A program made the position numbers and the translations under genes. Below the pieces are notes generated by a model. It searched no databases. It was not told the origin of the DNA and saw only the letters and a list, made by a program, of their open reading frames with translations. Source: Dyadobacter sp. 50-39 (GTDB lineage Bacteria; Bacteroidota; Bacteroidia; Cytophagales; Spirosomataceae). From it: a stretch of DNA of 64,000 bases. The stretch spans positions 868,001-932,000 of the forward strand of contig MKSR01000040.1 of NCBI GenBank assembly GCA_001898145.1, written 5' to 3'. Below, piece after piece: positions 1-64,000 of the stretch (the first letter of the stretch is position 1; every line of letters starts with the position of its first letter).

Positions 1-2
1 CA

Positions 3-950
3 GGCGGCTGGGCGGACTACAAGGAGACCATCCCGGCCGTCTACGGCAACTATGTTTTTGAAAACAGGGATTTTGAGCTGGAAGCCGGCCTTCGCGTCGA
101 ATACGTTCATCTGCGTTACGAAGTCAACCCTACCCACCCTACCTACCACAGCGACGGATATAGCTATGCGAAACCATTTCCCAACGTCCGTTTCGCCTAT
201 AAAATCGACGACCGCAATAAGTTTTCATTGTTTTACAACCGCCGCGTAGACCGGCCTAACGAGGTGGATATCCGGATTTTCCCCAAATATGACGATGCGG
301 AGATCATCAAGATAGGCAACCCTGCGCTCAAACCGCAGTTTACCAGTAGCTGGGAGGCCGGCTACAAAACCAGCTGGTCCGGCGGGTCGCTCTATGGTGC
401 ATTATACCGGAAGCAGATCAACGGGACCATCACCCGCATTGGCACCATCGTGCCGGGCAGTACATTGATCTACAATATCTTTCAAAACGCCGGTAAAAGT
501 TACAGTACGGGCGGCGAGCTGGTTTTACAGCAGGATATCGCCCCCTGGTTTTCCGTGAATGTCAATGGGAATGTTTATAAAAACACGGTCGATGCGTTCA
601 CTGTCGAAAATCTGTACCCTGTCAGATCCATTTTCAGCGCTGGCAAACAGACGCTTACTTCCGGCAGCGGCAAAGTGAGTGCGCTGCTCAAAGGCAAGAA
701 GACCGAGCTGCAAGTGGTAGCTGTTTACCAGGCCCCGGACATCGTGCCGCAGGGACGCACAGGACACCGGTTTTCGGTGGATGCCGGTGCCAAACGACAG
801 CTGCCGAAAGGGGAGGTATTCGTGAACGCCACCGACCTTTTCGGGACCCTGGTAATCCGCAAAACCGTGTATGGCGACGGTTTTCATTACACCAGCCGGG
901 ATTACTACGAAACACAGCTCATCCGGGCCGGATACAACTTTAAATTTTAA
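3..950 (+). CDS. TonB-dependent receptor, C-terminal part (5' end outside window)
   Basis: The open frame enters the window at base 3 and ends at a TAA at 948-950, so about 315 residues of the C-terminal beta-barrel are visible. The text shows alternating aromatic and polar strands, a NPALKPQ segment and a terminal strand ending YNFKF, typical of the last strand of outer-membrane barrels. The motif order (FSLFYNRRVDRP, then NPALKP, then GGELVL) fits the outer-membrane beta-barrel family of TonB-dependent receptors in Bacteroidota. The carboxypeptidase-like and plug domains would lie upstream. Substrate cannot be judged. An internal ATG at 228 is not the real start because homologous barrel sequence continues upstream in frame. 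A PAP2-type gene follows after 12 bases, so the two may be co-transcribed. Confidence 0.85.
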   Translation, partial: GGWADYKETIPAVYGNYVFENRDFELEAGLRVEYVHLRYEVNPTHPTYHSDGYSYAKPFPNVRFAYKIDDRNKFSLFYNRRVDRPNEVDIRIFPKYDDAEIIKIGNPALKPQFTSSWEAGYKTSWSGGSLYGALYRKQINGTITRIGTIVPGSTLIYNIFQNAGKSYSTGGELVLQQDIAPWFSVNVNGNVYKNTVDAFTVENLYPVRSIFSAGKQTLTSGSGKVSALLKGKKTELQVVAVYQAPDIVPQGRTGHRFSVDAGAKRQLPKGEVFVNATDLFGTLVIRKTVYGDGFHYTSRDYYETQLIRAGYNFKF

Positions 951-962
951 CAATCACATACC

Positions 963-1639
963 ATGCGCCTCCTCCTCATCTTCCTCCTCTCCTGCACATG
1001 CGCTTTTGCGCGCCCGCTTGCCCCCGCGGACAGTCTGCCCGCACGCAAGCCCATTACCCTGCAACACTTTTACGTGCCTGCCTCGCTGATCATCGGCGGA
1101 CTGATTGCCAATGGCCATTCGGAAGAATCCATTAAAAACGAGCTTGCAGAGAGCCGTACCGGCACATCCCGCGTTTCCACACCCATATCGACGACTATAT
1201 GCAGTTTTCGCCGCTGGTTGTCGCCTATGGCCTCGATGCATTCGGAATTCATTCCAAAACCGACGTGCTCAACCGCACCGCCATCCTCGTTAAGGGAGAA
1301 GCAATGGCGCTCACCACCACTACCATCCTGAAATCGGCTACGCATACACTCCGGCCAGATGGCAGTTCTTACAACTCCTTTCCGTCCGGTCATACCACCC
1401 AGGTATTTGCGGCAGCCACTTTCCTGAATGAAGAATACAAAGACCGCTACCCGTGGATGCCCTACGCTTCATACACCGTGGCGTCATCGGTAGGCCTGCT
1501 GCGCGTGGCCAACAACCGGCACTACATCAGCGACGTGCTGGTAGGGGCCGGAATCGGGTATTTGTCGATGAAGGTAGCTTACTGGACGCACCGGTACAAA
1601 TGGGGAAAGCCGCGTACAAAATCGCCGATGGTTTACTGA
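963..1639 (+). pseudogene. PAP2-family phosphatase with an apparent frameshift
   Basis: Two overlapping frames together make one PAP2 (type 2 phosphatidic acid phosphatase) protein of about 226 residues. The first frame (from ATG 963) gives a signal peptide (MRLLLIFLLSCTCAFA) and continues to about SIKNELAE near base 1150. The second frame gives RHIPRFHTHIDDYMQFSP from about 1160 to the TGA at 1637-1639. All three catalytic motifs are in the second frame: KSATHTLRP (1331-1357), PSGH (1382-1393) and R-x5-H-x3-D (RVANNRHYISD). Total length from ATG to stop is 677 bases, not a multiple of three, so one base is missing or two are extra near 1145-1160. It could be a true pseudogene, a sequencing error, or an intact shorter protein from ATG 1199 lacking its export signal. 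The family dephosphorylates lipid phosphates such as undecaprenyl pyrophosphate at the membrane. Confidence 0.7.
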
Positions 1640-1785
1640 GGATTGCAGAAAAATGCCCCACGGGCGCAGCTGAACATGAAAACTTCGTCCTGATCGTCCC
1701 CGGCGAATTCTCTTGCCTCGAACCGGGGGGAGTCGAATAGCCATTACCGTAAGAAAAAAGGCTCCGTCAACAAACTGAACTATTC

Positions 1786-1831
1786 CCCAGCCCCCGCCAG
1801 TCGAATGCATGACCGGCGGGGCCTGGGTTTT
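1786..1831 (+). terminator. Rho-independent terminator candidate between PAP2 and kai operon
   Basis: Arms 1786-1798 (CCCAGCCCCCGCC) and 1815-1827 (GGCGGGGCCTGGG) pair over 13 positions with one mismatch, and a short T run follows. The hairpin sits after the PAP2 stop and covers the earliest in-frame ATG of the next reading frame (1805). This argues that kaiC starts further downstream. Confidence 0.55.
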
Positions 1832-1930
1832 GACGTTTATTCAGGCACAGTTTTAATGTATGTCTTTTGGCACCGCTCCTTTTGGAGTATGCCGCAGGAA
1901 AGTATTAACAAAGACAATCAGGAATTGACA

Positions 1931-3640
1931 ATGAGTTTGGAACCCTCAGAATCAAGAAAACAGCCCATCACACTTCCAAAATCGGGCACCGGTATACGCG
2001 GGCTCGACGAGATCACCGCAGGAGGATTGCCAGCCGGCAGGCCGACGCTGATCTGCGGTGCCGCGGGCTCGGGTAAAACCCTTTTCTCCATGGAATTCCT
2101 CGTGCATGGCGCCACGCAGTTTAACGAACCAGGCGTTTTCATGGCTTTTGAGGAAAAGGCCGAAGAGTTGGCAGTGAATGTGGCTTCGCTCGGGTTCGAT
2201 CTGAACGAACTCCAGCGGGAGGGCAAAATCCGGATTGACCACGTGCACGTTGAACGGAGCGAGATCGAAGAAACCGGTGAGTATAACCTGGATGGCCTGT
2301 TCATACGCCTGGCATACGCCATCGACAGCATTGGCGCCAAGCGCGTGGTGCTGGATACCATCGAAAGCCTTTTCGCAGGATTGACCAACCAGGCAGTGCT
2401 CCGGTCGGAACTCCGCAGGCTGTTTGAATGGCTCAAAGAAAAAGGTGTAACGACCATTATCACCGGTGAAAAAGGAGAAGCGTCGCTTACCCGGCAGGGA
2501 TTGGAAGAATATGTATCCGACTGCGTCATCCTGCTGGACCACCGGGTCGAAAACAAGATATCTACCCGCATTTTGCGGATCGTAAAATACCGCGGATCGA
2601 TCCATGGCACTAATGAATACCCCTTCCTGATCGACGAGGAAGGTATATCCGTATTGCCGGTGACCTCGCTCCAACTGAACCATTCTGTTTCATCGGAAAG
2701 AATGTCCTCCGGGATCCCGGCGCTGGACAAGATGCTGGGCGGCGAGGGCTTCTTCCGTGCCAGCAGCATACTGGTGTCCGGTACGGCCGGTACGGGGAAA
2801 ACTTCCATTGCAGGGAGTTTTGTCGACAAGACCTGCTCCGACGGGAAGCGCGCTATTTACTTCGCATTCGAAGAGTCGCCCAGGCAGATTGTTCGGAACA
2901 TGCAATCGATCAACATTGATCTTCAAAGCCATATCGACGCCGGGCTTTTGCAGTTCAGCGCAGCCAGGCCTACGCTCAACGGGCTGGAAATGCATTTGCT
3001 GAATATCGTGAAGCTGGTCGAAAAGTTCAATCCGAGTGTGGTCGTGCTGGATCCGATCAGCAACCTCATTACCGTAGGGTCAAACAGCGAGGTCAAGAGC
3101 GTGCTTACAAGGCTGATCGACTTCCTGCAGGGGCTGGGCATCACCGTCATGTTCACGGCCCTCACGCTCAACGACAACAGGACCGAACAAACCGACGACG
3201 GGGTTTCGTCGCTGGTGGATGTTTGGATACTGGTGCGGGACATCGAGTCGAACGGCGAACGCAACCGCGGGTTGTATGTCATGAAATCGCGGGGAATGAA
3301 GCATTCCAACCAGGTTAGGGAGTTTGTGATTACCGACCAAGGCCTCAAACTGGTGGAGGTATTCCTTGGCCCCGAGGGCGTACTCACCGGCTCGGCCCGG
3401 GAAACGCAGCAGCTGCTGGAAAAAACATCCGAAGCCCTCCGCGACCACGCGGTGTCGCGTAAAGACCGCGAAATTGAAAGGAAGAGATTCGTCCTGGAAT
3501 CGAAAATCGCTTCGCTCAAAGAAGAATTCGAGTCATTACAGGAAGAACTTAATAAAAGTTATATCGAAGACGAGCTCAAAAAGAGCATTATGGACGACAA
3601 CCGCAGAGAACTTACCCGCAAGCGGGACGACCTGCTTTAA
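1931..3640 (+). CDS. kaiC: KaiC-like double-domain RecA ATPase
   Basis: This 569-residue protein has two tandem KaiC/RecA domains. CI has Walker A GAAGSGKT at residues 43-50 and the catalytic Glu pair at 74-75 (AFEEKAEEL). CII has Walker A GTAGTGKT at 284-291 and Glu pair 314-315 (AFEESPRQ). Walker B strands are RVVLDTIES and VVVLDPISN. The segment TDDGVSSLVD lines up with the cyanobacterial CII phosphosite region, placing Thr421, Ser426 and Ser427 at the T426/S431/T432 positions. From about residue 488 to the end the sequence is a charged, heptad-like coiled coil of about 80 residues, much longer than the cyanobacterial tail. In-frame ATGs exist at 1805 and 1889, but 1805 lies in a terminator hairpin, while 1931 is preceded by AGGAA at suitable spacing. 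Two kaiB genes and a histidine kinase follow with gaps of 1 to 9 bases, so this is one operon. Known role in cyanobacteria: ATP-driven autokinase/phosphatase clock protein. The role here is inferred only as a KaiC-family timing or stress-signalling ATPase. Confidence 0.93.
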   Translation: MSLEPSESRKQPITLPKSGTGIRGLDEITAGGLPAGRPTLICGAAGSGKTLFSMEFLVHGATQFNEPGVFMAFEEKAEELAVNVASLGFDLNELQREGKIRIDHVHVERSEIEETGEYNLDGLFIRLAYAIDSIGAKRVVLDTIESLFAGLTNQAVLRSELRRLFEWLKEKGVTTIITGEKGEASLTRQGLEEYVSDCVILLDHRVENKISTRILRIVKYRGSIHGTNEYPFLIDEEGISVLPVTSLQLNHSVSSERMSSGIPALDKMLGGEGFFRASSILVSGTAGTGKTSIAGSFVDKTCSDGKRAIYFAFEESPRQIVRNMQSINIDLQSHIDAGLLQFSAARPTLNGLEMHLLNIVKLVEKFNPSVVVLDPISNLITVGSNSEVKSVLTRLIDFLQGLGITVMFTALTLNDNRTEQTDDGVSSLVDVWILVRDIESNGERNRGLYVMKSRGMKHSNQVREFVITDQGLKLVEVFLGPEGVLTGSARETQQLLEKTSEALRDHAVSRKDREIERKRFVLESKIASLKEEFESLQEELNKSYIEDELKKSIMDDNRRELTRKRDDLL

Positions 3641-3649
3641 CAACCCGTT

Positions 3650-3943
3650 ATGGAAGAAGTAAAAGAAGACATTTGGGAGCTCAGGCTGTATGTTGCCGGA
3701 AAAACCGCCCGGTCGGTGGCTGCGCTTGCCAACCTGAAAAAGTACTGCGAAGAGCATCTGAAAGATAAGTATGTGATAGAGGTTATCGACCTGCTCGTGC
3801 ACCCGCAACTAGCGGAAGGTGACCAGATTCTGGCCATTCCTACATTGGTTAAGAAAGTACCCGAGCCGATCCGCAAGATTATCGGAGACCTTTCCAACGA
3901 GGAAAAAGTACTGGTAGGACTTAACATTCGCCCGGCAAAATAA
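3650..3943 (+). CDS. kaiB: KaiB-like protein, copy 1
   Basis: A 97-residue KaiB-family thioredoxin-like protein. The core [16 protein letters not shown] is followed by [39 protein letters not shown], which closely follows the canonical KaiB pattern of YVAG, the PQLAE loop, PTL, and the proline-containing fold-switch segment before the IGDLS strand. In cyanobacteria KaiB switches fold and binds the CI ring of phosphorylated KaiC; a similar partnership with the upstream kaiC product is likely. It starts 9 bases after the kaiC stop. This copy is the more canonical of the two. Confidence 0.93.
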
Positions 3944-3948
3944 ATCAG

Positions 3949-4275
3949 ATGCTTGAAGGAATACACCAAAACCAGGATTGGGACGATAGTGACGAAGCGG
4001 ACAACCACTTCGAGCTGAGTCTATATATTGCCGGTGCTTCCTCCAACTCCATCCGCGCTGTGGCCAACCTCAGGGAAATTTGCGAACAACACCTCAAAGA
4101 TCGCTACACGCTCAGGGTGATCGACGTCCATCAGGAAAAGTCGCTCGCCTCCCGGGAGCAGCTCGTCGCATTGCCGCTGCTGGTCAAATCCAGGCCCTAT
4201 CCCGAGCGAAGAATGATCGGCGATATGTCGGACACGCAGAAAGTTTTGAAGGGTCTTGGGTTATCAGGTGAATGA
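3949..4275 (+). CDS. kaiB: KaiB-like protein, copy 2
   Basis: A 108-residue second KaiB-family protein, 5 bases after the first. It has an acidic N-terminal extension of about 20 residues before the core FELSLYIAGASSNSIRAV, then LRVIDVHQEKSLASREQLVALPLLVKSRPYPERRMIGDMSD. It keeps the YIAG start, the IGD strand and the prolines around the fold-switch region, but has PLL where KaiB usually has PTL and lacks the PQLAE loop. The divergence suggests a different partner or role from copy 1. The N-terminal domain of the kinase SasA is also KaiB-like, so a free KaiB-like unit next to a kinase could replace that domain by association; this is inference. Its stop is 1 base before the kinase ATG. Confidence 0.9.
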   Translation: MLEGIHQNQDWDDSDEADNHFELSLYIAGASSNSIRAVANLREICEQHLKDRYTLRVIDVHQEKSLASREQLVALPLLVKSRPYPERRMIGDMSDTQKVLKGLGLSGE

Positions 4276-4276
4276 T

Positions 4277-5566
4277 ATGAGCGATTCGAAAACTTACGAC
4301 CAGCTCCTGAGGGAGAATGCGGAGCTGACCCGGCGACTGGAAGATGCTACCGACATGATAGACGCCATCCGCAGCGGACAAGTTGACGCGCTCGTCGTCC
4401 ATGACGGCGACGGAGGTCACCAGCTTTACACCCTCAAAACCGCCGACCACTCTTACCGCCTTTTCATCGAGAAAATGAATGAAGGGGCCGTAACCCTCAA
4501 TGAGGACGGCATTATCCTCTATGCCAATTCCCGGTTTGGGTCCATGCTCGGGGCAACGCTCTCCGCCATTGTCGGACAGACATTCAAATCGTTTGTTTCC
4601 GCCGATTGCCAGCTCATGTTCAGGGATGTGTTCAGAAAGGCCTGGCACGAGGATGTCCAGATCGAGGTCAAGGTTTGCCGCGAGAATGAAACGGTGCCCT
4701 GCCAGCTCTCCCTCACGGTGCTGCAACTGGACGAAGGGCCTGCGCTCAGCGTGATTGTTACCGACCTCACTTATCAAAAGAATATCCAGCGGCTGCTGAA
4801 AGAAAACAACCAGCGGCTCACCGTCGCCAATGCGGAGCTGGAAGCCAGTAATCACGACCTGCAGCAGTTCGCGTCCATTGCCTCCCACGACCTTCAGGAG
4901 CCCCTGAGGAAGATATTGATTTTTGCCAATATGATCCGGGACCGGCATTCGCAGGATCTTCCTGCCGAAAGCCGGAAATACCTCGACAAGATTATCTCGT
5001 CTTCGCAACGGATGCGTTCGATGGCGTCCGACATACTGAATTACTCCGAACTATCCACCAATGCCCAGTCCTTCGATGAGGTAAACCTGGAAGCGGTGGT
5101 AGCCGAAATCCTGGACGACTACGAACTGCTGTTACAGGAACGCAGCGCGGAAGTGATTGTGGAGGAGCTGCCCGTGATCGAAGGAAACCGCGGACAGATC
5201 AAACAGGTGTTCCAAAATTTAATCAGTAACTCCATTAAATTTTCCCGGCCCGAAACACCTCCTGTAATCCGGATATTTTGTGAGCCGGAGTATGCTGGTG
5301 CGGGCGACGAAAATGAGCTTGCATTGTGCCACATCATCGTCACCGACAATGGCATCGGCTTCGAGAAAGAATATCAGGAAAGGATCTTCTCACTTTTCGA
5401 ACGGTTAAATAATAAGGACAAATACGAAGGATCGGGTATCGGACTATCCATCACCAAAAAAATCATTGAGCGCCATCACGGGAAAATCGCTGCCGAGAGC
5501 ACCCCGGGAGAGGGCGCACGCTTCACCATCAGCCTCCCTTTCAGACAACCCAACGGCATTGCCTGA
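4277..5566 (+). CDS. PAS-domain sensor histidine kinase of the kai operon
   Basis: A 429-residue cytosolic kinase with no signal peptide or membrane segment. An N-terminal helix (about 1-50) precedes a PAS domain (about 56-170, beginning YRLFIEKMNEGAVTL), then a coiled coil, then the HisKA dimerisation helix with phospho-acceptor His204 in IASHDLQEPLRKI. The HATPase_c domain shows the N box NLISNSIKFS, DNGIGF and GSGIGLSITKK. No receiver domain is attached, so an unlinked response regulator must exist elsewhere. ATG 4277 is chosen over an in-frame TTG at 4256 because AGGTGA sits just upstream and the ATG follows the kaiB stop by 1 base. By position it is the likely output or input kinase of the Kai module, analogous to SasA/CikA; this is inferred from context. 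Confidence 0.88.
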   Translation: MSDSKTYDQLLRENAELTRRLEDATDMIDAIRSGQVDALVVHDGDGGHQLYTLKTADHSYRLFIEKMNEGAVTLNEDGIILYANSRFGSMLGATLSAIVGQTFKSFVSADCQLMFRDVFRKAWHEDVQIEVKVCRENETVPCQLSLTVLQLDEGPALSVIVTDLTYQKNIQRLLKENNQRLTVANAELEASNHDLQQFASIASHDLQEPLRKILIFANMIRDRHSQDLPAESRKYLDKIISSSQRMRSMASDILNYSELSTNAQSFDEVNLEAVVAEILDDYELLLQERSAEVIVEELPVIEGNRGQIKQVFQNLISNSIKFSRPETPPVIRIFCEPEYAGAGDENELALCHIIVTDNGIGFEKEYQERIFSLFERLNNKDKYEGSGIGLSITKKIIERHHGKIAAESTPGEGARFTISLPFRQPNGIA

Positions 5567-5677
5567 CCATGCCCCGACCGGTTGCCGGAAACTTCATCAC
5601 AAGTTTGGAAATCCTCTAAATCTTTTCTATCGTTGATGTAAAATTCACGCTGTTGCACACTGACTATCAACGGGGTT

Positions 5678-5875
5678 ATGAAACAAAATGTACTTGAAGT
5701 GCATACCCACCAACAGGAAAACGAAGACGAGGAATTAGGCCTGTACCTGCATGGCCTCGTTCAGGACACCGGGCGGGAACAGGCATTTATCCTCGCCTTG
5801 GTAGCGGTTACCGTTCTGGCCGGAATACTGCTGGTCGGAGTCGGTTTGTATTTGGGCATCTTCTGGGGAATATGA
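5678..5875 (+). CDS. Small single-span membrane protein
   Basis: A 65-residue protein with a polar, acidic N-terminal half (residues 1-35, rich in Glu, Asp and Gln) and one strongly hydrophobic segment at about 37-62 (FILALVAVTVLAGILLVGVGL). No family is recognised. It lies 111 bases after the histidine kinase on the same strand, so it may be the last gene of the kai operon or have its own promoter. The codon use resembles the neighbours, and no competing frame in this stretch is better. Confidence 0.55.
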   Translation: MKQNVLEVHTHQQENEDEELGLYLHGLVQDTGREQAFILALVAVTVLAGILLVGVGLYLGIFWGI

Positions 5876-5922
5876 GATGCTGCCGGGCTCGAATCCATAA
5901 TTCATTCTAACACTATATCTAC

Positions 5923-6675
5923 ATGCTTATGATCAATTCGCTTCTATTGAAACCTTTCGGACTGCAAGTTTCCAGAATTAAAAAGGAAGAAAAGTTCACC
6001 GATGACGAAACGTTCCTTGCCTTGTACGAGCGCTGCCGGCCATACACTATGACTTCCATCGAGCGCATGTACGCGCTGTTCAATGCGGTAAAATATGTGG
6101 TTAAGAACAACATCCCCGGCGACTTTGTGGAATGCGGGGTCTGGCGCGGCGGAAGCTCGATGATGACCGCCCTTACCCTGCTGCATTTGGGCAGCACCGA
6201 CAGGCATCTCTTCCTTTACGACACCTTCGAGGGAATGTCCGAGCCTACGGAGCACGACAAGACATTCCGCGGGGAGGGTGCAGATTTGTTGATGGAAAAA
6301 GGTGCCGATCATAAAGAAACCTCCGTATGGTGCCTGGCCGATATCCATGACGTTCAGCAAAACATGGGTATCACCAACTATCCGGCAGCCAACATTCACT
6401 ACGTAAAAGGAAAGGTTGAAGACACCATTCCGAGCACCCTGCCGGCCAACGGCATCACGCTGCTGCGCCTCGATACCGACTGGTACGAATCCACCGCGCA
6501 CGAGCTGCGCCACCTATACCCTATCCTGGCCGTATCCGGCGTGCTCATCATCGACGATTACGGACACTGGGACGGCTGCAAAAAGGCTGTGGATGAATAC
6601 TTTGGAAACAAGCCGCTTCTGCTTAACCGGATAGATTATACCGGAAGAATCGCGGTGAAATCGCAAGCTGTGTAA
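5923..6675 (+). CDS. TylF/MycF-type O-methyltransferase
   Basis: A 250-residue protein of the TylF (macrocin O-methyltransferase) family of SAM-dependent, metal-assisted methyltransferases. The SAM-binding segment is GDFVECGVWRGGSSMM, followed by LFLYDTFEGM, then RLDTDWYEST and LIIDDYGHWDGCKKAVDEY, where the acidic residues of the family's metal site lie. In Bacteroidota such enzymes are usually found with glycan or surface-polysaccharide genes, and here a glycosyltransferase, a second methyltransferase and a flippase follow. The likely role is methylation of a sugar in a surface glycan; the substrate is unknown. Confidence 0.85.
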   Translation: MLMINSLLLKPFGLQVSRIKKEEKFTDDETFLALYERCRPYTMTSIERMYALFNAVKYVVKNNIPGDFVECGVWRGGSSMMTALTLLHLGSTDRHLFLYDTFEGMSEPTEHDKTFRGEGADLLMEKGADHKETSVWCLADIHDVQQNMGITNYPAANIHYVKGKVEDTIPSTLPANGITLLRLDTDWYESTAHELRHLYPILAVSGVLIIDDYGHWDGCKKAVDEYFGNKPLLLNRIDYTGRIAVKSQAV

Positions 6676-6719
6676 GCTTTGCCGTCAAGAAATCCGGTAG
6701 GTGTGAATGCAGGGGAGAT

Positions 6720-7859
6720 TTACGACAATCCCGCAAACACCGACCGGATTTTTGTTTCCATCGCGTCGGCGCTGAAATGGGCCACTACTGTTTTACGTGC
6801 CGCCACCCCTAACCTTCTTCTCAGGTCAGGGTCCCGGATTAACTTTTCCAGTGCGGCCGCGAGCCCTTCATTATCCCGCTCCCCTACCAGTAACCCGTTT
6901 TCCCCATCCTGAATGGCTTGCGGGATTCCGGCGTGATAGGTAGAAACTACCGGCTTTTCCATGCTCATCGCTTCCAGGATCGAGTTGGGCAAACCTTCCA
7001 TATCTCCCTGATCGTCCGTCCGGCTGTTGAGCACATAAATGTCGGCGTCCTTCATATGCTGGTTCACTATCTCATGTGCCTTCGAACCCAACAATACTAC
7101 CTTTTCGCCCAGATTCAGCCGGGCCACCAGTTCCCGGCAGGCTTCCATTTCCGGTCCGTCGCCGATGATCCGCAGTTCGAGTTCGGGATGGCGGCCGCAA
7201 AGCGCACCGAATGCCTGTATGAGGTCTGGGACGCCCTTTTTGGGTACGAGCCGGCCCACGTGTTGGATGACGACCTTCGCGCGTTCGGGCGTATGCGAGG
7301 GGACGAACTTCCGCTCGTCGGTACCATAGGGAATCAGGTGCACCTTGCCGGCGAACGGTTGCAGGCCAAGGGTATCCATGAAATGCGGGCTCACGATGAT
7401 CACAGCCTTTGCATAGGCGATCACTTCGCGGATTCCGTCGGCGTATTCCTGGTTGTTCAGCATGGCCGGTGCCGCGTCGATCCCGTGAAAGCTCACCACC
7501 ATCGGGATGCCCAGCTTCTTGGCAACCGGCAGCATTTCGATTCCCGATGGACCAAAGTGGGCATGGATGACATCGATATGGCGGCTTTGAAGCAGCTTCG
7601 CTACCAGGGCGCGGTTTTGGAAACTCAGCTTGTAGCCCTGGCCGGCCACCTTGCGCAGTACTTTGGTGATGAGTTTATCAAAAAAGCCCCTATAATGCAC
7701 CAAAAGCTCTTTTTTAACAGCGATCGGAAATTTATCTTCATTTTCATACCGGTAAGTCAGCATGGTGACATCATGGCTCCGGGACAGTCCCAGCACCTGA
7801 CGATGGACGAATGTTTCACTCAGCGGGAAAAATGATTGATTGAATACCAGAATGTTCAT
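6720..7859 (-). CDS. GT4-family glycosyltransferase
   Basis: A 379-residue GT-B fold glycosyltransferase. The N-terminal acceptor domain includes AHFGPSGIEMLPVAKKLG and VSFHGID. The C-terminal donor domain includes HVGRLVPKKGVPDLI, IIGDGPEME and the E-x7-E signature in EGLPNSILEAMSMEKPV. The start at 7859 (MNILVFNQSFFPLSETF) is the natural N-terminus of the fold; the frame is open upstream but that part is not family-like. It resembles colanic-acid-type (WcaL-like) transferases. It is convergent with the TylF gene (45 bases between stops) and divergent from the methyltransferase at 8160. The likely role is cytoplasmic transfer of a sugar to a lipid-linked glycan. Confidence 0.87.
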   Translation of the reverse strand: MNILVFNQSFFPLSETFVHRQVLGLSRSHDVTMLTYRYENEDKFPIAVKKELLVHYRGFFDKLITKVLRKVAGQGYKLSFQNRALVAKLLQSRHIDVIHAHFGPSGIEMLPVAKKLGIPMVVSFHGIDAAPAMLNNQEYADGIREVIAYAKAVIIVSPHFMDTLGLQPFAGKVHLIPYGTDERKFVPSHTPERAKVVIQHVGRLVPKKGVPDLIQAFGALCGRHPELELRIIGDGPEMEACRELVARLNLGEKVVLLGSKAHEIVNQHMKDADIYVLNSRTDDQGDMEGLPNSILEAMSMEKPVVSTYHAGIPQAIQDGENGLLVGERDNEGLAAALEKLIRDPDLRRRLGVAARKTVVAHFSADAMETKIRSVFAGLS

Positions 7860-8006
7860 TTTCTTGATAACTGCGGCATTGCGCCGGCTTGAATAGTGTG
7901 TAAAATACGATATACCGAAGAGGCTTCGATACAAGTTGTTAATTATGAGCGGCTAAATCCGGCGAAATACCGTCCCGGCTCCCGATCCGTTTACTCACCG
8001 GCGAAT

Positions 8007-8026
8007 ACCGGTTAACGTAAACCGGT
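8007..8026. promoter_or_regulatory. 20-bp inverted repeat in a divergent promoter region
   Basis: Arms ACCGGTT (8007-8013) and AACCGGT (8020-8026) are perfect inverted copies around a 6-base centre. It lies in the 300-base gap between the divergent glycosyltransferase (start 7859) and methyltransferase (start 8160), where an operator for both would be placed. The rest of the gap shows no gene. Confidence 0.35.
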
Positions 8027-8159
8027 CAAATATACAATGGCCGATCTGCAATTCGCCCAAAAAGAGTTATAAATTGCAGCCTCGGTGGTTATCGTTCCGG
8101 CAATCCCGGATACCGCCCGCCAATCCATTTATCTACAAACACTATACTTTATTTTTAGC

Positions 8160-8876
8160 ATGACTGAAAGAGAACCAGGAGTTGAGCGCTTGTATCCGTC
8201 GATATTCGGAAGAATGGCAACCCGTTACTATTACCTTCGCCAACTTCGCCAGGCTATTGAGGATGTAATCAAGAATTTCGTAGCGCGCGACTCAAGAAAT
8301 TTAACACTGGCAGATTACGGTTGCGGAAACCGGCCGTATGAGTCACTGGTAGCACCCTACGTTCACAAATACATCGGCATTGACCTCCCGGGTAACAAGG
8401 TCGCCGACATTCTGATTTCTCCCGAGGGACGGATCGAGCTTCCCGATGAAAGCCTCGACGTGGTACTGTCCACCCAGGCGCTCGAACACGTCGTAAATCC
8501 CACTGAATACCTGAAAGAAGCACTGAGGGTACTCAAAACAGACGGGCAGCTCATACTCAGCACACACGGCTACTGGATGTTCCACCCCGACCCGACCGAT
8601 TTCTGGCGCTGGACGTCCACCGGATTGAAAAAAGTAGTGACCGATTCCGGTTTCGAAGTAGTCCACTTCCGGGGAATCATCGGCCGCTCGGCAATGGGCC
8701 TTCAACTTTTTCAGGACGGATTCACTTTCGCCCTCCCGCCGTTCCTCCGCCCTGTCCTGGCCCTTATTTTTCAGCCCCTCATTTACCTGTTCGATCAGAT
8801 CCCGTCGCAGGGCGGCAAGGACAAGGATGCCTGTACCTATATCCTCGTAGCGAAAAAGAACGCTCCGAAATCTTAG
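8160..8876 (+). CDS. Class I SAM-dependent methyltransferase
   Basis: A 238-residue methyltransferase of the Methyltransf_11 type. Motif I is LADYGCGNRPY, the acidic end of beta-2 is YIGIDLPG, motif II is VVLSTQALEHV, and post-motif is LRVLKTDGQLILSTHG followed by the YWMFHPDPTDFWRWT block common in glycan-linked methyltransferases. ATG 8160 is preferred over an in-frame GTG/ATG-type start at 8085, because the extra 25 residues are not family-like. The C-terminal third contains a hydrophobic stretch (FALPPFLRPVLALIF) that may touch the membrane. It is followed after 47 bases by a flippase, supporting a role in surface glycan modification. Confidence 0.82.
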   Translation: MTEREPGVERLYPSIFGRMATRYYYLRQLRQAIEDVIKNFVARDSRNLTLADYGCGNRPYESLVAPYVHKYIGIDLPGNKVADILISPEGRIELPDESLDVVLSTQALEHVVNPTEYLKEALRVLKTDGQLILSTHGYWMFHPDPTDFWRWTSTGLKKVVTDSGFEVVHFRGIIGRSAMGLQLFQDGFTFALPPFLRPVLALIFQPLIYLFDQIPSQGGKDKDACTYILVAKKNAPKS

Positions 8877-8923
8877 TCTCATATTACGTAGTCCCGAAGG
8901 GCATGTAATAAAACTTACAGACA

Positions 8924-10387
8924 ATGCGGGTTGATCAGGAAATCAAGAGGGGGACTTTTTTTGTTTTCATATCCAAATACAGCAACATACTCATCGGGCT
9001 GGTCATCAATTCGATACTGGCCCGGTTCCTGTCTCCCAATGAGTACGGCATCGTCGGCGTCGTCACCGTATTCATTACCTTTTTCAGCATTCTGGGCGAC
9101 ATTGGCATCGGTACGGCGATCGTCCAGAACCGCGACCTGACCCCCAAAGACATTTCCGATATTTTCAAAATGTCGATCGTACTGAGCATCTGTCTCGGGC
9201 TATCGTTCTACCTGTTGTCCTACGGCATCGCCTGGTTTTACGAAAGCGATACGTACGTTCTGATCGGGCAGTTGCTGGCGGTGAGCGTGTTTTTCAGCTC
9301 CTTGTCCGGCGTGCCGAGGAGCCTGTTAATGAAAAACAAGTCATTCAAGTTGCTCGGCGGGATCGACATCATTGCAAGCGTCACCACGGGAATTCTGGTG
9401 GTATTTCTCGCCGTGAGAGGTTACAGCTACTACTCGATCGTATGGCGCTCGATCCTCTCCAACCTGATGGCCTGTGTCATGTGCTTCTATTTTTCGAAAC
9501 TCAGATTGATGGGAGGCTTCGGCTTCGGCGGGTTCAGGAAGATTGCCCGGTACTCGGGCTTTCAGTTTGCATTCAATTTCATCAACTACTTTTCCCGTAA
9601 CCTGGACAACATCCTGATCGGCAAATTCATGGGTAACCAAAACCTGGGGATTTACAGCCAGTCCTACCAGCTCATGATGTATCCGGTGGCAAACCTCACG
9701 CACGTGATCACGCCCGTGCTCCATCCCGTGCTAGCGCGGTTTGTGGATCAGCCCAAAATCATTTTTGAAGAGTACCTGAAAGTGGTCAATATCCTCGCCA
9801 TGCTCGGAGTGCCGATCTCGCTCTTCGTCTTCTTTTCATCGAGCGAAGTCGTGTACCTGGTGCTGGGCTCCAAATGGATGGGCGTAGCGCCCGTGTTACA
9901 GATTTTCGGCGCGTCCATCTGGCTGCAAATGGTCAATTCCAGCGGCGGGGCAATCTTCCAGTCGATGGGCCGCACGGATATGCTGTTCAAAATGGGGATA
10001 CTAAGTACATTCACCACCATTTCCGCGACGCTGCTCGGCATTCTCTACTATCAATCCCTCACCCTTACGGCCCTGTGTATTTCGATCGCGATCGCGACGA
10101 ATTTCGTCATCGTGTACTATGTACTGATCGACCGGATCCTGAGCAGCAGTTTCATGAGGTTCCTGAAAGTGATCGCGCAGCACATGAAGCTGGCCGCAGT
10201 ATTGGCTTTGCTGCTGTACCTGACGCAGGTTTTCGCCCCATTCACGCAGGATAATGCAGGGATGATCTACCTGTTCCTGCTCAAATCGGCGATTACAGGC
10301 ATTACCTTCCTGGCATTTCATTTCGAACGGGTGATGGGCACGGCCAGAAAAGTACTGGCCAGTGTGTCGGTCAGGATGAAGTCGTAG
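8924..10387 (+). CDS. Wzx-type polysaccharide/O-antigen flippase
   Basis: A 487-residue polytopic membrane protein of the MATE-like MOP superfamily (polysaccharide_synt, WzxC-like). The N-terminus ISKYSNILIGLVINSILAR with LSPNEYG is characteristic, and about 12 to 14 hydrophobic segments follow. The Wzx family flips undecaprenyl-linked oligosaccharide units across the inner membrane. It completes a minimal glycan set with the methyltransferases and GT4 gene nearby. No polymerase or initiating glycosyltransferase is in the window. The last 17 bases overlap the 3' end of the convergent gene at 10371-11342. Confidence 0.87.
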   Translation: MRVDQEIKRGTFFVFISKYSNILIGLVINSILARFLSPNEYGIVGVVTVFITFFSILGDIGIGTAIVQNRDLTPKDISDIFKMSIVLSICLGLSFYLLSYGIAWFYESDTYVLIGQLLAVSVFFSSLSGVPRSLLMKNKSFKLLGGIDIIASVTTGILVVFLAVRGYSYYSIVWRSILSNLMACVMCFYFSKLRLMGGFGFGGFRKIARYSGFQFAFNFINYFSRNLDNILIGKFMGNQNLGIYSQSYQLMMYPVANLTHVITPVLHPVLARFVDQPKIIFEEYLKVVNILAMLGVPISLFVFFSSSEVVYLVLGSKWMGVAPVLQIFGASIWLQMVNSSGGAIFQSMGRTDMLFKMGILSTFTTISATLLGILYYQSLTLTALCISIAIATNFVIVYYVLIDRILSSSFMRFLKVIAQHMKLAAVLALLLYLTQVFAPFTQDNAGMIYLFLLKSAITGITFLAFHFERVMGTARKVLASVSVRMKS

Positions 10388-11342
10388 TACCTACGCTTTC
10401 CGGCCTGACAGATTTGCGCACGCCTTTATCCCTCAGCATCTGGCTGATTTGCTTCGCCATAAAAACCGACGCCTCGATTTCCGCTTTCCGGATGGCGACG
10501 CTTTCGATATTGAAGCCAAAAGGAATAGAGCGCTGCATGCAGAATGCGGTCAGCTCGGAAGCGATGTCGAGGCATATATTCACCGACCGTTCCAGCATGT
10601 CGCCCGACTGCCTGAGATCCTCTTTCACGTCTTCCGGGACATTGATACCGAGCCAATCCATGAATTGCAGCGTTTTCTCCGATCCGCAGGCCGTGATGGT
10701 GAAAATGATGGTAGGCGGCACAACTTTCCGGCTGTCGCACCGCTGCGCGAGGTCTTCAATGACCTGCTTTGCATATTCGATATTGAAGACGCATTGTGAA
10801 ATGAAGTACGACACCCCGCATTCCATTTTATCCAGTATCCGCACGTCTTCGTCTTGCAGCAGCTTGTGCCGCTCGGGAATGGTCACCGCGCCGATAACCG
10901 ACGTTTCTTCATGCTTGCGCCAGATCCTGTAAGCTTCGGGAAGACTGGTTCTTACAGGGAAATCGGGCGCCGGGACGCCTACGAAAACCGGGTAAAAGCG
11001 CTGCTTGTGCAGTACGTCGAGCCATTCCGACAACTCTTCCCCGGAAAACTTGCCGGCAGGGCGGTAAATGATTTTCGGGACGTCGAGCGTACCCAGGTGT
11101 TCCGAAGCAAATAGCAGGGGGTCCAGCGAGTTCTGGAACGGAAACGGCCTTTCCTCCTTTGTCCGGGCCGATTCGTCCTGCACGTCGTACACGACCAGCG
11201 CATCGATATCCAGGGCCGCCAACCGCTCCATGGTTTTTTGGGCAATTTCGGCGACGCGTTCAATAGTGGTGTCGGCTTTGGGGGGCGTGATGCCGTAAAG
11301 CACCACTCCCGACTCATGGGATTTGATCTTGTTCAGAAACAT
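10371..11342 (-). CDS. Divergent methylenetetrahydrofolate reductase-like protein
   Basis: A 323-residue TIM-barrel protein with the overall order of the MetF/MTHFR family: VLYGITPPKAD at the first strand, DALVVYDVQDES, the VFVGVPAPDFP region, and GVSYFISQCVFNIEYAKQVIEDL, which matches the GADFxxTQxFFD region of MTHFR. It lacks the usual SFEFFPP start of MetF and several folate-site residues look changed, so it is probably a paralogue with a different or unknown substrate rather than the housekeeping reductase. It overlaps the flippase gene tail-to-tail by 17 bases. Nothing follows it on the same strand. Confidence 0.65.
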   Translation of the reverse strand: MFLNKIKSHESGVVLYGITPPKADTTIERVAEIAQKTMERLAALDIDALVVYDVQDESARTKEERPFPFQNSLDPLLFASEHLGTLDVPKIIYRPAGKFSGEELSEWLDVLHKQRFYPVFVGVPAPDFPVRTSLPEAYRIWRKHEETSVIGAVTIPERHKLLQDEDVRILDKMECGVSYFISQCVFNIEYAKQVIEDLAQRCDSRKVVPPTIIFTITACGSEKTLQFMDWLGINVPEDVKEDLRQSGDMLERSVNICLDIASELTAFCMQRSIPFGFNIESVAIRKAEIEASVFMAKQISQMLRDKGVRKSVRPESVGTTTSS

Positions 11343-11972
11343 GCTGTTACTTGAAATTCGGCTTCCTGCCGCTGCTCTTTGATAAGACTACCTGCATCCT
11401 GGACCTCTTTCGCCGCCACCAGTTCCTCCCGTCCATTCTTCAAACTAAACATCATTTTCTGAATTTATTGCTACTCAACTTCCGTGCTGCCGATATTTTT
11501 TATCATCCAGCGCCACGGAGGTTCCCACCGGAATGGCCGTTCCGCACAACCGGCTGCCACCTTCATCATGGGTATCCAACCGGCAAAGGAAAATAGTACT
11601 ACACCTGGAAAAGGATTAATTACAAAATTGAACTTTTCCAATAATGCTTATTTTGCAAAAACCTGCTTCCAAATTGCTCCGTCACGTTGAATAAAAGGGC
11701 TTGAAAATTGTCACTATGTTACTGCCAAATCGCTTTAATATATACGTAAAATATTTAATATCAGATAAATATATATTTTGGAATATATACGTCTACATGT
11801 ATTTCTACAAATAGAATATGTATTTGGTAGGCTTATAAATATAGTTTTACACGCCCGATATCGGATCTTTGTTTTATCAAAATCGACTTATATTCATAAA
11901 TTTTATTTAATTATTTCAAGATATAGGATGTATATTAATGTATGACCAACACATTACTAAACGTCCTGTATT
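11343..11972. other. Long intergenic region, AT-rich, no convincing gene
   Basis: These 630 bases separate two divergently placed genes. The part from about 11640 is very AT-rich. An 11-base direct repeat AATATATACGT occurs at 11737-11747 and 11782-11792 (45 bases apart). A short open frame (11351-11596) has no signal, no family resemblance and biased composition, and I do not call it. The region probably holds the promoter of the T9SS protein at 11973. Confidence 0.5.
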
Positions 11973-13058
11973 ATGAAAACACTTCACGCATTAGCATTGA
12001 CTTTGATGACAAGTTTGTGTACCTCTCTCGCAGTGGCCGACCCCTGTTTTCTGGGCGATGGCCTGATTGAATTAAACAGTGTTTCCGCTTCCGGAGAAAA
12101 TTGCATTGCCAACGTCAAATACTCCTTTACGCTTACTAAAAACAACGGTAACAAATTCGCTTACATCCACTTCTGGCTGACGAGCGCCTACTCCGCCCCC
12201 GAATATAAAAAGGGACCTACCAAAGACGAACTCGGCAATACGCTGGCGACCATCGCGCTCAGCACCGATTCCCCGGTCACTTTACTGCCCGACTATTCGC
12301 CCGACAACACCGTCACGCCGCTATTTGCAGGGCTAACGGTAAGTGAAACCGACCTCGGCGGCGGGCAGTTCAGGATTACAGTCGACAATATCCAGCTGTT
12401 GGTACCCGGCGCGTGCTCGGAACTCCCCAACATCGTGGCCGACGTATGGGCTACCCAATCCAACGACAAGGAGACCCCACCGGTACAATGCCTGTACAAA
12501 GGCGGCAACACCATCCTGCCCGTGACATTGGCCCGCTTCAACGGCACATTGCTCGACAATGCCGTAAGCCTGTCGTGGACAACCACGGAGCAAACAGACA
12601 GCCGTTATTTCGCCATTGAAAGAAGTGCAGACGCGCGCGAATTCGGACAGGTGGGCCGGGTGGAAATAGGAGGAAACTCGCGGGCAACCCAGCAATACCA
12701 GTTTACCGATACGCGACCCATGCCGGGTGCAAACTACTACCGGTTAAGGATTGTCGACCTGGATGGAAGTTTCCAGTTTTCGCGCATGATCGCTATCGAC
12801 AACGGACCTGGCCGCGTGGCATTTGAATTGCTCGGCAATCCGGCATCGGGCCGCGAAATCAGGTTCCTGCTGAAAAATGAAGACGCTTCGGCGATCCGCT
12901 TGTACAATGTTTCCGGAAAGGCCGTCCGGTTTGACTTGGGCCGGTCGGGAAATGAGTTTGTCATAAAACCGAAAGGTAACCTGTCGGCGGGCTTGTACCT
13001 GCTTTCGCTTCAACGCGCAGGGGCGCAGCTCGTGACCAAACAAGTACTCGTTCCCTAG
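11973..13058 (+). CDS. Secreted protein with T9SS type A sorting domain
   Basis: A 361-residue exported protein. Residues 1-22 form a signal peptide (MKTLHALALTLMTSLCTSLAVA). The N-terminal domain (about 23-180) has four cysteines (DPCFLG, GENCIAN, GACSEL, VQCLY) and an Ig-like beta pattern of unknown family. The middle region (about 185-270) is a PVTLARFNGTLLDNAVSLSWTT-type beta domain often found before T9SS tails. The final 75 residues (LLGNPASGREI to LSAGLYLLSLQRAG) are a type A sorting domain that directs export and surface attachment or release by the type IX system. The function of the passenger is unknown. A strong terminator follows. Confidence 0.83.
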   Translation: MKTLHALALTLMTSLCTSLAVADPCFLGDGLIELNSVSASGENCIANVKYSFTLTKNNGNKFAYIHFWLTSAYSAPEYKKGPTKDELGNTLATIALSTDSPVTLLPDYSPDNTVTPLFAGLTVSETDLGGGQFRITVDNIQLLVPGACSELPNIVADVWATQSNDKETPPVQCLYKGGNTILPVTLARFNGTLLDNAVSLSWTTTEQTDSRYFAIERSADAREFGQVGRVEIGGNSRATQQYQFTDTRPMPGANYYRLRIVDLDGSFQFSRMIAIDNGPGRVAFELLGNPASGREIRFLLKNEDASAIRLYNVSGKAVRFDLGRSGNEFVIKPKGNLSAGLYLLSLQRAGAQLVTKQVLVP

Positions 13059-13113
13059 GGACGACCGGCATCCCCTTAAGAACGATAGAGGATCGAAACA
13101 ACAGGGGATTTTT

Positions 13114-13149
13114 GCAGTAGCGGACGAAAGCCCGCTACTGCTTTTTTTT
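13114..13149 (+). terminator. Rho-independent terminator after the T9SS protein
   Basis: A perfect 10-bp stem, GCAGTAGCGG (13114-13123) with CCGCTACTGC (13132-13141), has an 8-base loop and is followed by eight T residues at 13142-13149. It ends the 11973-13058 transcript. Confidence 0.88.
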
Positions 13150-13230
13150 GCCCTCACCATACAAGGATACGTCTCCCGTAGTGTCCCTGCCTGCCAGTAC
13201 ATTGCTTTTTCACAAGTCCCTGCCCGGGTA

Positions 13231-13274
13231 CATTTTAATCTTAATTTAAGTCCATTTTAACCGCATTTAAATCT
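13231..13274 (+). repeat. Four 11-bp imperfect tandem repeats upstream of susC
   Basis: Units CATTTTAATCT, TAATTTAAGTC, CATTTTAACCG and CATTTAAATCT follow each other without gaps at 13231, 13242, 13253 and 13264. All share ATTTAA-like cores in the same helical phase. Tandem 11-bp direct repeats are the usual binding architecture of OmpR/PhoB-family response regulators. The block lies about 300 bases before the SusC start and downstream of the terminator, so it is placed to control the SusC/SusD pair. The gap from 13059 to 13571 otherwise holds only the terminator. Confidence 0.5.
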
Positions 13275-13571
13275 GCACAGGCCTCTTTTGGACTATATTT
13301 TTTAAAAATATTAATATCCCCCTCCCCCTGACATCGAATTGAATTGCGCCTGCCGGACGGCATCAGGCTATGGCTTTGCCATGCCCGGAATTTTACTGAA
13401 ACCTGAAATTATTACTAAAACTGTTTGAAAATCATGATGCATATCCGCTCCCCGTCGCTCCCGCCGGACACCCCTCCACGTACTTTCCAAAACAAAACGC
13501 TTGATAAAACACTAACTAATTTCTGCATGAAAAGTGATGTACAACCGCCCGTCACACGGTCGGGAGGGATT

Positions 13572-16500
13572 ATGAAAATAGTCCTGCTAAACCTTTTGCT
13601 CCTGATCTCCCTATGCTCCGGTGCCAGCGCTTACGCCGGCCGGACCGCCGACAAGAAAATCACCGGTAAGGTGGTCGATTCCAAAGATTCTTCCCCGCTT
13701 CCCGGTGTGAATGTGCTCATCAAAGGAACCGGCACCGGTACTTCCACCGACGCCAATGGTAATTACGAGATCAACGTCCCCAACGAATCCAGCGTGCTGG
13801 TATTCAGCTTTGTAGGGTTTACCACCCAGGAAATTGCGGTCGGTGCACAGTCGGTGATCGACGTCAACCTGGCTACCGACGCGAAAGCGCTGACCGAGGT
13901 GGTCGTGATCGGGTACGGTACCGTTCGCAAATCGGACCTCACCGGCGCGGTGGCTACCATCAAGGGTGAGCAGCTGGTAGACAAGCCCGTACCCAACGTA
14001 TCTCAGGCCCTGCAAGGTAAAATTGCCGGCGTGGAGGTAAGCGTAAACAGCAATGCGCCCGGTGCCGCCGCCAAAGTGCGCGTACGCGGTATCGGTTCCA
14101 TCAACTCCAACATCGACCCGCTTTATGTGGTGGACGGGGTGATCGGGGTGGACGGAAACTCGATCAACCCGAATGACATTGCTTCGCTCGAAGTATTGAA
14201 AGACGCCTCTTCCACAGCCATCTACGGCGCAAGGGGTGCCAATGGGGTGATCATGATCACCACCAAACGCGGGCGCGCGGGTACTATGAAGGTGTCCTAC
14301 GATGGCAATGTGAACGTGAGCGACCTTTACCGCCACGTGAAAACACTGAATTCCGACGAATTCGTGAAGGTGTACAACGAGGCCTATGCCAACGGTACCA
14401 AATTTGACCCGGCCGGCGGCACCTGGACGCCTCCTGCCCTACTGAACCATGCCAACTTCCCGCTGCTCTTCGACGCCAACGACAAGCCGCTGTACAATAC
14501 CAATTGGGAGAAAGAAGTGTACAAGCCGGCCATTTCGACCAACCATGCGCTTAATTTCCAGGGTGGAAACGATAAGACGCTATTCAGCCTCTCCCTCGGT
14601 TACCTGAACCAGAACGGCTTGATGGCCACCTCCGCATTCAAGCGGTACAATCTGCGGTTCACGGTGGATACCGATATCAACAAGTGGCTGAAAGTGGGCG
14701 GAAGCCTGTCGCTGATCAACAGCCGCCAACGGCTGGTGTCAGACGGTAACGGCGGACTGAATGTGCCCCGTATGGTGTCGGAGGAAGTGCCTATTCTGCC
14801 TGTCAAATATCCGGACGGCACCTGGGCCGGTAACAACGACATCGCCGGACTGGAAGGCGGCCCGAATCCGGTGAACATTGCCCACAACCGGTATACCATC
14901 AATAATACGCTCCAATCGCTCGGGAACACGTATTTACTGTTCCACATTGCCAAGGACCTGGATTTTAAGACGGACCTCGGATTTAACCTGCAATCGCAGA
15001 AAAACAATTATTTCTCTTCTCAAAACCTGGCGCATATGTCGGCCGACCAGGGCGGGGTGGCCAACATCCGCGGGTATTTGAACACCTACTGGCAGTCGGA
15101 AAACTACCTGACCTGGAACAAGACGATTAACCAGCGGCACCGCTTCACCGCGCTGCTCGGGGCGTCATGGCAGCAGTACAACCAGGAGACCGATTTCGTT
15201 GAAACACAAAACTTTATCGACGATATCTTCCAGTGGCATACGCTCGGTTCCGGCTCCGTGAGAAGCTCTTCCACCTCTGCCGATTACAAGTGGGCCATGA
15301 ACTCGTATTTTGCCCGCGCCACCTATAACCTCGACGAGAAGTATCTTTTCACGGCTACCGGCCGGTACGATGGTTCGTCGAAGTTCGGGGCGAACAACAA
15401 ATATGCATTTTTCCCTTCGGTAGGTGCCGCCTGGCGCTTGTCGGAAGAGGGTTTCCTGAAAGGCAACAAGACGATCACCAACCTGAAACTCCGCGCCAGC
15501 TACGGGCTTTCGGGTAATCAGGAAATTGGTCAGTACCAATCCATTGCACAAATCCAGCCGGGGACGACCAATGCCACCAGCACCGTGCTCAACGGCGCAT
15601 TGCAGTCGACTTTGCTGCCGAGCTATCTGGGCAACCCTAATTTGAGATGGGAGAAGTCGTTGCAGTTCGACGCGGGCGTGGAACTGGGTATCCGCGAGAA
15701 CATCGATCTGACGGTTGACTACTACAACCGCGTGACGAAAGACCTGCTCCTGCAGGCGCCCATTCCATGGTCAGCCGGCGAGGTGAATGCGAATGTGTAC
15801 CAAAACGTCGGGTCCGTCAGGAACTCGGGTTTTGAAGTGAGCCTGAACACGACGAATATCGAGACGCGCAACTTCTCCTGGACCACCAACTTCATTTTCG
15901 CGAGCAATGCCAACAAGATCCTGAAACTCAACAAGGGCAATGCAGACATTTTCCCGGGCCCCAACTTCCTGGGCCAGACCAACATCCTGCGCGTAGGCGA
16001 GCCGATCGGTTCGTTGTACGGCATGACCCGGCTGGGGACTTACAGCACCGACGAAGCGGCCCTCGCTGCCGAGCATAACCTGAAACCCGGCGACAGGAAG
16101 TACATCTACAATGCCGACGGCAGCAATTATTACAGCATTATCGGCCGTACCACCCCCAAATGGACGGGTAGCTTCAACAGCACTATGAAGTACAAGGGCT
16201 GGGATTTCTCCTTCAATATCCGGTTTGTAGAAGGCTTGAATACGGCAGCGACTTTCAAGCATTCGGTGGAGGACAGACAGACCATCGCGAACAGCCTTGC
16301 GACCGTTCTGGATGCCTGGACGCCTACCCACCAGAATACCATGATTTCGCAGGTACGCAACTACAAATTCGCCCAGGATTCGCATTTCGACACCTGGTGG
16401 GTTGAAAACGGCTCGTTTATCCGCGGCCAGAATTTCATGCTCGGCTACTCATTCAACGATCCCGTGCTCGAAAAGCTGAAAATTGATCGCCTGCGCCTGT

Positions 16501-16670
16501 ACGCAAGTGTCCAAAACCTGTTTGTGATCACGAAATATACTGGTTACGACCCCGAAGTAGACACATTCAACTCCGGCTACGGGGCCAACACCGCTTTCTC
16601 GCAAAACCTGGATTTCTTCTCCAATCCCCGCCCGCGGGTTTGGAACCTGGGCCTGACACTTACTTTTTAA
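13572..16670 (+). CDS. SusC/RagA-family TonB-linked outer-membrane transporter
   Basis: About 1032 residues from ATG 13572. A signal peptide (MKIVLLNLLLLISLCSGASAYA) precedes a carboxypeptidase-like regulatory domain (KITGKVVDSKDSSPLPGVNVLIKG), then the SusC plug signature VVVIGYGTVRKSDLTGAV, LYVVDGVIG and ASSTAIYGARGANGVIMITTK, and a long beta-barrel ending NLGLTLTF. The frame is open upstream (ATGs at 13434, 13437 and 13527), so a longer N-terminus is possible. 13572 is preferred for its signal peptide and the GGAGGG just before it. SusC proteins import glycans or other large nutrients through the outer membrane with a SusD lid. The SusD gene follows after 19 bases. No glycoside hydrolase is adjacent, so the substrate is open. 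Confidence 0.93.
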   Translation: MKIVLLNLLLLISLCSGASAYAGRTADKKITGKVVDSKDSSPLPGVNVLIKGTGTGTSTDANGNYEINVPNESSVLVFSFVGFTTQEIAVGAQSVIDVNLATDAKALTEVVVIGYGTVRKSDLTGAVATIKGEQLVDKPVPNVSQALQGKIAGVEVSVNSNAPGAAAKVRVRGIGSINSNIDPLYVVDGVIGVDGNSINPNDIASLEVLKDASSTAIYGARGANGVIMITTKRGRAGTMKVSYDGNVNVSDLYRHVKTLNSDEFVKVYNEAYANGTKFDPAGGTWTPPALLNHANFPLLFDANDKPLYNTNWEKEVYKPAISTNHALNFQGGNDKTLFSLSLGYLNQNGLMATSAFKRYNLRFTVDTDINKWLKVGGSLSLINSRQRLVSDGNGGLNVPRMVSEEVPILPVKYPDGTWAGNNDIAGLEGGPNPVNIAHNRYTINNTLQSLGNTYLLFHIAKDLDFKTDLGFNLQSQKNNYFSSQNLAHMSADQGGVANIRGYLNTYWQSENYLTWNKTINQRHRFTALLGASWQQYNQETDFVETQNFIDDIFQWHTLGSGSVRSSSTSADYKWAMNSYFARATYNLDEKYLFTATGRYDGSSKFGANNKYAFFPSVGAAWRLSEEGFLKGNKTITNLKLRASYGLSGNQEIGQYQSIAQIQPGTTNATSTVLNGALQSTLLPSYLGNPNLRWEKSLQFDAGVELGIRENIDLTVDYYNRVTKDLLLQAPIPWSAGEVNANVYQNVGSVRNSGFEVSLNTTNIETRNFSWTTNFIFASNANKILKLNKGNADIFPGPNFLGQTNILRVGEPIGSLYGMTRLGTYSTDEAALAAEHNLKPGDRKYIYNADGSNYYSIIGRTTPKWTGSFNSTMKYKGWDFSFNIRFVEGLNTAATFKHSVEDRQTIANSLATVLDAWTPTHQNTMISQVRNYKFAQDSHFDTWWVENGSFIRGQNFMLGYSFNDPVLEKLKIDRLRLYASVQNLFVITKYTGYDPEVDTFNSGYGANTAFSQNLDFFSNPRPRVWNLGLTLTF

Positions 16671-16689
16671 ACCGCAACTACAATAGAAT

Positions 16690-18198
16690 ATGAAAGTGCT
16701 GAAAAATATATTGCTGGCAGCCTCATTGCTCTCGATGGCCTCATGTTCGGATTTTCTGGAAGAAACGCCGACAGGATTCCTCACGCCCGATTCGGACGCG
16801 TCCAGCAGCAAAGTAGCCCGTGCCTACGCCAACTCCGCCTACGTCAATTTGCAGGGATTGCTGGCCGGCCAACCCGCTTCCTACGGCGGCAATACCTACA
16901 ACCTGCTGGAATTCATGACCGGCAAGGCCAACAGCGACCTCGGGCAGACCGGGTTTGTGAATTACCAGAACCTGGGCTACACCAATACTTCGTTCTACTT
17001 CGACACCTGGTGGCAGCAAATGTACCTCGGCGTGGGGGCATGTAACCTGGCCCTGCAAAGCATCCCGGCGATTACCGCGCCCGGGCTCACCGACGAGCAG
17101 AAGAACAATATGCTCGCAGAGGTCCACACGCTGCGTGCATTGTATTACTTCTACCTCGTGCGGCTGTATGGCGCGGTACCGGCGGTGACGGCCGTCCCGA
17201 CGAGCCTGGATCTGAATGTACCGCGCACACCCGCGAAGGATATTTACGACAAGATCATCATCCCCGACCTGCTTGCCGCCGAGGCATCCACGCTGCCATG
17301 GTCGAACACGACGGGAAATGTATCGATGTCGGCCGTGGAATCGATCCTGGCGGACGTGTACCTCACCTATGCGGGCGCGGCGATCAATGGCGGCCAGCAG
17401 TACTATGCCGAATCGGCCAAACGGTCGTTGAATGTGATCCAGAAAGGCGGTTATTCACTTTTCAAGAATTACACCGACATGATCAACCCGGCGAACAAGA
17501 ACCTGGGCGAGTTCATTTTCCAGGTTCAGTATTCCGCCAGCGTGCCGCTCACCAACCCGCTCACACCGCTCACGATCCCCAACTATTCGGGCATTTCGAA
17601 GTACGCGGATGAATACGGCTCGGTGTACCCCACCCCCGAGTTTATCAAGTCGTTCCCGAAAGGCGACAAGCGCGTAGAGGAGAAACAATTTTTCTACACC
17701 ACCGCGCCGAGCATTAAAACCGGCCAGCCTGTGAAGTTCAAGAACACATACATTTACAAGTGGTTTGATGCCAACGCGATCACCAATACGATCAAATCCG
17801 ACCTGAACTACACATTGTACCGCCTCGCGGACGTGTACCTCATGTATGCGGAGGCATCCAACCGCGCGGAAGGGTCGCCGAATGCGAAGGCGGTCGAATA
17901 TGTGAATGCGATCCGCGCACGTGCCAACCTCGCCGCTGTTTCGGGATTGAGCCAGGCTGCCTTCGAGCAGGAAGTGTGGTCGCAGCGGTATTTCGAGCTG
18001 TGCTTTGAAAATAAAATGTGGTTCGATATGATCCGTACACGCAAGGTGCGTAACGACATCACCGGCAACTGGGACAATTTTGTGGGTCACAAAACCGTCT
18101 TCGGCGCCACTTTCAGCGAAAAGCAGCTGCTGTTTCCGGTACCAAGGCAAGAGTCCGATGTGAACCCGAATCTGCTGCCCAACAATCCGGGGTTTTGA
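16690..18198 (+). CDS. SusD/RagB-family surface lipoprotein
   Basis: A 502-residue partner of the SusC just upstream. Signal peptide II with lipobox LSMASC puts the lipid cysteine at about residue 19, followed by SDFLEETPTGF. The body has the SusD pattern: EVHTLRALYYFYLVRLYG (TPR helix), the middle AESAKRSLNVI helices, and C-terminal LYRLADVYLMYAEASNR and QRYFELCFENKMWFDMIRTRK. SusD acts as the hinged lid of the SusC barrel and contacts the ligand. The terminator at 18218-18247 closes the operon. Confidence 0.95.
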   Translation: MKVLKNILLAASLLSMASCSDFLEETPTGFLTPDSDASSSKVARAYANSAYVNLQGLLAGQPASYGGNTYNLLEFMTGKANSDLGQTGFVNYQNLGYTNTSFYFDTWWQQMYLGVGACNLALQSIPAITAPGLTDEQKNNMLAEVHTLRALYYFYLVRLYGAVPAVTAVPTSLDLNVPRTPAKDIYDKIIIPDLLAAEASTLPWSNTTGNVSMSAVESILADVYLTYAGAAINGGQQYYAESAKRSLNVIQKGGYSLFKNYTDMINPANKNLGEFIFQVQYSASVPLTNPLTPLTIPNYSGISKYADEYGSVYPTPEFIKSFPKGDKRVEEKQFFYTTAPSIKTGQPVKFKNTYIYKWFDANAITNTIKSDLNYTLYRLADVYLMYAEASNRAEGSPNAKAVEYVNAIRARANLAAVSGLSQAAFEQEVWSQRYFELCFENKMWFDMIRTRKVRNDITGNWDNFVGHKTVFGATFSEKQLLFPVPRQESDVNPNLLPNNPGF

Positions 18199-18217
18199 TG
18201 TAACACATTCTTAAACA

Positions 18218-18247
18218 AAATCAGCCGGCGTCATGGCCGGCTGATTT
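18218..18247. terminator. Bidirectional terminator between susD and epoxide hydrolase
   Basis: A perfect 12-bp stem, AAATCAGCCGGC (18218-18229) and GCCGGCTGATTT (18236-18247), has a 6-base loop. It stands between convergent genes. Read on the minus strand the stem is followed by TTTTGTTT, so it suits the epoxide hydrolase transcript as well as susD. Confidence 0.8.
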
Positions 18248-18298
18248 CATTTGCAGAACTGGAAAAACCTTTCGGCATAAAGTCCGCGTTATAGTTGG

Positions 18299-19417
18299 CT
18301 AATCGATGCTGTAAAAGAATTCCCGCAGCTCCGTCGCGAAGACCTCCGGTACTTCCAGCGCTGCAAAGTGGCCGCCTTCGTCCATTTTGCGGAAGCTGAC
18401 GACGTTCACGAAGCGTTCCGCCCACTCTTTCGGAAACTGCGCCTCCCGGGGGAACAGCGCCACACCGGCTGGTACATTCGATTTTTGTAACGGTTGCCCC
18501 CCGCTCCACTGGGCGATCGCTTCCGCTTTGTACATCCTCACCGAAGTAGCGATGGTTTGCGTGGTCCAGTAAATCATGATGTTGGTCAGCAAAGCATCCC
18601 TTCCGCCAAATGCCGCTTCGAGCAACTCGGGCGTGGCGCCTGCATTACCGAAGCTCAGTATCCATGCTGCAAGCCCCGAAGGTGAATCGTTCAACCCGTA
18701 AGCGAGCGACTGCGGTTTGGTAGCGTGTACCATCGCATAAGCTCCCTCGCTGTACCACCATTGCTGCACAAACTGCGCGAACTGCTGTTCGGCTTCGGTC
18801 ATGGTAGCGGGGTCTTCCTGGCCCATGGGGTAGCCTATGTCCGTAAAGTGCACGCCCGCCACCACATCGGGATATTTGGAGGCCAGCGCCTTGGTAACGC
18901 CCATACCCACATCCCCGCCGGCAGCGTAGAATCTGGAATAGCCCAGGTTATCGGTCATGAGACCTTTCCACAAATCGGCCACTGCCTCGCTGGTCATAGC
19001 CGTTTTGCCCGAAAAACCGAAACCCGGAATGGAGGGTATCACCAGGTCGAAGCTCCGCTCGCCTTCGGTGAGAAGCGGGATGAGCTTATGGAAGCGGTAG
19101 TAGCTGTCCGGCCAGCCATGCGTCAGGATAAGCGGCCTGGCGTTTGGGGACTTTCCTTTGATATACTGGAAATGCACTTTCAGGCCGTTCACATCGGCGA
19201 TGTATTGCTGGTATTTGTTGAGTTCTGCTTCCTGTTTGCGCCAGTCGTAGCTGGTGAGCCAGTATTCTACCAGTTCTTTCAGATAAACCTCGCTGGTACC
19301 AAAATGCCAGCCGGAGCCATCCGCCTCGCCGGGCCAGCGGGTATTTTCCAAACGGCTTTTTAAATCATCCAGCACTTGCTGCGCAACCGATACCTTGAAC
19401 ACCTCCATGTTTTTCAT
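18299..19417 (-). CDS. Epoxide hydrolase (alpha/beta hydrolase with EHN domain)
   Basis: A 372-residue protein of the microsomal-type epoxide hydrolase family. The N-terminal EHN domain (about 1-110) has LKSRLENTRWPGE and WLTSYDWRKQEAELN. The alpha/beta hydrolase core has the oxyanion motif HGWPDS, the nucleophile elbow GGDVGMGV with the catalytic Asp, and a late His in EGGHFAALE. The usual elbow is GGDWGA, so Trp to Val is a small deviation. It has no signal peptide and is probably cytosolic. An AraC regulator gene lies 91 bases upstream on the same strand and may control it. The family opens epoxides to diols; the substrate is unknown. Confidence 0.87.
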   Translation of the reverse strand: MKNMEVFKVSVAQQVLDDLKSRLENTRWPGEADGSGWHFGTSEVYLKELVEYWLTSYDWRKQEAELNKYQQYIADVNGLKVHFQYIKGKSPNARPLILTHGWPDSYYRFHKLIPLLTEGERSFDLVIPSIPGFGFSGKTAMTSEAVADLWKGLMTDNLGYSRFYAAGGDVGMGVTKALASKYPDVVAGVHFTDIGYPMGQEDPATMTEAEQQFAQFVQQWWYSEGAYAMVHATKPQSLAYGLNDSPSGLAAWILSFGNAGATPELLEAAFGGRDALLTNIMIYWTTQTIATSVRMYKAEAIAQWSGGQPLQKSNVPAGVALFPREAQFPKEWAERFVNVVSFRKMDEGGHFAALEVPEVFATELREFFYSID

Positions 19418-19433
19418 AGTTGTTTTTTTGAAA

Positions 19434-19441
19434 CAAAGGTA
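19434..19441 (-). promoter_or_regulatory. Bacteroidota-type -7 element before epoxide hydrolase
   Basis: On the minus strand this reads TACCTTTG, an exact TAnnTTTG -7 box, 16 bases before the start codon at 19417. I see no good -33 TTG partner at standard spacing, so the call is tentative. If real, the enzyme has its own promoter apart from the AraC gene. Confidence 0.35.
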
Positions 19442-19508
19442 TCGCCCCGGAACAGCGTGCTGCTAGGAAGGAATGCGGGGAAAATAGTACAAAACTCCGT
19501 TGCAGGGG

Positions 19509-20420
19509 TCAGCTTTTCCGGTACTCGGTAGGCGTGGTGTTCGTCTGCTTTTTGAACGACTTGTTGAAATGGGAAGCATCCTCAAATCCAAGCCAATAGC
19601 AGATTTCCTGGATCGAAAGCGACGTCTGTTTCAATAAACTTTTGGCCTCCATCACCACATATTCATCGATAAATGCCTTGGCAGGCTTGCCCAGTTCCGC
19701 CTGCAACACCTCGCTCAGGTATTTAGGCGTAATATGCAGGGCCGTGGCGTAAAATGCGACTTCCTTGTGTTCCGGAAAATGTTCCGCGACCAGCTTTCTG
19801 AATGCCTGTGCTATCTTCTCGCGGTTGGAGATCCCGTTCGAAATGCGGCTGGACATATCGCCGGGACCTCCGGGGTTTTCGCCTGCCCGGCCTTTTGCCG
19901 GATCCGCGTGAAACGATTCCGCCAGCATCAGCAGCGAATGGACGATACCCGGCACAGCGCTCTTATCGTCTTTCAACTCTTTGAGCAAACCGAAAAGCGA
20001 ACCCATTTTCCGGGTCTGATCTTCCGAAAGCCTCATTACATGCCGGCCTCCGTGGAAGAAAAAAGGCAGCGAATGCAGGAAAGCATTGCTGCGGATACCC
20101 TCGAACAATTCTTCCGTAAAATAAACCGTATCGTGCTCTGCGGTGTAATTGCCTGTCCACTGGCACACCATCCCCGGGCCGACGGTGGTCAGGCATCCGG
20201 CCGTTACCAGGTAATCGGTACTGCCTATTTTGAACACATCGCCCTCGCCCGTGTAAGTCACGCCCAGCCCGAATGTGAATGTCCGGAAAGGAAAATTCAC
20301 GTGTGCATGCTGATAGGTATGCCGGTCGGCGAGAAAGAACGGAGCGTTGAAACCATGGGAATTCTGATGTTTGAGAAACTCATATAGGTTAAAGGACGAA
20401 AGATTGAACTTTTTCTCCAT
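19509..20420 (-). CDS. AraC-family transcriptional regulator
   Basis: A 303-residue regulator. The N-terminal part (about 1-180) is a cupin-like sensing domain (DRHTYQHAHVNFPFRTFTFG). The C-terminal part has the two helix-turn-helix units of AraC proteins: EVAFYATALHITPKYLSEVLQAELGKPAKAF region, then SIQEICYWLGFEDASHFNKSFKKQTNTTPTEYR. It is upstream of and in line with the epoxide hydrolase gene, so that gene is a likely target. Effector unknown. Confidence 0.9.
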   Translation of the reverse strand: MEKKFNLSSFNLYEFLKHQNSHGFNAPFFLADRHTYQHAHVNFPFRTFTFGLGVTYTGEGDVFKIGSTDYLVTAGCLTTVGPGMVCQWTGNYTAEHDTVYFTEELFEGIRSNAFLHSLPFFFHGGRHVMRLSEDQTRKMGSLFGLLKELKDDKSAVPGIVHSLLMLAESFHADPAKGRAGENPGGPGDMSSRISNGISNREKIAQAFRKLVAEHFPEHKEVAFYATALHITPKYLSEVLQAELGKPAKAFIDEYVVMEAKSLLKQTSLSIQEICYWLGFEDASHFNKSFKKQTNTTPTEYRKS

Positions 20421-20510
20421 AATGTGGTGAATGCTACGTGGCTTGGGGATGTCTGCTGACTGTTTCCTGATGGGCCGTTAAAATAGCGAAAATTTACTTT
20501 TGCATTCACC

Positions 20511-23500
20511 TCACTTTTTGATCACCTTGAAATGCCGCACCTGGCCTTTGTACTGGCTTGAAAGAATGAAAATACCCGCTGGCAATCCGGTAATGTCCAG
20601 TTCCTTCAATATGCCTGGTGTAGCCATATAGCGCCGTACGATGCCTTTCGCGTCGGTGATACGCATTGTTTCGTACACCAGCGGCTTGTCGAACACGATC
20701 CTGTCCTGATCGGCGGGATTGGGATAAACGGCCCATTCCGGCGACTGACTGAGCGGATCTTCCCCGGGTGCAACCCGTGCGGGCGTGGTGAGCACGTCGG
20801 GGCTTAATGTAATGTCCATATCAAAATGTAAATCGGAGCTGATGAGGCTGGTCTGGTGCAGCTCCACCGCAATCGTATTTTCACCCAGCCTGAAAAGGCT
20901 TCCGTCGTTGGGTACGACGACTGTCTGCCAAGCATACTCCGGAGCGGCATTGGTCGCCGTCGTGCTGAATGTGATGGGATTGGTCGTTTGCATGTTCAGG
21001 TCCCGCGGGGTCAGCTCCTTACCATTGATGTAAATAATGATCCCGTCGTCCCGCTTGTAATTCACCACCACCGACTTATGGTAGGCCATTTGCTGCGCGG
21101 TGATGCGGGCAGTCCTGCGGAAATAGGAAGTCGTCCAGCGGGTTCCGCACGGCGTCGCCACACATCCCTCTCGCAGGTAAGAATCAGGCCCAAGTGCCTC
21201 ATAGCAATCCAGTTCGGCCTGACAGGAAGGAATGAGAGTCCTTTCCGCATCTTCGTGGTTGGGAGAATAGCCAAAAGGCGCCGTACCAGAAGGCCACTTC
21301 GATCCGGTATCATAGTTGGGCGGATCTTCCGCATTGAGCTCGTCGGGATCTTGCCCGCCTTTCCAGTTGAATACACCGTTGTCGGGCGGAACCATCCCCC
21401 TGGCGAAATAGCGCCAATTGCTCCCTGCGTGCACCAATACCTGGGTACCGCGGGGATTCTGATTGTAGATCTGGCCCCCTATTCCCCCGCCGCCATTCAG
21501 CCGGCCCACTACAAACTCGCCGGAATAGAATGGATAGGATTGGGTGGGGTAAAAGTATGTGTCGGGCTGGTTGAACCCGGACCGCCACTTGTACTCAAGC
21601 GGTGTCGGCTGCTGAAAGACCAGGTCCGTTTGCTTGACATCGTACAGCCAGATGCCGTCCGCATAGAGACTCGCTGCGGACTTGACCGCATTGTGGACGC
21701 CTTGTGTGGGGTCAGGGTTGTAGGCGGTGACCAGGCTGTTTATTTTAAAAAACCGCAAACTCTGGTGCCATATCGGCTCGTAATTGCCCTCATTGTACCG
21801 CAGGTAAATCAGGTCTGAATCCTTGTAATAATGCCGCACGGTTACCTGCTGTTTTCCGGTAAGCTCGGGATTGGGTTTCACAGCCCAATAGCGGTTCATA
21901 ACCCGCCAGTTGGAACTGAATGTCCGTACCCTGTTCGACCACACGTAGTTGGTTTGTGGCCCGAGCGCACCCACTTCAGTTCTCCCCGGCGTGCCGCCCA
22001 GCTTCACCTCGAATGGCGGTGCTCCCGCTTTCCCGATGTTCAGGTCGTGCTTGTTGATCGACAGCAGCAAGTTGCCTTTGTTATCAACGTAATGGGTGAA
22101 ATTATCGGGCCCCGGCTGCGCATCGGCACATTCGCAAATGGCTGTGCGGAGGGTGTTGTCGGTTTCCGGAACGGTGAAGCCGTCGAGGTCTTTAAAAATC
22201 GTAAACTGGTCGAGGATCTGCTTGTTGGCTGCCACAAACTTCGCGGTCAACCGCTTGTTTTCGACTTCGATATACATGGAACCGCCTCCGGAAAGGTACC
22301 GGGCCGCCATAAGTGAGTCGACAAGAGGGCGATTTCTGAAATTATTGTCGGGGTTCGGTTCCGGTCCCCGTCCCCCGCCGCCATTCACTACATACACAAT
22401 CCCTTCATTTCGCGCGGCCGCACTGTTTTTGTAATAAAAACAGGACTTGGGAGTGCCGTCGTAGCGGGCATTGTCCTGTGCATTGCTGGTGAGCACCGGG
22501 TTATGGGTTGCCCTCACAAAGCCAGTGGAAGCCGTGTAGAGATCGCGCATGAGGCGTGTGCGCTCGTAGCCGTGGGCATGCCCGGTCACGAGCAAGTCCA
22601 CCTTATAGGCATCCAGTATAGGCACGAGGTTCTGCCGGACGTAAATCAGCTCATCCTCCGCATCGGAGTTATGCGAACCACCCGTGTATGGGGGCATGTG
22701 CGTGAACACAATCACCCAGTTGATACCGGGATTGGCATTCGCCCTGGCCAGGTCTCTTCTGAGCCATTGCGCCTGAACGCTGTTCGGGGCCAGGATCGAT
22801 TTGTAATCATCGCCCTGCTTTTCAAATCCATAGGTATCGAGGCTGACGAAGTGAATATTGGCATAATCAAAGGAGTAATAGGCCTCCGTAAGCGACGGTT
22901 CCCCGCCTCCCTCGCCCTGGGTAAAGTTGTCGACGACACTATAATAGTGGATGTTCTTATTCAAACGGGTCGCTTTAAGGTCGTCTCCGGTCTTGGTACC
23001 GTCGTAATAATCGTGATTACCCGGCGTGCCGTAGAATGGCGTTTGCCGGAACATGAAGTCGTAGCGCGACGAGTCCCGGAGGAAAATGCGCCGCTGGTAC
23101 TCGTCTTTGTTCCCCTGCTCATACGCATTGTCACCCAGCCACAGCCACAGGTCCATCGGACCGGTTTTGTTCACGGTCATAAAGTCCTTCCAGGCGGCGA
23201 TCACACTATCCTGGCGGTTGGCGACCGGCGGGTAGGGATTCGTATAACCGAAATCACCCAGTACCCACATTTTCACCATCTGCTTTGTGCCCGGCAGCGG
23301 CGGTGTTTTGAAGAAATGCTCGGGCGATGTTTCCAGGATAACAGGCAACGACGCCGGCTGGGTAACCGCAGTGCCCGCAATATAATACCGGTATTGCTGG
23401 CCGGCTTTCAGGCCGGTAAGTGTAATCTTATGATCGGTACCGGCAACGGTTTCCTCCACCATGGGCGACCCCTGCCCCAGCAGTTCGTACTCCGGTTCCG

Positions 23501-23696
23501 AAGAATATACCACCCGTCCGACCATAGGAACATCGGTCCACCACCGTACCGTCACGGAGGCGGTAGTAGCAAGCTCACTGACTTTCTTGGAATAAGCCAT
23601 TTGCAGATAAGGCCCGCGTGTGATTTTCGGTTTCTGAGCGATGGATTCTGAAAACAACAAGAGGCAAAATGAGAGCACTGATAGAATCGGTCTCAT
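20511..23696 (-). CDS. Large T9SS-exported purple-acid-phosphatase-like metallophosphoesterase
   Basis: A 1061-residue protein with a signal peptide (MRPILSVLSFCLLLFSESIAQ). Next come a fibronectin-like purple acid phosphatase N-domain (about 22-130), then a calcineurin-type metallophosphoesterase (about 140-400) with all metal-ligand motifs: GDFGY, GDNAY, GNHDYYDG, THMPPY and GHAHGYER. About 550 further residues follow, including a beta-sandwich-like part (YKRDDGIIIYINGKEL). The last 75 residues are a T9SS sorting domain (EWAVYPNPADQDRIV to LPAGIFILSSQYKG). Family enzymes hydrolyse phosphomonoesters or diesters; the protein is probably surface-bound or released. It is roughly twice the usual length because of the middle and C-terminal additions. 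The gene stands alone. Confidence 0.88.
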   Translation of the reverse strand: MRPILSVLSFCLLLFSESIAQKPKITRGPYLQMAYSKKVSELATTASVTVRWWTDVPMVGRVVYSSEPEYELLGQGSPMVEETVAGTDHKITLTGLKAGQQYRYYIAGTAVTQPASLPVILETSPEHFFKTPPLPGTKQMVKMWVLGDFGYTNPYPPVANRQDSVIAAWKDFMTVNKTGPMDLWLWLGDNAYEQGNKDEYQRRIFLRDSSRYDFMFRQTPFYGTPGNHDYYDGTKTGDDLKATRLNKNIHYYSVVDNFTQGEGGGEPSLTEAYYSFDYANIHFVSLDTYGFEKQGDDYKSILAPNSVQAQWLRRDLARANANPGINWVIVFTHMPPYTGGSHNSDAEDELIYVRQNLVPILDAYKVDLLVTGHAHGYERTRLMRDLYTASTGFVRATHNPVLTSNAQDNARYDGTPKSCFYYKNSAAARNEGIVYVVNGGGGRGPEPNPDNNFRNRPLVDSLMAARYLSGGGSMYIEVENKRLTAKFVAANKQILDQFTIFKDLDGFTVPETDNTLRTAICECADAQPGPDNFTHYVDNKGNLLLSINKHDLNIGKAGAPPFEVKLGGTPGRTEVGALGPQTNYVWSNRVRTFSSNWRVMNRYWAVKPNPELTGKQQVTVRHYYKDSDLIYLRYNEGNYEPIWHQSLRFFKINSLVTAYNPDPTQGVHNAVKSAASLYADGIWLYDVKQTDLVFQQPTPLEYKWRSGFNQPDTYFYPTQSYPFYSGEFVVGRLNGGGGIGGQIYNQNPRGTQVLVHAGSNWRYFARGMVPPDNGVFNWKGGQDPDELNAEDPPNYDTGSKWPSGTAPFGYSPNHEDAERTLIPSCQAELDCYEALGPDSYLREGCVATPCGTRWTTSYFRRTARITAQQMAYHKSVVVNYKRDDGIIIYINGKELTPRDLNMQTTNPITFSTTATNAAPEYAWQTVVVPNDGSLFRLGENTIAVELHQTSLISSDLHFDMDITLSPDVLTTPARVAPGEDPLSQSPEWAVYPNPADQDRIVFDKPLVYETMRITDAKGIVRRYMATPGILKELDITGLPAGIFILSSQYKGQVRHFKVIKK

Positions 23697-23963
23697 AAGC
23701 TACGGTATTTAAGATGGAAGAAGAGGGAATAAACAGGCAATTAATTGTATATAAAAATTGCTATTTATTCTTGATATATCCAAATTAAAATCGATATATT
23801 TACTCATATTAGACCCTAATTGTCAGGCAGTTACACTTTTCTGCCACATCGCCTCTATCCTTGCCTGCTACCCTGTTAACGCAGGGAAAGCAGGGTGGTA
23901 AACCTTAGTGCTTACCCCATGCGTTTCGAAACGATTGCCCGTCCCCTCCTTCCTCCCAGTACC

Positions 23964-24536
23964 ATGAAAACGATACCTCTTTCCGGCAGGAACTGCCTTT
24001 GGATATTTCTTTTAATATGTGCCGTTTTCGCCTGCAAGGGGCCGGACGGCGATACCGGGCCCGCGGGCCCCCAGGGGCAGCAAGGTGTGCCTGGCCAAAA
24101 CGGCGCGCAAGGTCCCGCAGGGCCGAAAGGCGCTGCCAATCTGATCGTTTCGCCTTGGTTCAAAGTGCCCGCCACCGCCTGGCAGCAAGTCGATTCCACC
24201 TATTTCACCGTGATGCACCCCGACAAGAACATCACCCAGGCAATACTCGACAGCGCGCTGGTGATGGCCTACTGCCGCAACGAGGGCAGGATCAATGCAG
24301 TTTTTTCGCTGCCCACCAGCAATGAGCTGCTCACGCTGGGCTTCTTTATGCAGGTGCAAAATCAGGCCGGATCCATCCACTTCGATGTAACGTATTTCCG
24401 CCCGAGGCTCATCCCGATTGACTTCAACCTCGAATTCCGGTGGATCATCGTCCCGCCTGATGCAAAGGGACGTGTCAACGCCTTGGATTACAGAGATTAT
24501 GCACTGGTTACAAAGCAGCTGGGCCTGACTGACTAG
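23964..24536 (+). CDS. Lipoprotein with short collagen-like repeat
   Basis: A 190-residue protein with a type II signal peptide and lipobox CAVFAC (Cys about residue 24). Directly after it are about ten Gly-X-Y triplets, from GPDGDTGPAG to GPAGPKG, then a beta-rich domain of about 130 residues with no family I can name. ATG 23964 is chosen because an upstream extension from 23895 lacks signal features. The collagen-like stalk probably holds the C-terminal domain away from the membrane. It is divergent from the metallophosphoesterase and convergent with the reductase gene. Confidence 0.75.
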   Translation: MKTIPLSGRNCLWIFLLICAVFACKGPDGDTGPAGPQGQQGVPGQNGAQGPAGPKGAANLIVSPWFKVPATAWQQVDSTYFTVMHPDKNITQAILDSALVMAYCRNEGRINAVFSLPTSNELLTLGFFMQVQNQAGSIHFDVTYFRPRLIPIDFNLEFRWIIVPPDAKGRVNALDYRDYALVTKQLGLTD

Positions 24537-24538
24537 CC

Positions 24539-24582
24539 AGGCCCGGTACATTCGGGGGTGGTTATACGTTGCTACCGGGCCT
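24539..24582. terminator. Inverted repeat between convergent genes, possible terminator
   Basis: AGGCCCGGTA (24539-24548) and TACCGGGCCT (24573-24582) are perfect inverted copies with a 24-base loop. It lies between and partly within the ends of two convergent genes. The loop is long and no T tract follows, so its role as a terminator is uncertain. Confidence 0.3.
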
Positions 24583-25180
24583 CGGGCGCGGAGCCAGGCA
24601 GCTTCCCGCTCGGCCGGTAGGTATTCATAATCATCCCCGTAGAAGTAACCTGCGTGTCTACCAGCGTGAGCCCTCCCGCGGGAACGCCGTTTTCGAACAG
24701 CCGCTTTCCGCCGCCTAACACCACGGGAGCGATCCACAGGCGGTGTTCGTCCACCAGCCCGGCGGAGATGAGCGTTTGGAGCAAATTGCTGCTGCCCCAG
24801 ATATGGATATCGGGGCCATCGGAAGCCCTTAGCTTTCCTACCTCTTCCACTACCTCGCTGATAATGTACGCATTATTCCAGTCGAGCTTCTCGAGCGTGC
24901 GGGTAGCGATGTATTTTTTGGCTTTGTTAAATGCCTTACCAATGGGGTTTTCGTCGTGGTGCGGCCAATAGGAAGCGAATATATCGTACGTCCTGCGACC
25001 GAGGAGCATTTCAAATTCGCCGGAAATGGTCTCATCGAGGGCCTTGTGCAGCAGGTCGTCGCCGTAATGCATGAACCACCCACCGTGTTTGAATCCGCTC
25101 GCGGTATCCTCGTCGGGCCCGCCCGGTGCCTGCATGACGCCGTCGACCGACAATTGGGTAATAGCAATGATCTTTCCCAT
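24572..25180 (-). CDS. Dihydrofolate reductase-family (RibD C-terminal-like) protein
   Basis: A 202-residue protein of the RibD C-terminal/DHFR superfamily. It starts MGKIIAITQLSVDGVMQAPG, then MLLGRRTYDIFASYWP, IHIWGSSNLLQTLISAGLVDEHRLWIAPVVLGGGKRLF. These are the NADPH-binding fold elements of the YyaP/YwjB type reductases. ATG 25180 is preferred over the longer frame to 25312, as the extra residues are not family-like. A TATTTTTG box on the minus strand (25220-25227) could be its -7 element. It lies downstream of an AraC gene in the same orientation. The substrate is unknown. Confidence 0.85.
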   Translation of the reverse strand: MGKIIAITQLSVDGVMQAPGGPDEDTASGFKHGGWFMHYGDDLLHKALDETISGEFEMLLGRRTYDIFASYWPHHDENPIGKAFNKAKKYIATRTLEKLDWNNAYIISEVVEEVGKLRASDGPDIHIWGSSNLLQTLISAGLVDEHRLWIAPVVLGGGKRLFENGVPAGGLTLVDTQVTSTGMIMNTYRPSGKLPGSAPEAR

Positions 25181-25299
25181 GGTTTCTTGTCTTAGTGTTT
25201 TCAGTGAATTGTGACACAACAAAAATACAGGGTCGCCGGATGCCAATGCGGGTGCAAAGCCGCCAAAAGAAGGGGCTGATCGCGCACCGGCTACGGCAT

Positions 25300-26112
25300 T
25301 TACACTGCCCACTCGGTGGGTGCCTTACCGTATTTCTTTTTGAATGAATGCGAGAAATGAGAGAGGCTTTCAAAGCCGAGATCGAGGTATATCGCCGACG
25401 GCTTCCTGTGCTTCGTTTCGATCAGGTACCTGGCCTCGGCCAGCCTTCTTTCCTGCAACCAATGCCGTGGCGCCATGCCGAATGTCCGCTGAAAATCACG
25501 CTTGAAACCGGCCAGGCTCCTGCCCGTCAGCCTGGCAAACTTTTCGACGGGGATGTTATAGTGGAAATTGCTGTGCATGAATTTTTCGAGGTCCATTTTA
25601 TATGGCTCCGAGAAATCGAACAACAGGCCTTCCAGTTCAGGCATGGTGTGCATCAGCAAATGCACAGCCTCTTTTACTTTCAGCATACCCAGCCGCTCGG
25701 TGATGGCTTCGTGCGGGTTGCGCACATAAGGTACCACCGACTGGAAGAAAGCGCGCAGGAAGTCGTTCGGCGGAATGAGTACATTCTGCGGGCCGGTGTA
25801 TTTGTGCCCCGTCTCTACCTGCTCTTCAAGGGCAATATTCCGTAGCAAATCCTCATGCAGGCATATCACGATGGTCTGATAATCCTCGCCGTCCAGGGGC
25901 GTTTTGGTGATTTCGCCCAGCTGGTTCTTCTGTACCAGCAACATTTCACCCGCACCCATCGAGACCTTTTGGGTGGCCGTTTCGAGCGAGAAACGGCCTG
26001 AGACCTGCAATATGAGCGTGTTGTGTTCCATAAATGCCACCTTGTCTTTCCTTTGTTTCGAAAAGTAAGAGTAGAAGATAACACCCGGAATTATTTCAGT
26101 TGGATTCGTCAC
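25300..26112 (-). CDS. AraC-family transcriptional regulator
   Basis: A 270-residue regulator. The N-terminal domain (about 1-150) is a cupin-like sensor (HNTLILQVSGRFSLET, MGAGEMLLVQKNQ). The C-terminal helix-turn-helix pair is PVEKFARLTGRSLAGFKRDF and KPSAIYLDLGFESLSHFSHSFKKKYGKAPTEW. It sits between an aldo/keto reductase gene (upstream, 31 bases) and the DHFR-like gene (downstream), all on one strand, so either may be its target. Confidence 0.9.
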   Translation of the reverse strand: MTNPTEIIPGVIFYSYFSKQRKDKVAFMEHNTLILQVSGRFSLETATQKVSMGAGEMLLVQKNQLGEITKTPLDGEDYQTIVICLHEDLLRNIALEEQVETGHKYTGPQNVLIPPNDFLRAFFQSVVPYVRNPHEAITERLGMLKVKEAVHLLMHTMPELEGLLFDFSEPYKMDLEKFMHSNFHYNIPVEKFARLTGRSLAGFKRDFQRTFGMAPRHWLQERRLAEARYLIETKHRKPSAIYLDLGFESLSHFSHSFKKKYGKAPTEWAV

Positions 26113-26143
26113 GCCGTAAAGATATTAAAAAGCGGGGCACCCG

Positions 26144-27115
26144 CTATCGTTGCAGATAGGTACCGCCCACGATCGCACCCGGCGCAAAATGCGTGTTGAG
26201 TAAATCCATTTCCCCGCTGGTAAATGTGATACCCATGGCGTCCATGTTTTCGGGAAGCCGCACCCGGCGGCTCATGCTCACGAGCGGCATGATGTGCTCG
26301 CCTTGCGCATTTACCCAGGCAATTGCCAGCTGGGCCGGCGTGACGCCTTTTTCCCGGGCCATGTCTTTCAACACTTCCACGGTTGCCAGGTTTTTGATCA
26401 GGTTTTCACCCTGGAAACGCGGGAAATGGTGCTGGTAACTATCGGCAGGAAGCGGTGCCTTCATATCGCCGGTGAGCAATCCCTCTGCCGTATTGGCAAA
26501 TGCTACCACGCCGATGCCGAGCTCTTTCGCCGCCGGGAGCAAGTCGCTTTCGATTTGCCGGTCGGCCAGCGAGTACCCTATTTCCAATGCAGTTACAGGA
26601 TGGATGCTATGCGCCTTCCGCAGCTGTTCGGCGGTGATTTCGGAAACGCCCAGGTAACGGACTTTACCCTCCTGAATAAGGTCGGCGACCGTGCCGATCA
26701 CATCTTCCACCGGCACGCTCCCGTCCAGCCTGCACGGCTGGTAAAGATCGATGGTGTCGATACCCAGCCGAACGAGTGAATAGTTGATGAAGTTCTTGAT
26801 AGCCACCGGGCGGAGATCCAGGCCCAGCCATTGATTGTTGTAAAAAATAGCGCCGAACTTGACACTGATAAACGCCTCCTCGCGGCGGCCTTTGATTGCC
26901 CTGCCCACCAGCATTTCGTTGTGGCCCGCGCCATAAAAATCGCCGGTGTTGAGAAAGTTAATGCCATTGTCGAGCGCGGCATGAATGGTGGCAATGCTTT
27001 CGGACTCGTCGCTGCCTGCACTGCCCCATACGGGCGACATGCGCATGCAACCTAATCCCAGTTTGGAAACGAGCGGCCCGTTCTGGCCAAGTCTTATTTT
27101 GTTGATCGTCGTCAT
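26144..27115 (-). CDS. Aldo/keto reductase
   Basis: A 323-residue (beta/alpha)8 oxidoreductase. The N-terminus LGQNGPLVSKLGLGCMRM and the NFLNTGDFYGAGHNEMLVGRAIKG segment hold the catalytic Asp and Tyr, followed by the Lys in FISVKFGA. Further family features are LVRLGIDTIDLYQPCRLD, GVSEITAEQLRKAH, and AREKGVTPAQLAIAWV. It is close to the plant-type or YajO-like potassium-channel-beta subgroup. ATG 27115 is chosen because the residues upstream of MTTINKIRLG are not conserved. It reduces carbonyls with NADPH; the physiological substrate is unknown. It may be co-transcribed with the AraC gene downstream. Confidence 0.9.
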   Translation of the reverse strand: MTTINKIRLGQNGPLVSKLGLGCMRMSPVWGSAGSDESESIATIHAALDNGINFLNTGDFYGAGHNEMLVGRAIKGRREEAFISVKFGAIFYNNQWLGLDLRPVAIKNFINYSLVRLGIDTIDLYQPCRLDGSVPVEDVIGTVADLIQEGKVRYLGVSEITAEQLRKAHSIHPVTALEIGYSLADRQIESDLLPAAKELGIGVVAFANTAEGLLTGDMKAPLPADSYQHHFPRFQGENLIKNLATVEVLKDMAREKGVTPAQLAIAWVNAQGEHIMPLVSMSRRVRLPENMDAMGITFTSGEMDLLNTHFAPGAIVGGTYLQR

Positions 27116-27221
27116 CTTTTTGTTGTTGATTTTACGGATACAAAGATGACGCCTTGCCGCCGCTGAGCGATTTCGCCCACGGCTCAAATAACTTGCTTGT
27201 ACGGATCAGCCGGCGTTCGGC

Positions 27222-29348
27222 CTACCCCGGGAAAATTTTGCTGATCATCCGCCCGATCTCGACAAAATCGTCGTGGTTACTGACGGACCGCTTCTCGGTT
27301 TCGTCGGTGTTTTGCTGAGAGAATGGATAAATGAGCAGAAAATTGTTCGCCAATGCATACTGGTTCAGGAAGTCGGGGGTAAGGCCCATGCGCGGAAAAA
27401 AGGACGCCATTCCCCGTTTGGCCATGAACAGTATAAGCCCCTCGTCGGCCGTCATGGCAGTGGCCGCCTGTTCGGCCTCGCCCCAGTAGTCGATCGGGTG
27501 CAGCGACATTTCGATGGCCGATTTCCCTGCCACCCTTTCGATAATGCGGATGATCGGGGCACTGGTGTAAAAAGCCATTTCCGAACCCGACGATTTCCCG
27601 ATATTCCATACGCGGAGCAGTGCATGAAAGAAACCCGGCTCCTTGTCCGCTCTCGGCGGGATTAATACAATGTGTTTTTTGATAGTCGAAATGGGTTGGG
27701 CCGCGTGGTAGATCAGCGTATTGACCTGTTCATTTTGCAGATAGCCATTGGTCAGGTTGTACACAAAAGAAGGCGTAAGGCCCTGGTCGGGCTGCAACGA
27801 GAGAATCAGGTCGGTGATTTTCTGTTCCTTGATCACATTACTGATCCCCGTGGCCACGTCGCTGTCGTACCGCGTAAGGGGCCGCAGCTGCACATCGGCG
27901 GCCGCAGCGGTGGTAACGGCCGCATGCAGCGTTTTTTCCGCATTCTTCACCGACGATTCGTTTTTCTCGTCGTTGATCACATTCAATGCGAACAGCCTGT
28001 CCCGGTTGTGCGCCGCCTTGATCAGCAAACCCAGGTTTACCGACTTCTCCACGGTCTCTTCGTAGTTGACGGCGATCAGAATATTTTCAGATTCCGGATT
28101 TGCACCCGTTGCCATCGCCTCATTATCGGCCTCCGCAATCTTTACCGCGCTGGACATCGAGACGAACGACGAAACCGTACAGGAAACAAGGATCAGCAAG
28201 ATGCTGCCATTGAGCACGTGCTCACTCAGCAAACGGACCGGTTCACCGGTATCGGTCTCTGAAAGGATAATGTTGTAGCCGACCATCACTGCCGCCAGCG
28301 TTGCCGCCGCCGATGCCGAACTCAATCCGAAAATGACCATTCCTTCGTCCGTCGTGAGCCTGAAAGTCTTTTGCGTCACCACAGCGGCCAGGTACTTCCC
28401 GCCAATGGAGGCAACAAGCATCACCGCCGCCACAACCAGCGTTTCCAGGCTTTTGAAAAAGACGGTAAAATCGATCAGCATTCCCACGCTGATCAGGAAA
28501 AAGGGAATGAAAATAGCGTTACCGACAAATTCCACGCGGTTCATCAGCGCGGAAGTATGCGGGATTAGCCTGTTGAGGGCCAGCCCGGCAAAGAATGCCC
28601 CGATAATCGCTTCTATCCCGGCCAGTTCAGCCAATACCGCGGCCAGGTAGATCATCACCAGCACAAATATGTACTGGGAGATCTTGTCATCGACTTTTTT
28701 GAAAAACCACCTGCCGATGATCGGAAAAACAAATAGTACCGTGAGACTGAATGCGGTCACTGAAAACCCGAGTCCCAGCCAGAATGCACTGTTCACCTCC
28801 CCTTGCGTCATACCCACCACCACGGCGAGTACCAGCAGGGACAGGACGTCCGTCAGCATCGTTCCGCCTACGGTGATGTTCACCGCGAGGTTTTTGGCAA
28901 TACCCATTTTACTCACCAGCGGGTAGGAAATGAGGGTATGTGAAGAAAAAAGGCTCGCAAACAGCACCGACGTGAGCATCGGAAAATGCAGCACGTAGAG
29001 CCCGCCCAGCATGCCCAGAACAAAGGGTACGGCAAATGTGAATATGGTGAACGTGATGCTCTTGCCCATATTCTTCTTGAAATCGCCCATATCGATTTCA
29101 AGTCCGGCCAGGAACATGATGTACAGCAGCCCCGTGGTACCGGTCACCACCACGCTGCTGTCGCGGGAAAGCAGGTTCAGGCCATTGGGCCCTACCACTG
29201 CACCGGCGATGAGCAGCCCCAGCAAATGCGGGACTTTGATTTTATTGAGCAAAAGCGGCGCACCGAGGATAATGATCAGTTCGAGCAGAAACTTCAATAC
29301 CGGATCTTCGATCGGTAAACTGCCGATGTGGATGTTGAGCAGCGGCAT
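27222..29348 (-). CDS. CPA2-type cation:proton antiporter with UspA-like tail
   Basis: A 708-residue protein. Residues 1 to about 400 form 12 or so membrane spans of the Kef/NapA-like CPA2 family, with ELAGIEAIIGAFFAGLALNRL as the typical core motif. Residues from about 420 to the end (ENILIAVNYEETVEKSVNLG, then IVLIPPRADKEPGF) look like tandem universal-stress-protein domains on the cytoplasmic side, which often bind nucleotides and gate transport. The start at 29348 (MPLLNIHIGSL) is chosen because the frame further upstream overlaps the lipoprotein gene and is not family-like. The ATG lies 2 bases after the stop of the upstream lipoprotein gene, so they form an operon. The role is probably Na+ or K+/H+ exchange. 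Confidence 0.88.
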   Translation of the reverse strand: MPLLNIHIGSLPIEDPVLKFLLELIIILGAPLLLNKIKVPHLLGLLIAGAVVGPNGLNLLSRDSSVVVTGTTGLLYIMFLAGLEIDMGDFKKNMGKSITFTIFTFAVPFVLGMLGGLYVLHFPMLTSVLFASLFSSHTLISYPLVSKMGIAKNLAVNITVGGTMLTDVLSLLVLAVVVGMTQGEVNSAFWLGLGFSVTAFSLTVLFVFPIIGRWFFKKVDDKISQYIFVLVMIYLAAVLAELAGIEAIIGAFFAGLALNRLIPHTSALMNRVEFVGNAIFIPFFLISVGMLIDFTVFFKSLETLVVAAVMLVASIGGKYLAAVVTQKTFRLTTDEGMVIFGLSSASAAATLAAVMVGYNIILSETDTGEPVRLLSEHVLNGSILLILVSCTVSSFVSMSSAVKIAEADNEAMATGANPESENILIAVNYEETVEKSVNLGLLIKAAHNRDRLFALNVINDEKNESSVKNAEKTLHAAVTTAAAADVQLRPLTRYDSDVATGISNVIKEQKITDLILSLQPDQGLTPSFVYNLTNGYLQNEQVNTLIYHAAQPISTIKKHIVLIPPRADKEPGFFHALLRVWNIGKSSGSEMAFYTSAPIIRIIERVAGKSAIEMSLHPIDYWGEAEQAATAMTADEGLILFMAKRGMASFFPRMGLTPDFLNQYALANNFLLIYPFSQQNTDETEKRSVSNHDDFVEIGRMISKIFPG

Positions 29349-29350
29349 AA

Positions 29351-29926
29351 TCAGCGGTTGGTTAATCGGTTCAGCTCGATGGAAAATTTCGCGGTGCAGG
29401 CCTTGTCGATGACAGCCGTTTGCATTCCTTTGATGAGATTCTTGCTGTCCCGACCCAGTTCGACGGTCAGTTCCTGGTTTTTGCTGGCCGAAGAATCGCT
29501 GGCGTAACGGAGCTGAATGCTGGTGCTGTCGTATTTCGCAGCAAACACGCACACCACTTTGTTATTATTGATCACACGGGTGTAAAGTCCGGTGGAATCA
29601 CTCACAAATTCCCAGGTATTGGAACGCAGGTCGCCGATCACGTAATCGCTGCAATTGGATTCGCGGCAAACCGATTTGCAGCTCCATAGGCCGGCGATGT
29701 CGTCGGGCCAGCGCTGGATGACCACCGCCGTGTCCCGCTTCGTAAACAGGCTGTCGCGCATCCGCAGAAGCGACTGATAATCTGCTTCTTTGAGCGCAAA
29801 CTCTTTCTCCCGCGTAAGGATACGCTGCTCGCGCGATTCGAGCTCGCGTTCTTTTTGGCTATCCTGGCACCCGCAAAGGAGCACCGGGATGAACAGGAAG
29901 AAGAGAAGGTATTGGTGAAGGGCCAT
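29351..29926 (-). CDS. Hypothetical lipoprotein with coiled-coil N-terminus
   Basis: A 191-residue lipoprotein with signal peptide MALHQYLLFFLFIPVLLCGC (lipobox LLCGC, Cys at about 20). A charged coiled coil follows (about 22-60, SQKERELESREQRILTRE), then a beta-rich domain (about 70-191) with Cys residues in WSCKSVCRESNCSDYV. No family is recognised. It is the first gene of a likely two-gene operon with the antiporter and 98 bases downstream of the ClC gene on the same strand, so all three may be linked to ion balance. Confidence 0.7.
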   Translation of the reverse strand: MALHQYLLFFLFIPVLLCGCQDSQKERELESREQRILTREKEFALKEADYQSLLRMRDSLFTKRDTAVVIQRWPDDIAGLWSCKSVCRESNCSDYVIGDLRSNTWEFVSDSTGLYTRVINNNKVVCVFAAKYDSTSIQLRYASDSSASKNQELTVELGRDSKNLIKGMQTAVIDKACTAKFSIELNRLTNR

Positions 29927-30024
29927 AGCACGTAGTTGAGGTAAAAAGGCAAGGCAATGCAGCCTGCATAGGGTGGATTATGGCCAGGCAAGTTAAAAAA
30001 GTATTCCTTTAAACAAAGACAAAA

Positions 30025-31872
30025 TCAACCCGAATGCGCTTGCAGCAGGCTCCGGTAGCGATCGAGCAGCCTCGATTTGGCGATGAACCCAATGTACCTT
30101 CCCCGGGGGTCCGCCACGGGCAAATGCCACGCGCCCGTCTGGTCAAATTTGCTGACGATCCTGGCAACAGGCTCGGTTTCGGATACGGTTGCCAGGGGTT
30201 CCCGCATCAGCGATGCCACCGATAGGCCCGCTTCACCACCCGACGCGAACAGGTATGGATGCAGCTCTTTAACAAAGATTATCCCCCGTAAAATACCTTC
30301 GTTGTCCACCACCGCCATATGGTTATGCCGGTTCTCGTGCAGTGCCTCTACAAAATCATCAAAAGGCAGGTCGATGTTGACGACGGGTACGTCGCGGTCA
30401 ATAAAATCCAGCGTATTCAGCTGTGAAAGCAGGTTCCGGTCGTGTTCCCTCGTAAAAATTTTCCCCTCGTCGGCCAGCCTTTTCAAATCCGGCGAAATAG
30501 TGGAGAACCATTTGGAAATCAGGAACGACATCACGCCTACCACCATCAGCGGGATAAACAGGTCATAACCCGAGCTCGACTCGGCGATCAGGAATATGGC
30601 CGTGAGGGGGGCGTAAAGCACGCCGCTCATCACGCCGGCCATTCCTACCAGCACGAGGTTAGCGACCGGAACGCCGGAAACACCGATGAAATTACAGAAC
30701 AATGCAAACACAAACCCGAGCGTACCGCCTGCGAAAAGCGAAGGCGCGAAGTTGCCGCCGTTGCCGCCGCTGAAAATGGTGATCGAACTCGCAAACGCTT
30801 TCAAAATGCATACGATGGTCAGAAAAACGACGACCGCCCAGCGCTGTCCGCCGACAACGCCGAAAAAGCTATTTTGCATCAGCTCCCCTACCTGCCCGTT
30901 CACCAGCGCCTTCACCGTTTCATAGCCTTCCCCGAAAAGCGGCGGGTAGAGCACGCAAAGTACGGACAACATCGCCCCGCCTATCATGGCTTTTCTCAGC
31001 CGGCCCCCTTTCAGGCGTGCAAAAAACCGCTCCACCTGGTGCCCAATCACCACAAAGTACCGGGCGTAAAGTCCACACAAAACTCCAAGCACAAGGTAAA
31101 ACGGCAGATTGTGGTAGTTGAACGGATGGCGGCTGCTGAAATGGAACAGCGTCTCCTCGTTGAGCAGCATCCGCGACAGTACATTCCCGCAAACGGCAGC
31201 CAGTACGAGCGGAATAAAATCGGTAAACACGACCCCTGTGAGCAGGATCTCGACGGCGAACATCATCCCGGCAATGGGCGCATTGAAGGCCGAGGCGATC
31301 CCCGCCGTAGCCCCGGCGGCCAGCAGCAATGTGCGCTCGCGGTAATCGAGTTTGTAGGCCTGAGCGAAATTGGACCCGATCGCCGAGCCGGTGACCGCGA
31401 TAGGGCTTTCCAGTCCCGCAGACCCACCAAGTCCCACTGTAATAGCACTTTGCACCACCTGCGAGTACATCTTCACCGGAGCGACAATACTGGAATTCTG
31501 TGCGATCTCGTGCAGGATCGCCGGTATACCCTTGCGATCGTTGCCGCCGAAGAACAGGATCACAACAATGGACGTGAGCACGATCCCGAGAAACGGGAAC
31601 ACGGCATAGAAAAGGATCTGCGTCTCGAAATGTACCCGGTGGGTAATCGCGTTATGGATAGCATGGACCAGCGATTTGAGCACTACCCCGGCCAGCCCCG
31701 CGCTGCAACCCACCAATATCCCGGACAAGATCATGAACTGAGACCTGCTAAGAATGTCTTTAAGCCAAAAAATAATGATTTCGTACAGCTTGAACTTTCT
31801 TAAACTGTACGAAGTCAGCCGCTTTCTGAATCTCAGAAATGAGTGGAATTTCTTAATTGTCGCTTGTTTCAC
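30025..31872 (-). CDS. ClC-family chloride channel/antiporter with CBS pair
   Basis: A 615-residue membrane protein. The ClC core (about 45-450) shows GLGGSAGLESPIAVTGSAIGS, equivalent to the GREGP gating-glutamate motif (here GLESP), and GNGGNFAPSLFAGGTLG, equivalent to GIFAP. About ten hydrophobic helices are visible. The C-terminus (about 490-610) is a CBS pair, with NHMAVVDNEGILRGIIF and WHLPVADPRGRYIGFI. The frame stays open upstream to a TTG at 31962; GTG 31872 is chosen because the next residues (KQATIKKFHSF) lead directly into the amphipathic first helix. The family moves Cl- by channel or Cl-/H+ exchange. Confidence 0.9.
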   Translation of the reverse strand: MKQATIKKFHSFLRFRKRLTSYSLRKFKLYEIIIFWLKDILSRSQFMILSGILVGCSAGLAGVVLKSLVHAIHNAITHRVHFETQILFYAVFPFLGIVLTSIVVILFFGGNDRKGIPAILHEIAQNSSIVAPVKMYSQVVQSAITVGLGGSAGLESPIAVTGSAIGSNFAQAYKLDYRERTLLLAAGATAGIASAFNAPIAGMMFAVEILLTGVVFTDFIPLVLAAVCGNVLSRMLLNEETLFHFSSRHPFNYHNLPFYLVLGVLCGLYARYFVVIGHQVERFFARLKGGRLRKAMIGGAMLSVLCVLYPPLFGEGYETVKALVNGQVGELMQNSFFGVVGGQRWAVVVFLTIVCILKAFASSITIFSGGNGGNFAPSLFAGGTLGFVFALFCNFIGVSGVPVANLVLVGMAGVMSGVLYAPLTAIFLIAESSSGYDLFIPLMVVGVMSFLISKWFSTISPDLKRLADEGKIFTREHDRNLLSQLNTLDFIDRDVPVVNIDLPFDDFVEALHENRHNHMAVVDNEGILRGIIFVKELHPYLFASGGEAGLSVASLMREPLATVSETEPVARIVSKFDQTGAWHLPVADPRGRYIGFIAKSRLLDRYRSLLQAHSG

Positions 31873-31944
31873 AATGTCAGCCTGGTCTCCTTTACAATAC
31901 GCCCCGGTTAGCCGGTTTAAAGTAAACGTAAAAATCCGGGCCGC

Positions 31945-31972
31945 GCAACGTTTGCCGGGCAACGTTTGCCGC
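31945..31972. repeat. 14-bp tandem duplication upstream of the ClC gene
   Basis: GCAACGTTTGCCGG at 31945-31958 is followed at once by GCAACGTTTGCCGC at 31959-31972. The pair lies in the short gap between the ClC start and the end of the Dabb gene. Its role is unknown; it could be slippage or a regulator site. Confidence 0.45.
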
Positions 31973-31993
31973 GCAATCCCACATCAAAATCGC

Positions 31994-32407
31994 CTATACA
32001 TCCATCGCGTCGTACACGATCACTTTGTCCCACAGGTGGCTGCAATCCTTGATGAATTTCTGGTGGATCGGATGGTCCTGGTAGCTCGCCTGCCCGGCAA
32101 GGTCTTCAAAAAACATCAGTTCGGACACCGCCCAGCTGTTGTCCACGACGTCCCTTTTTTCCGTGCTCGCCACCACGCCAATGCGAAGTTCCTTGATCGC
32201 CTCGATTTTGCGGAGCGTTTTCAAGCCTTCGATGATCCGGTCACGATCCGCTGTCGATCCGGGGTTTTTGAGCCAGAAAAACACATGGTGCACCAATGGC
32301 GTTTTGCTTTTCCGGGGAGCAGCCGGTGCCGCAGCCACCGAAGCAGCCGCGCCGGCTGCCAGCGTAACCGAGCTGGCTAGAAATTTACGACGGGTATTGT
32401 TGTTCAT
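31994..32407 (-). CDS. Tat-exported Dabb (stress-responsive A/B barrel) protein
   Basis: A 137-residue protein. The N-terminus MNNNTRRKFLASSVTLAAGAA is a twin-arginine signal (RRKFLA), followed by an Ala-rich stretch. The remaining 100 residues are a Dabb ferredoxin-like barrel: LVHHVFFWLKNPGSTADRD at the start, then IGVVASTEKRDVVDNSWAVSELMFF, and HPIHQKFIKDCSHLWDKVIVYD at the end. The ATG at 32407 gives the Tat signal; an earlier in-frame ATG at 32461 would bury it. Dabb proteins are dimeric with varied or unknown roles. It is on the same strand as the ClC gene, 121 bases upstream. Confidence 0.85.
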   Translation of the reverse strand: MNNNTRRKFLASSVTLAAGAAASVAAAPAAPRKSKTPLVHHVFFWLKNPGSTADRDRIIEGLKTLRKIEAIKELRIGVVASTEKRDVVDNSWAVSELMFFEDLAGQASYQDHPIHQKFIKDCSHLWDKVIVYDAMDV

Positions 32408-32752
32408 TGTAAATGTTGAGATATAATGAAGAATAAAAATGGCTTGTTTGATGCCCATCAAGGCGTCCTGAGATGTCGTTATCCTGATGAGGCGAGCGAA
32501 GATAGGAAGGAAAGCCCGCTACTGAAAGCGCAAAGCATATTTCCGGAATCGGGGCCACCCGGATTTCTGCTAACGGGAGCAATCGCGACGTCAGGCTTCG
32601 ATTTTCCACCGGTCCAATCCCAGAAATAAACCGCATCCGACTGATAATCATCATCATGGAGTAGAAACGGGTTACACGTAACTTTCGAAGCAAATTCCGG
32701 TTACAAAACCCCGGGAAGCCAATCACAGTTAATCCCCATATCTAAAACTAAA
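32408..32752. other. Intergenic region between Dabb gene and AT-rich cassette
   Basis: These 345 bases separate two divergent transcripts. I find no convincing gene or hairpin. A TAACTTTC at 32679-32686 is one base off the TAnnTTTG -7 consensus and could serve the gene at 32753. Confidence 0.4.
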
Positions 32753-32887
32753 ATGATGAGCGAAGAACAGGACCTCCAAAATGAAGAAGTAAAAATCACT
32801 GATAATGAAGTTGTTGACTCGATAGAAGAGAATCCAAAAGTCAGTTTTGTTGCCAAGGAAGCCGATCCTTTGAGAATTGAAGCGTAA
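32753..32887 (+). CDS. Small acidic 44-residue peptide
   Basis: ATGATGAGC at 32753 opens a 44-codon frame ending in TAA at 32885-32887. The product is strongly acidic (MMSEEQDLQNEEVKITDNE at the start, then VVDSIEENPK, and VSFVAKEADPLRIEA at the end), with no Cys, Trp, Gly or hydrophobic segment. Base use is AT-richer than the surroundings and matches the next two genes, which follow at 22 bases and then by overlap. Its function is unknown. Candidates are a regulatory or inhibitor peptide, or an acidic leader-like peptide, but no maturation gene is seen. Confidence 0.5.
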   Translation: MMSEEQDLQNEEVKITDNEVVDSIEENPKVSFVAKEADPLRIEA

Positions 32888-32909
32888 ACCATCTAAAATC
32901 TATCTCAGT

Positions 32910-33155
32910 ATGAAGCAGTTCTTTTACTCCCTGGACAAAACAAATCAGAGGATCCTGGTTGTATCGTTTTCAATTTGCATTGTATTATTAAGTGCAAGTG
33001 GTCTAATGCTGACTGTTTCCAAGGCTCTGGCGAGCCATGGCAATGGAGCGGCACCGGACATCATAGGTGTCGGTTGCGACAATTCTTTCGCTTATTACTA
33101 TGATGCTTTTGGTGAGCTTAGAAGGCAGCCGCTAAATGAAGCCAAAAATCGATAA
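32910..33155 (+). CDS. Small protein with one N-terminal membrane segment
   Basis: An 81-residue protein. Residues 1-14 are polar (MKQFFYSLDKTNQR), about 15-40 form a hydrophobic span (ILVVSFSICIVLLSASGLML), and the rest (ASHGNGAAPDIIGVGCDNSF) is a polar tail that would be extracytoplasmic with one Cys. It could be a signal anchor or a secretion signal. No family is recognised. It overlaps the next gene by 20 bases, which suggests translational coupling. ATG 32910 is preferred over one at 32877 that overlaps the upstream peptide gene. Confidence 0.55.
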   Translation: MKQFFYSLDKTNQRILVVSFSICIVLLSASGLMLTVSKALASHGNGAAPDIIGVGCDNSFAYYYDAFGELRRQPLNEAKNR

Positions 33156-33837
33156 TGCAGCTTTTTCGCAGGATTCGAGCCGGCTGATATTACCGTTTGG
33201 TTTTCAAAACAATACTATACAGCACGCCATTGTATCCAGCCCACACCAGAAATCATTTTTTATCCTGAGAATATTCGAAGATTCAGACATCATGTATCTC
33301 GATATTAATAACAAGGATGAAATCGGATCGATTGAAAAAATTTCCCAAGTCATCAAAACGCATCGCGGAAATGTTCTGACCGGAACTGCTCAAATCGAAA
33401 GCTTCTCCGGAACATCCTGCCACTATTATGTATTGATCCAGTGCGATCCCAATGAGTCAGTCAATATATTAAAGGGCTTATCACTCATCGAGCAAGTACC
33501 AAGGATTATTGTATATAACTGCTCGCCCAAGAACAGGTCTGAGATTGATGCCCAGCTTCGCAATTTCCCCAAAATTGAAATTGTTTCTAAAAATCGTGTC
33601 AAGGCATATCTCGCGCAGCGCTACCGGCGCTTTCTGGAAAGACATAACTTATCGAGGGAAAATATCATTAGTCAACTGGCAATGGGATTTATCATCTCCT
33701 TCTTCAAGCTATTGTTCTACGGCACTTCGTTAGCACTTGTCGTACTGCTGTCGAAAATCCTGTTAGCGATTGGAGTCAGATACTTTTTCGACTTTTCGGT
33801 TACCGAGGGAATCAAAGCATGGCTCGATTGGATGTAA
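33136..33837 (+). CDS. Unknown protein with C-terminal membrane segments
   Basis: A 233-residue protein. The soluble N-terminal part (about 1-170) mixes alpha and beta, with SFFILRIFEDSDIMYLDI, HYYVLIQCDPNESVN and IVYNCSPKNRSEIDAQ, and ends with a basic helix (KAYLAQRYRRFLERHN). Two hydrophobic stretches follow near 180-215 (MGFIISFFKLLFYGTSLALV, then LLSKILLAIGVRYFF). No signal peptide or known family is seen. It overlaps the previous small gene by 20 bases and ends 4 bases from the convergent sialidase gene. The AT-rich composition differs from both neighbours. Confidence 0.7.
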   Translation: MKPKIDNAAFSQDSSRLILPFGFQNNTIQHAIVSSPHQKSFFILRIFEDSDIMYLDINNKDEIGSIEKISQVIKTHRGNVLTGTAQIESFSGTSCHYYVLIQCDPNESVNILKGLSLIEQVPRIIVYNCSPKNRSEIDAQLRNFPKIEIVSKNRVKAYLAQRYRRFLERHNLSRENIISQLAMGFIISFFKLLFYGTSLALVVLLSKILLAIGVRYFFDFSVTEGIKAWLDWM

Positions 33838-33841
33838 CCCT

Positions 33842-35005
33842 CTACTCCGCCCAACTCAAATTCTTAAACACAATCCCCTTATACCCGTCCCGCTCATAAA
33901 TCACCCCAATTGTCCTTTTCCCTGTTTTCACAATATCCGAGTAGGCAGTAAAGTCCTTTTCGCCGGCTTTGCTTTGGTCTACGGGGTAGCTTTTCTTCCA
34001 GGTTTTGCCGTCGTCGAAGCTGATGCGTAGCGTCAGGTTGTCGCGGGATTGGGGGCTGGCTGCGTTGCAGAATGCGAGGATGTTTTTGCCTTTGCGCTTG
34101 CCGATGGTGAGGATGCTGCCCTGGCATACCGGGTCGGGCAGGTTGTGGTCGAAGAATGTGGTGTCCCACTTGGCGCCGCCGTCGGAGCTGAGGGCCACGA
34201 TCCGGGCACGGATGTCGCCCTTCTGGTTGCGTGCATTGAACATCAGCCGACCGCCGGAAAGCTCCGCGGCCGTCGATTCGTTGCCGCCTTCCACGGGCAC
34301 GGTTTCGCCGAGGTGGAATGTCTTACCATGGTCGTCGGTGTAGAATCCGTGGGCCTGGTAGTCGGTAAACTGCTTTTTAGGGTCACCGGCGCTGTGGTTG
34401 GCGGCGATGTAAATGCGGCCTTTGTATTTACCCTCGGTGAATTGCAGGCCGTGGCCGGGCGTGTTGGCATAGCTGCGCCAGTCTTCCGGAAAGTTGTAGG
34501 CCGCATTCACCGACGGTTGTTTGGGCCGGTGCGCCTGGGTGGTAATGTTCACCGGTTCACTCCAGGTCAGGCCATTGTCTGTCGAAGTTTTGTACCACAC
34601 CTCACGCAGGCCCTTGCCTTTCCTCACTTCGCCTTCGTGGTTGTTGCCGGTATTGAAAAACAGAAACAGCCGGCCTTTCGGAAAAGCCGGATCGGTGAGG
34701 TCCATGACAGGCGCGGGGTTACCTGCCTGCAAATCGTTGTAATCGGCTACTACCTGGATTCCGGACCAGGATTTGCCGCTGTCCTTGCTGCGCTTCATCA
34801 CAATGTCGATGTCCCCGAAATCGCCGCTCCCGCCTACCCTGCCTTCCGCAAATGCGAGCAGGTCGCCCGCAGGCGTAGCCACGATGGCGGGTATACGGAA
34901 AGATTTATAGCCGTCGTTCCCCGAGACAAAAACCGGGGTTTGCCCGATGGCCGCTACACTCACAACGATGAGTTTGAGAATCAAAATGGATTTTAATATA
35001 TTCAT
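33842..35005 (-). CDS. GH33 exo-alpha-sialidase
   Basis: A 387-residue exported sialidase with signal peptide MNILKSILILKLIVVSVAAIGQ. The arginine-binding motif is YKSFRIPAIV (FRIP). Asp-box repeats SKDSGKSWS, STDNGLTWSE, TDDHGKTFH, SSDGGAKWD and SFDDGKTWKK mark the blades of a six-bladed propeller. The catalytic Asp region is GGSGDFGDIDIVM and the Glu/Tyr end is GKRTIGVIYERDGY. It cleaves terminal sialic acids from glycans and feeds the lyase pathway encoded upstream in this operon. An alternative ATG at 35011 would add two residues. It is the last gene of the sialic acid operon. Confidence 0.93.
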   Translation of the reverse strand: MNILKSILILKLIVVSVAAIGQTPVFVSGNDGYKSFRIPAIVATPAGDLLAFAEGRVGGSGDFGDIDIVMKRSKDSGKSWSGIQVVADYNDLQAGNPAPVMDLTDPAFPKGRLFLFFNTGNNHEGEVRKGKGLREVWYKTSTDNGLTWSEPVNITTQAHRPKQPSVNAAYNFPEDWRSYANTPGHGLQFTEGKYKGRIYIAANHSAGDPKKQFTDYQAHGFYTDDHGKTFHLGETVPVEGGNESTAAELSGGRLMFNARNQKGDIRARIVALSSDGGAKWDTTFFDHNLPDPVCQGSILTIGKRKGKNILAFCNAASPQSRDNLTLRISFDDGKTWKKSYPVDQSKAGEKDFTAYSDIVKTGKRTIGVIYERDGYKGIVFKNLSWAE

Positions 35006-35015
35006 AATCAATATT

Positions 35016-36233
35016 TTATTGTTTTAAACCAACCATACCCTGTACTTTTTCCCGTGCTGTAAAGTCCTGCAACAGCTGCATGCAATACCACTCCTGGCGC
35101 GGCAAATGGAACGGTCCTTTGAACAGATTTCCCTTCGCACCCTGCGCCACCGAGCCGTCGCGGTGCAGGTAACCAAACCACTCGCCATGCTGCTGGTCGT
35201 GGAAATGCCCATAAGCATAGTTGTGCACCATCCGGTGCCATTCGGCGTACCGGGCATCGCCGGTGAGGGTGTAGGCCAGCAATGTGGCGATGATCGCCTC
35301 ATTATGCGGCCACCAGAACTTCATATCCTGCCAGTACTCCTGCACAGGCCGATCGTACACGTCTCGGAAATAGAATATGCCCCCATACTCCCGGTCCCAG
35401 CCGCGTTCCCACATGTAGTCGAGCATCCAGCAGCCGAGGGTTATCAATCGGGGATCATTGTTGCGGTGCTTCGCTTCGTGCAGTATAAACCACGCCCCTT
35501 CGATCGCATGACCCGGATTGAGTGTACGGCCGTCGACGTGGTCGATAATGCTGCCGTCGGGGGCGACCTGCTCCATCACACAACGGATATCGTGCTTTAC
35601 GAAATCATTTTCAATTTCATCGATAAAACCGTCGATCACGCCATCATAGCGCGGGTCACCAAGCGTCTCGCGGAGCTGCTGGGCGGTGTTCATCAGGATC
35701 ATCGGCACGCCGATACCCTTGGCAGGGCGTACCGCCGTGAATTTGGGTTCGAGCAATCCGGGAACCGTCGCGTACCGGATGCATTGGCTGAACAGTTCCC
35801 GCGCACGATCCGCCGCCTGAGCATCACCGCTGGCTTGCGCATAAGCGGCATTTGCGATCACGGCAAAGGTTTCCGAGAAAAAATAGCGCCGTTTCCGGAT
35901 CGGCTCGCCCGAGCGCGTCACATGAAAAAACATGCGGCCGTCGGTATCGAAGCAATGCCGGTTCAGAAAGTCAATGCCGGATTTCGCGCCTTCCAGCCAT
36001 TCCTGCCGCGGCGCTACGGTGTTATACAAAGTCGCGAGCAGCCACGCGGCACGGCCATGGAACCACACCGACTTGTCGTCGTCCAGCAAAGTACCATCCT
36101 GATCACGCATGAACAGGTAGCCGCCGTGCTCCGTATCGAACGACCGCGGGAACCAGAACGGCAGCGTATTTTGCAGCAGCTGGTTTTTATAAAATGCATG
36201 CAGGTTTTCGAGTTCTGCAGGGTTATAGCTCAT
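35016..36233 (-). CDS. N-acylglucosamine 2-epimerase (AGE family)
   Basis: A 405-residue (alpha/alpha)6-barrel protein of the AGE/renin-binding-protein family. Typical segments are DDDKSVWFHGRAAWLLATLYN, RRYFFSETFAVIANAAYAQ, NPGHAIEGAWFILHEAKHR and WWPHNEAIIATLLAY, with the catalytic His candidates in NPGHAIE and GHFHDQQHGEWFGY. There is no signal peptide, so it is cytosolic. It interconverts N-acetylmannosamine, released by the lyase, and N-acetylglucosamine; this replaces the NanK/NanE route with direct non-phosphorylated epimerisation, as in the Bacteroidota NanLET pathway. It sits between the sialidase and the sialate O-acetylesterase. Confidence 0.92.
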   Translation of the reverse strand: MSYNPAELENLHAFYKNQLLQNTLPFWFPRSFDTEHGGYLFMRDQDGTLLDDDKSVWFHGRAAWLLATLYNTVAPRQEWLEGAKSGIDFLNRHCFDTDGRMFFHVTRSGEPIRKRRYFFSETFAVIANAAYAQASGDAQAADRARELFSQCIRYATVPGLLEPKFTAVRPAKGIGVPMILMNTAQQLRETLGDPRYDGVIDGFIDEIENDFVKHDIRCVMEQVAPDGSIIDHVDGRTLNPGHAIEGAWFILHEAKHRNNDPRLITLGCWMLDYMWERGWDREYGGIFYFRDVYDRPVQEYWQDMKFWWPHNEAIIATLLAYTLTGDARYAEWHRMVHNYAYGHFHDQQHGEWFGYLHRDGSVAQGAKGNLFKGPFHLPRQEWYCMQLLQDFTAREKVQGMVGLKQ

Positions 36234-36244
36234 GGTTTTTTACA

Positions 36245-37732
36245 TTAATCTACTGAAATGGAAAAGGTTGGTGCCGGCAGGCCGGCTTCGTTGTACAAAT
36301 TTGCCCTCGTAAACGGCTGGTAGGCATACAGCACCGTCCGGACCGCTTCCCCTTCGGGCACTGCAATGCGGACGCGGCCCTTGACGATCGCGGCCTGCGC
36401 AGGCACGCGCCTGCCGATTCGGGTCAGCAGCTCGAAGCCCGTCAGCGGCACATTATTGGGGGTCAGAAGCTTTTGATCACGATTAAAATCCAGCAAAATG
36501 CTGGCATTTTTCAAGGTAGCTTTCTGCGCCACCGGCCCCTCGGCTACGACCGGCTTCCCGTAATATCCCCGCAATGCCAGCAATGCCAACCGCTCTCCTA
36601 CTTCCTTTTTACGGACCGGATGCACATTCAGCGAATCACCGGCATCGTAGCTTACCGCCATGCCCGCATGGGGGATCCGTGCCAGCATTTGCCGCTGCGA
36701 ATCCCGGAATTCGGGCCAGTTGGGACGATCGATACCGGAAAGCTGAACATAATAGAACGGAAATACTTCGCCCCGGCCCTGCCGCCAGCTCTTCACCAGC
36801 GTTTCAAAAAGCGCCTCGTGCAGCGATACGTTATGCACATTGCTTTCGCCCTGGTACCAGATCACCCCCGCGATGGGAAAGTCTGTCAGCGGGGCAATGC
36901 CTGCTTCGTAGTTGTAGCCGTACTGGAACGGATGACGCTGTCGGAGCGCATTCCCATGCGCCACATTCACACCGGCGCGATGGCGGCACCATTCCATGAC
37001 AAGCTCCGATTGCAGCCAGTTGGTCAGCAGCCCCGCAAAGCGATCGTCACCGCGAAGCACGGTTTCATCGATCCAGGATTCGGTCGGCGAGCCGCCCACG
37101 GCTACCTGGATGAGGCCGATCGGCACGTTTTCCGTTGCCGCGATTTTTTGTCCGAAATAGTAAGCAACAGCCGAAAATGAAGCAGCGGATCCCGCGTCGG
37201 GTGTTTTCCATTCCCCTTTGAAAAAGTCGAAACGGTTCACCCTCGCCAGCGTGGCCGAATCCCAGGAAACATCGCCCCAGGGCACCGAGCCACGGTATTT
37301 CAGCAATCTGATATGAGGGTTAAATTGCCCTTTGGCGAGCTCCTCCGGCCCCGTCTGCGCATCTTTCAATTGAAAATCCATATTCGACTGCCCGGAGCAA
37401 AGCCATACGTCGCCGATGAGCACGTCCCTGACCACCACCTTTCCCTGCCTGCCGGAAACTGTCAGTTCATAGGGTCCGCCAGCCTTTTGAGCAGGTAAAA
37501 CGACCTTCCATTTTCCTTCCCCGTCGGCCACTGCTTCCCGGCTTTGCCCCTGCAGACGCACCTGCACGGCCTCGCCCGCCCCCGCACGACCGTAGATCTG
37601 CAACGGTTTGTTCCTTTGCAAAACCATGTGGTCCGTAAAAACAAGCGCCAGGGCCAGTCCGCTATTTTCGGGCTGCGCAAAAGCAGCGCCCGCGCAGAGA
37701 ATGAAAACCAGTAAGGGGCGGATAATCTTCAT
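36245..37732 (-). CDS. Sialate O-acetylesterase (SASA/SGNH family)
   Basis: A 495-residue exported esterase with signal peptide MKIIRPLLVFILCAGAAFA. SGNH signatures are GDVWLCSGQSNM (block I Ser), GVIWYQGESN, and the late NVHPVRKKEVGERLAL block with the catalytic His. It removes O-acetyl groups from sialic acids so that the sialidase and lyase can act. The gene shares an ATGA overlap with the symporter gene upstream, so translation is coupled. A second, longer SASA-family protein lies in the xylan locus at 60180. Confidence 0.9.
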   Translation of the reverse strand: MKIIRPLLVFILCAGAAFAQPENSGLALALVFTDHMVLQRNKPLQIYGRAGAGEAVQVRLQGQSREAVADGEGKWKVVLPAQKAGGPYELTVSGRQGKVVVRDVLIGDVWLCSGQSNMDFQLKDAQTGPEELAKGQFNPHIRLLKYRGSVPWGDVSWDSATLARVNRFDFFKGEWKTPDAGSAASFSAVAYYFGQKIAATENVPIGLIQVAVGGSPTESWIDETVLRGDDRFAGLLTNWLQSELVMEWCRHRAGVNVAHGNALRQRHPFQYGYNYEAGIAPLTDFPIAGVIWYQGESNVHNVSLHEALFETLVKSWRQGRGEVFPFYYVQLSGIDRPNWPEFRDSQRQMLARIPHAGMAVSYDAGDSLNVHPVRKKEVGERLALLALRGYYGKPVVAEGPVAQKATLKNASILLDFNRDQKLLTPNNVPLTGFELLTRIGRRVPAQAAIVKGRVRIAVPEGEAVRTVLYAYQPFTRANLYNEAGLPAPTFSISVD

Positions 37733-40404
37733 TTATAAATCGTTAATCCCGACAAATCACGCTTGGCGGGCATGAGCAAACTTAACAGGTAACCAAATAC
37801 CACACAGCTTACCAGTCCGGTAAATGCGTACATCAGCAAATGAATGTCGGTGTATTGCTGGACGAGCAACTGCGTCGCGCAGCTGATCGCCATGCCGGCC
37901 ATTACGCCGTTACCGCTGGCTTTGGTGGTAAAAATCCCGAGCACAAATGCGCCGCCAATGCAGCCGGTAAACAGCCCCAGAATGGTATTGAACCTGTCCC
38001 AAAGCGACGAAACCCCTTTGTGCGCCATGTACAATGCAATGCAGGTCACGAAAACACCGAGGAACAAGGTCGCGGCGCGGGCAAAAAAGAGGGTTTGCTT
38101 CGGGGTAACTTCCGGGTTGAGTTTCTGGTAAAAATCGGTGGTGAGCAATGTAGCCGTGGAGTTCATGCTGGCCTCGGTGCTGCTCATGGCGGCGGCAAAA
38201 ATGCCGGCTATCAGCAGGCCCGACAGCCCCGCAGGCAACTGGCTCACAATGTACCATGGGAAAATATTGTCGACATTGTCCAGGGCCATGTTCACCTGCC
38301 CGGGCTGCTCCCGAAAGAACAGGTACAGCAGCGTACCGATGGAAAAAAACACCAGCGTGGACGGTAAGGTAAGCCATGCGCCGAGTTTGAGGCTTTTCAC
38401 CGATTCACTTTCGGATTTGGTGGTGAGATAGCGCTGCACGGTGGTCTGGTCGGTACCGTAAGTGAGCAGGTTGATCGCCAGCCCTCCGATAACCACCACC
38501 CAGAATGTAGGCTCGGTGAAATCGAAGCGGAAATCGAATACTTTGAGCTTCTCGGCTTGCGCTAATGTGCCCTTTGCAGCGCCCCAGTCGTCAATCTGGA
38601 ACGGCAGGTAGAACAGGCAGAACAACGCTCCCGCTGCGAGGATGAGTACCTGTATCACCTCCACCCAGATCACCGCCTCGATCCCACCCTTGACGGTAAA
38701 GAAAATGCTGATTGCGCCGATCATGATAATGCATACATTGATATCGATACCCGTCACCAGCGTGAGCGCAATGCTCGGCAGCAGCACCACGATCCCCATC
38801 CGGCCCAGTTGCAGCAGCACATACAGTGCCGACGCCAGCATGCGCGAACCGGTATTGAAGCGCTTACCAAGGTATTCGTAGGCCGAAGTGACGTTCAGCC
38901 GACGGTAGAAAGGGATGAAATACCCCGCTACAAGCGGCATGACCATGATAATCGTCATCAGCAGGAAAAAATAGGTCCAGTCGGTAGCATAGGTTTTCGC
39001 AGGAATGCCCATGAAGGTGATTGCACTGAGCTTTGCCCCGAAAATGCTGATCCCCGCCGCCCATTGCGGAATGCGCTCGCCGCCTTTGAAATAGTCGTCG
39101 GTATTGCTGGTTTTTCCCGTAAAGAGAAACCTTCCGGCGGTCATCAGCAGGAAACACACGAAAAGTACCAGCGAATCGACCCAGGAGAAGGACGACTGGC
39201 TGCGCACGCTGCCGCGCATCACCACCGGCGTCCGGACCCCGGGTTTCACCTCGCCACTTGGGATAAACAGGTCGTCTCCGGCTTTCACGGCGGTGGTGGT
39301 TACCTGTGCAGCCTCCGGCAGTTCGCCGATTTTCGCCCAGCTGTCGGTGATGGTGTTGTAGAGATAGATGTTTTTGCTGAAACCGGGATGGCTTTCCAGA
39401 AACCGGACTTTTTCTGTTTGCAGGCGTTGTTTCTCGCCTTCCGTAGCCGCGGCGGCAATGCGCGCATTCCAGGTTTCTATCTTAGTAAAGGCCTGCCCGT
39501 TGTCCCCGCCGAGCAAAACAATGTAGGAAGCACCATTGGGTATGCCCGTTCCGGCCGACAGATTGGTAGCCGTCGCGCCGTCGCTGATGCCCGCGCGCTG
39601 TTCCCATTTGCGCTGGCCGGGATCGTAGCAAAAGTTGGTGCCATGCAGGTCGCTGATGCGCCCGGCGGTGGCGCTGCGCCCGCCTAGTACGTACACACAG
39701 GAGGTTTTTCCGTTGCTCTGCGCCACGGCCACCGAATGCGACATCGCCACGGGCAATGCGGGCAACGTTTGCCATTGCGGTGTCGGTGTCGACAGATCCA
39801 GCGCGAAGAAGCCGTCGGACGGACGGCCCGCATGCTCGCCTCCGGCAATGTAAACCACGTCTCCGATGCTGGTCGCTGCGGCGTTGGCAAGCGGTACGGG
39901 CAGATCGGGAAGGGCTTTGAAATCCACCTGCTTGCGGGCTTCGTTCCATTGCATCAGGAATGCCTCTTTGCTGGTACCGGCCTCGCTTTCACCGCCCACA
40001 CAAACAATGCCGCCGGCAACGGAAACACTTGCGCCATAAGCCATTTTGTGCTTCAAAAGCGGATTGACCGCGTCGACCCATTGATAGGAAGAACCGCTTT
40101 TTTTCAAAACGTAGATCCGGTCGTGGTAGGCTTTCCTGCCGCCTGCCCAGGGCATGCCGGCGGGGAAATTGGCCCCACCGGCGATGAGCAATGCGCCGTT
40201 GTGCCAACCGGCAAAGGCTCCGGCCACTCCGAGGCTGACGTCGCCGGCCGCGCCTGGGCCGGCCGCGCCTGAGCCGGCTGCGGGAATGCGGGCGGCGACG
40301 GACCAGTCGATCCGGTTGGCCAGGGTATCCCCGGCCAATGCGTCAACAGGCCACATCAGGTGCAGGCAGATTAGGATACAAAACAGGTTGATCTTGCAAT
40401 GCAT
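37729..40404 (-). CDS. Cyclically permuted mutarotase fused to sodium:solute symporter (sialic acid uptake)
   Basis: An 891-residue fusion. After a signal peptide (ILICLHLMWPVDALAG) the N-terminal half (about 30-400) is a kelch-type propeller (AGGANFPAGMPWAGGRKAYHD, GGIVCVGGESEAG, VYIAGGEHAG, VYVLGGRSA) of the sialic acid mutarotase (NanM-like, cyclically permuted) family. From about residue 408 it is a sodium:solute symporter of about 13 spans (DDYFKGGERIPQWAAGISIFGAKL; GTDQTTVQRYLTTKS). The mutarotase would lie outside the inner membrane in line with the transporter, converting sialic acid anomers for uptake. The fused organisation is unusual compared with separate NanM and NanT proteins. 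The gene overlaps the lyase gene by 1 base and the esterase by 4. Confidence 0.9.
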   Translation of the reverse strand: MHCKINLFCILICLHLMWPVDALAGDTLANRIDWSVAARIPAAGSGAAGPGAAGDVSLGVAGAFAGWHNGALLIAGGANFPAGMPWAGGRKAYHDRIYVLKKSGSSYQWVDAVNPLLKHKMAYGASVSVAGGIVCVGGESEAGTSKEAFLMQWNEARKQVDFKALPDLPVPLANAAATSIGDVVYIAGGEHAGRPSDGFFALDLSTPTPQWQTLPALPVAMSHSVAVAQSNGKTSCVYVLGGRSATAGRISDLHGTNFCYDPGQRKWEQRAGISDGATATNLSAGTGIPNGASYIVLLGGDNGQAFTKIETWNARIAAAATEGEKQRLQTEKVRFLESHPGFSKNIYLYNTITDSWAKIGELPEAAQVTTTAVKAGDDLFIPSGEVKPGVRTPVVMRGSVRSQSSFSWVDSLVLFVCFLLMTAGRFLFTGKTSNTDDYFKGGERIPQWAAGISIFGAKLSAITFMGIPAKTYATDWTYFFLLMTIIMVMPLVAGYFIPFYRRLNVTSAYEYLGKRFNTGSRMLASALYVLLQLGRMGIVVLLPSIALTLVTGIDINVCIIMIGAISIFFTVKGGIEAVIWVEVIQVLILAAGALFCLFYLPFQIDDWGAAKGTLAQAEKLKVFDFRFDFTEPTFWVVVIGGLAINLLTYGTDQTTVQRYLTTKSESESVKSLKLGAWLTLPSTLVFFSIGTLLYLFFREQPGQVNMALDNVDNIFPWYIVSQLPAGLSGLLIAGIFAAAMSSTEASMNSTATLLTTDFYQKLNPEVTPKQTLFFARAATLFLGVFVTCIALYMAHKGVSSLWDRFNTILGLFTGCIGGAFVLGIFTTKASGNGVMAGMAISCATQLLVQQYTDIHLLMYAFTGLVSCVVFGYLLSLLMPAKRDLSGLTIYK

Positions 40405-41345
40405 TAAAATGTGTTTTTGGCCATTGCGTGGCCCGATTTAAACGAATCAAAATCCAGCGCGGCCACATCAGCATGGAAAGCCGTGAACTGCCCGGCGGTC
40501 ATATTACGCACCGGCAACCTGAACTCCCCGCAATCCATTCCGACGAGTTTCATATAGCTCTTACCCACCGAAATGCCGCCATACTTGCCCAAAAGCCGGA
40601 TCATATCGATCGACTGCTGCTGCAAACCTGCCGCCAGGTCCATCTGGTTCTTTTCAAATGCTTCCATCAGCCGGTGGTAAAGCGGCGCGGCGTAGTTGAA
40701 CGTACTGCCCACCGCACCTTTGGCACCGATAGCCAATGCCGAAAGCATATTCTCGTCGCGTCCCCAGAGCATATCATATTTGCCATCCTGGAAATTGAGG
40801 CACGACTGAAAATCCATAAAATCCTCGTGCGTATACTTGATGCCCGCAAAATTGGGGACGCGCCCGTCGATGACTTTCAGCAGGTCGTACATCGCAAATC
40901 CCACGCCCGTAAGGACCGGAATGTGGTAGTAGTAAAACGGCATTTCAGGCACGCTTTGGGCAATGGCTATAATGCATTCGGCGAGCATTTCCACATTGGC
41001 CGGCTTGAAATACGAGGGGCTGGTAAATGACACCGCGTCCATGCCGACACCCGCCGCATGCTGTGCGAGATCGATGCAATCGGCTATGCAGGTACCGCCC
41101 AGCAGCGGCATTACGGTAAATGCCGGGTCGCCCGCAGCACAGGCTGCCCAGGCTTCGGCGACAAGCTTCTTCTCGCGCAAGGTGAGCGAGGCGCCTTCGC
41201 CTGTGGAGCCGCAAATGAAAGCGCCGCTCACGCCGTTATGCTTCAAAAATTCGTAGTACGCGGGGATCAGGTCGGTGTGCAGGCTGCCATCCGGCTTCAA
41301 AGGAGTGAATGGAGCGGCAATAAGGCCCTCTAAATGTAGGTTCAT
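40404..41345 (-). CDS. nanA: N-acetylneuraminate lyase (DHDPS/NAL family)
   Basis: A 313-residue class I aldolase. The carboxylate-binding motif is CGSTGEGASLT and the Schiff-base lysine is Lys170 in FAGIKYTHEDF. The proton-shuttling tyrosine is in YYYHIPVLTGVGF. The YYYHIP and GIKYTHEDFMD segments favour N-acetylneuraminate lyase over dihydrodipicolinate synthase. It splits sialic acid into pyruvate and N-acetylmannosamine in the cytosol. The context (transporter, epimerase, esterase, sialidase) fully supports this. No N-acetylmannosamine kinase or glucosamine-6-phosphate deaminase is nearby. Confidence 0.93.
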   Translation of the reverse strand: MNLHLEGLIAAPFTPLKPDGSLHTDLIPAYYEFLKHNGVSGAFICGSTGEGASLTLREKKLVAEAWAACAAGDPAFTVMPLLGGTCIADCIDLAQHAAGVGMDAVSFTSPSYFKPANVEMLAECIIAIAQSVPEMPFYYYHIPVLTGVGFAMYDLLKVIDGRVPNFAGIKYTHEDFMDFQSCLNFQDGKYDMLWGRDENMLSALAIGAKGAVGSTFNYAAPLYHRLMEAFEKNQMDLAAGLQQQSIDMIRLLGKYGGISVGKSYMKLVGMDCGEFRLPVRNMTAGQFTAFHADVAALDFDSFKSGHAMAKNTF

Positions 41346-41371
41346 GAGTGTATTGTTTGAAAAAGAAATAG

Positions 41372-42946
41372 CTATTGTGGTCGCGCCGTGTTATAGCCTG
41401 GCGTTTGCTTTACAAGCGGGTCATTCGTCCAGATGGCCGCTTCAACAGGCCACAGCACGCGGAAACCCTGCGTAGGCTTGTCGAGCAGGCCAAAAGGATG
41501 CGCTGCACTTTTGAACACGAGCGGCTCGCTGCCGTATTTCATCCGGCGCAGGTCATACCAGCGTTTGCCCTCGTGCACAAACTCCCACGTACGCTCGTTG
41601 AAAATCGCAAGTTCGTTGGCATCCTTGCCCGCATTCATAAACGGCTTGGGGTCTTTCCCTTCGAACGCCCGGTCACGCACAGCCTGGATGAATGTCGTGG
41701 GGTCGCCGCCCTGTGCATTGACGATCTCCGCCAACATCAGAAGTCTGTCCGCCTCGCGGTATACCGGCCAGTCGTCGGAGAAATAGCGTTTGTTGGCATC
41801 GATGGTACCGAGGAATTTCACGAGCGCGGTGTTCCGGATGGTCGGAACGAAGGGCTTCACGTCGGTATTGACCTTGTAATAGTCATAGAAAGTCGCATTC
41901 CGGCGCGTGTCGGCGAGGTTATAAGATTGGAATAACTCAAAAGTATAGGCATACCGCTGGATCACCTGCTGGGAATTGGTAGCGGCCAGCAGCAATGGAT
42001 CAACGAGGAAATTCCCAACGCCTGCGCTGGCCGTGGAATCTTTGTAATGCAGCCCGTTCATATTGAATGTGGAATAGGTATAAGCAGCCACATTGCTCAT
42101 TTCCGCCTCGCCCACGCGGTAGCGCACCGCGAATATCACCTCGCTGTTGTTCTTCTGGTTGTAGGCAAAAACATTCGCAAAGCCCGGCAGCAAGCTGGTT
42201 CCCGTTACGGCTTCCAGGGCCGTTTTTGCCTCCGCAAGGTCGGCTGCCTGGCCATACACTTTCGCCGACCAGAGGTACACCTCTCCTTTCAGCATCCGCG
42301 CCGCATTGGGCGACCATTGGCTTTTGTCGGTAACCGCGGCTTGTGCGCCGAAAAGACTGATCGCCTTGTTGACATCCGCCTTCACCGCGTTGGCAACCTC
42401 TTCTTCCGTAGCCCTGGCCCTACGAAGCAAAACCGCGTCGGTGGTCCCATTGAGCACATCGGCTTCGAGCACGAGCGGAACCCCGCCGTAGGTGCGCAGC
42501 AAATGGAAATAGTAGTAGGCGCGCATCGCGTACGCTTGACCCAGCAGGTAGTTTTTACGGGTTTCGGAAAGGAAACCGACGCTTTCCACTTTCTGGATAA
42601 ACAAATTGATCTGCAAAATAGGGCCGTAAAAGCCTGCCCAGCTGCTCACTCCCGACGACGTTTCCTCCAATCGCTGCTCGATCACGGGTAATTCGTTGAG
42701 GGAAGTAGCCTGTCTGTCCACGTTGCTGTATGCCCCGCCCCGCATTTCGCCCAGGCGCAGGAACTGGAACTGGTTATCACGGAACTGCTTGTGCAGCCCC
42801 ACCATGAAATTACTCACCTGGGCTTCGTTTTGCCAGAAGTTACCGTTTCCGAAATAGTCCTCGGGCGCGAGTTCGAGCGCGTCCTGGCAGGAAGTGGCCA
42901 GTACCGACAACAAGGCCCAGCAGATATATAACCTGATCTTTTTCAT
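41372..42946 (-). CDS. SusD/RagB-family lipoprotein of the sialic acid locus
   Basis: A 524-residue lipoprotein with lipobox LATSC (Cys about residue 20) after a hydrophobic signal. SusD features include AMRAYYYFHLLRTYGGVPLVLEADVLN, AARMLKGEVYLWSAKVYGQ, VYREADRLLMLAEIVNAQGG and ERTWEFVHEGKRWYDLRRMK. It serves as the lid and binding partner of the SusC gene, whose stop is 4 bases upstream. It corresponds to NanU-type sialic acid binders by position, though sequence identity cannot be judged here. Confidence 0.95.
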   Translation of the reverse strand: MKKIRLYICWALLSVLATSCQDALELAPEDYFGNGNFWQNEAQVSNFMVGLHKQFRDNQFQFLRLGEMRGGAYSNVDRQATSLNELPVIEQRLEETSSGVSSWAGFYGPILQINLFIQKVESVGFLSETRKNYLLGQAYAMRAYYYFHLLRTYGGVPLVLEADVLNGTTDAVLLRRARATEEEVANAVKADVNKAISLFGAQAAVTDKSQWSPNAARMLKGEVYLWSAKVYGQAADLAEAKTALEAVTGTSLLPGFANVFAYNQKNNSEVIFAVRYRVGEAEMSNVAAYTYSTFNMNGLHYKDSTASAGVGNFLVDPLLLAATNSQQVIQRYAYTFELFQSYNLADTRRNATFYDYYKVNTDVKPFVPTIRNTALVKFLGTIDANKRYFSDDWPVYREADRLLMLAEIVNAQGGDPTTFIQAVRDRAFEGKDPKPFMNAGKDANELAIFNERTWEFVHEGKRWYDLRRMKYGSEPLVFKSAAHPFGLLDKPTQGFRVLWPVEAAIWTNDPLVKQTPGYNTARPQ

Positions 42947-42950
42947 GTAG

Positions 42951-45900
42951 TTAGAATGTGAGGTTTACACCAAGGATAAGGGAAGTAGGAATAGTATAAG
43001 CGCTGTTCTGGCTGCCGGTACGCTCGGGCAATGCCAGCATTTTATTCGTCAGATAACCCAGGTTCTGGCCGGTTGCGGTAACGGTCAGGCCTGCGATCTT
43101 CGCTTTTTGCAGCAGCGCCGAAGGCACCGTGTAGCTCAGTGAAACCTCGCGGAAAGCCAGGTACGACGAGTTGACCCAGAACATGCTGCTCGGCCGGTCG
43201 AAATTCTTGGCATTGAGCTGGTCGGCCCAGGTATAGCGGGGATATTTCGCATTCGGGTTATCCGGTGTCCAGGTGTCCTTCACCAGGTCGGTCACGTTGA
43301 ACTCGCCCTGAGCGCTGGCAAGCGACCAAAGGTGCTGGAAATCCATCTGGATATGGCCCAATGCGAAGTCCATGCGGGCAAAGAGCGACAGGTTTTTCCA
43401 CCGCACCTGCATATTGACCCCTCCCGTCCACCGCGGAATCGTGCGCCCGAGCGATACCATGTCGCGGGTGTCGATGGTGTCGTTGTTGTCCAGGTCCTTC
43501 CACATCATGTCGCCCAGCTGTGTTGCAATGTAGGTGGTACGGCTCAGGCCTTTCGAATTGATCACCTCCTCGCTCGCCACACGCTTGCCGGCAGAGCCAT
43601 TGTATTGTACTTCGCCCGCAGCAATGTCAATTTTGTTATATTTTGACAAATCCTCCGCAGTACGGATAATGCCGTCGCTCACGTACCCGAACACTTCGCC
43701 ATACTCCTGCCCTTCCTGCAAGCCGCCGGCCCAGATAGTCCTGCCCGATTTCGGGTCGTACACGCGCTGGCCGCCCTGGCGGTTGTTCTCATTGCCGTTG
43801 AAAGGCAGTTTCAGCACCATATTCTTGTTCCAGGCGGCGTTCGCACCGATTTGCACGGTAAGGTCCTGCTTCTGCACCGCTTTGAAAACCCCTTCCAGCT
43901 CCACGCCGCGATTACGCATGCTCCCGTTGTTGGTGCGAATGCTGGAAATACCGGAAGAAGTGGGCAGTATCACGCTGGCGATCTTATCGGTGGTCACGCG
44001 GTTGTACACGGCAATATTGGTGGTAATGCGGTTATTGAAAAAGCCCATTTCCACGCCTCCCTCAACGGTATTGCTCTTCTCCCATTTCAAATTGGGGTTC
44101 GCCACGCCGGTTTGCAGAAAGCCGATCGAGCCGTTGTAGGCAGTCTGCGAGCCGTATGATCCCTGCAACTCGTACACGCCGATGCCGTTGTTGGTACCAA
44201 TGCCGATATTCCCGTTCTTGCCATAGCTGGCGCGGACTTTCAGGAACGAAAGCCATTTTTCGGTACTGGCCATAAAATCCTCGCGATGTACGAGCCAGCC
44301 GGCCGAGAATGCCGGAAAAGTACCAAACTGGTTGTCGCCGATGAGCCGCGAATACCCGTCACGCCTTACCGTAAACGAAGCGAGGTATTTACCGTCATAG
44401 TCGTAGTTCAGCCGCCCGAATGCGGAGATAATGCGCTCGCGGGTGTGGTACGAATCGATGGTTCGGGTATTGGCGTCGTTGGTGGTCAGCCCCAGGTCCT
44501 GGAAATCGTCGGTGGGCGCGAGGCGGCCGGCCGCGCTGAACCCGTTGGCTGCTTCCTGGTAATACTCCGAACCGATCATTGCGTCGATGAAGCTCTTGCC
44601 GAGGAAAGCCTTTTTGTAGTTCAAAACTGCATTGTAGGTCTGACGGATGATGCGGTCGAAACCTGCCGAAGAGGCGCGGTCGCGGTTCCAGCCGGTATTG
44701 GGATTGCTGGCGCTCATGATGCCGATCCGGAAATCGCGGTTGAAAGATTCAGCCACGGCCTCGTCGTACATCAGTATACCGCCCACTTTGAAGAACAAGT
44801 CGTCGTTAATGTCCGTGCGGAACGATTGGCCGAACGTAAACTTGTCGGACTGGTTCTTTCTTTTGTATTTATCAAAATTGAGGATCGGGTTGCCGTCGCT
44901 GGCGTCGCGGCCGAGGATGAGCTCGCCGTTCGCATTGGTTCCGCGCATGGTAGGCGGTGCCGAAAGCATCCTTCCCCAGTAATTGGCTTCCCCGTTTTGC
45001 AGCGACTGGTCGCGCCAGTTGGCCCGGGCGAAGTTGAGGCTGCTTTCGGATTTCAGCCAGCTTTTGATTTTATAATCCCCATTTAAAGTGAAGGTAAACC
45101 GGCGGTAGAATGTACCGAGCGACAGTCCATCTTCATTGTAGTAGCCCAAATTGGCGTAGTAACCACCCCGCGCATTGCCGCCATTCATGCCTATATTATA
45201 ATCTTGCGACATCGCAGGCGATTTGAATGCGTAGTCCCCGTAATTGAAATCCTTGTAAATCAGGTCCGCATGGGTACCATTCGGGTCATAAGCCCCCGAG
45301 GCATTCGTTTTGACAGGGTCCTTCATGGTTTTCCAGCCGTCATTCGCATTCAGCAATTCGCGGTTCGAGTCGCTGAGGCGCATGGTACTCCATATCGCAC
45401 GCGAATCATAATTTCCGTCCAGGATCACGCCGTTGGCATCTTTGTACAAGTTGCCCGTACCGCGCGGGCCCACGCCCGAGAGTAGCGACGAAGTGGTGGT
45501 ACCGTTTTTGATCGCTTCCACAACGCCCATGCGCGTCCATTTGATGTAGTCGCCCGCATTGAGGTAATTATAGGGAATGTTGAGGAAGTTGAAACCGGTT
45601 TTCGCCTTGAATGTAATCGACGAAACGCCGTCTTTTCCTCTTTTGGAGGTGATCAGCACCACCCCGTTGCTGGCCCTCGCACCGTAAATGGCGGTTGCGG
45701 AAGCGTCTTTCAGTACTTCCATACTCTCGATGTCGTCGGGGTTGATGTCGCTGAGCGAACCCCTCACCTGGCCGTCGACCACGATGAGCGGGCTGCCGGA
45801 GCCGTCGAAATTGGTACCGCCGCGGAGGATAATGGACGGAACGGAACCCGGCCTGCCGGTAGCGGTGGATACGCGCACGCCTGCAATGGTACCCGCGAGC

Positions 45901-46337
45901 GCCTGCGCGGGGTTGGCGCGCATACCCGTTTCGAGTACTTTGGCATCGAGCTTGGCAATGGAAGAGGTGATCTTGGTGCGGCTGGCCGACCCATAGCCGG
46001 TTACCACCACTTCATTCAATGCGGACACGTCCGGTTTCAGCGAAATATCCAGCGTAGCCGCAGTGCCGACAGGCATTTCCTGCATCACGTAGCCCATCAT
46101 CCGGAACTGGATCACATCTCCCCCGCTCACCTGAATGGCGTAGTCGCCTTCCACGGAGGTTTCGGTTGCGATGTTCTTGCCTTTCAGCAGAACGGTCACA
46201 TTCGGAAGCGGCTGTTTGTCGTCGTCGGACAGCACTTTCCCGGTCAGTTGGCGCGTGGTTTGCGCATGCAGGAATGTTGCCATGAGCAGCCCGACAAGGC
46301 TTAGCAACATACTGCGGTGGGTAGCATTCACTTTCAT
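42951..46337 (-). CDS. SusC/RagA-family transporter of the sialic acid locus
   Basis: A 1128-residue TonB-linked receptor. The signal peptide (MLLSLVGLLMATFLHAQ) comes after a short N-terminus from ATG 46337. The regulatory domain is QLTGKVLSDDDKQPLPNVTVLLKG. Plug features are NEVVVTGYGSASRTKITSS, LIVVDGQVRG and ASATAIYGARASNGVVLITSK. The barrel ends SLILGVNLTF. It is the first gene of the seven-gene sialic acid operon, with the operator-like site 46364-46378 in its 5' leader. It would import sialylated oligosaccharides or free sialic acid across the outer membrane. Confidence 0.95.
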   Translation of the reverse strand: MKVNATHRSMLLSLVGLLMATFLHAQTTRQLTGKVLSDDDKQPLPNVTVLLKGKNIATETSVEGDYAIQVSGGDVIQFRMMGYVMQEMPVGTAATLDISLKPDVSALNEVVVTGYGSASRTKITSSIAKLDAKVLETGMRANPAQALAGTIAGVRVSTATGRPGSVPSIILRGGTNFDGSGSPLIVVDGQVRGSLSDINPDDIESMEVLKDASATAIYGARASNGVVLITSKRGKDGVSSITFKAKTGFNFLNIPYNYLNAGDYIKWTRMGVVEAIKNGTTTSSLLSGVGPRGTGNLYKDANGVILDGNYDSRAIWSTMRLSDSNRELLNANDGWKTMKDPVKTNASGAYDPNGTHADLIYKDFNYGDYAFKSPAMSQDYNIGMNGGNARGGYYANLGYYNEDGLSLGTFYRRFTFTLNGDYKIKSWLKSESSLNFARANWRDQSLQNGEANYWGRMLSAPPTMRGTNANGELILGRDASDGNPILNFDKYKRKNQSDKFTFGQSFRTDINDDLFFKVGGILMYDEAVAESFNRDFRIGIMSASNPNTGWNRDRASSAGFDRIIRQTYNAVLNYKKAFLGKSFIDAMIGSEYYQEAANGFSAAGRLAPTDDFQDLGLTTNDANTRTIDSYHTRERIISAFGRLNYDYDGKYLASFTVRRDGYSRLIGDNQFGTFPAFSAGWLVHREDFMASTEKWLSFLKVRASYGKNGNIGIGTNNGIGVYELQGSYGSQTAYNGSIGFLQTGVANPNLKWEKSNTVEGGVEMGFFNNRITTNIAVYNRVTTDKIASVILPTSSGISSIRTNNGSMRNRGVELEGVFKAVQKQDLTVQIGANAAWNKNMVLKLPFNGNENNRQGGQRVYDPKSGRTIWAGGLQEGQEYGEVFGYVSDGIIRTAEDLSKYNKIDIAAGEVQYNGSAGKRVASEEVINSKGLSRTTYIATQLGDMMWKDLDNNDTIDTRDMVSLGRTIPRWTGGVNMQVRWKNLSLFARMDFALGHIQMDFQHLWSLASAQGEFNVTDLVKDTWTPDNPNAKYPRYTWADQLNAKNFDRPSSMFWVNSSYLAFREVSLSYTVPSALLQKAKIAGLTVTATGQNLGYLTNKMLALPERTGSQNSAYTIPTSLILGVNLTF

Positions 46338-46363
46338 AGAAAAGGTTAAGATTAGGAATTGTC

Positions 46364-46378
46364 TTATGTATGACATAA
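46364..46378. promoter_or_regulatory. Operator-like site 1 (GntR regulator), near susC
   Basis: TTATGTATGACATAA has perfect 6-base arms (TTATGT/ACATAA) around a 3-base centre. It lies 27 bases before the susC start and just downstream of the predicted -7 box on the minus strand, so bound repressor would block transcription. Confidence 0.6.
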
Positions 46379-46386
46379 TAAAGATA
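46379..46386 (-). promoter_or_regulatory. Possible -7 element for the sialic acid operon
   Basis: On the minus strand this reads TATCTTTA, one base from TAnnTTTG, with a TTG about 21 bases further upstream. It directly abuts operator site 1. Confidence 0.4.
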
Positions 46387-46488
46387 GAGGTTTCACAGTC
46401 TTGATAGCAAGCATCTTGTGAAAAAAATTTTTCGTCCGCTCGATTTCTTAATCGTCAAATACCTTGCGCTTTAACCGAAAACAGCCAA

Positions 46489-46503
46489 ATTTGTCATACA
46501 TAA
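46489..46503. promoter_or_regulatory. Operator-like site 2 (GntR regulator), before regulator gene
   Basis: ATTTGTCATACATAA matches the reverse complement of site 1 at 13 of 15 positions, including the whole TGTCATACATAA block. It lies 16 bases before the regulator ATG at 46520, which suggests autoregulation. Confidence 0.6.
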
Positions 46504-46519
46504 TGCGCTACAAACTGCA

Positions 46520-47221
46520 ATGGGGGACATTTTTCCGAATATCAAAAGCGTCGACACAAGCTCGCTCGTCGACAAAGTAGAGAGCAACCTGATCCAATTT
46601 TTCATCGATCATAATTTCAAGGTAGGCGATTCGATCCCGAAGGAACTGGAACTGGCCCAGTCGCTGGGGGTCAGCCGGACGGTCGTGCGGGAAGCCATGC
46701 TGCGGCTCCGGCTGATGGGCCTGGTGGAATCCAAAAAACACCGGGGGGCGGTGATCACCAGCCCGGACCTGGTTTCGATCCTCGAAAAAAGTATGAATCC
46801 GAAGATCCTCGACGAAAACACGTTGAAGGAGATTTTTGAAATGCGGCTGTCACTGGAAATCGGGATGGCCGACTTTATTATGGAGCGTGTGACGCCCGAG
46901 GACATTGCCGTGCTGAAAGTGCTGGTGGCTAACGAGCCGCTGTCATCCGACCGGATGATTTTCCAGATCGAGCACGAGATCGCATTCCACGGAAAGCTGT
47001 ATGACATCACCCGCAATGAAACGATGAAGAAGTTTCAGCGCATGCTGCTGCCGGTGTTCGACTACGTCCACAAAAGCGGGCTGCTGCGAAACCTGCCATC
47101 GAATACCAGCTTCATTTCGCATAAGGAAATCGTGGACATCATCGAGCATGGTACGGCGGAAAAGCTGCGCAATGGCATGCGGAGCCACCTGGAAAACCAT
47201 TTTGCACGGTTACTGGCCTGA
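46520..47221 (+). CDS. GntR/FCD-family regulator of the sialic acid locus
   Basis: A 233-residue FadR-subfamily regulator. The N-terminal winged helix has VGDSIPKELELAQSLGVSR and TVVREAMLRLRLMGLVESK. The C-terminal FCD domain (about 90-230) is all-helical, with metal-site His candidates in EIAFHGKLYDITRN, SHKEIVDIIEHG and MRSHLENHF. It is divergent from susC, and both start codons are flanked by copies of the same site, as expected of a NanR-like repressor that responds to sialic acid or its catabolites. NanR of E. coli is also of this family; the equivalence is inferred. Confidence 0.88.
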   Translation: MGDIFPNIKSVDTSSLVDKVESNLIQFFIDHNFKVGDSIPKELELAQSLGVSRTVVREAMLRLRLMGLVESKKHRGAVITSPDLVSILEKSMNPKILDENTLKEIFEMRLSLEIGMADFIMERVTPEDIAVLKVLVANEPLSSDRMIFQIEHEIAFHGKLYDITRNETMKKFQRMLLPVFDYVHKSGLLRNLPSNTSFISHKEIVDIIEHGTAEKLRNGMRSHLENHFARLLA

Positions 47222-47379
47222 AAAATCAAATTAGCCGGGAGCGCTTCGCTGCCGGCCAAGGTGCACTACCACATCTATGGAGAACCCTGCCGCGCATCGC
47301 GGGCGGGTGTCCTTCCAGGTTTCCTTCGATCCCGCGGTTCCGCGGTCCGGTTATCCGGCGGCGGCCGGTTTTAATGAAG

Positions 47380-48441
47380 TCAGAAGTCGACGATTTTGGG
47401 GAAGAACTCCTTCGGTTGGAGCTTTTCATCGAATAGCAGCGGGTAATCCTTTCTGCCGCGTACGGGGAAATTGTCCAGCCAGGTCGTTTTGTCGGACACA
47501 TTCCAGAATGTGACGCCGGTGATGACGCCGCGGTTTTTACGGAATGTTCTGAAAAGCATTTCATACTGCGCCGCCTGGCGGGCCAGGATTTCCGGTGTCA
47601 GCTCGGTTTTATCGGCAGCGGTCTTTTCACGCCTGCCGTGCTCCTTGGCATGGACCGAAACGTCCAGTTCGGTAATCTGAACGGCCAGGCCCAGGCTCGC
47701 AAACCGGCTGACCGACTCCTGCAAGGCCGCCTCGCTGGGCTCGTACACCGACCAATGCCCCTGCAAACCCACACCGTGGACCGGTACATTCTTTTCTTTC
47801 AGCTTTTGAAGGAGCTTGAAAATCTTTTCCCGCTTGCCGCTGCTCTCCGTATTATAGTCATTGTAAAACAGCTTGGCGGCCGGGTCGGCGGCATGGGCAT
47901 ATTCAAATGCCTTTTCAATATAATCTTCACCTATGATCTCATAGAACTTGGACTGTCGGTAAATGCCCGTGCCCGTGTCCGGTACGGCCTCGTTCACTAC
48001 ATCCCAGGCGTAAATCCGGCCCTTGTAGCGGCCCACCACGTCGGTAATGTGCTGTTTGAGGCGTTCGAGCAGCACCTCGCGCGACACCTGCTTGCCTGCC
48101 TCATCGGTAAAAAACCATTTCGGCGTCTGGTTATGCCAGCATAGCGTGTGGCCGCGTACCTTCATGCCGTGCTGCTGCGCGAATGCGACGATCGCATCTG
48201 GCGCTTCCCAGGCATAACGGTCCGGCTCTGGATGGATCGGCCCCATTTTCATCGCATTCTCGGGGGTGATGCTGTTGAATTGCTTGACGATCAGCTCCGC
48301 CTCGGGCCCCGTCAGGTTCCGCGGCGCAACGGCCACACCGACCGGAAAAAAGTCCTTGTAAGCATCCTTCAATGCCTTTGGCTGAGCCATTACGCCGGTA
48401 GATACCAGTACCGCGGCCAGGAACAGGGGGAATTTTTGCAT
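47380..48441 (-). CDS. GH10 endo-beta-1,4-xylanase
   Basis: A 353-residue exported enzyme (signal MQKFPLFLAAVLVSTGVMAQ). The GH10 barrel shows NSITPENAMKMG, VRGHTLCWHNQTPKWF, the acid/base Glu151 in WDVVNEAVPD, and the nucleophile Glu258 in ITELDVSV. FWNVSDKTTWLD closes the barrel. It cleaves internal xylan bonds. It has no extra carbohydrate-binding module. It is the last gene of the minus-strand xylan operon, 2 bases after the Gfo/Idh/MocA gene. Confidence 0.95.
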   Translation of the reverse strand: MQKFPLFLAAVLVSTGVMAQPKALKDAYKDFFPVGVAVAPRNLTGPEAELIVKQFNSITPENAMKMGPIHPEPDRYAWEAPDAIVAFAQQHGMKVRGHTLCWHNQTPKWFFTDEAGKQVSREVLLERLKQHITDVVGRYKGRIYAWDVVNEAVPDTGTGIYRQSKFYEIIGEDYIEKAFEYAHAADPAAKLFYNDYNTESSGKREKIFKLLQKLKEKNVPVHGVGLQGHWSVYEPSEAALQESVSRFASLGLAVQITELDVSVHAKEHGRREKTAADKTELTPEILARQAAQYEMLFRTFRKNRGVITGVTFWNVSDKTTWLDNFPVRGRKDYPLLFDEKLQPKEFFPKIVDF

Positions 48442-48443
48442 AC

Positions 48444-49532
48444 CTATATTTTCACGCTTTTACCCGATGCGACCGACTTGTAAATGGCTTCCACTACACG
48501 GATGTCGCGCAGCCCTTCCTCGCCCGGGGCGATCAGGTCGGTGTTGTTCATAATAGCCAGGCAGTCTTCGTCCATTTGCTTGGCCTGCTGGCTTTTGATA
48601 GGAAAATTGATGATCGTCCCGTCCGACATACTGCCCTTGTTGCCGTTGTAACCCGACTGCGGCTCCATTTTCAGCCAGCCCTTCTCGTAGTTCACCTGCA
48701 GGTAGTTCATATTGATACCAAAGCTCGTCTGGCAGGCTGCCTTGGCGCCGCTCGGGAAATCGAGCATAAACATCATCGTTTCTTCCACCTCTTTGTAAAT
48801 TTCGGGCCGGGTGGTCGAAGCCTGGGCGATCACGCTGATAGGCTCCTCACCTGTTGCAAGACGGGCTCCCTGCAATGCGTATACGCCCATATCGCCCATA
48901 CAGCCGCCTCCAAGCGCTTTTTTCTGCTTCCAGTGGTCGGTACGGGCGTCGAAATACCCGGCCGCGCTGTTAACCATCTTCACCTTGCCGAACTTCTGCT
49001 CCGTCGCCACTTTCATATAAGCCTGGATGTTCGGGTCGTGCTGGCAGCGGTAGCCAATGGCGAGCTTCACTTTATTGCTTTTACAAGCCGCGATCATCGC
49101 CTCGCAGTCGGCCACGGATGGCGCCATGGGTTTCTCGCAGAACACATGCTTGCCGGCCTTGGCAGCCCTTACCACGTATTCGCGGTGCATGGAAGGCGGT
49201 AACACTACGTACACTATGTCGATATCCGGGTTCTTCGCGATCTGGTCGAAGTTCTGGTAATTGTAAATATTCTTGTCGGGAATGTTGTATTTGGCTTTCC
49301 AGGCCTCCGCTTTGGACGGGGTACCCGTGACGATGCCCGCCAGATAGCATTTTTCGGTCAGTTGCAGCGCGGGCGCCAGCAGGTCGGTGCTGTAATAACC
49401 CAGGCCCACGAGCGCAACGCCCAGTTTGTCCTTTTTGGGGGAAGTAGCGGCGATCAGCGGGTTGCCGGAGAACAATGTAGCAGCGCCGGCCAGTGTCAGT
49501 GTCGATAAAAAATCGCGTCTTTCGATTTGCAT
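48444..49532 (-). CDS. Tat-exported Gfo/Idh/MocA-family oxidoreductase
   Basis: A 362-residue protein with a twin-arginine signal (MQIERRDFLSTLTLAGAATLF). The Rossmann domain (about 33-150) starts LGVALVGLGYYSTDLL and carries the catalytic lysine motif VFCEKPMAPSVADCEAM. The C-terminal half-barrel includes GGGCMGDMGVYALQGARL. Export folded with bound NAD(P) is known for glucose-fructose oxidoreductase-like enzymes, which interconvert sugars without releasing the cofactor. In this xylan locus it may oxidise or isomerise xylose or an oligosaccharide end; this is inference. GH109-type hydrolytic use of the fold is an alternative. Confidence 0.85.
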   Translation of the reverse strand: MQIERRDFLSTLTLAGAATLFSGNPLIAATSPKKDKLGVALVGLGYYSTDLLAPALQLTEKCYLAGIVTGTPSKAEAWKAKYNIPDKNIYNYQNFDQIAKNPDIDIVYVVLPPSMHREYVVRAAKAGKHVFCEKPMAPSVADCEAMIAACKSNKVKLAIGYRCQHDPNIQAYMKVATEQKFGKVKMVNSAAGYFDARTDHWKQKKALGGGCMGDMGVYALQGARLATGEEPISVIAQASTTRPEIYKEVEETMMFMLDFPSGAKAACQTSFGINMNYLQVNYEKGWLKMEPQSGYNGNKGSMSDGTIINFPIKSQQAKQMDEDCLAIMNNTDLIAPGEEGLRDIRVVEAIYKSVASGKSVKI

Positions 49533-49645
49533 AGCTTGGTTGATTGAATGCTTTTGGATGGGATCGACGGCACGAATGCGCCGGTACAGCTTTTAAAAGC
49601 CGGTACCGGCGCCAGTCTTACCAAAAATCTTGCATTATTTCCGTT

Positions 49646-50695
49646 TCACGGCACGATCGTCTCAATCTTCCCGTCCTTCCCGCGCACCAGCTCGCGTACT
49701 TTCACGTTGCGCAGGTGGGTTTTGCCTGAGATTTCGGTGTCATGGTAAAAAATGTACCATTTACCCTTGAACTCGACAATGGAGTGATGGGTCGTCCAGC
49801 CTTCGACCGGCTTCATGATCACCCCTTTGTAGGTAAACGGCCCATAAGGCGAGCTGCTTTCGGCATAACAAAGGAAATGGGTGTCGCCGGTGGAGTACGA
49901 GAAGTAATATTTCCCGTTGTACTTGTGCATCCATGCACCCTCGAAAAACCGCCGGTCGTGGTCGCCGCCGAGCAATGGCTTACCTTGCTCGTCAACAATC
50001 TGCACATCGCGCGGTGTTTCGGCAAAGGTGAGCATATCGCCGCTCATTTTGGCCACTTTGGCGCTCAGGGCAGGTTGCTGGTCGTGCCCCTTACCGAGGT
50101 CGGTCGAAAGCGTTTTGTCATACTTACCCGAATGCCAACGTTGGAGCTGCCCTCCCCAGATCCCCCCGAAGTACATGTAACTCTGCCCGTCGGTATCGGT
50201 AAAAACGGCGGGATCGATGCTGTAACTGCCGGGAATAGGCTTCGGCCCGGCTTTGAAAGGCCCTGCGGGCGATTTGGAAGTAGCCACGCCGATCCGGAAA
50301 ACGTCCTCCTTGTCTTTCACCGGGAAATACAGATAGTAAGTACCGTTTTTGAATGCGGCATCCGGCGCCCAGAGCTGCCGCCCGGCCCAGGGAATATCTT
50401 TCAAATCGAGCACCACTCCGTGGTCGGTTACCTTGCCGCCGGTCGCATCCATAGAATACACGTGGTAATCACGCATATTGAAATGCCCGCCCTCGTCGTC
50501 CTGCGGCACATTGGCCTCGACGTCGTGCGAAGGATAGAGGTAGATCTTCCCGTTGAAAACATGTGCGGAAGGATCGGCGGTGAACAGGTCGCTGATCAAC
50601 GGCTTTACTTTGGCCTGCTGGCAAAGGCCCGTTTCGAGGCCGATGCCACCAATCGCCAGGGCCATTAATCCGGCGGATAAAAAGCTGCGGGTCAT
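49646..50695 (-). CDS. GH43-family glycosidase (xylosidase/arabinofuranosidase type)
   Basis: A 349-residue exported five-bladed propeller enzyme with signal MTRSFLSAGLMALAIGGIG. The catalytic base is the Asp in LFTADPSAHVFNGK, the pKa-modulating Asp is in YSIDPAVFTDTDGQ, and the acid Glu is in RRFFEGAWMHKYNGKYY. GH43 enzymes release xylose or arabinose from xylan side chains or oligosaccharides. The exact specificity cannot be read from the sequence. It is 23 bases downstream of SusD in the same operon. Confidence 0.92.
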   Translation of the reverse strand: MTRSFLSAGLMALAIGGIGLETGLCQQAKVKPLISDLFTADPSAHVFNGKIYLYPSHDVEANVPQDDEGGHFNMRDYHVYSMDATGGKVTDHGVVLDLKDIPWAGRQLWAPDAAFKNGTYYLYFPVKDKEDVFRIGVATSKSPAGPFKAGPKPIPGSYSIDPAVFTDTDGQSYMYFGGIWGGQLQRWHSGKYDKTLSTDLGKGHDQQPALSAKVAKMSGDMLTFAETPRDVQIVDEQGKPLLGGDHDRRFFEGAWMHKYNGKYYFSYSTGDTHFLCYAESSSPYGPFTYKGVIMKPVEGWTTHHSIVEFKGKWYIFYHDTEISGKTHLRNVKVRELVRGKDGKIETIVP

Positions 50696-50718
50696 ATGAA
50701 TGTGCTGATTAATACGGT

Positions 50719-52533
50719 TTAATATCCTGAGTTTTGTGGAAAAGCAGGACCGTCCACAACTCTATCTATCTGGGATTGCGGAATTGGTCTCAGCATATTG
50801 AAATCCTTCACATAAGGTGCCGCCTCCTGGTTCCATTCTTTCACCCGGCGCACGAGCGAGCGGGTACGCACCAGGTCATGCCAGCGCTGCCATTCACCGA
50901 AAAACTCGCGGCTGCGCTCGTCGAGGATGAAGTCGAGGGTTACGTCGGCGGCGGTAATGGTCATGGCGGTAGCAGCGGCGGCATTCTGTGCGGTGGAGTT
51001 GCTCTTCCGGAATGCGGCACGCTGGCGCACGACGTTGATCAGGCTGGCGGCCTTGGCGGCGTCACCGGCTTTGAAATAGGCCTCCGCGCCGGTCATGTAC
51101 ACATCCGAGAAGCGGTACAGCACACAGGGACGGGTCGAGGGGTCATTGAAATTCGCGCCGCGGCTGGGGTCCATAAATTTCTTCAAAGCCGGGAAAATAC
51201 CATTGTTCCAAAGGCTTGGCGGCACCACAATACCTTTAAACGGCCTGCTGCCCACAAATTGCGGCGCTCCTGGCACCTCGTAATCGGGCAGCCACACGGC
51301 GGTATCCTGGCCCACAACGGTGGTGTAACCAATCCCCCGGCTGTTATTGGGGGCAGTGGCCGCATTGGTAATGGAGGTATTGGAAATATAAACCTGGTAA
51401 AAGGAATTGGCAAAACGGGAATCCACGTCGCGGTTGGTAAAGGCCTGGTCGAGGAAGTAATTCTTGCCGGCATGCGCACCGCCGGCCTGCTTGTCGGAGT
51501 TCGGGCGCATACGGATGTACGGGCGGCCATAGTACGAGTCGCGGATCATACCGGAGGTGCCGCTGTTGACAAACGCACCGGAAGCATTCTTGAACGAGTT
51601 GATCCCGCTGTTATTGGGGTAGTTCCAGTTGGTAAACCAGGGCGTCAGGTTTTGTGCCGCACCCCCACCGGCCGCAGCGCCGACACTGTAATAGCCATAT
51701 TTAGGGTCGAGCACGTGGTCGCTCACAAACATCGTCTCCTTGCCGTAATCATTGGCTGGCACAAATGCATCGCCGTAGTCCTGCCACAGATCCAGTCCGT
51801 AAGCCGATTTATTGGCGATGATCTCGTCGCACAAGGCAGCTGCTTTGGTAAAATCGGCGGCGGTGTTGTTCAGCCAGCCCCGCGTAAGGTAAGCTTTCGC
51901 GAGCAGGAACTGCGCCACGGGCTTGGTAGCCGCTTTGCCCAGGAACGGTGCCGTCGGCTGGTTGGGCAGGTCGGCGGCGGCTTCGGTGAGGTCTTTGATG
52001 ATCAGCTCATACACCTGCGCAGCGGGTTGCCGCGATGCGGCCTGAGAAGGCACGGTGATAAACTCGGTATGCAGCGGCACATCCCCCCAGGTTTGAACCA
52101 GGTAGAAATACCAGAATGCACGGAGGAACTTGGCCTGTGCCAGGTATTGCTTCCGGGTAGCATCGGGAAGTTCGATTGTCTGGCCGTACTGCAATACGCC
52201 ATTCAGGGTGTTGATATCCTGAAATGCCACACCCCAGGCCGAACCGAAGTTACTGCCGTTGAGGCCGTTGTAAGTGTACGGGATGGGCGTACCGGCGCTG
52301 AGGCCCTGGATAAACTCGTCGGTACCTGCCTGCATTTCCACGGTGAAGCCCTCGGTTCCCCATTGGCTGCGGATGTCGTTATACACCCCGGCAATGCCGC
52401 CGAGCACGCCCGAGGGACTGTTGAAATACGAGGGGACGATCTGCGATTGCGGATGTTCTTCGAGTACATTTTCACAGCCTGAGCTCAGCAATGCGATGGC
52501 GCCGGCAGTGAGGAATATTTTAATGGATTTCAT
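50719..52533 (-). CDS. SusD/RagB-family lipoprotein of the xylan locus
   Basis: A 604-residue lipoprotein with lipobox LLSSGC (Cys about 20). SusD features include AKFLRAFWYFYLVQTWGDVPLHTEF, AQFLLAKAYLTRGWLNN, CVLYRFSDVYMTGAEAYFKAGD and ERSREFFGEWQRWHDLVRTRS. It is longer than the other two SusD proteins of the window by about 80 to 100 residues, with extra loops between the helical core and the C-terminus. It pairs with SusC 7 bases upstream to bind xylan oligosaccharides. Confidence 0.94.
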   Translation of the reverse strand: MKSIKIFLTAGAIALLSSGCENVLEEHPQSQIVPSYFNSPSGVLGGIAGVYNDIRSQWGTEGFTVEMQAGTDEFIQGLSAGTPIPYTYNGLNGSNFGSAWGVAFQDINTLNGVLQYGQTIELPDATRKQYLAQAKFLRAFWYFYLVQTWGDVPLHTEFITVPSQAASRQPAAQVYELIIKDLTEAAADLPNQPTAPFLGKAATKPVAQFLLAKAYLTRGWLNNTAADFTKAAALCDEIIANKSAYGLDLWQDYGDAFVPANDYGKETMFVSDHVLDPKYGYYSVGAAAGGGAAQNLTPWFTNWNYPNNSGINSFKNASGAFVNSGTSGMIRDSYYGRPYIRMRPNSDKQAGGAHAGKNYFLDQAFTNRDVDSRFANSFYQVYISNTSITNAATAPNNSRGIGYTTVVGQDTAVWLPDYEVPGAPQFVGSRPFKGIVVPPSLWNNGIFPALKKFMDPSRGANFNDPSTRPCVLYRFSDVYMTGAEAYFKAGDAAKAASLINVVRQRAAFRKSNSTAQNAAAATAMTITAADVTLDFILDERSREFFGEWQRWHDLVRTRSLVRRVKEWNQEAAPYVKDFNMLRPIPQSQIDRVVDGPAFPQNSGY

Positions 52534-52540
52534 AGTCGGA

Positions 52541-55500
52541 TCAGAATTTAAGGTTTACGCCCACGGTGAATTGCCTTACCGGCGGGTTGTTGAGGTTGAC
52601 GGCGATCTGCCGCTCCGGTGCGCCGCGTTCGCTGGCGCCCTGCGGGTTGAGGGTCGACTGCCCGCTGGCATAGCTGTTCCCCTCCGGATCTACGGCCAGG
52701 TTATCCTTCACGAGCGGCGAATAGATAATGAACGGGTTGGTCAGGTTGACGTAAATGCGGGCGGAAGTGGCACCGATCTTTTTGACGATGTTGCTCGCAA
52801 ATGTGTAACCCAGGTTGATACTGCGGCATTTGATGAACGAGCCATCGTAGTATCCGAGCGTGGAGCCGAAGTTGGCCACTGCATTGCTGGCGTCAGGCGC
52901 GGGGAATGCGTTGGTCGGATTGGTATCGGTCCAGTAGTCCACCTTCACCTGATTTACCCGGCTCTGGTTGAAGAATGCAAACCCGCCCGAACCGGTGGAA
53001 TTACCCGTAAGATATGGCACGAGTACCTTCATACCCATCCGTGCATAGGTGACGATCGAAGCATCGAAATTTTTGAAACTGAAACGGTTGGTAAGTCCTC
53101 CCTCCCATTTCGGCTGGAAATTGCCGAGGATCTGACGGTCGCTCGCGTCGATTTTGCCGTCCGCATTCAAATCCTCTACCCGGATCTGGCCCGGATACTG
53201 CACCGGCGAAACCTGTTTGGCCAAAGTCCCGTTCTCGGCGTCGCTAAGCTGCCAGATGCCCAGTTTTTTGTAATCGTAAATCACGGAAAGCGGCTGCCCT
53301 ACGAACCATCCCGCACCAAGATTGGCTTTTTCCTGCGGTGTCGTCAGCTGGGTGATTTTCTCGCGGTTGAAGAAATAGGTCGCGTCCACGCTCCAGTTGA
53401 ATCCTTTCGGCTTGCGGGCAATCTCGAAAGTGGCGGCCACTTCAAGTCCCTTACCTTCTGTTCTGCCCAGGTTTTTCAGGGTGGAACCGGCACCATTGCT
53501 TGGAGGAAGCGGTACAGACAACAGAATATCCTTCGTTTTCTGGTGGTACCAGTCCACCGAACCGGTAATGCGGTTGTTCAGGAAGCCGAAATCGATACCA
53601 ATGTCCACCTGCGAGGTCGATTGCCAGCTCAGGTTGCTCGCCGGAAGGCTGGTAACGGTGTACGCGAGCTGCTGTCCGGCGGTGCCGGTACCGAAGTTAT
53701 AATACCCGGCCGACAATGCGCCGAGCGTCGAGTAAGCACCCACGTTGCGGTTACCCGACACGCCCCATCCGCCGCGCAGTTTCAGGTTCGAAACAAAGGC
53801 AATGCTTTTCATAAACCTTTCCTCGATCACATTCCAGCCGATGCCGATGGCGGGATAGTTGAAGTACTGGTTGCCGGGCGACAAGGTCGAGGAGCCGTCC
53901 CGGCGCAATGTAAGCGTAAGCAGGTAGCGGTCGTCGAAGCTGTAATTCAGCCTTCCCATATAGGATAGCAGCCCGGTTTCGGAGAACGAGTTCCCGAAGT
54001 CGGAGTTCGCTACGGGCTGGCCGGATGCCAGCGAGAAGTTCGAGGTCTTGATGTAATCCGCGGGTACGCCCGTTACGGTAAAGCGGCTGCCGAGCGAGTG
54101 GTTTTTGGTGTATTCATACAAGGCGGTGAAACCCAGTTTGTGCTTATCGGCAAATGTTTTATCGTAGTAAAGCAAATGCTGCAGGTTCACGTCCCAGTAC
54201 TCTGTATTGCTGATCTCGGCGGTGGACGAGGACTGAACCGTAGCCGAGTTGAAATAGGTCAGCGGCCCATTGTAGCCATTGTAGTTGGACTGGCTGAAAT
54301 TCAGGCCCGCATTGAACCGGTATTTCAAACCCGGAAGGATATTCACCTCCGCGTAAAGGCTGTTGAATGTCCGTACCGACCGTGTGCGGCCGAGGTACGA
54401 GTCCTTTTTGGTCATAATGGTAAGCGGGCTCACGCCGGCGGCATCGATCGAACCCTCGGACGGGAACGTGTTTACGGTACCATCGGCATTGTAGGGCGAC
54501 GCAAGCGGCGTCAGGCGCACCAGTCCGCCCGGTACCCCGCCGCCGCCCGGCGTGTTCTGGTAGGTAAGCGTATTCAGGGTGTTCAATCCGATTTTGATAT
54601 TTTTTCCAATGCGCTGGTCGATCGTAGCACGAAGGTTGAAACGCTGGAAGTTCTGGTTCGGGATAATGCCGGTTTCATTGAAATACCCCAGGCCAAGCGA
54701 ATACTGGGTGTTTTCGACTCCGCCCTGCATACCCAGCTGGTGGTTGGACATGAAGCCGGGCTTGTAGATCAGGTCCTGCCAGTCGGTAGACACCCCATTG
54801 GCCAGCGCTTCCTGCTCTTTCGGCGTGAGCAGATAACCCGACGTACCCGGGCTGCTGCGGTTGTATTTGGCGGCATCCGTCTTGAACTGGGCATATTCCG
54901 GGCCATTCATGACGTTGAACTTACCCATAATGCGGGTTTCGCCGTGGTAGCCGTCGTAACTGAATACCGGCTTGCCTATTTTCCCTCTCTTGGTGGTGAC
55001 TAGGATCACGCCGCCCGCACCGCGCGAGCCATAAATAGCTGTTGCAGAAGCATCTTTCAGCACTTCCAGGCTCAGGATGTCGTCAGGATTAATGTCGTTG
55101 AGGCCGCCGAAAGGGATACCGTCCACCACCACGAGCGGGCCGTCGAGCCCGTCGCTGGATCCGGAACTGGTGGTAAGCGTCCTGTTACCGCGGATACGGA
55201 TCTGCCCCTGCGAGCCGGGCGTACTGCCGTTGCTGATGATGGATACCCCTGCCGCACGGCCTTTAAGCTGGCTCACCAGGTTGGGCGCGGGCACTTCTTT
55301 GAGCGTCGATTCGCTCACCGATACCACCGAGCCGGTGACGTCGCGCTTGCGCTGAGTTCCGTAACCGACCACCACCACTTCTTCCAGCACTTTGTGATCG
55401 GGTGCGAGCGTTACGTTGATGATCTTCTGATTGCCCGCAACCACCTCTTTGGAGGCGTAGCCCACAAGCGAAAATACGAGCACCGTGTTGGCGTCGTCGG

Positions 55501-55807
55501 GGATGGCGATCCTGAAATTACCATTCTCATCGGCACTGGTACCACGCGCGGTACCCTTGATCAGGATGCTCGCGCCCGGCAGCCCCTCGCCGGTTTCGCC
55601 GGTTACTTTCCCGGTTACCTCCACATCCGCCGCCACATTACGGGTACGGCTGTTCAAATCACTGGCCGAAGCGGGGGCTATGCCCGCGTGGCCCAGCGTC
55701 GTGATCAGCGCGAGCGACCATCGGAACGCACTGAGCCGGGTTCTCTTGTTTGGTAAAAAGTAGCACATAGGCTTGCAGGGTTTTTGTTGAAAGTTTTTAT
55801 TTGTCAT
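52541..55807 (-). CDS. SusC/RagA-family transporter of the xylan locus
   Basis: A 1088-residue TonB-linked receptor. The N-terminus (FRWSLALITTLGHAGIAPASA) is a signal peptide. The regulatory domain is VTGKVTGETGEGLPGASILIKG. The plug has EEVVVVGYGTQRKRDVTGSVV, PLVVVDGIPFG and ASATAIYGSRGAGGVILVTTK. The barrel ends QFTVGVNLKF. ATG 55807 is used; a start at 55768 is also possible. It is the first gene of the five-gene minus-strand xylan operon and is divergent from the HTCS gene across 227 bases. Confidence 0.94.
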   Translation of the reverse strand: MTNKNFQQKPCKPMCYFLPNKRTRLSAFRWSLALITTLGHAGIAPASASDLNSRTRNVAADVEVTGKVTGETGEGLPGASILIKGTARGTSADENGNFRIAIPDDANTVLVFSLVGYASKEVVAGNQKIINVTLAPDHKVLEEVVVVGYGTQRKRDVTGSVVSVSESTLKEVPAPNLVSQLKGRAAGVSIISNGSTPGSQGQIRIRGNRTLTTSSGSSDGLDGPLVVVDGIPFGGLNDINPDDILSLEVLKDASATAIYGSRGAGGVILVTTKRGKIGKPVFSYDGYHGETRIMGKFNVMNGPEYAQFKTDAAKYNRSSPGTSGYLLTPKEQEALANGVSTDWQDLIYKPGFMSNHQLGMQGGVENTQYSLGLGYFNETGIIPNQNFQRFNLRATIDQRIGKNIKIGLNTLNTLTYQNTPGGGGVPGGLVRLTPLASPYNADGTVNTFPSEGSIDAAGVSPLTIMTKKDSYLGRTRSVRTFNSLYAEVNILPGLKYRFNAGLNFSQSNYNGYNGPLTYFNSATVQSSSTAEISNTEYWDVNLQHLLYYDKTFADKHKLGFTALYEYTKNHSLGSRFTVTGVPADYIKTSNFSLASGQPVANSDFGNSFSETGLLSYMGRLNYSFDDRYLLTLTLRRDGSSTLSPGNQYFNYPAIGIGWNVIEERFMKSIAFVSNLKLRGGWGVSGNRNVGAYSTLGALSAGYYNFGTGTAGQQLAYTVTSLPASNLSWQSTSQVDIGIDFGFLNNRITGSVDWYHQKTKDILLSVPLPPSNGAGSTLKNLGRTEGKGLEVAATFEIARKPKGFNWSVDATYFFNREKITQLTTPQEKANLGAGWFVGQPLSVIYDYKKLGIWQLSDAENGTLAKQVSPVQYPGQIRVEDLNADGKIDASDRQILGNFQPKWEGGLTNRFSFKNFDASIVTYARMGMKVLVPYLTGNSTGSGGFAFFNQSRVNQVKVDYWTDTNPTNAFPAPDASNAVANFGSTLGYYDGSFIKCRSINLGYTFASNIVKKIGATSARIYVNLTNPFIIYSPLVKDNLAVDPEGNSYASGQSTLNPQGASERGAPERQIAVNLNNPPVRQFTVGVNLKF

Positions 55808-55906
55808 TTTGACAATATATTTTTAGAACATAATGATTCCAATAATTTATGGTAACCTGACAATGGACAAAAGTAGTACGACCGCGAGCCCGACCGTGAG
55901 CACATT

Positions 55907-55935
55907 TGTTCAAACTATGGGAATAAATGTTCAAA
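55907..55935. repeat. Direct repeat TGTTCAAA in the susC-HTCS gap
   Basis: TGTTCAAA occurs at 55907-55914 and 55928-55935, 21 bases apart, that is two helical turns. Direct repeats at this spacing suit binding by the double helix-turn-helix of the HTCS AraC domain encoded next door. No gene is seen in the 55808-56034 gap; a short frame at 55833 has no support. Confidence 0.45.
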
Positions 55936-56034
55936 AAGGGGCTAAAAGTGACGGATTCAGAGACAAAGTTGCATTTAACCCATTCTTCGCAGAGGAGAAA
56001 AACCGCTTTCCCTCGTCTTTATAAGTGATCATCT

Positions 56035-59000
56035 ATGAAAGTATTTCCATTGAAACCAAAAGGCTTGCTTTTCCTCTTACCGACGTTCCTGCTGCTGCTT
56101 TTGACCGGCATAGGCCGGCCGGCTACGGCGCAGGGCGAAGCGCCGCGTTTCACCGCCATTACTTCCATGGACGGCCTCTCCGCCAACACCGTCACGGCGA
56201 TCCTGAAAGACCGCTACGGGCTGCTCTGGTTTGCGACCGACGATGGGCTGAACAAATTCGACGGGACGGGCTTCACCGTTTACAGGCACCAGAAGAAGGA
56301 TTCGACTTCGCTCAAATCCAACGACGTTTCGTCGATTTACGAAGACCGTTCCGGCCGCATCTGGGTCGGGACGATCATCGGCTCCCTGCATTTATACGAC
56401 CGCCGCAAGGACTCATTCGTGCGGATCAAAACATACCATAGCATCAACTCGATCTGCGAGGACAGCCAGGGCAAAATCTGGGTCGGTACCACGCAGGGCC
56501 TCGTCATTGTCGACCCTCGCACCTGGGGTATCCAGGCATTCGCTTCTGTTCCGGGCACGCCCGTGCAGATAGCGGGCAAGCATGTCCACCGGATTTTCCG
56601 CGACCGTAACCGGCAAATGTGGGTGGGTACGAGCAATGGCCTTTTCCGGTTCCGGGCCGCACAGAACCGCTTCGAGTCGGTCGATTACCGGGGTGCCACA
56701 AGCTTTCAGAATGGTTCAGAATTTGTGACGGCCATGGGCCAGGACAGTTCCGGCAGGATGTGGATCGGCACGCAGAACGGCCTGTTTGTCGTCGACGGCC
56801 AGGCCTCCCGGCATTTCAGTTACCAGCCCGGAAACAGCCATTCGATCAGCAACAATATGGTGTTTTCCATTGGCATACAAGGCAGGGACGAGGTGTGGAT
56901 CGGTACCGACGGCGGACTGAACAGGATCGACACCCGCACGTGGCGCATTACGCGTCACACGCCCGACCCACGCACGCCTTTCAGCATAACGAACAAGTCT
57001 ATACGCGCCATCCTTCCCGACGCTGCGGGCATTACCTGGCTGGGTACCTATAAAGGCGGCGTCAACAAATACGACCGTAACCTTACCCTTTTCGGCCTGA
57101 AACGATGCGATCCCTACGACCCGTACGGCCTCAGCGCGCCATTTGTTACTTCCTTTGCCGAGCATCCCGACGGCCGTATTTTCGTGGGCACCGACGATGG
57201 CGGCGTGAACCTCTACGACCGCCATACGAACCTTTTCAGGCGGTATGCGATTCACCCGCGCAACAAGGCCGCCTCGGCGGGCCTTGCGGTGCTGTCGCTG
57301 AAACTCACCGCGCCGGATGCGCTCTGGATCGGCACTTTCCAGGACGGGCTTTTCCGGCTCGACCCTGCTAGCGGCCGCTACGAGCAGTTTACCCAGGGCC
57401 CGGACGCCGGTTCGCTGGCCAACAACAATATTTTTTCCCTTACGCAGGACAAAAACGGGCTACTCTGGATCGGCACCAATGGCGGCGGCGTGAATGTGCT
57501 CCATCCCGAAACGGGCCGGTTCGAAAGGTTCTATGACCCCAACATTTCGCTTCTCAACCGCGTGATTCCGCTCAACGCCTATATCCGCGACATCGTACAG
57601 GACCGGCAGGGTAAAATGTGGATCGCGTCGCACGGTACCGGTATCGCCGTGTTCGACCCGGAAAGACGGACTTCGATCCTGCTCGACCGCGAGACTGCCG
57701 CCCTGCCGAGCAACAATGTGCTTTCGCTCCTGGAAGACAGCCGCGGCAACATCTGGGCCGGTACCGGCGGTGAGGGGCTGGCATTGTTCAACCCGAAAAC
57801 CCGCAGGTTTGCCACGTTCGGCGTCAACGAGGGATTGACGAGCGGGATGATCAACAAGGTGTTGGAGGATGCACAGGGGCGGATCTGGGTGAGCACCAAT
57901 GAGGGCATCAGCTTTTTTGATCTGCACAAAAAGAAATTCACCAACTACACCACCCACAACGGCCTGCAAAACAACACTTTCGCATTAGGTGCCGGCCTGC
58001 GGGCTTCCGACAACAGGCTCTTTTTCGGGGGCATTGCAGGCTTCAACTACATCGACACGCGGGACCTGAAACGCAACCTGGGTCCTACCCCGGTGATCCT
58101 GCGCGAGCTGAAAGTGGGCAATCGCACAATTACCTCGGCCGACTCGGGCATGGTCGATGCCGATATTTCCGTGGCCCGGACGATACGGCTGGATTACAAA
58201 CAGAACTTTTCGATCGGCTTCGGCGCGCTGAACTACACCAGCCCCGAACAAACCTCCTACCGCTACCGGCTCGTGGGCCTGCAGCATGAATGGCAGCAGG
58301 CCGGACAAGCCGCTACCGCGAGCTACACCAACCTCAGCCCCGGCGACTACCGCTTCGAAGTACAGGCCAGCAGCGACGGCAGCGATTGGAGCTCACCGCC
58401 GGCAACTGTGACGGTGATCGTGAAACCGCCTTTTTACCTGACCATTTATGCCTATATCTTTTACGTGCTCGCGCCCATTGCCGCCGTGTTCCTCATGCGC
58501 AGGCGCGGGATCCGGAAGCTGCACCGCAAGTTCAGGGAGGAACAGGCCCGGCGGGAAACCGAGCGCGCACAGGAGCTGGACAGGCTGAAAATCAAATTTC
58601 TGACCAATCTCAGCCACGAATTCCGTACACCGATCTCGCTCATCCTGGCGCCCGCCGAAAACCTGCTCGGCCAGGAACATTCGCACCATCCGCAGCTGGC
58701 GGCCATCCGGCGCAATGCCAAACGGCTGCTCAACCTCGTGGACCAGCTGCTGGACTTCAAGAACTTACAGGACAAGGAGTTAAAGGCCGATCTGCGCCGC
58801 GCCGATATTGTACCTTTTGTCCGTGATGCCTGCGATTCGTTCAGCGACCTTTCGCAGCGGAAGCGCATCCGGTTTACGTTCGACAGCTCGGTCGCGCATT
58901 TGCTGATTGATTTCGACGCGGGCAAAATGGAGCGCATTCTCTTCAACCTGCTTTCCAATGCTTTCAAGTTTACACCCGAAGGCGGCGAAGTGGCATTGCA

Positions 59001-60150
59001 GCTGAGCTGCGGCTCCGACGATACGCAGCAAAACTGGCTGTATATCAAGGTATCCGATACCGGCATCGGCATCGCGCCCGAACATTACGACCGGATTTTC
59101 GACCGCTTTTTCCAGGACGAGGCAGACGCCTCGGTACTCAACCAGGGCAGCGGCATCGGGCTGTCGATCGTAAGGGAATTTGTCCAGATGCACGGCGGGT
59201 TCATTACGGTGGGCGGCAATGGCGACAAGGGCAGCGTTTTCACCGTAGGGCTTCCTTGTGAAACGCTGCTGTTCAACCCGATCGAAATTGCACCTGCTGT
59301 TCCTTTTGCCGATATTCCGCCGCCTGAAACCGCCACCGATCCGGCGGGCAAAGTGGCCGACTTCGATGAAATGCCGCGTATCCTGATCGTAGAAGACAAT
59401 GCGGAGTTCAGGCATTACCTCAAAGAAAACCTGGAAACGCACTACCGGGTACTGGAAGCCGCCGACGGCAAAGAGGGCTGGCAAAAGGCATTGAGCTGCC
59501 ACCCCGAGCTGATTGTGAGCGACATTGCGATGCCCGAAATGGACGGTCTGGGCATGAGCGAAAAGATCCGCGCCGACAAACGCACCAGCCATATTCCCAT
59601 CATTCTGCTCACCGCATCCGGCGGTGAAGAGCAGCAGCTGAAAGGCCTGAGCTCGGGTGCCAACGATTACCTGACCAAACCTTTCAATTTTGAAATACTG
59701 AATGTAAAAATCAATAACCTGCTGCTGCTCAACCGGCTGCTGAAAGACGTGTATTCGAGGCAGATACAGATGAGCGGCCGCGACGAGACGATCGAATCCG
59801 GCGATGTAAAATTGCTGCGGGATATTCTTTCCTATATCGACGATCACCTGAATTCGACCCAGCTCAGCGTCGAAAACCTCGCGCGCCACGTGGGTATGAG
59901 CCGGGGTACGCTTTATACCCGCGTGCTGGAACTCAGCGGTCAGTCCCCGATCGAGTTCATCCGGTCCATCAAGCTGGAAAAAGCAGCGCTATTGCTCGAA
60001 AAAAGCGATATGAACGTTTCGCAGATCTCCTACACGGCCGGTTTTGCCACGCCCAACTATTTCACCAAGTCGTTCAAGGCCAAGTTCAACATGCTGCCTT
60101 CGGAATACAAGGCCATGAAGCGGAAGCCATTTTCACAAGTAGCCCATTGA
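56035..60150 (+). CDS. Hybrid two-component system sensor/regulator (HTCS)
   Basis: A 1371-residue one-protein two-component system. A signal peptide or anchor (LLFLLPTFLLLLLTGIGRPATA) is followed by a periplasmic 14-bladed propeller (about 40-690, repeats such as DRSGRIWVGT, GLLWIGTNGGGVN and GNIWAGTGGEGL), a Y_Y_Y domain (about 700-790), one membrane span (YAYIFYVLAPIAAVFL), a HisKA domain with His861 in LSHEFRTPISLILAP, and HATPase_c (SNAFKFTPEGG, DTGIGI, GSGIGLSIV). The receiver domain has Asp1163 (SDIAMPEMDG) and an AraC DNA-binding domain ends the protein. HTCS proteins sense oligosaccharides in the periplasm and activate the neighbouring utilisation locus. It is divergent from susC of the xylan locus. 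Confidence 0.97.
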   Translation: MKVFPLKPKGLLFLLPTFLLLLLTGIGRPATAQGEAPRFTAITSMDGLSANTVTAILKDRYGLLWFATDDGLNKFDGTGFTVYRHQKKDSTSLKSNDVSSIYEDRSGRIWVGTIIGSLHLYDRRKDSFVRIKTYHSINSICEDSQGKIWVGTTQGLVIVDPRTWGIQAFASVPGTPVQIAGKHVHRIFRDRNRQMWVGTSNGLFRFRAAQNRFESVDYRGATSFQNGSEFVTAMGQDSSGRMWIGTQNGLFVVDGQASRHFSYQPGNSHSISNNMVFSIGIQGRDEVWIGTDGGLNRIDTRTWRITRHTPDPRTPFSITNKSIRAILPDAAGITWLGTYKGGVNKYDRNLTLFGLKRCDPYDPYGLSAPFVTSFAEHPDGRIFVGTDDGGVNLYDRHTNLFRRYAIHPRNKAASAGLAVLSLKLTAPDALWIGTFQDGLFRLDPASGRYEQFTQGPDAGSLANNNIFSLTQDKNGLLWIGTNGGGVNVLHPETGRFERFYDPNISLLNRVIPLNAYIRDIVQDRQGKMWIASHGTGIAVFDPERRTSILLDRETAALPSNNVLSLLEDSRGNIWAGTGGEGLALFNPKTRRFATFGVNEGLTSGMINKVLEDAQGRIWVSTNEGISFFDLHKKKFTNYTTHNGLQNNTFALGAGLRASDNRLFFGGIAGFNYIDTRDLKRNLGPTPVILRELKVGNRTITSADSGMVDADISVARTIRLDYKQNFSIGFGALNYTSPEQTSYRYRLVGLQHEWQQAGQAATASYTNLSPGDYRFEVQASSDGSDWSSPPATVTVIVKPPFYLTIYAYIFYVLAPIAAVFLMRRRGIRKLHRKFREEQARRETERAQELDRLKIKFLTNLSHEFRTPISLILAPAENLLGQEHSHHPQLAAIRRNAKRLLNLVDQLLDFKNLQDKELKADLRRADIVPFVRDACDSFSDLSQRKRIRFTFDSSVAHLLIDFDAGKMERILFNLLSNAFKFTPEGGEVALQLSCGSDDTQQNWLYIKVSDTGIGIAPEHYDRIFDRFFQDEADASVLNQGSGIGLSIVREFVQMHGGFITVGGNGDKGSVFTVGLPCETLLFNPIEIAPAVPFADIPPPETATDPAGKVADFDEMPRILIVEDNAEFRHYLKENLETHYRVLEAADGKEGWQKALSCHPELIVSDIAMPEMDGLGMSEKIRADKRTSHIPIILLTASGGEEQQLKGLSSGANDYLTKPFNFEILNVKINNLLLLNRLLKDVYSRQIQMSGRDETIESGDVKLLRDILSYIDDHLNSTQLSVENLARHVGMSRGTLYTRVLELSGQSPIEFIRSIKLEKAALLLEKSDMNVSQISYTAGFATPNYFTKSFKAKFNMLPSEYKAMKRKPFSQVAH

Positions 60151-60179
60151 TTTACCCTATTACTATCGGATTGACCCGG

Positions 60180-62126
60180 ATGAAGATTTCCAAACTCCCG
60201 TTACTGCTCCTTTTCTGCGCGGCCATGCCGCTCCACGCACAAATACGCCTGCCGAAGCTGATCTCCGACCATATGGTTTTGCAGCGCGACCAGCCGCTCA
60301 AAGTGTGGGGCCAGGCTTCTCCGAAGGAACGGATCATCCTTCAATTTGACCATAAAACCTATAAGGCAACGGCTACCGGCGCCGGCAAGTGGGAAATAGG
60401 CCTGCCTGCCCATGCCGCCGGGACCGGGTATACCATGGTTCTGAAGGGGAAAAATGAAATCCGCGTTACCGATATCGCATTCGGGGATGTGTGGCTTTGC
60501 AGCGGGCAGAGTAACATGGTGATCAACATGGAGCGCGTGAAGGAAAGGTTCCCGGCAGATATCGCCTCGGCCCATTACCCCGACATCCGCAATTTTTTCG
60601 TACCCACACTCACGGAACTGAATGGGCCGGCGGAGGATTTCCCGAAAGGCGAATGGAAAACGGCTGATCCCGGAAACGTACTGACATTCGGCGCCGTCGC
60701 CTACTTTTTTGCACGGGAAATTTACGAAAAACACAAGGTACCGATCGGCATTATCAATAGCTCGGTGGGAGGAACGCCCATCGAGGCGTGGATCAGCGGG
60801 GACGGCTTCCGCGATTTTGAAAGCATCCGGAAAACCATCGCGCAAAATAAGGATACGAGCTACGTGAATACTCTGGCGCGGGTCCCGAATCCCGTGCCGC
60901 AGGAGCGCACGGCGGCAGACGCAGGTAGTGCCGGGCATTGGGAAAGCGAGGCCTACCAACCCAAAGGCTGGCGGAGTATCAACATTCCGGGCTTCTGGGA
61001 AGACCAGGGATTGAAGCAGCTTGACGGCGTTGTATGGTATCGCAAGATCATCGACCTGCCGCAGAACTGGGCGGGAAAAGCGGTGAAGCTGTATATGGGC
61101 CGCATCGTGGATGCGGACGAAATGTATGTCAATGGGCAGAAAGTGGGCAATATCACCTACCAATACCCGCCGCGCCGGTATCAGGTCCCGGCCGATCTGC
61201 TCAAAGCTGGTCGGAATACTTTTGTGATCCGGGTTACCAACTCGTCGGGCAAGGGTGGCTTCGTGCCGGACAAACCGTATTTTATGACTACCGGAAGCGA
61301 TACGATCGATTTGAAGGGCACCTGGCAGTACAAAGTCGGTGCGGTTTTTACGTCCGTACGCAATGCCGGCGGCCCCCGGCTGGTGCACCAGAACCAGCCC
61401 ACCGCCTTGTACAATGCCATGATCGCGCCGGTTTTACCGTTGAAAATCAAAGGCTTCCTCTGGTACCAGGGCGAATCCAACTCCGATAACCCCGCCCCTT
61501 ACAATGTGTTGCTCCCCGCGCTGATCAACGACTGGCGGGCACAATGGCACGACGGCCGTCTGCCGTTTTTCGTGGCGCAGCTGCCCAATTTCCAGGATAT
61601 AGACTTCTTGCCGGCCGAAAGCAATTGGGCATTGCTGCGCGAAGCGCAGAACAAGGCGCTCACTTTGCCGAATACCGCCGTGGCGGTTACGATCGACCTC
61701 GGCGAATGGAACGACATCCACCCGCTCAACAAGAAGGAGATCGGCCGGCGGCTCGCACTGGCGGCGCGGAACATGGCCTATGGCGAAAAGGAGGTTATCC
61801 ATTCCGGTCCGACGCTGAAAGCGCAGCATATTGAAAATGAGAAGGTCGTGTTAACCTTCGATCACGTCGGCGACGGCATTGTAGCGTCCGACGATGAGCC
61901 GCTGCGCTGGTTCGCCATCGCGGGCGAGGACCGCAAGTTTTTCTGGGCCGACGCCGAAATCGTCGGAAAGGACGGGATCGCATTACGCAGCAGCCAGGTA
62001 CCATCGCCCAGGTATGTCCGGTATGCCTGGCAGGATAACCCTTTGGGGGTCAATTTTTACAATTCCGCCGGGCTTCCCGCCTCGCCCTTCCGTACCGACA
62101 GCGCGACGGGCGCCCCAAGCCATTGA
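60180..62126 (+). CDS. SGNH acetylesterase with inserted jelly-roll, xylan locus
   Basis: A 648-residue exported protein (signal MKISKLPLLLLFCAAMPLHAQ, start 60180 chosen for it). SGNH motifs are GDVWLCSGQSNM, FLWYQGESNSDNPAP and DIHPLNKKEIGRRLAL. Between the first and second blocks there is an insertion of about 130 residues with a beta-sandwich look (WRSINIPGFWEDQGL, WYRKIIDLPQNWAGK, DEMYVNGQKVGN). This arrangement is described for xylan-directed acetylesterases of family CE20, and the length fits. It likely removes acetyl groups from xylan or its oligosaccharides. It lies 29 bases after the HTCS stop and 23 before the alpha-glucuronidase. Confidence 0.88.
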   Translation: MKISKLPLLLLFCAAMPLHAQIRLPKLISDHMVLQRDQPLKVWGQASPKERIILQFDHKTYKATATGAGKWEIGLPAHAAGTGYTMVLKGKNEIRVTDIAFGDVWLCSGQSNMVINMERVKERFPADIASAHYPDIRNFFVPTLTELNGPAEDFPKGEWKTADPGNVLTFGAVAYFFAREIYEKHKVPIGIINSSVGGTPIEAWISGDGFRDFESIRKTIAQNKDTSYVNTLARVPNPVPQERTAADAGSAGHWESEAYQPKGWRSINIPGFWEDQGLKQLDGVVWYRKIIDLPQNWAGKAVKLYMGRIVDADEMYVNGQKVGNITYQYPPRRYQVPADLLKAGRNTFVIRVTNSSGKGGFVPDKPYFMTTGSDTIDLKGTWQYKVGAVFTSVRNAGGPRLVHQNQPTALYNAMIAPVLPLKIKGFLWYQGESNSDNPAPYNVLLPALINDWRAQWHDGRLPFFVAQLPNFQDIDFLPAESNWALLREAQNKALTLPNTAVAVTIDLGEWNDIHPLNKKEIGRRLALAARNMAYGEKEVIHSGPTLKAQHIENEKVVLTFDHVGDGIVASDDEPLRWFAIAGEDRKFFWADAEIVGKDGIALRSSQVPSPRYVRYAWQDNPLGVNFYNSAGLPASPFRTDSATGAPSH

Positions 62127-62149
62127 ATACATTGAACTATCTTACATCC

Positions 62150-64000
62150 ATGATCACATTTACAATACCTGCTTCATACCGCCGCAGTAGAAGCCTTGCC
62201 CAGCTGCTCCTGCTTTTCACCTTAGTTATTTCCACAAATCCTGCTTCGGCAGACGATGGCTACCGCCTATGGCTGCGGTATGACATCATCCAAAACACGC
62301 AGGTCAGGACGGCTTACACCAGGTCATTCAGCTTCATTGCCAACCCGGGCACTAGCGATATCCTGGACAATGCCGCCCGCGAACTTCAAACCGGCCTTTC
62401 CGCCATGCTGGGCAAGCAAATTCCGATTGTCAGGACCCCGGCAAAAAACCAGAACGGCATTGTCCTTACCGTTTCCGGCGCTGCCGCATCGGGTGACGGC
62501 TACTCAATTCAGCGGCAGGGCGAAAACACCGTCGTCGCCGCTTCGAAAGACGCCGGCGTGCTGTATGGCAGCTTTGCATTACTCAGGCATTTGCAGCAGC
62601 AGTTGCCTGTCGAAAATGCGGCCGTGCAGAGCAGTCCGAAAATTCAGCTGCGCATGCTCAATCACTGGGACAATCCGGAAGGAACCATCGAGCGCGGGTA
62701 TGCGGGCTCGTCGTTGTGGAAATGGTACGAACTGCCCGAGACTGTCGATCCGCGGTACACCGATTATGCCCGGGCGAATGCCTCGATCGGGATCAATGGT
62801 ACTGTCGTGAACAACGTGAATGCAAGCGCGCGCTTCCTCACGGCCGAGTACCTGCACAAGGTGGCCGCATTGGCGGGAGTTTTCAGAAGGTATGGTATCA
62901 AAACCTATTTATCCATTCATTTTGCCGCTCCCAAAACGCTGGGCGGCCTGAAAACTTCCGACCCGCTCGATCCGGAAGTGAGGAAATGGTGGACCGACAA
63001 AACGAAGGAGATTTACAGCATTATACCGGATTTCGGCGGCTTTCTGGTCAAAGCCAATTCCGAGGGCGAACCGGGCCCGCAGGATTACGGCCGTACCCAC
63101 GCCGACGGCGCGAATATGCTGGCCGAAGCACTGGCGCCATTCAAGGGTGTGGTCATCTGGCGTGCATTCGTATACAAGGCCGATCCCAATGCCGACCGGT
63201 TCAAAGCCGCTTATGACGAATTTGCGTCACTGGACGGGAAATTTGCCAAAAATGTGATTGTGCAGGTCAAAAACGGCCCGATCGATTTCCAGCCACGCGA
63301 GCCGTTTTCACCCCTTTTCGGAAACATGCCGGGTACCCCGCTTGGAATGGAATTTCAGCTTACCCAGGAATACCTCGGCTTCGCGACCCATTGGGTTTAC
63401 GAGGCACCTCTTTTCAAGGAGTGCCTCGATGCCGACACGCATGTAAAAGGCAAGGGTTCGACCGTCGCCCGCATTGTGGATGGTTCGCTGCACAATTACC
63501 CGCTTACCTGCATTGCCGGCGTGGCCAATACCGGCTCCGATCGCAACTGGACAGGCCATCCCATGGCACAGGCCAACTGGTACGCCTTCGGCAGGCTCGC
63601 CTGGGACCATGCCCTCAGTGCCGAGGCCATCGCACGGGAGTGGACGCAGCTCACGTTGACCACCCAGCCGAAACCCGTTGCTGCGATTACCGACATTATG
63701 CTGCGTTCGAGGGACATTTATGTGGATTACAACACGCCTTTGGGACTCTCGCGCCCGTGGACGGGTGCCCATTACGCGCCGGAACCCTGGCAAAACCGCA
63801 GCTCCCGCCCCGACTGGACGGCGATTTACTACCACCGCGCCGACAGCCTCGGCCTGGGATTCGACCGCACCGCCACCGGCAGCAATGCATTGGAGCAGTA
63901 CCGCCCCGAAGTGAGCCGCGCCTGGGCAAATGCCGAAACCTGCCCGCTGCCGTATCTGCTCTGGTTCCACCATATTGCCTGGACGAAAAAGCTCAGCTCC
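62150..64000 (+). CDS. GH67 alpha-glucuronidase (3' end outside window)
   Basis: ATG 62150 opens a frame of 617 codons that runs off the window end; the family is about 700 residues. The signal region is SLAQLLLLFTLVISTNPASA. The N-terminal domain (DGYRLWLRYDII, about 40-150) leads to the barrel with LNHWDNPEGTIERGYAG, the acid Glu in VKANSEGEPGPQDYG, and the second catalytic site in KNGPIDFQPREPFSP and EFQLTQEYLG. GH67 enzymes remove (4-O-methyl)glucuronic acid from the ends of xylan oligosaccharides. This marks the locus as specific for glucuronoxylan. Confidence 0.95.
   Translation, partial: MITFTIPASYRRSRSLAQLLLLFTLVISTNPASADDGYRLWLRYDIIQNTQVRTAYTRSFSFIANPGTSDILDNAARELQTGLSAMLGKQIPIVRTPAKNQNGIVLTVSGAAASGDGYSIQRQGENTVVAASKDAGVLYGSFALLRHLQQQLPVENAAVQSSPKIQLRMLNHWDNPEGTIERGYAGSSLWKWYELPETVDPRYTDYARANASIGINGTVVNNVNASARFLTAEYLHKVAALAGVFRRYGIKTYLSIHFAAPKTLGGLKTSDPLDPEVRKWWTDKTKEIYSIIPDFGGFLVKANSEGEPGPQDYGRTHADGANMLAEALAPFKGVVIWRAFVYKADPNADRFKAAYDEFASLDGKFAKNVIVQVKNGPIDFQPREPFSPLFGNMPGTPLGMEFQLTQEYLGFATHWVYEAPLFKECLDADTHVKGKGSTVARIVDGSLHNYPLTCIAGVANTGSDRNWTGHPMAQANWYAFGRLAWDHALSAEAIAREWTQLTLTTQPKPVAAITDIMLRSRDIYVDYNTPLGLSRPWTGAHYAPEPWQNRSSRPDWTAIYYHRADSLGLGFDRTATGSNALEQYRPEVSRAWANAETCPLPYLLWFHHIAWTKKLSS

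Follow-up and report, generated by a model that had tools for sequence, protein, structure and literature searches.

The window analysed here, a 64,000-nucleotide stretch of the Dyadobacter sp. 50-39 genome, carries a four-gene operon of kaiC, two kaiB genes and a histidine kinase gene, as the initial annotation had stated: all four reading frames were found to be complete and on the + strand, with gaps of 9, 5 and 1 bases between successive genes (Table 1). The Pfam KaiC ATPase domain scored 364.6 bits across two stretches of the kaiC product, and NCBIfam PRK09302.1 ("circadian clock protein KaiC") gave 740 bits relative to a cut-off of 408. The Pfam KaiB family scored 94.0 bits for KaiB-a and 78.5 bits for KaiB-b (cut-off 27). 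The fourth product was confirmed to be a soluble PAS histidine kinase, with Pfam scores of 88.1 bits for HATPase_c, 47.5 for HisKA and 38.5 for PAS_9. In comparisons with five Dyadobacter relatives, the dN/dS of all four genes was 0.01 to 0.11.

Table 1. Genes and features of the kai operon, in window coordinates.
Feature	Position	Strand	Description
kaiC	1931..3640	+	569 aa, KaiC2 type, two RecA-like ATPase domains and C-terminal tail
Ser426-Ser427 codons of kaiC	3206..3211	+	correspond to S413/S414 of R. sphaeroides KaiC (alignment)
KaiC C-terminal extension, residues 491-569	3401..3637	+	aligns with R. sphaeroides tail to residue 548
kaiB-a	3650..3943	+	97 aa, predicted ground-state (switchable) KaiB
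kaiB-b	3949..4275	+	108 aa, predicted fold-switched (thioredoxin-like) KaiB; E86 and K101 in place of I and V
PAS histidine kinase	4277..5566	+	429 aa; PAS, HisKA and HATPase_c domains
Kinase N-terminal module, residues 1-72	4277..4492	+	Kai-linked in the Bacteroidota searched
HisKA phosphoacceptor domain, residues 195-259	4859..5053	+	Pfam
HATPase_c catalytic domain, residues 305-423	5189..5545	+	Pfam

Gene order was compared across relatives, a check that had been suggested at the outset, and the arrangement kaiC, kaiB-a, kaiB-b, kinase was found in 76 of 80 named loci fetched with KaiB-b as the query. Loci L076 and L077 have kaiC, kaiB-a and a kinase gene and lack KaiB-b; in two Arcticibacter genomes KaiB-b is the sole KaiB and is still placed before the kinase. 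Every classed KaiB-b that follows kaiC and has its downstream side visible precedes a kinase gene bearing the N-terminal module of Table 1, the frames of these kinases being broken in L111 and L146. The operon is no oddity and is of a type already known: kaiC-kaiB-PAS/HK operons of Rhodopseudomonas and Rhodobacter are described in the available text of PMC4794148, and KaiB2/KaiC2 in Bacteroidetes have already been published. The proto-circadian system of Rhodopseudomonas palustris shares the kaiC-B-PAS/HK operon but differs, by its description in the available part of the same source, in having one KaiB. Thiodictyon syntrophicum, compared by the gene set given in an excerpt of PMC5944118, likewise has kaiC, two kaiB genes and an adjoining signalling gene (kaiCBB), but this gene is an upstream diguanylate cyclase gene rather than a kinase gene.

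KaiC and the absence of KaiA

The assignment of a double-domain KaiC was borne out by two ATPase domains, each with a Walker A motif and a Glu-Glu pair. The closest PDB match is R. sphaeroides KaiC (8dba, 568 aa), at 643 bits over residues 15 to 548. The Glu-Glu pairs of CI and CII are present in 80 of 80 aligned KaiC rows with letters at these positions, and S426 is kept in 80 and S427 in 81 of 81 aligned rows (alignment-based counts; a plain letter pattern misses 19 of 80 rows). Ser-Ser phosphosites instead of Ser-Thr are a KaiC2 rule according to the available portions of PMC5520375 and PMC10076222, and Ser426-Ser427 fit this rule. The long tail also fits KaiC2, the C-terminus of which extends about 50 aa beyond those of other KaiC clades: KaiC has 569 aa compared to about 519 to 527 aa in most other full-length chains among the matches listed, and its approximate length across the 80 named loci was 566 to 589 aa. 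The KaiC-family profile gave six matches in the genome; two fall on the two domains of the KaiC described here, and the remaining four (21 to 35 bits) lie in three other open frames.

That KaiA is missing, as first noted, was confirmed for the whole assembly, in which PF07688 had no matches (the control was detected in Synechococcus elongatus), in keeping with the KaiC2 type. The KaiA required by the cyanobacterial KaiABC oscillator was thus not found in this genome. To regard this absence as odd was an overstatement: it is expected in KaiC2 systems because, as set out in the available text of PMC10076222, an exposed A loop permits autophosphorylation without KaiA. Judged by its sequence, KaiC belongs to KaiC2, a known type that does not depend on KaiA. 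KaiC2/KaiB2 systems are further characterised by a dodecamer held together by the coiled coil and by an hourglass set by ATP/ADP.

The KaiBC hourglass timer of Rhodobacter (Cereibacter) sphaeroides is similar in its KaiC2 with Ser-Ser sites and a coiled-coil tail, in the order kaiC-kaiB-kinase, in a kinase with the same N-terminal motif by eye, and in the absence of KaiA (PMC10076222, available text). However, that operon has a single KaiB, which with I at site 68 and V at site 83 is of the KaiB-a type, and no KaiB-b; furthermore, its kinase is annotated as HWE rather than HisKA, and the host is photosynthetic.

Sequences and predicted folds of the two KaiB proteins

The two KaiB proteins are different, as the initial annotation had claimed, falling into separate clades and having distinct key residues. 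KaiB (PF07689) had two matches in the genome, the standalone kaiB-a and kaiB-b, and therefore no KaiB-kinase fusion of the SasA type was seen, again as annotated. KaiB-b does have an altered PTL motif, and the alteration is a family trait: position 59 (R. sphaeroides KaiB numbering) is T in 119 of 120 KaiB-a sequences, and among 105 KaiB-b sequences it is L in 85, M in 14, T in 5 and S in 1. The acidic N-terminal tail held as a tendency but not as a distinguishing mark of KaiB-b, since KaiB-a tails are often acidic as well: a net acidity of at least 3 was found in 48 of 63 KaiB-b tails and in 36 of 56 KaiB-a tails, the latter being shorter.

At sites 68 and 83 (R. sphaeroides numbering), KaiB-b carries mostly polar or charged residues. 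By alignment, I74 and V89 of KaiB-a correspond to I68 and V83, whereas KaiB-b of the window has E86 and K101 there. I and V occupy these sites in all 56 KaiB-a sequences, whereas in 63 KaiB-b sequences site 68 is E in 48, Q in 11, K in 2, A in 1 and R in 1, and site 83 is K in 43, R in 10, N in 4, S in 3, T in 2 and A in 1. These sets comprise 55 KaiB-a and 62 KaiB-b sequences from the 80 loci plus those of the window, after removal of rows that lacked an upstream Met or had a length other than 85 to 135 aa. In the unfiltered repeat (120 KaiB-a and 105 KaiB-b, with some genomes counted twice because they were reached by two routes), V was found at site 68 in 7 of 105 KaiB-b. Site 84 is mostly G in KaiB-a and KaiB-b alike. 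A joint change at three sites, including 68 and 83, flips the fold of R. sphaeroides KaiB, according to the available text of PMC10808063. The E and K of KaiB-b differ from the R and D tested at sites 68 and 83.

In a KaiB tree, KaiB-a formed a clade of 51 rows (support 100/95) and KaiB-b a core clade of 44 rows (97/88) covering several families; a 49-row KaiB-b group that adds L060-L062 and L068 had support of only 93/52, and the distant KaiBs of L073, L078 and L079, classed as KaiB-b, lie outside the KaiB-b group. A search of viral contigs with KaiB-b as the query gave no relatives. The spread of the KaiB-b clade over several families, a KaiB-b dN/dS of 0.03 to 0.11 relative to the five Dyadobacter relatives, and the gene order shared by 76 of the 80 loci selected with KaiB-b make it highly improbable that the second KaiB is a passive duplicate kept by chance and having no special role, although its absence from some lineages (L076, L077) would agree with such an origin.

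AlphaFold2 models of both proteins were made by the same method from 21-row ortholog alignments; the confidence was moderate (mean pLDDT 73.8 and 73.5, in each case for the best of five models), and KaiB fold predictions depend on the input alignment. The KaiB-a model has the element order E-H-E-H-H-E, and its top 17 PDB matches are all ground-state KaiB (TMq 0.80-0.89). The KaiB-b model has the order E-H-E-H-E-E-H, and its top 11 PDB matches are all fold-switched KaiB (TMq 0.61-0.72), the closest being Legionella pneumophila Lpp1115 (4kun), which was crystallised in the switched fold and has E at site 68 and S at site 83. The SasA N-domains 6x61 and 1t4y are among the first 36 matches. These models suggest that KaiB-a is in the ground state when free, as a metamorphic KaiB is, and that KaiB-b is thioredoxin-like when free, as are KaiBs of the Lpp1115 and KaiB-TV4 type, resembling SasA in having a predicted sensor in the thioredoxin fold. 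The opposite predicted folds of KaiB-a and KaiB-b are new here.

The proposal that KaiB-b may substitute for the sensor domain of SasA now has computed support from its predicted fold, its key residues and its conserved place before the kinase. The sequence of KaiB-b does not mark it as a SasA domain: the profile for SasA rates both KaiBs alike (23.3 and 25.4 bits) and far under its cut-off of 342. The similarity to cyanobacterial SasA lies in the model of KaiB-b, which matches the SasA N-domain, and in the place of kaiB-b, one base before the kinase gene; in SasA, however, the KaiB-like domain is fused, whereas here it is separate and the kinase has its own N-terminal module and PAS domain.

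The resemblance to Lpp1115, reported in the available text of PMC10808063 to be implicated in the stress response and not in rhythms, also bears on a stress or energy-state switch without timing, in which KaiB-b would be a thioredoxin-fold partner of the kinase that does not bind KaiC, and KaiC with KaiB-a would set a slow on/off state protecting the cell from stress. We consider this rather unlikely, both for the part given to KaiB-b and for that given to KaiC and KaiB-a. The Legionella KaiB of the switched type reportedly does not bind its KaiC, a point against the reading favoured below. Dyadobacter is a heterotroph and therefore has no direct photosynthetic ATP/ADP cycle, which would suit such a switch, as would the Arcticibacter KaiB-b that stays before the kinase though KaiB-a is gone. 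On the other hand, KaiB-b remains within the kaiC operon, nearly all rows preserve the phosphosites of KaiC and its two catalytic pairs, and the kinase module is found without KaiB-b, which favours contact with KaiC or KaiB-a.

The kinase module and the proposed output of the operon

The kinase itself had no Pfam KaiB match, so that it does not have the N-terminal domain of SasA. Residues 1-58 matched no Pfam family, and a search for a known structure of the N-terminal module gave just a weak match starting at residue 59 (E 0.032). The module was found in all 41 family genomes with a KaiB over the cut-off and in 0 of 109 others; it was also found in 28 genomes of the phylum, 28 of which have KaiB. 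In these Bacteroidota samples it is confined to KaiB genomes and adjoins KaiB (41 of 41 and 28 of 28). All three plasmids matching the module have kaiC and kaiB adjacent to it; a Pararhizobium module as the plasmid query matched itself alone, and the plasmid result therefore rests on three records, from a search that missed Cereibacter and Falsirhodobacter, both of which have the motif by eye, and that is thus not sensitive. The Kai association of this module in Bacteroidota is new here, and the kinase probably reads the Kai system.

A single-domain response regulator adjoins the operon in many relatives. In the window, the scan of the neighbouring genes gave no receiver gene beside the operon, which rules out a receiver partner among them. 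A Dyadobacter receiver used as the query had 38 matches in the window's genome, the best at 40% identity, and therefore no cognate could be named.

The module also accompanies a KaiB-a-type KaiB alone, in L076, L077 and rhizobial and Rhodobacter plasmids. KaiB-b is therefore not required for the link to the kinase, and its role as the sole link between the kinase and KaiC was ruled out by the occurrence of the module in kaiC-kaiB operons without KaiB-b. In one single-KaiB operon the module is fused to an HD-GYP-type domain, its one such fusion. These one-KaiB operons, with the module on a kinase or on the HD-GYP-type domain, would be expected if KaiB-b were a dosage or mixed-ring modifier that shares the CI sites with KaiB-a and tunes ATPase activity and dephosphorylation, leaving the kinase to read the state of KaiC alone through its own module. 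Both halves of this explanation appear distinctly unlikely to us, because KaiB-b is predicted to share the fold of the SasA sensor domain and because KaiB-b after kaiC precedes a module-bearing kinase in every classed locus with its downstream side visible.

The reading that we favour, to which we give a likelihood somewhat below even, is that the operon forms a KaiC2 timer or an energy-state switch that works without KaiA and has a two-component output of a split, SasA-like kind. By analogy with its R. sphaeroides relative, KaiC would autophosphorylate at Ser426/Ser427 without KaiA and sense the ATP/ADP ratio. KaiB-a, with the predicted fold of an ordinary metamorphic KaiB that is mostly in the ground state, would switch fold after ATP hydrolysis, bind the KaiC CI ring and drive dephosphorylation. 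KaiB-b would be a duplicate held in the predicted fold-switched, thioredoxin-like state, so that, in this proposal, it would need no slow fold switch before binding and may work on the CI ring as a free-standing counterpart of the SasA sensor domain, competing with KaiB-a. The kinase would be recruited through its N-terminal module, the association with Kai genes being observed and the contact inferred, and would hand its phosphate to a receiver protein.

A more doubtful extension is that the duplication in Bacteroidota split the two folds of one metamorphic KaiB and, with the N-terminal module, provided the missing KaiA-free output route. KaiB-a would keep the switch as the timer brake, KaiB-b would be locked in the bound fold as the detached SasA sensor, and the module would join varied effectors, namely a HisKA kinase, an HWE kinase, a hybrid kinase and an HD-GYP-type domain. 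This division of labour between KaiB-a and KaiB-b is a new, testable idea. Stimulation of non-cyanobacterial SasA homologs by KaiC was argued, in the available text of PMC5520375, to be very unlikely because the KaiB-like domain is missing. The operon offers two candidate output links, namely a stand-alone KaiB predicted to be fold-switched and the Kai-linked module of the kinase, and if the proposal is true, it would be a natural case of evolution assigning each fold of a metamorphic protein to one of two adjacent genes.

Gene content of the operon and the type of its KaiC

The initial annotation had proposed an operon of four closely spaced genes encoding KaiC, two KaiB proteins and a PAS histidine kinase, and the coordinates and domain matches in the table below bear out this arrangement, on the plus strand and with intergenic gaps of 9, 5 and 1 bases. 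The first KaiB gene after kaiC is called kaiB-a, and the second, directly before the kinase gene, kaiB-b. In the kinase, HisKA and HATPase_c follow a single PAS domain, and the N-terminal stretch belongs to no Pfam family. The dN/dS was 0.01 to 0.11 across the four genes relative to five Dyadobacter relatives, and the closest named loci were from Dyadobacter species (KaiB-b identity 81 to 86%).

Genes of the kai operon in the window
Gene	Position	Strand	Domain evidence
kaiC	1931-3640	+	Pfam and NCBIfam concordant
kaiB-a	3650-3943	+	Pfam and NCBIfam concordant
kaiB-b	3949-4275	+	Pfam and NCBIfam concordant
PAS histidine kinase	4277-5566	+	Pfam and NCBIfam concordant

The absence of KaiA, also proposed initially, was confirmed in that the 7.7 Mb assembly contained no match to PF07688, the control being positive in Synechococcus elongatus only. 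The KaiB family (PF07689) matched twice genome-wide, and because these sole matches are the standalone genes kaiB-a and kaiB-b, no kinase bearing a KaiB domain, as in a fused SasA, was found in this search, again as proposed. Two of the six KaiC-family matches in the genome are the domains of this KaiC, and the remaining four (21 to 35 bits) are spread over three other open frames.

The closest solved relative of the window KaiC was R. sphaeroides KaiC (8dba, 643 bits, residues 15-548), with the next other KaiC structure far behind at 374 bits, and the 8dba alignment extends into the C-terminal tail. When the window KaiC was aligned with those of 80 relative loci, the phosphorylation pair was Ser-Ser (S in 80/81 and 81/81 KaiCs), and the Glu-Glu pairs in the two ATPase domains, CI and CII, were present in 80/80 rows with letters. 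Passages of PMC10076222 give two serines and a longer tail as marks of the KaiC2 group, and describe an R. sphaeroides KaiC with an exposed A loop that allows KaiA-free phosphorylation and a dodecamer-forming tail, the deletion of which barely alters the phosphorylation rate. In 2017, one Bacteroidetes group was reported to encode KaiB2/KaiC2-like proteins only (PMC5520375), a kaiC-B-PAS/HK operon is known from R. palustris and R. sphaeroides (PMC4794148), and a kinase or GGDEF/EAL gene adjoining kaiC-kaiB is a general habit (PMC3164672). Therefore, the operon type is already known, as the KaiC2 type, KaiB2/KaiC2 in Bacteroidetes and the kaiC-B-PAS/HK operon have all been published. KaiB and KaiC have also been noted in one Dyadobacter and called rarely found among Bacteroidota (PMC11573002). 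The term kaiCBB was used for Thiodictyon in one paper of the open-licence literature; there, a diguanylate cyclase gene lies upstream, whereas the window operon has a kinase gene downstream.

A PAP2 phosphatase gene is located upstream of the operon, and a 65-aa frame is found right after the kinase gene (window 5678-5875); its C-terminal half is hydrophobic, and neither Pfam nor NCBIfam gave a match. The region 5923-10387 is probably a surface polysaccharide cluster, with genes for a TylF-type methyltransferase, a group 1 glycosyltransferase and a second methyltransferase, all three covered by the domain scan, and a long frame that looks like a membrane flippase by sequence.

Distribution and variants of the operon

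A KaiB match was present in 43 of 150 genomes sampled from the family (above cut-off in 41) and in 39 of 395 sampled from the phylum (above cut-off in 37). In 40 of the 41 above-cut-off family genomes there were two adjacent KaiB matches, one of these genomes having a third elsewhere. The remaining one, G104, has a single partial KaiB copy with an internal stop (G104:C14:572495-572665), beside which the N-terminal module of the kinase (residues 1-72 in the window kinase) has kept an open 431-aa frame.

An alignment scan of named genomes with KaiB-b gave 453 relatives, and the best 80 were all Bacteroidota judged by organism name, and for the rows of the KaiB tree by the recorded phylum. The proposed gene order was recovered across these relatives: kaiC, kaiB-a, kaiB-b and kinase were on one strand in 76 of the best 80 of 453, a fraction that is silent on the frequency of KaiB-b loss because the loci were selected by KaiB-b. 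The exceptions were L113, where the stretch ends after kaiB-b, L146, where the kinase frames are broken, and L111 and L135 of Arcticibacter, which lack kaiB-a (the L111 kinase is also split over two frames) and in which KaiB-b is the sole KaiB match in the genome.

Operon variants were seen in a further set of 40 fetched loci. L076 and L077 contain kaiC, kaiB-a and the kinase gene with no KaiB-b, and in L076 (3758-4001, minus strand), and likewise in L077, a KaiB-free spacer of about 245 bases separates kaiB-a from the kinase gene, in the position that kaiB-b occupies in relatives. L063 to L065 combine kaiC and a single kaiB with a module-bearing protein that has no kinase match, L072 and L075 have kaiC and two KaiBs, neither scoring as KaiB-b, and L071 and L074 have kaiC and kaiB with the module absent. 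KaiB without kaiC in the fetched stretch was also found (e.g., L056, L058, L062 and L081). In L058 (2884-7133) and L081 (1094-5342), from two genomes of one family, kaiB is flanked by two histidine kinase genes, one of which in L058 encodes a hybrid with two receiver stretches, and there was no kaiC match within either fetched stretch; here KaiB may serve kinases directly, without KaiC. Lone KaiBs on the tree side of the second KaiBs, with kaiC not adjoining, were found in L062 (3666-3998) and on a Hymenobacter plasmid that also has a MobV relaxase gene (L203, 4468-4761). On a Pararhizobium qamdonense plasmid typed as conjugative (L198, 2735-6789), kaiC is accompanied by two kaiB genes and by a gene whose module-bearing product is annotated as a response regulator; among plasmid proteins, the KaiC encoded there matches the window KaiC best (59% identity), a possible sign of transfer between phyla.

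A kinase N-terminal module that accompanies KaiB

The module has a conserved pattern of roughly L..EN.EL...L.EA...I.AIR.G.VDALVV....G..LYTL..AD..YR..IE.M.EGAV and occurs once in the window's genome. The genome samples were searched with a model built from 11 versions, all Kai-linked, which more distant free versions could escape. In the family sample, the module was found once each in 41/150 genomes, exactly the 41 with an above-cut-off KaiB, and in 41/41 at most about 30 bases separate it from the KaiB match. In the phylum sample, with at most 14 candidates scored per genome, it was found in 28/395, all among the 37 with an above-cut-off KaiB, and was within 75 bases of the KaiB match in 26/28; the other two (G279 and G382) have it about 265 bases away, and both are without KaiB-b. 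This search did not find the module in nine phylum KaiB genomes (G154, G163, G227, G236, G326, G333, G365, G406 and G519), of which G326 and G365 have partial KaiB matches only. A single-sequence search of plasmid records found it in three, each with kaiC and kaiB immediately upstream, and, by eye, the kai-operon kinases of R. sphaeroides and Falsirhodobacter also bear it. Similar stretches occur in other proteobacterial sensors, and so the link of the module to Kai genes is put forward for the Bacteroidota samples only. No description of it was found in the open-licence literature.

The module is followed by a HisKA kinase, a hybrid kinase, an HWE-annotated kinase or an HD_5 domain. The last is seen in L063 (3142-4314, minus strand), in a protein that combines the module and a PAS domain with an HD_5 (HD-GYP-type) domain, and the output of this type may be cyclic-di-GMP turnover; in L064 and L065 the module likewise comes without a kinase match, L063 being the one scanned for HD_5. 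Receiver genes were searched for within 1 kb of the module-bearing loci among 121, some genomes being counted twice. In 34 loci, a single-domain receiver encoded by a frame no longer than 180 aa lies on the operon strand at most 170 bases away, upstream of kaiC or downstream of the kinase gene. In three more loci (L126, L144 and L156), the receiver is encoded on the opposite strand or within a larger frame, and none was found among the scanned neighbours of the window operon.

Two KaiB groups, their predicted folds and their possible roles

Most KaiB sequences fell into two separate clades, KaiB-a (51 rows, support 100/95) and a core KaiB-b clade (44 rows, 97/88), in agreement with the two different KaiBs of the initial annotation. 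The single KaiBs of R. sphaeroides and rhizobia are on the KaiB-a side. In this tree, which has few columns and weakly supported deep forks, a KaiB-b group widened to 49 rows had support of 93/52, and the distant second KaiBs of L073, L078 and L079 were outside it; the tree therefore does not establish a single origin for all of the second KaiBs.

Wayment-Steele and colleagues (PMC10808063) showed that changing I68, V83 and N84 together makes R. sphaeroides KaiB, which otherwise is mostly in the ground state, adopt mainly the fold-switched one. In KaiB-a (n=56), these sites are I, V and G in all 56 sequences. In KaiB-b (n=63), site 68 is E in 48, Q in 11, K in 2, A in 1 and R in 1, site 83 is K in 43, R in 10, N in 4, S in 3, T in 2 and A in 1, and site 84 is G in 61, A in 1 and E in 1. 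A wider count that adds distant lineages gave I in 102/120 and V in 5/120 KaiB-a at site 68 and V in 112/120 at site 83, and for KaiB-b, E or Q in 85/105 and V in 7/105 at site 68 and K or R in 84/105 at site 83. Therefore, two of the three switch sites are mostly polar or charged in KaiB-b, with residues that differ from the tested substitutions, and site 84 is the same in both KaiBs. In Legionella Lpp1115, whose solved structure shows a thioredoxin-like fold, site 68 is E, as in most KaiB-b, and site 83 is S.

A fold contrast was anticipated from these residues before AlphaFold2 was run twice, on the window KaiB-a or KaiB-b with 20 orthologs each from named loci. The KaiB-a model (mean pLDDT 73.8) has a strand at 8-15, helix 20-36, strand 41-47, helices 63-66 and 72-84 and strand 88-96; the KaiB-b model (73.5) has a strand at 21-27, helix 32-48, strand 53-59, helix 64-70, strands 77-82 and 87-90 and helix 96-102. 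In Foldseek, with PDB rows labelled by what we take to be their state from entry titles and known structures, the first 17 rows for KaiB-a were all ground-state KaiB (TMq 0.80-0.89), the first fold-switched entry being at rank 18 (TMq 0.46). For KaiB-b, the first 11 rows were all fold-switched KaiB (TMq 0.61-0.72, 4kun on top), the SasA N-domains 6x61 and 1t4y were within the first 36 rows, and the first ground-state KaiB was at rank 42 (TMq 0.36). KaiB structure predictions depend on the alignment, and these models, the best of each run, are of moderate confidence; they predict a ground-state KaiB-a and a fold-switched KaiB-b. We found no description of opposite folds in a tandem KaiB pair in the open-licence literature, although earlier work, including that on the Legionella operon, may have noted paired KaiBs. 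KaiB groups predicted in either fold are already published, in passages of PMC10808063 that do not mention operon pairs.

The kaiB-b and kinase genes are tightly coupled: among the 78 loci for which the gap was scored, they overlap or are at most 10 bases apart in 77. In the mechanism that we envisage, KaiC would autophosphorylate and track ATP/ADP, KaiB-a would switch fold and bind the KaiC CI domain, and KaiB-b would be binding-ready and would recruit or tune the kinase in the fashion of SasA; in cyanobacteria, SasA and fold-switched KaiB compete for one site on CI (PMC6378743). Against the simple form of a SasA-like KaiB-b, loci that lack KaiB-b still have the module together with kaiC, and two Arcticibacter genomes gave no KaiB match other than KaiB-b. 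Because either KaiB can be missing with kaiC and the kinase gene remaining, two separable roles fit better than an obligate pair. The operon is real, conserved and of a known type; what is new and directly testable is how its second KaiB and the kinase N-terminus are interpreted here.
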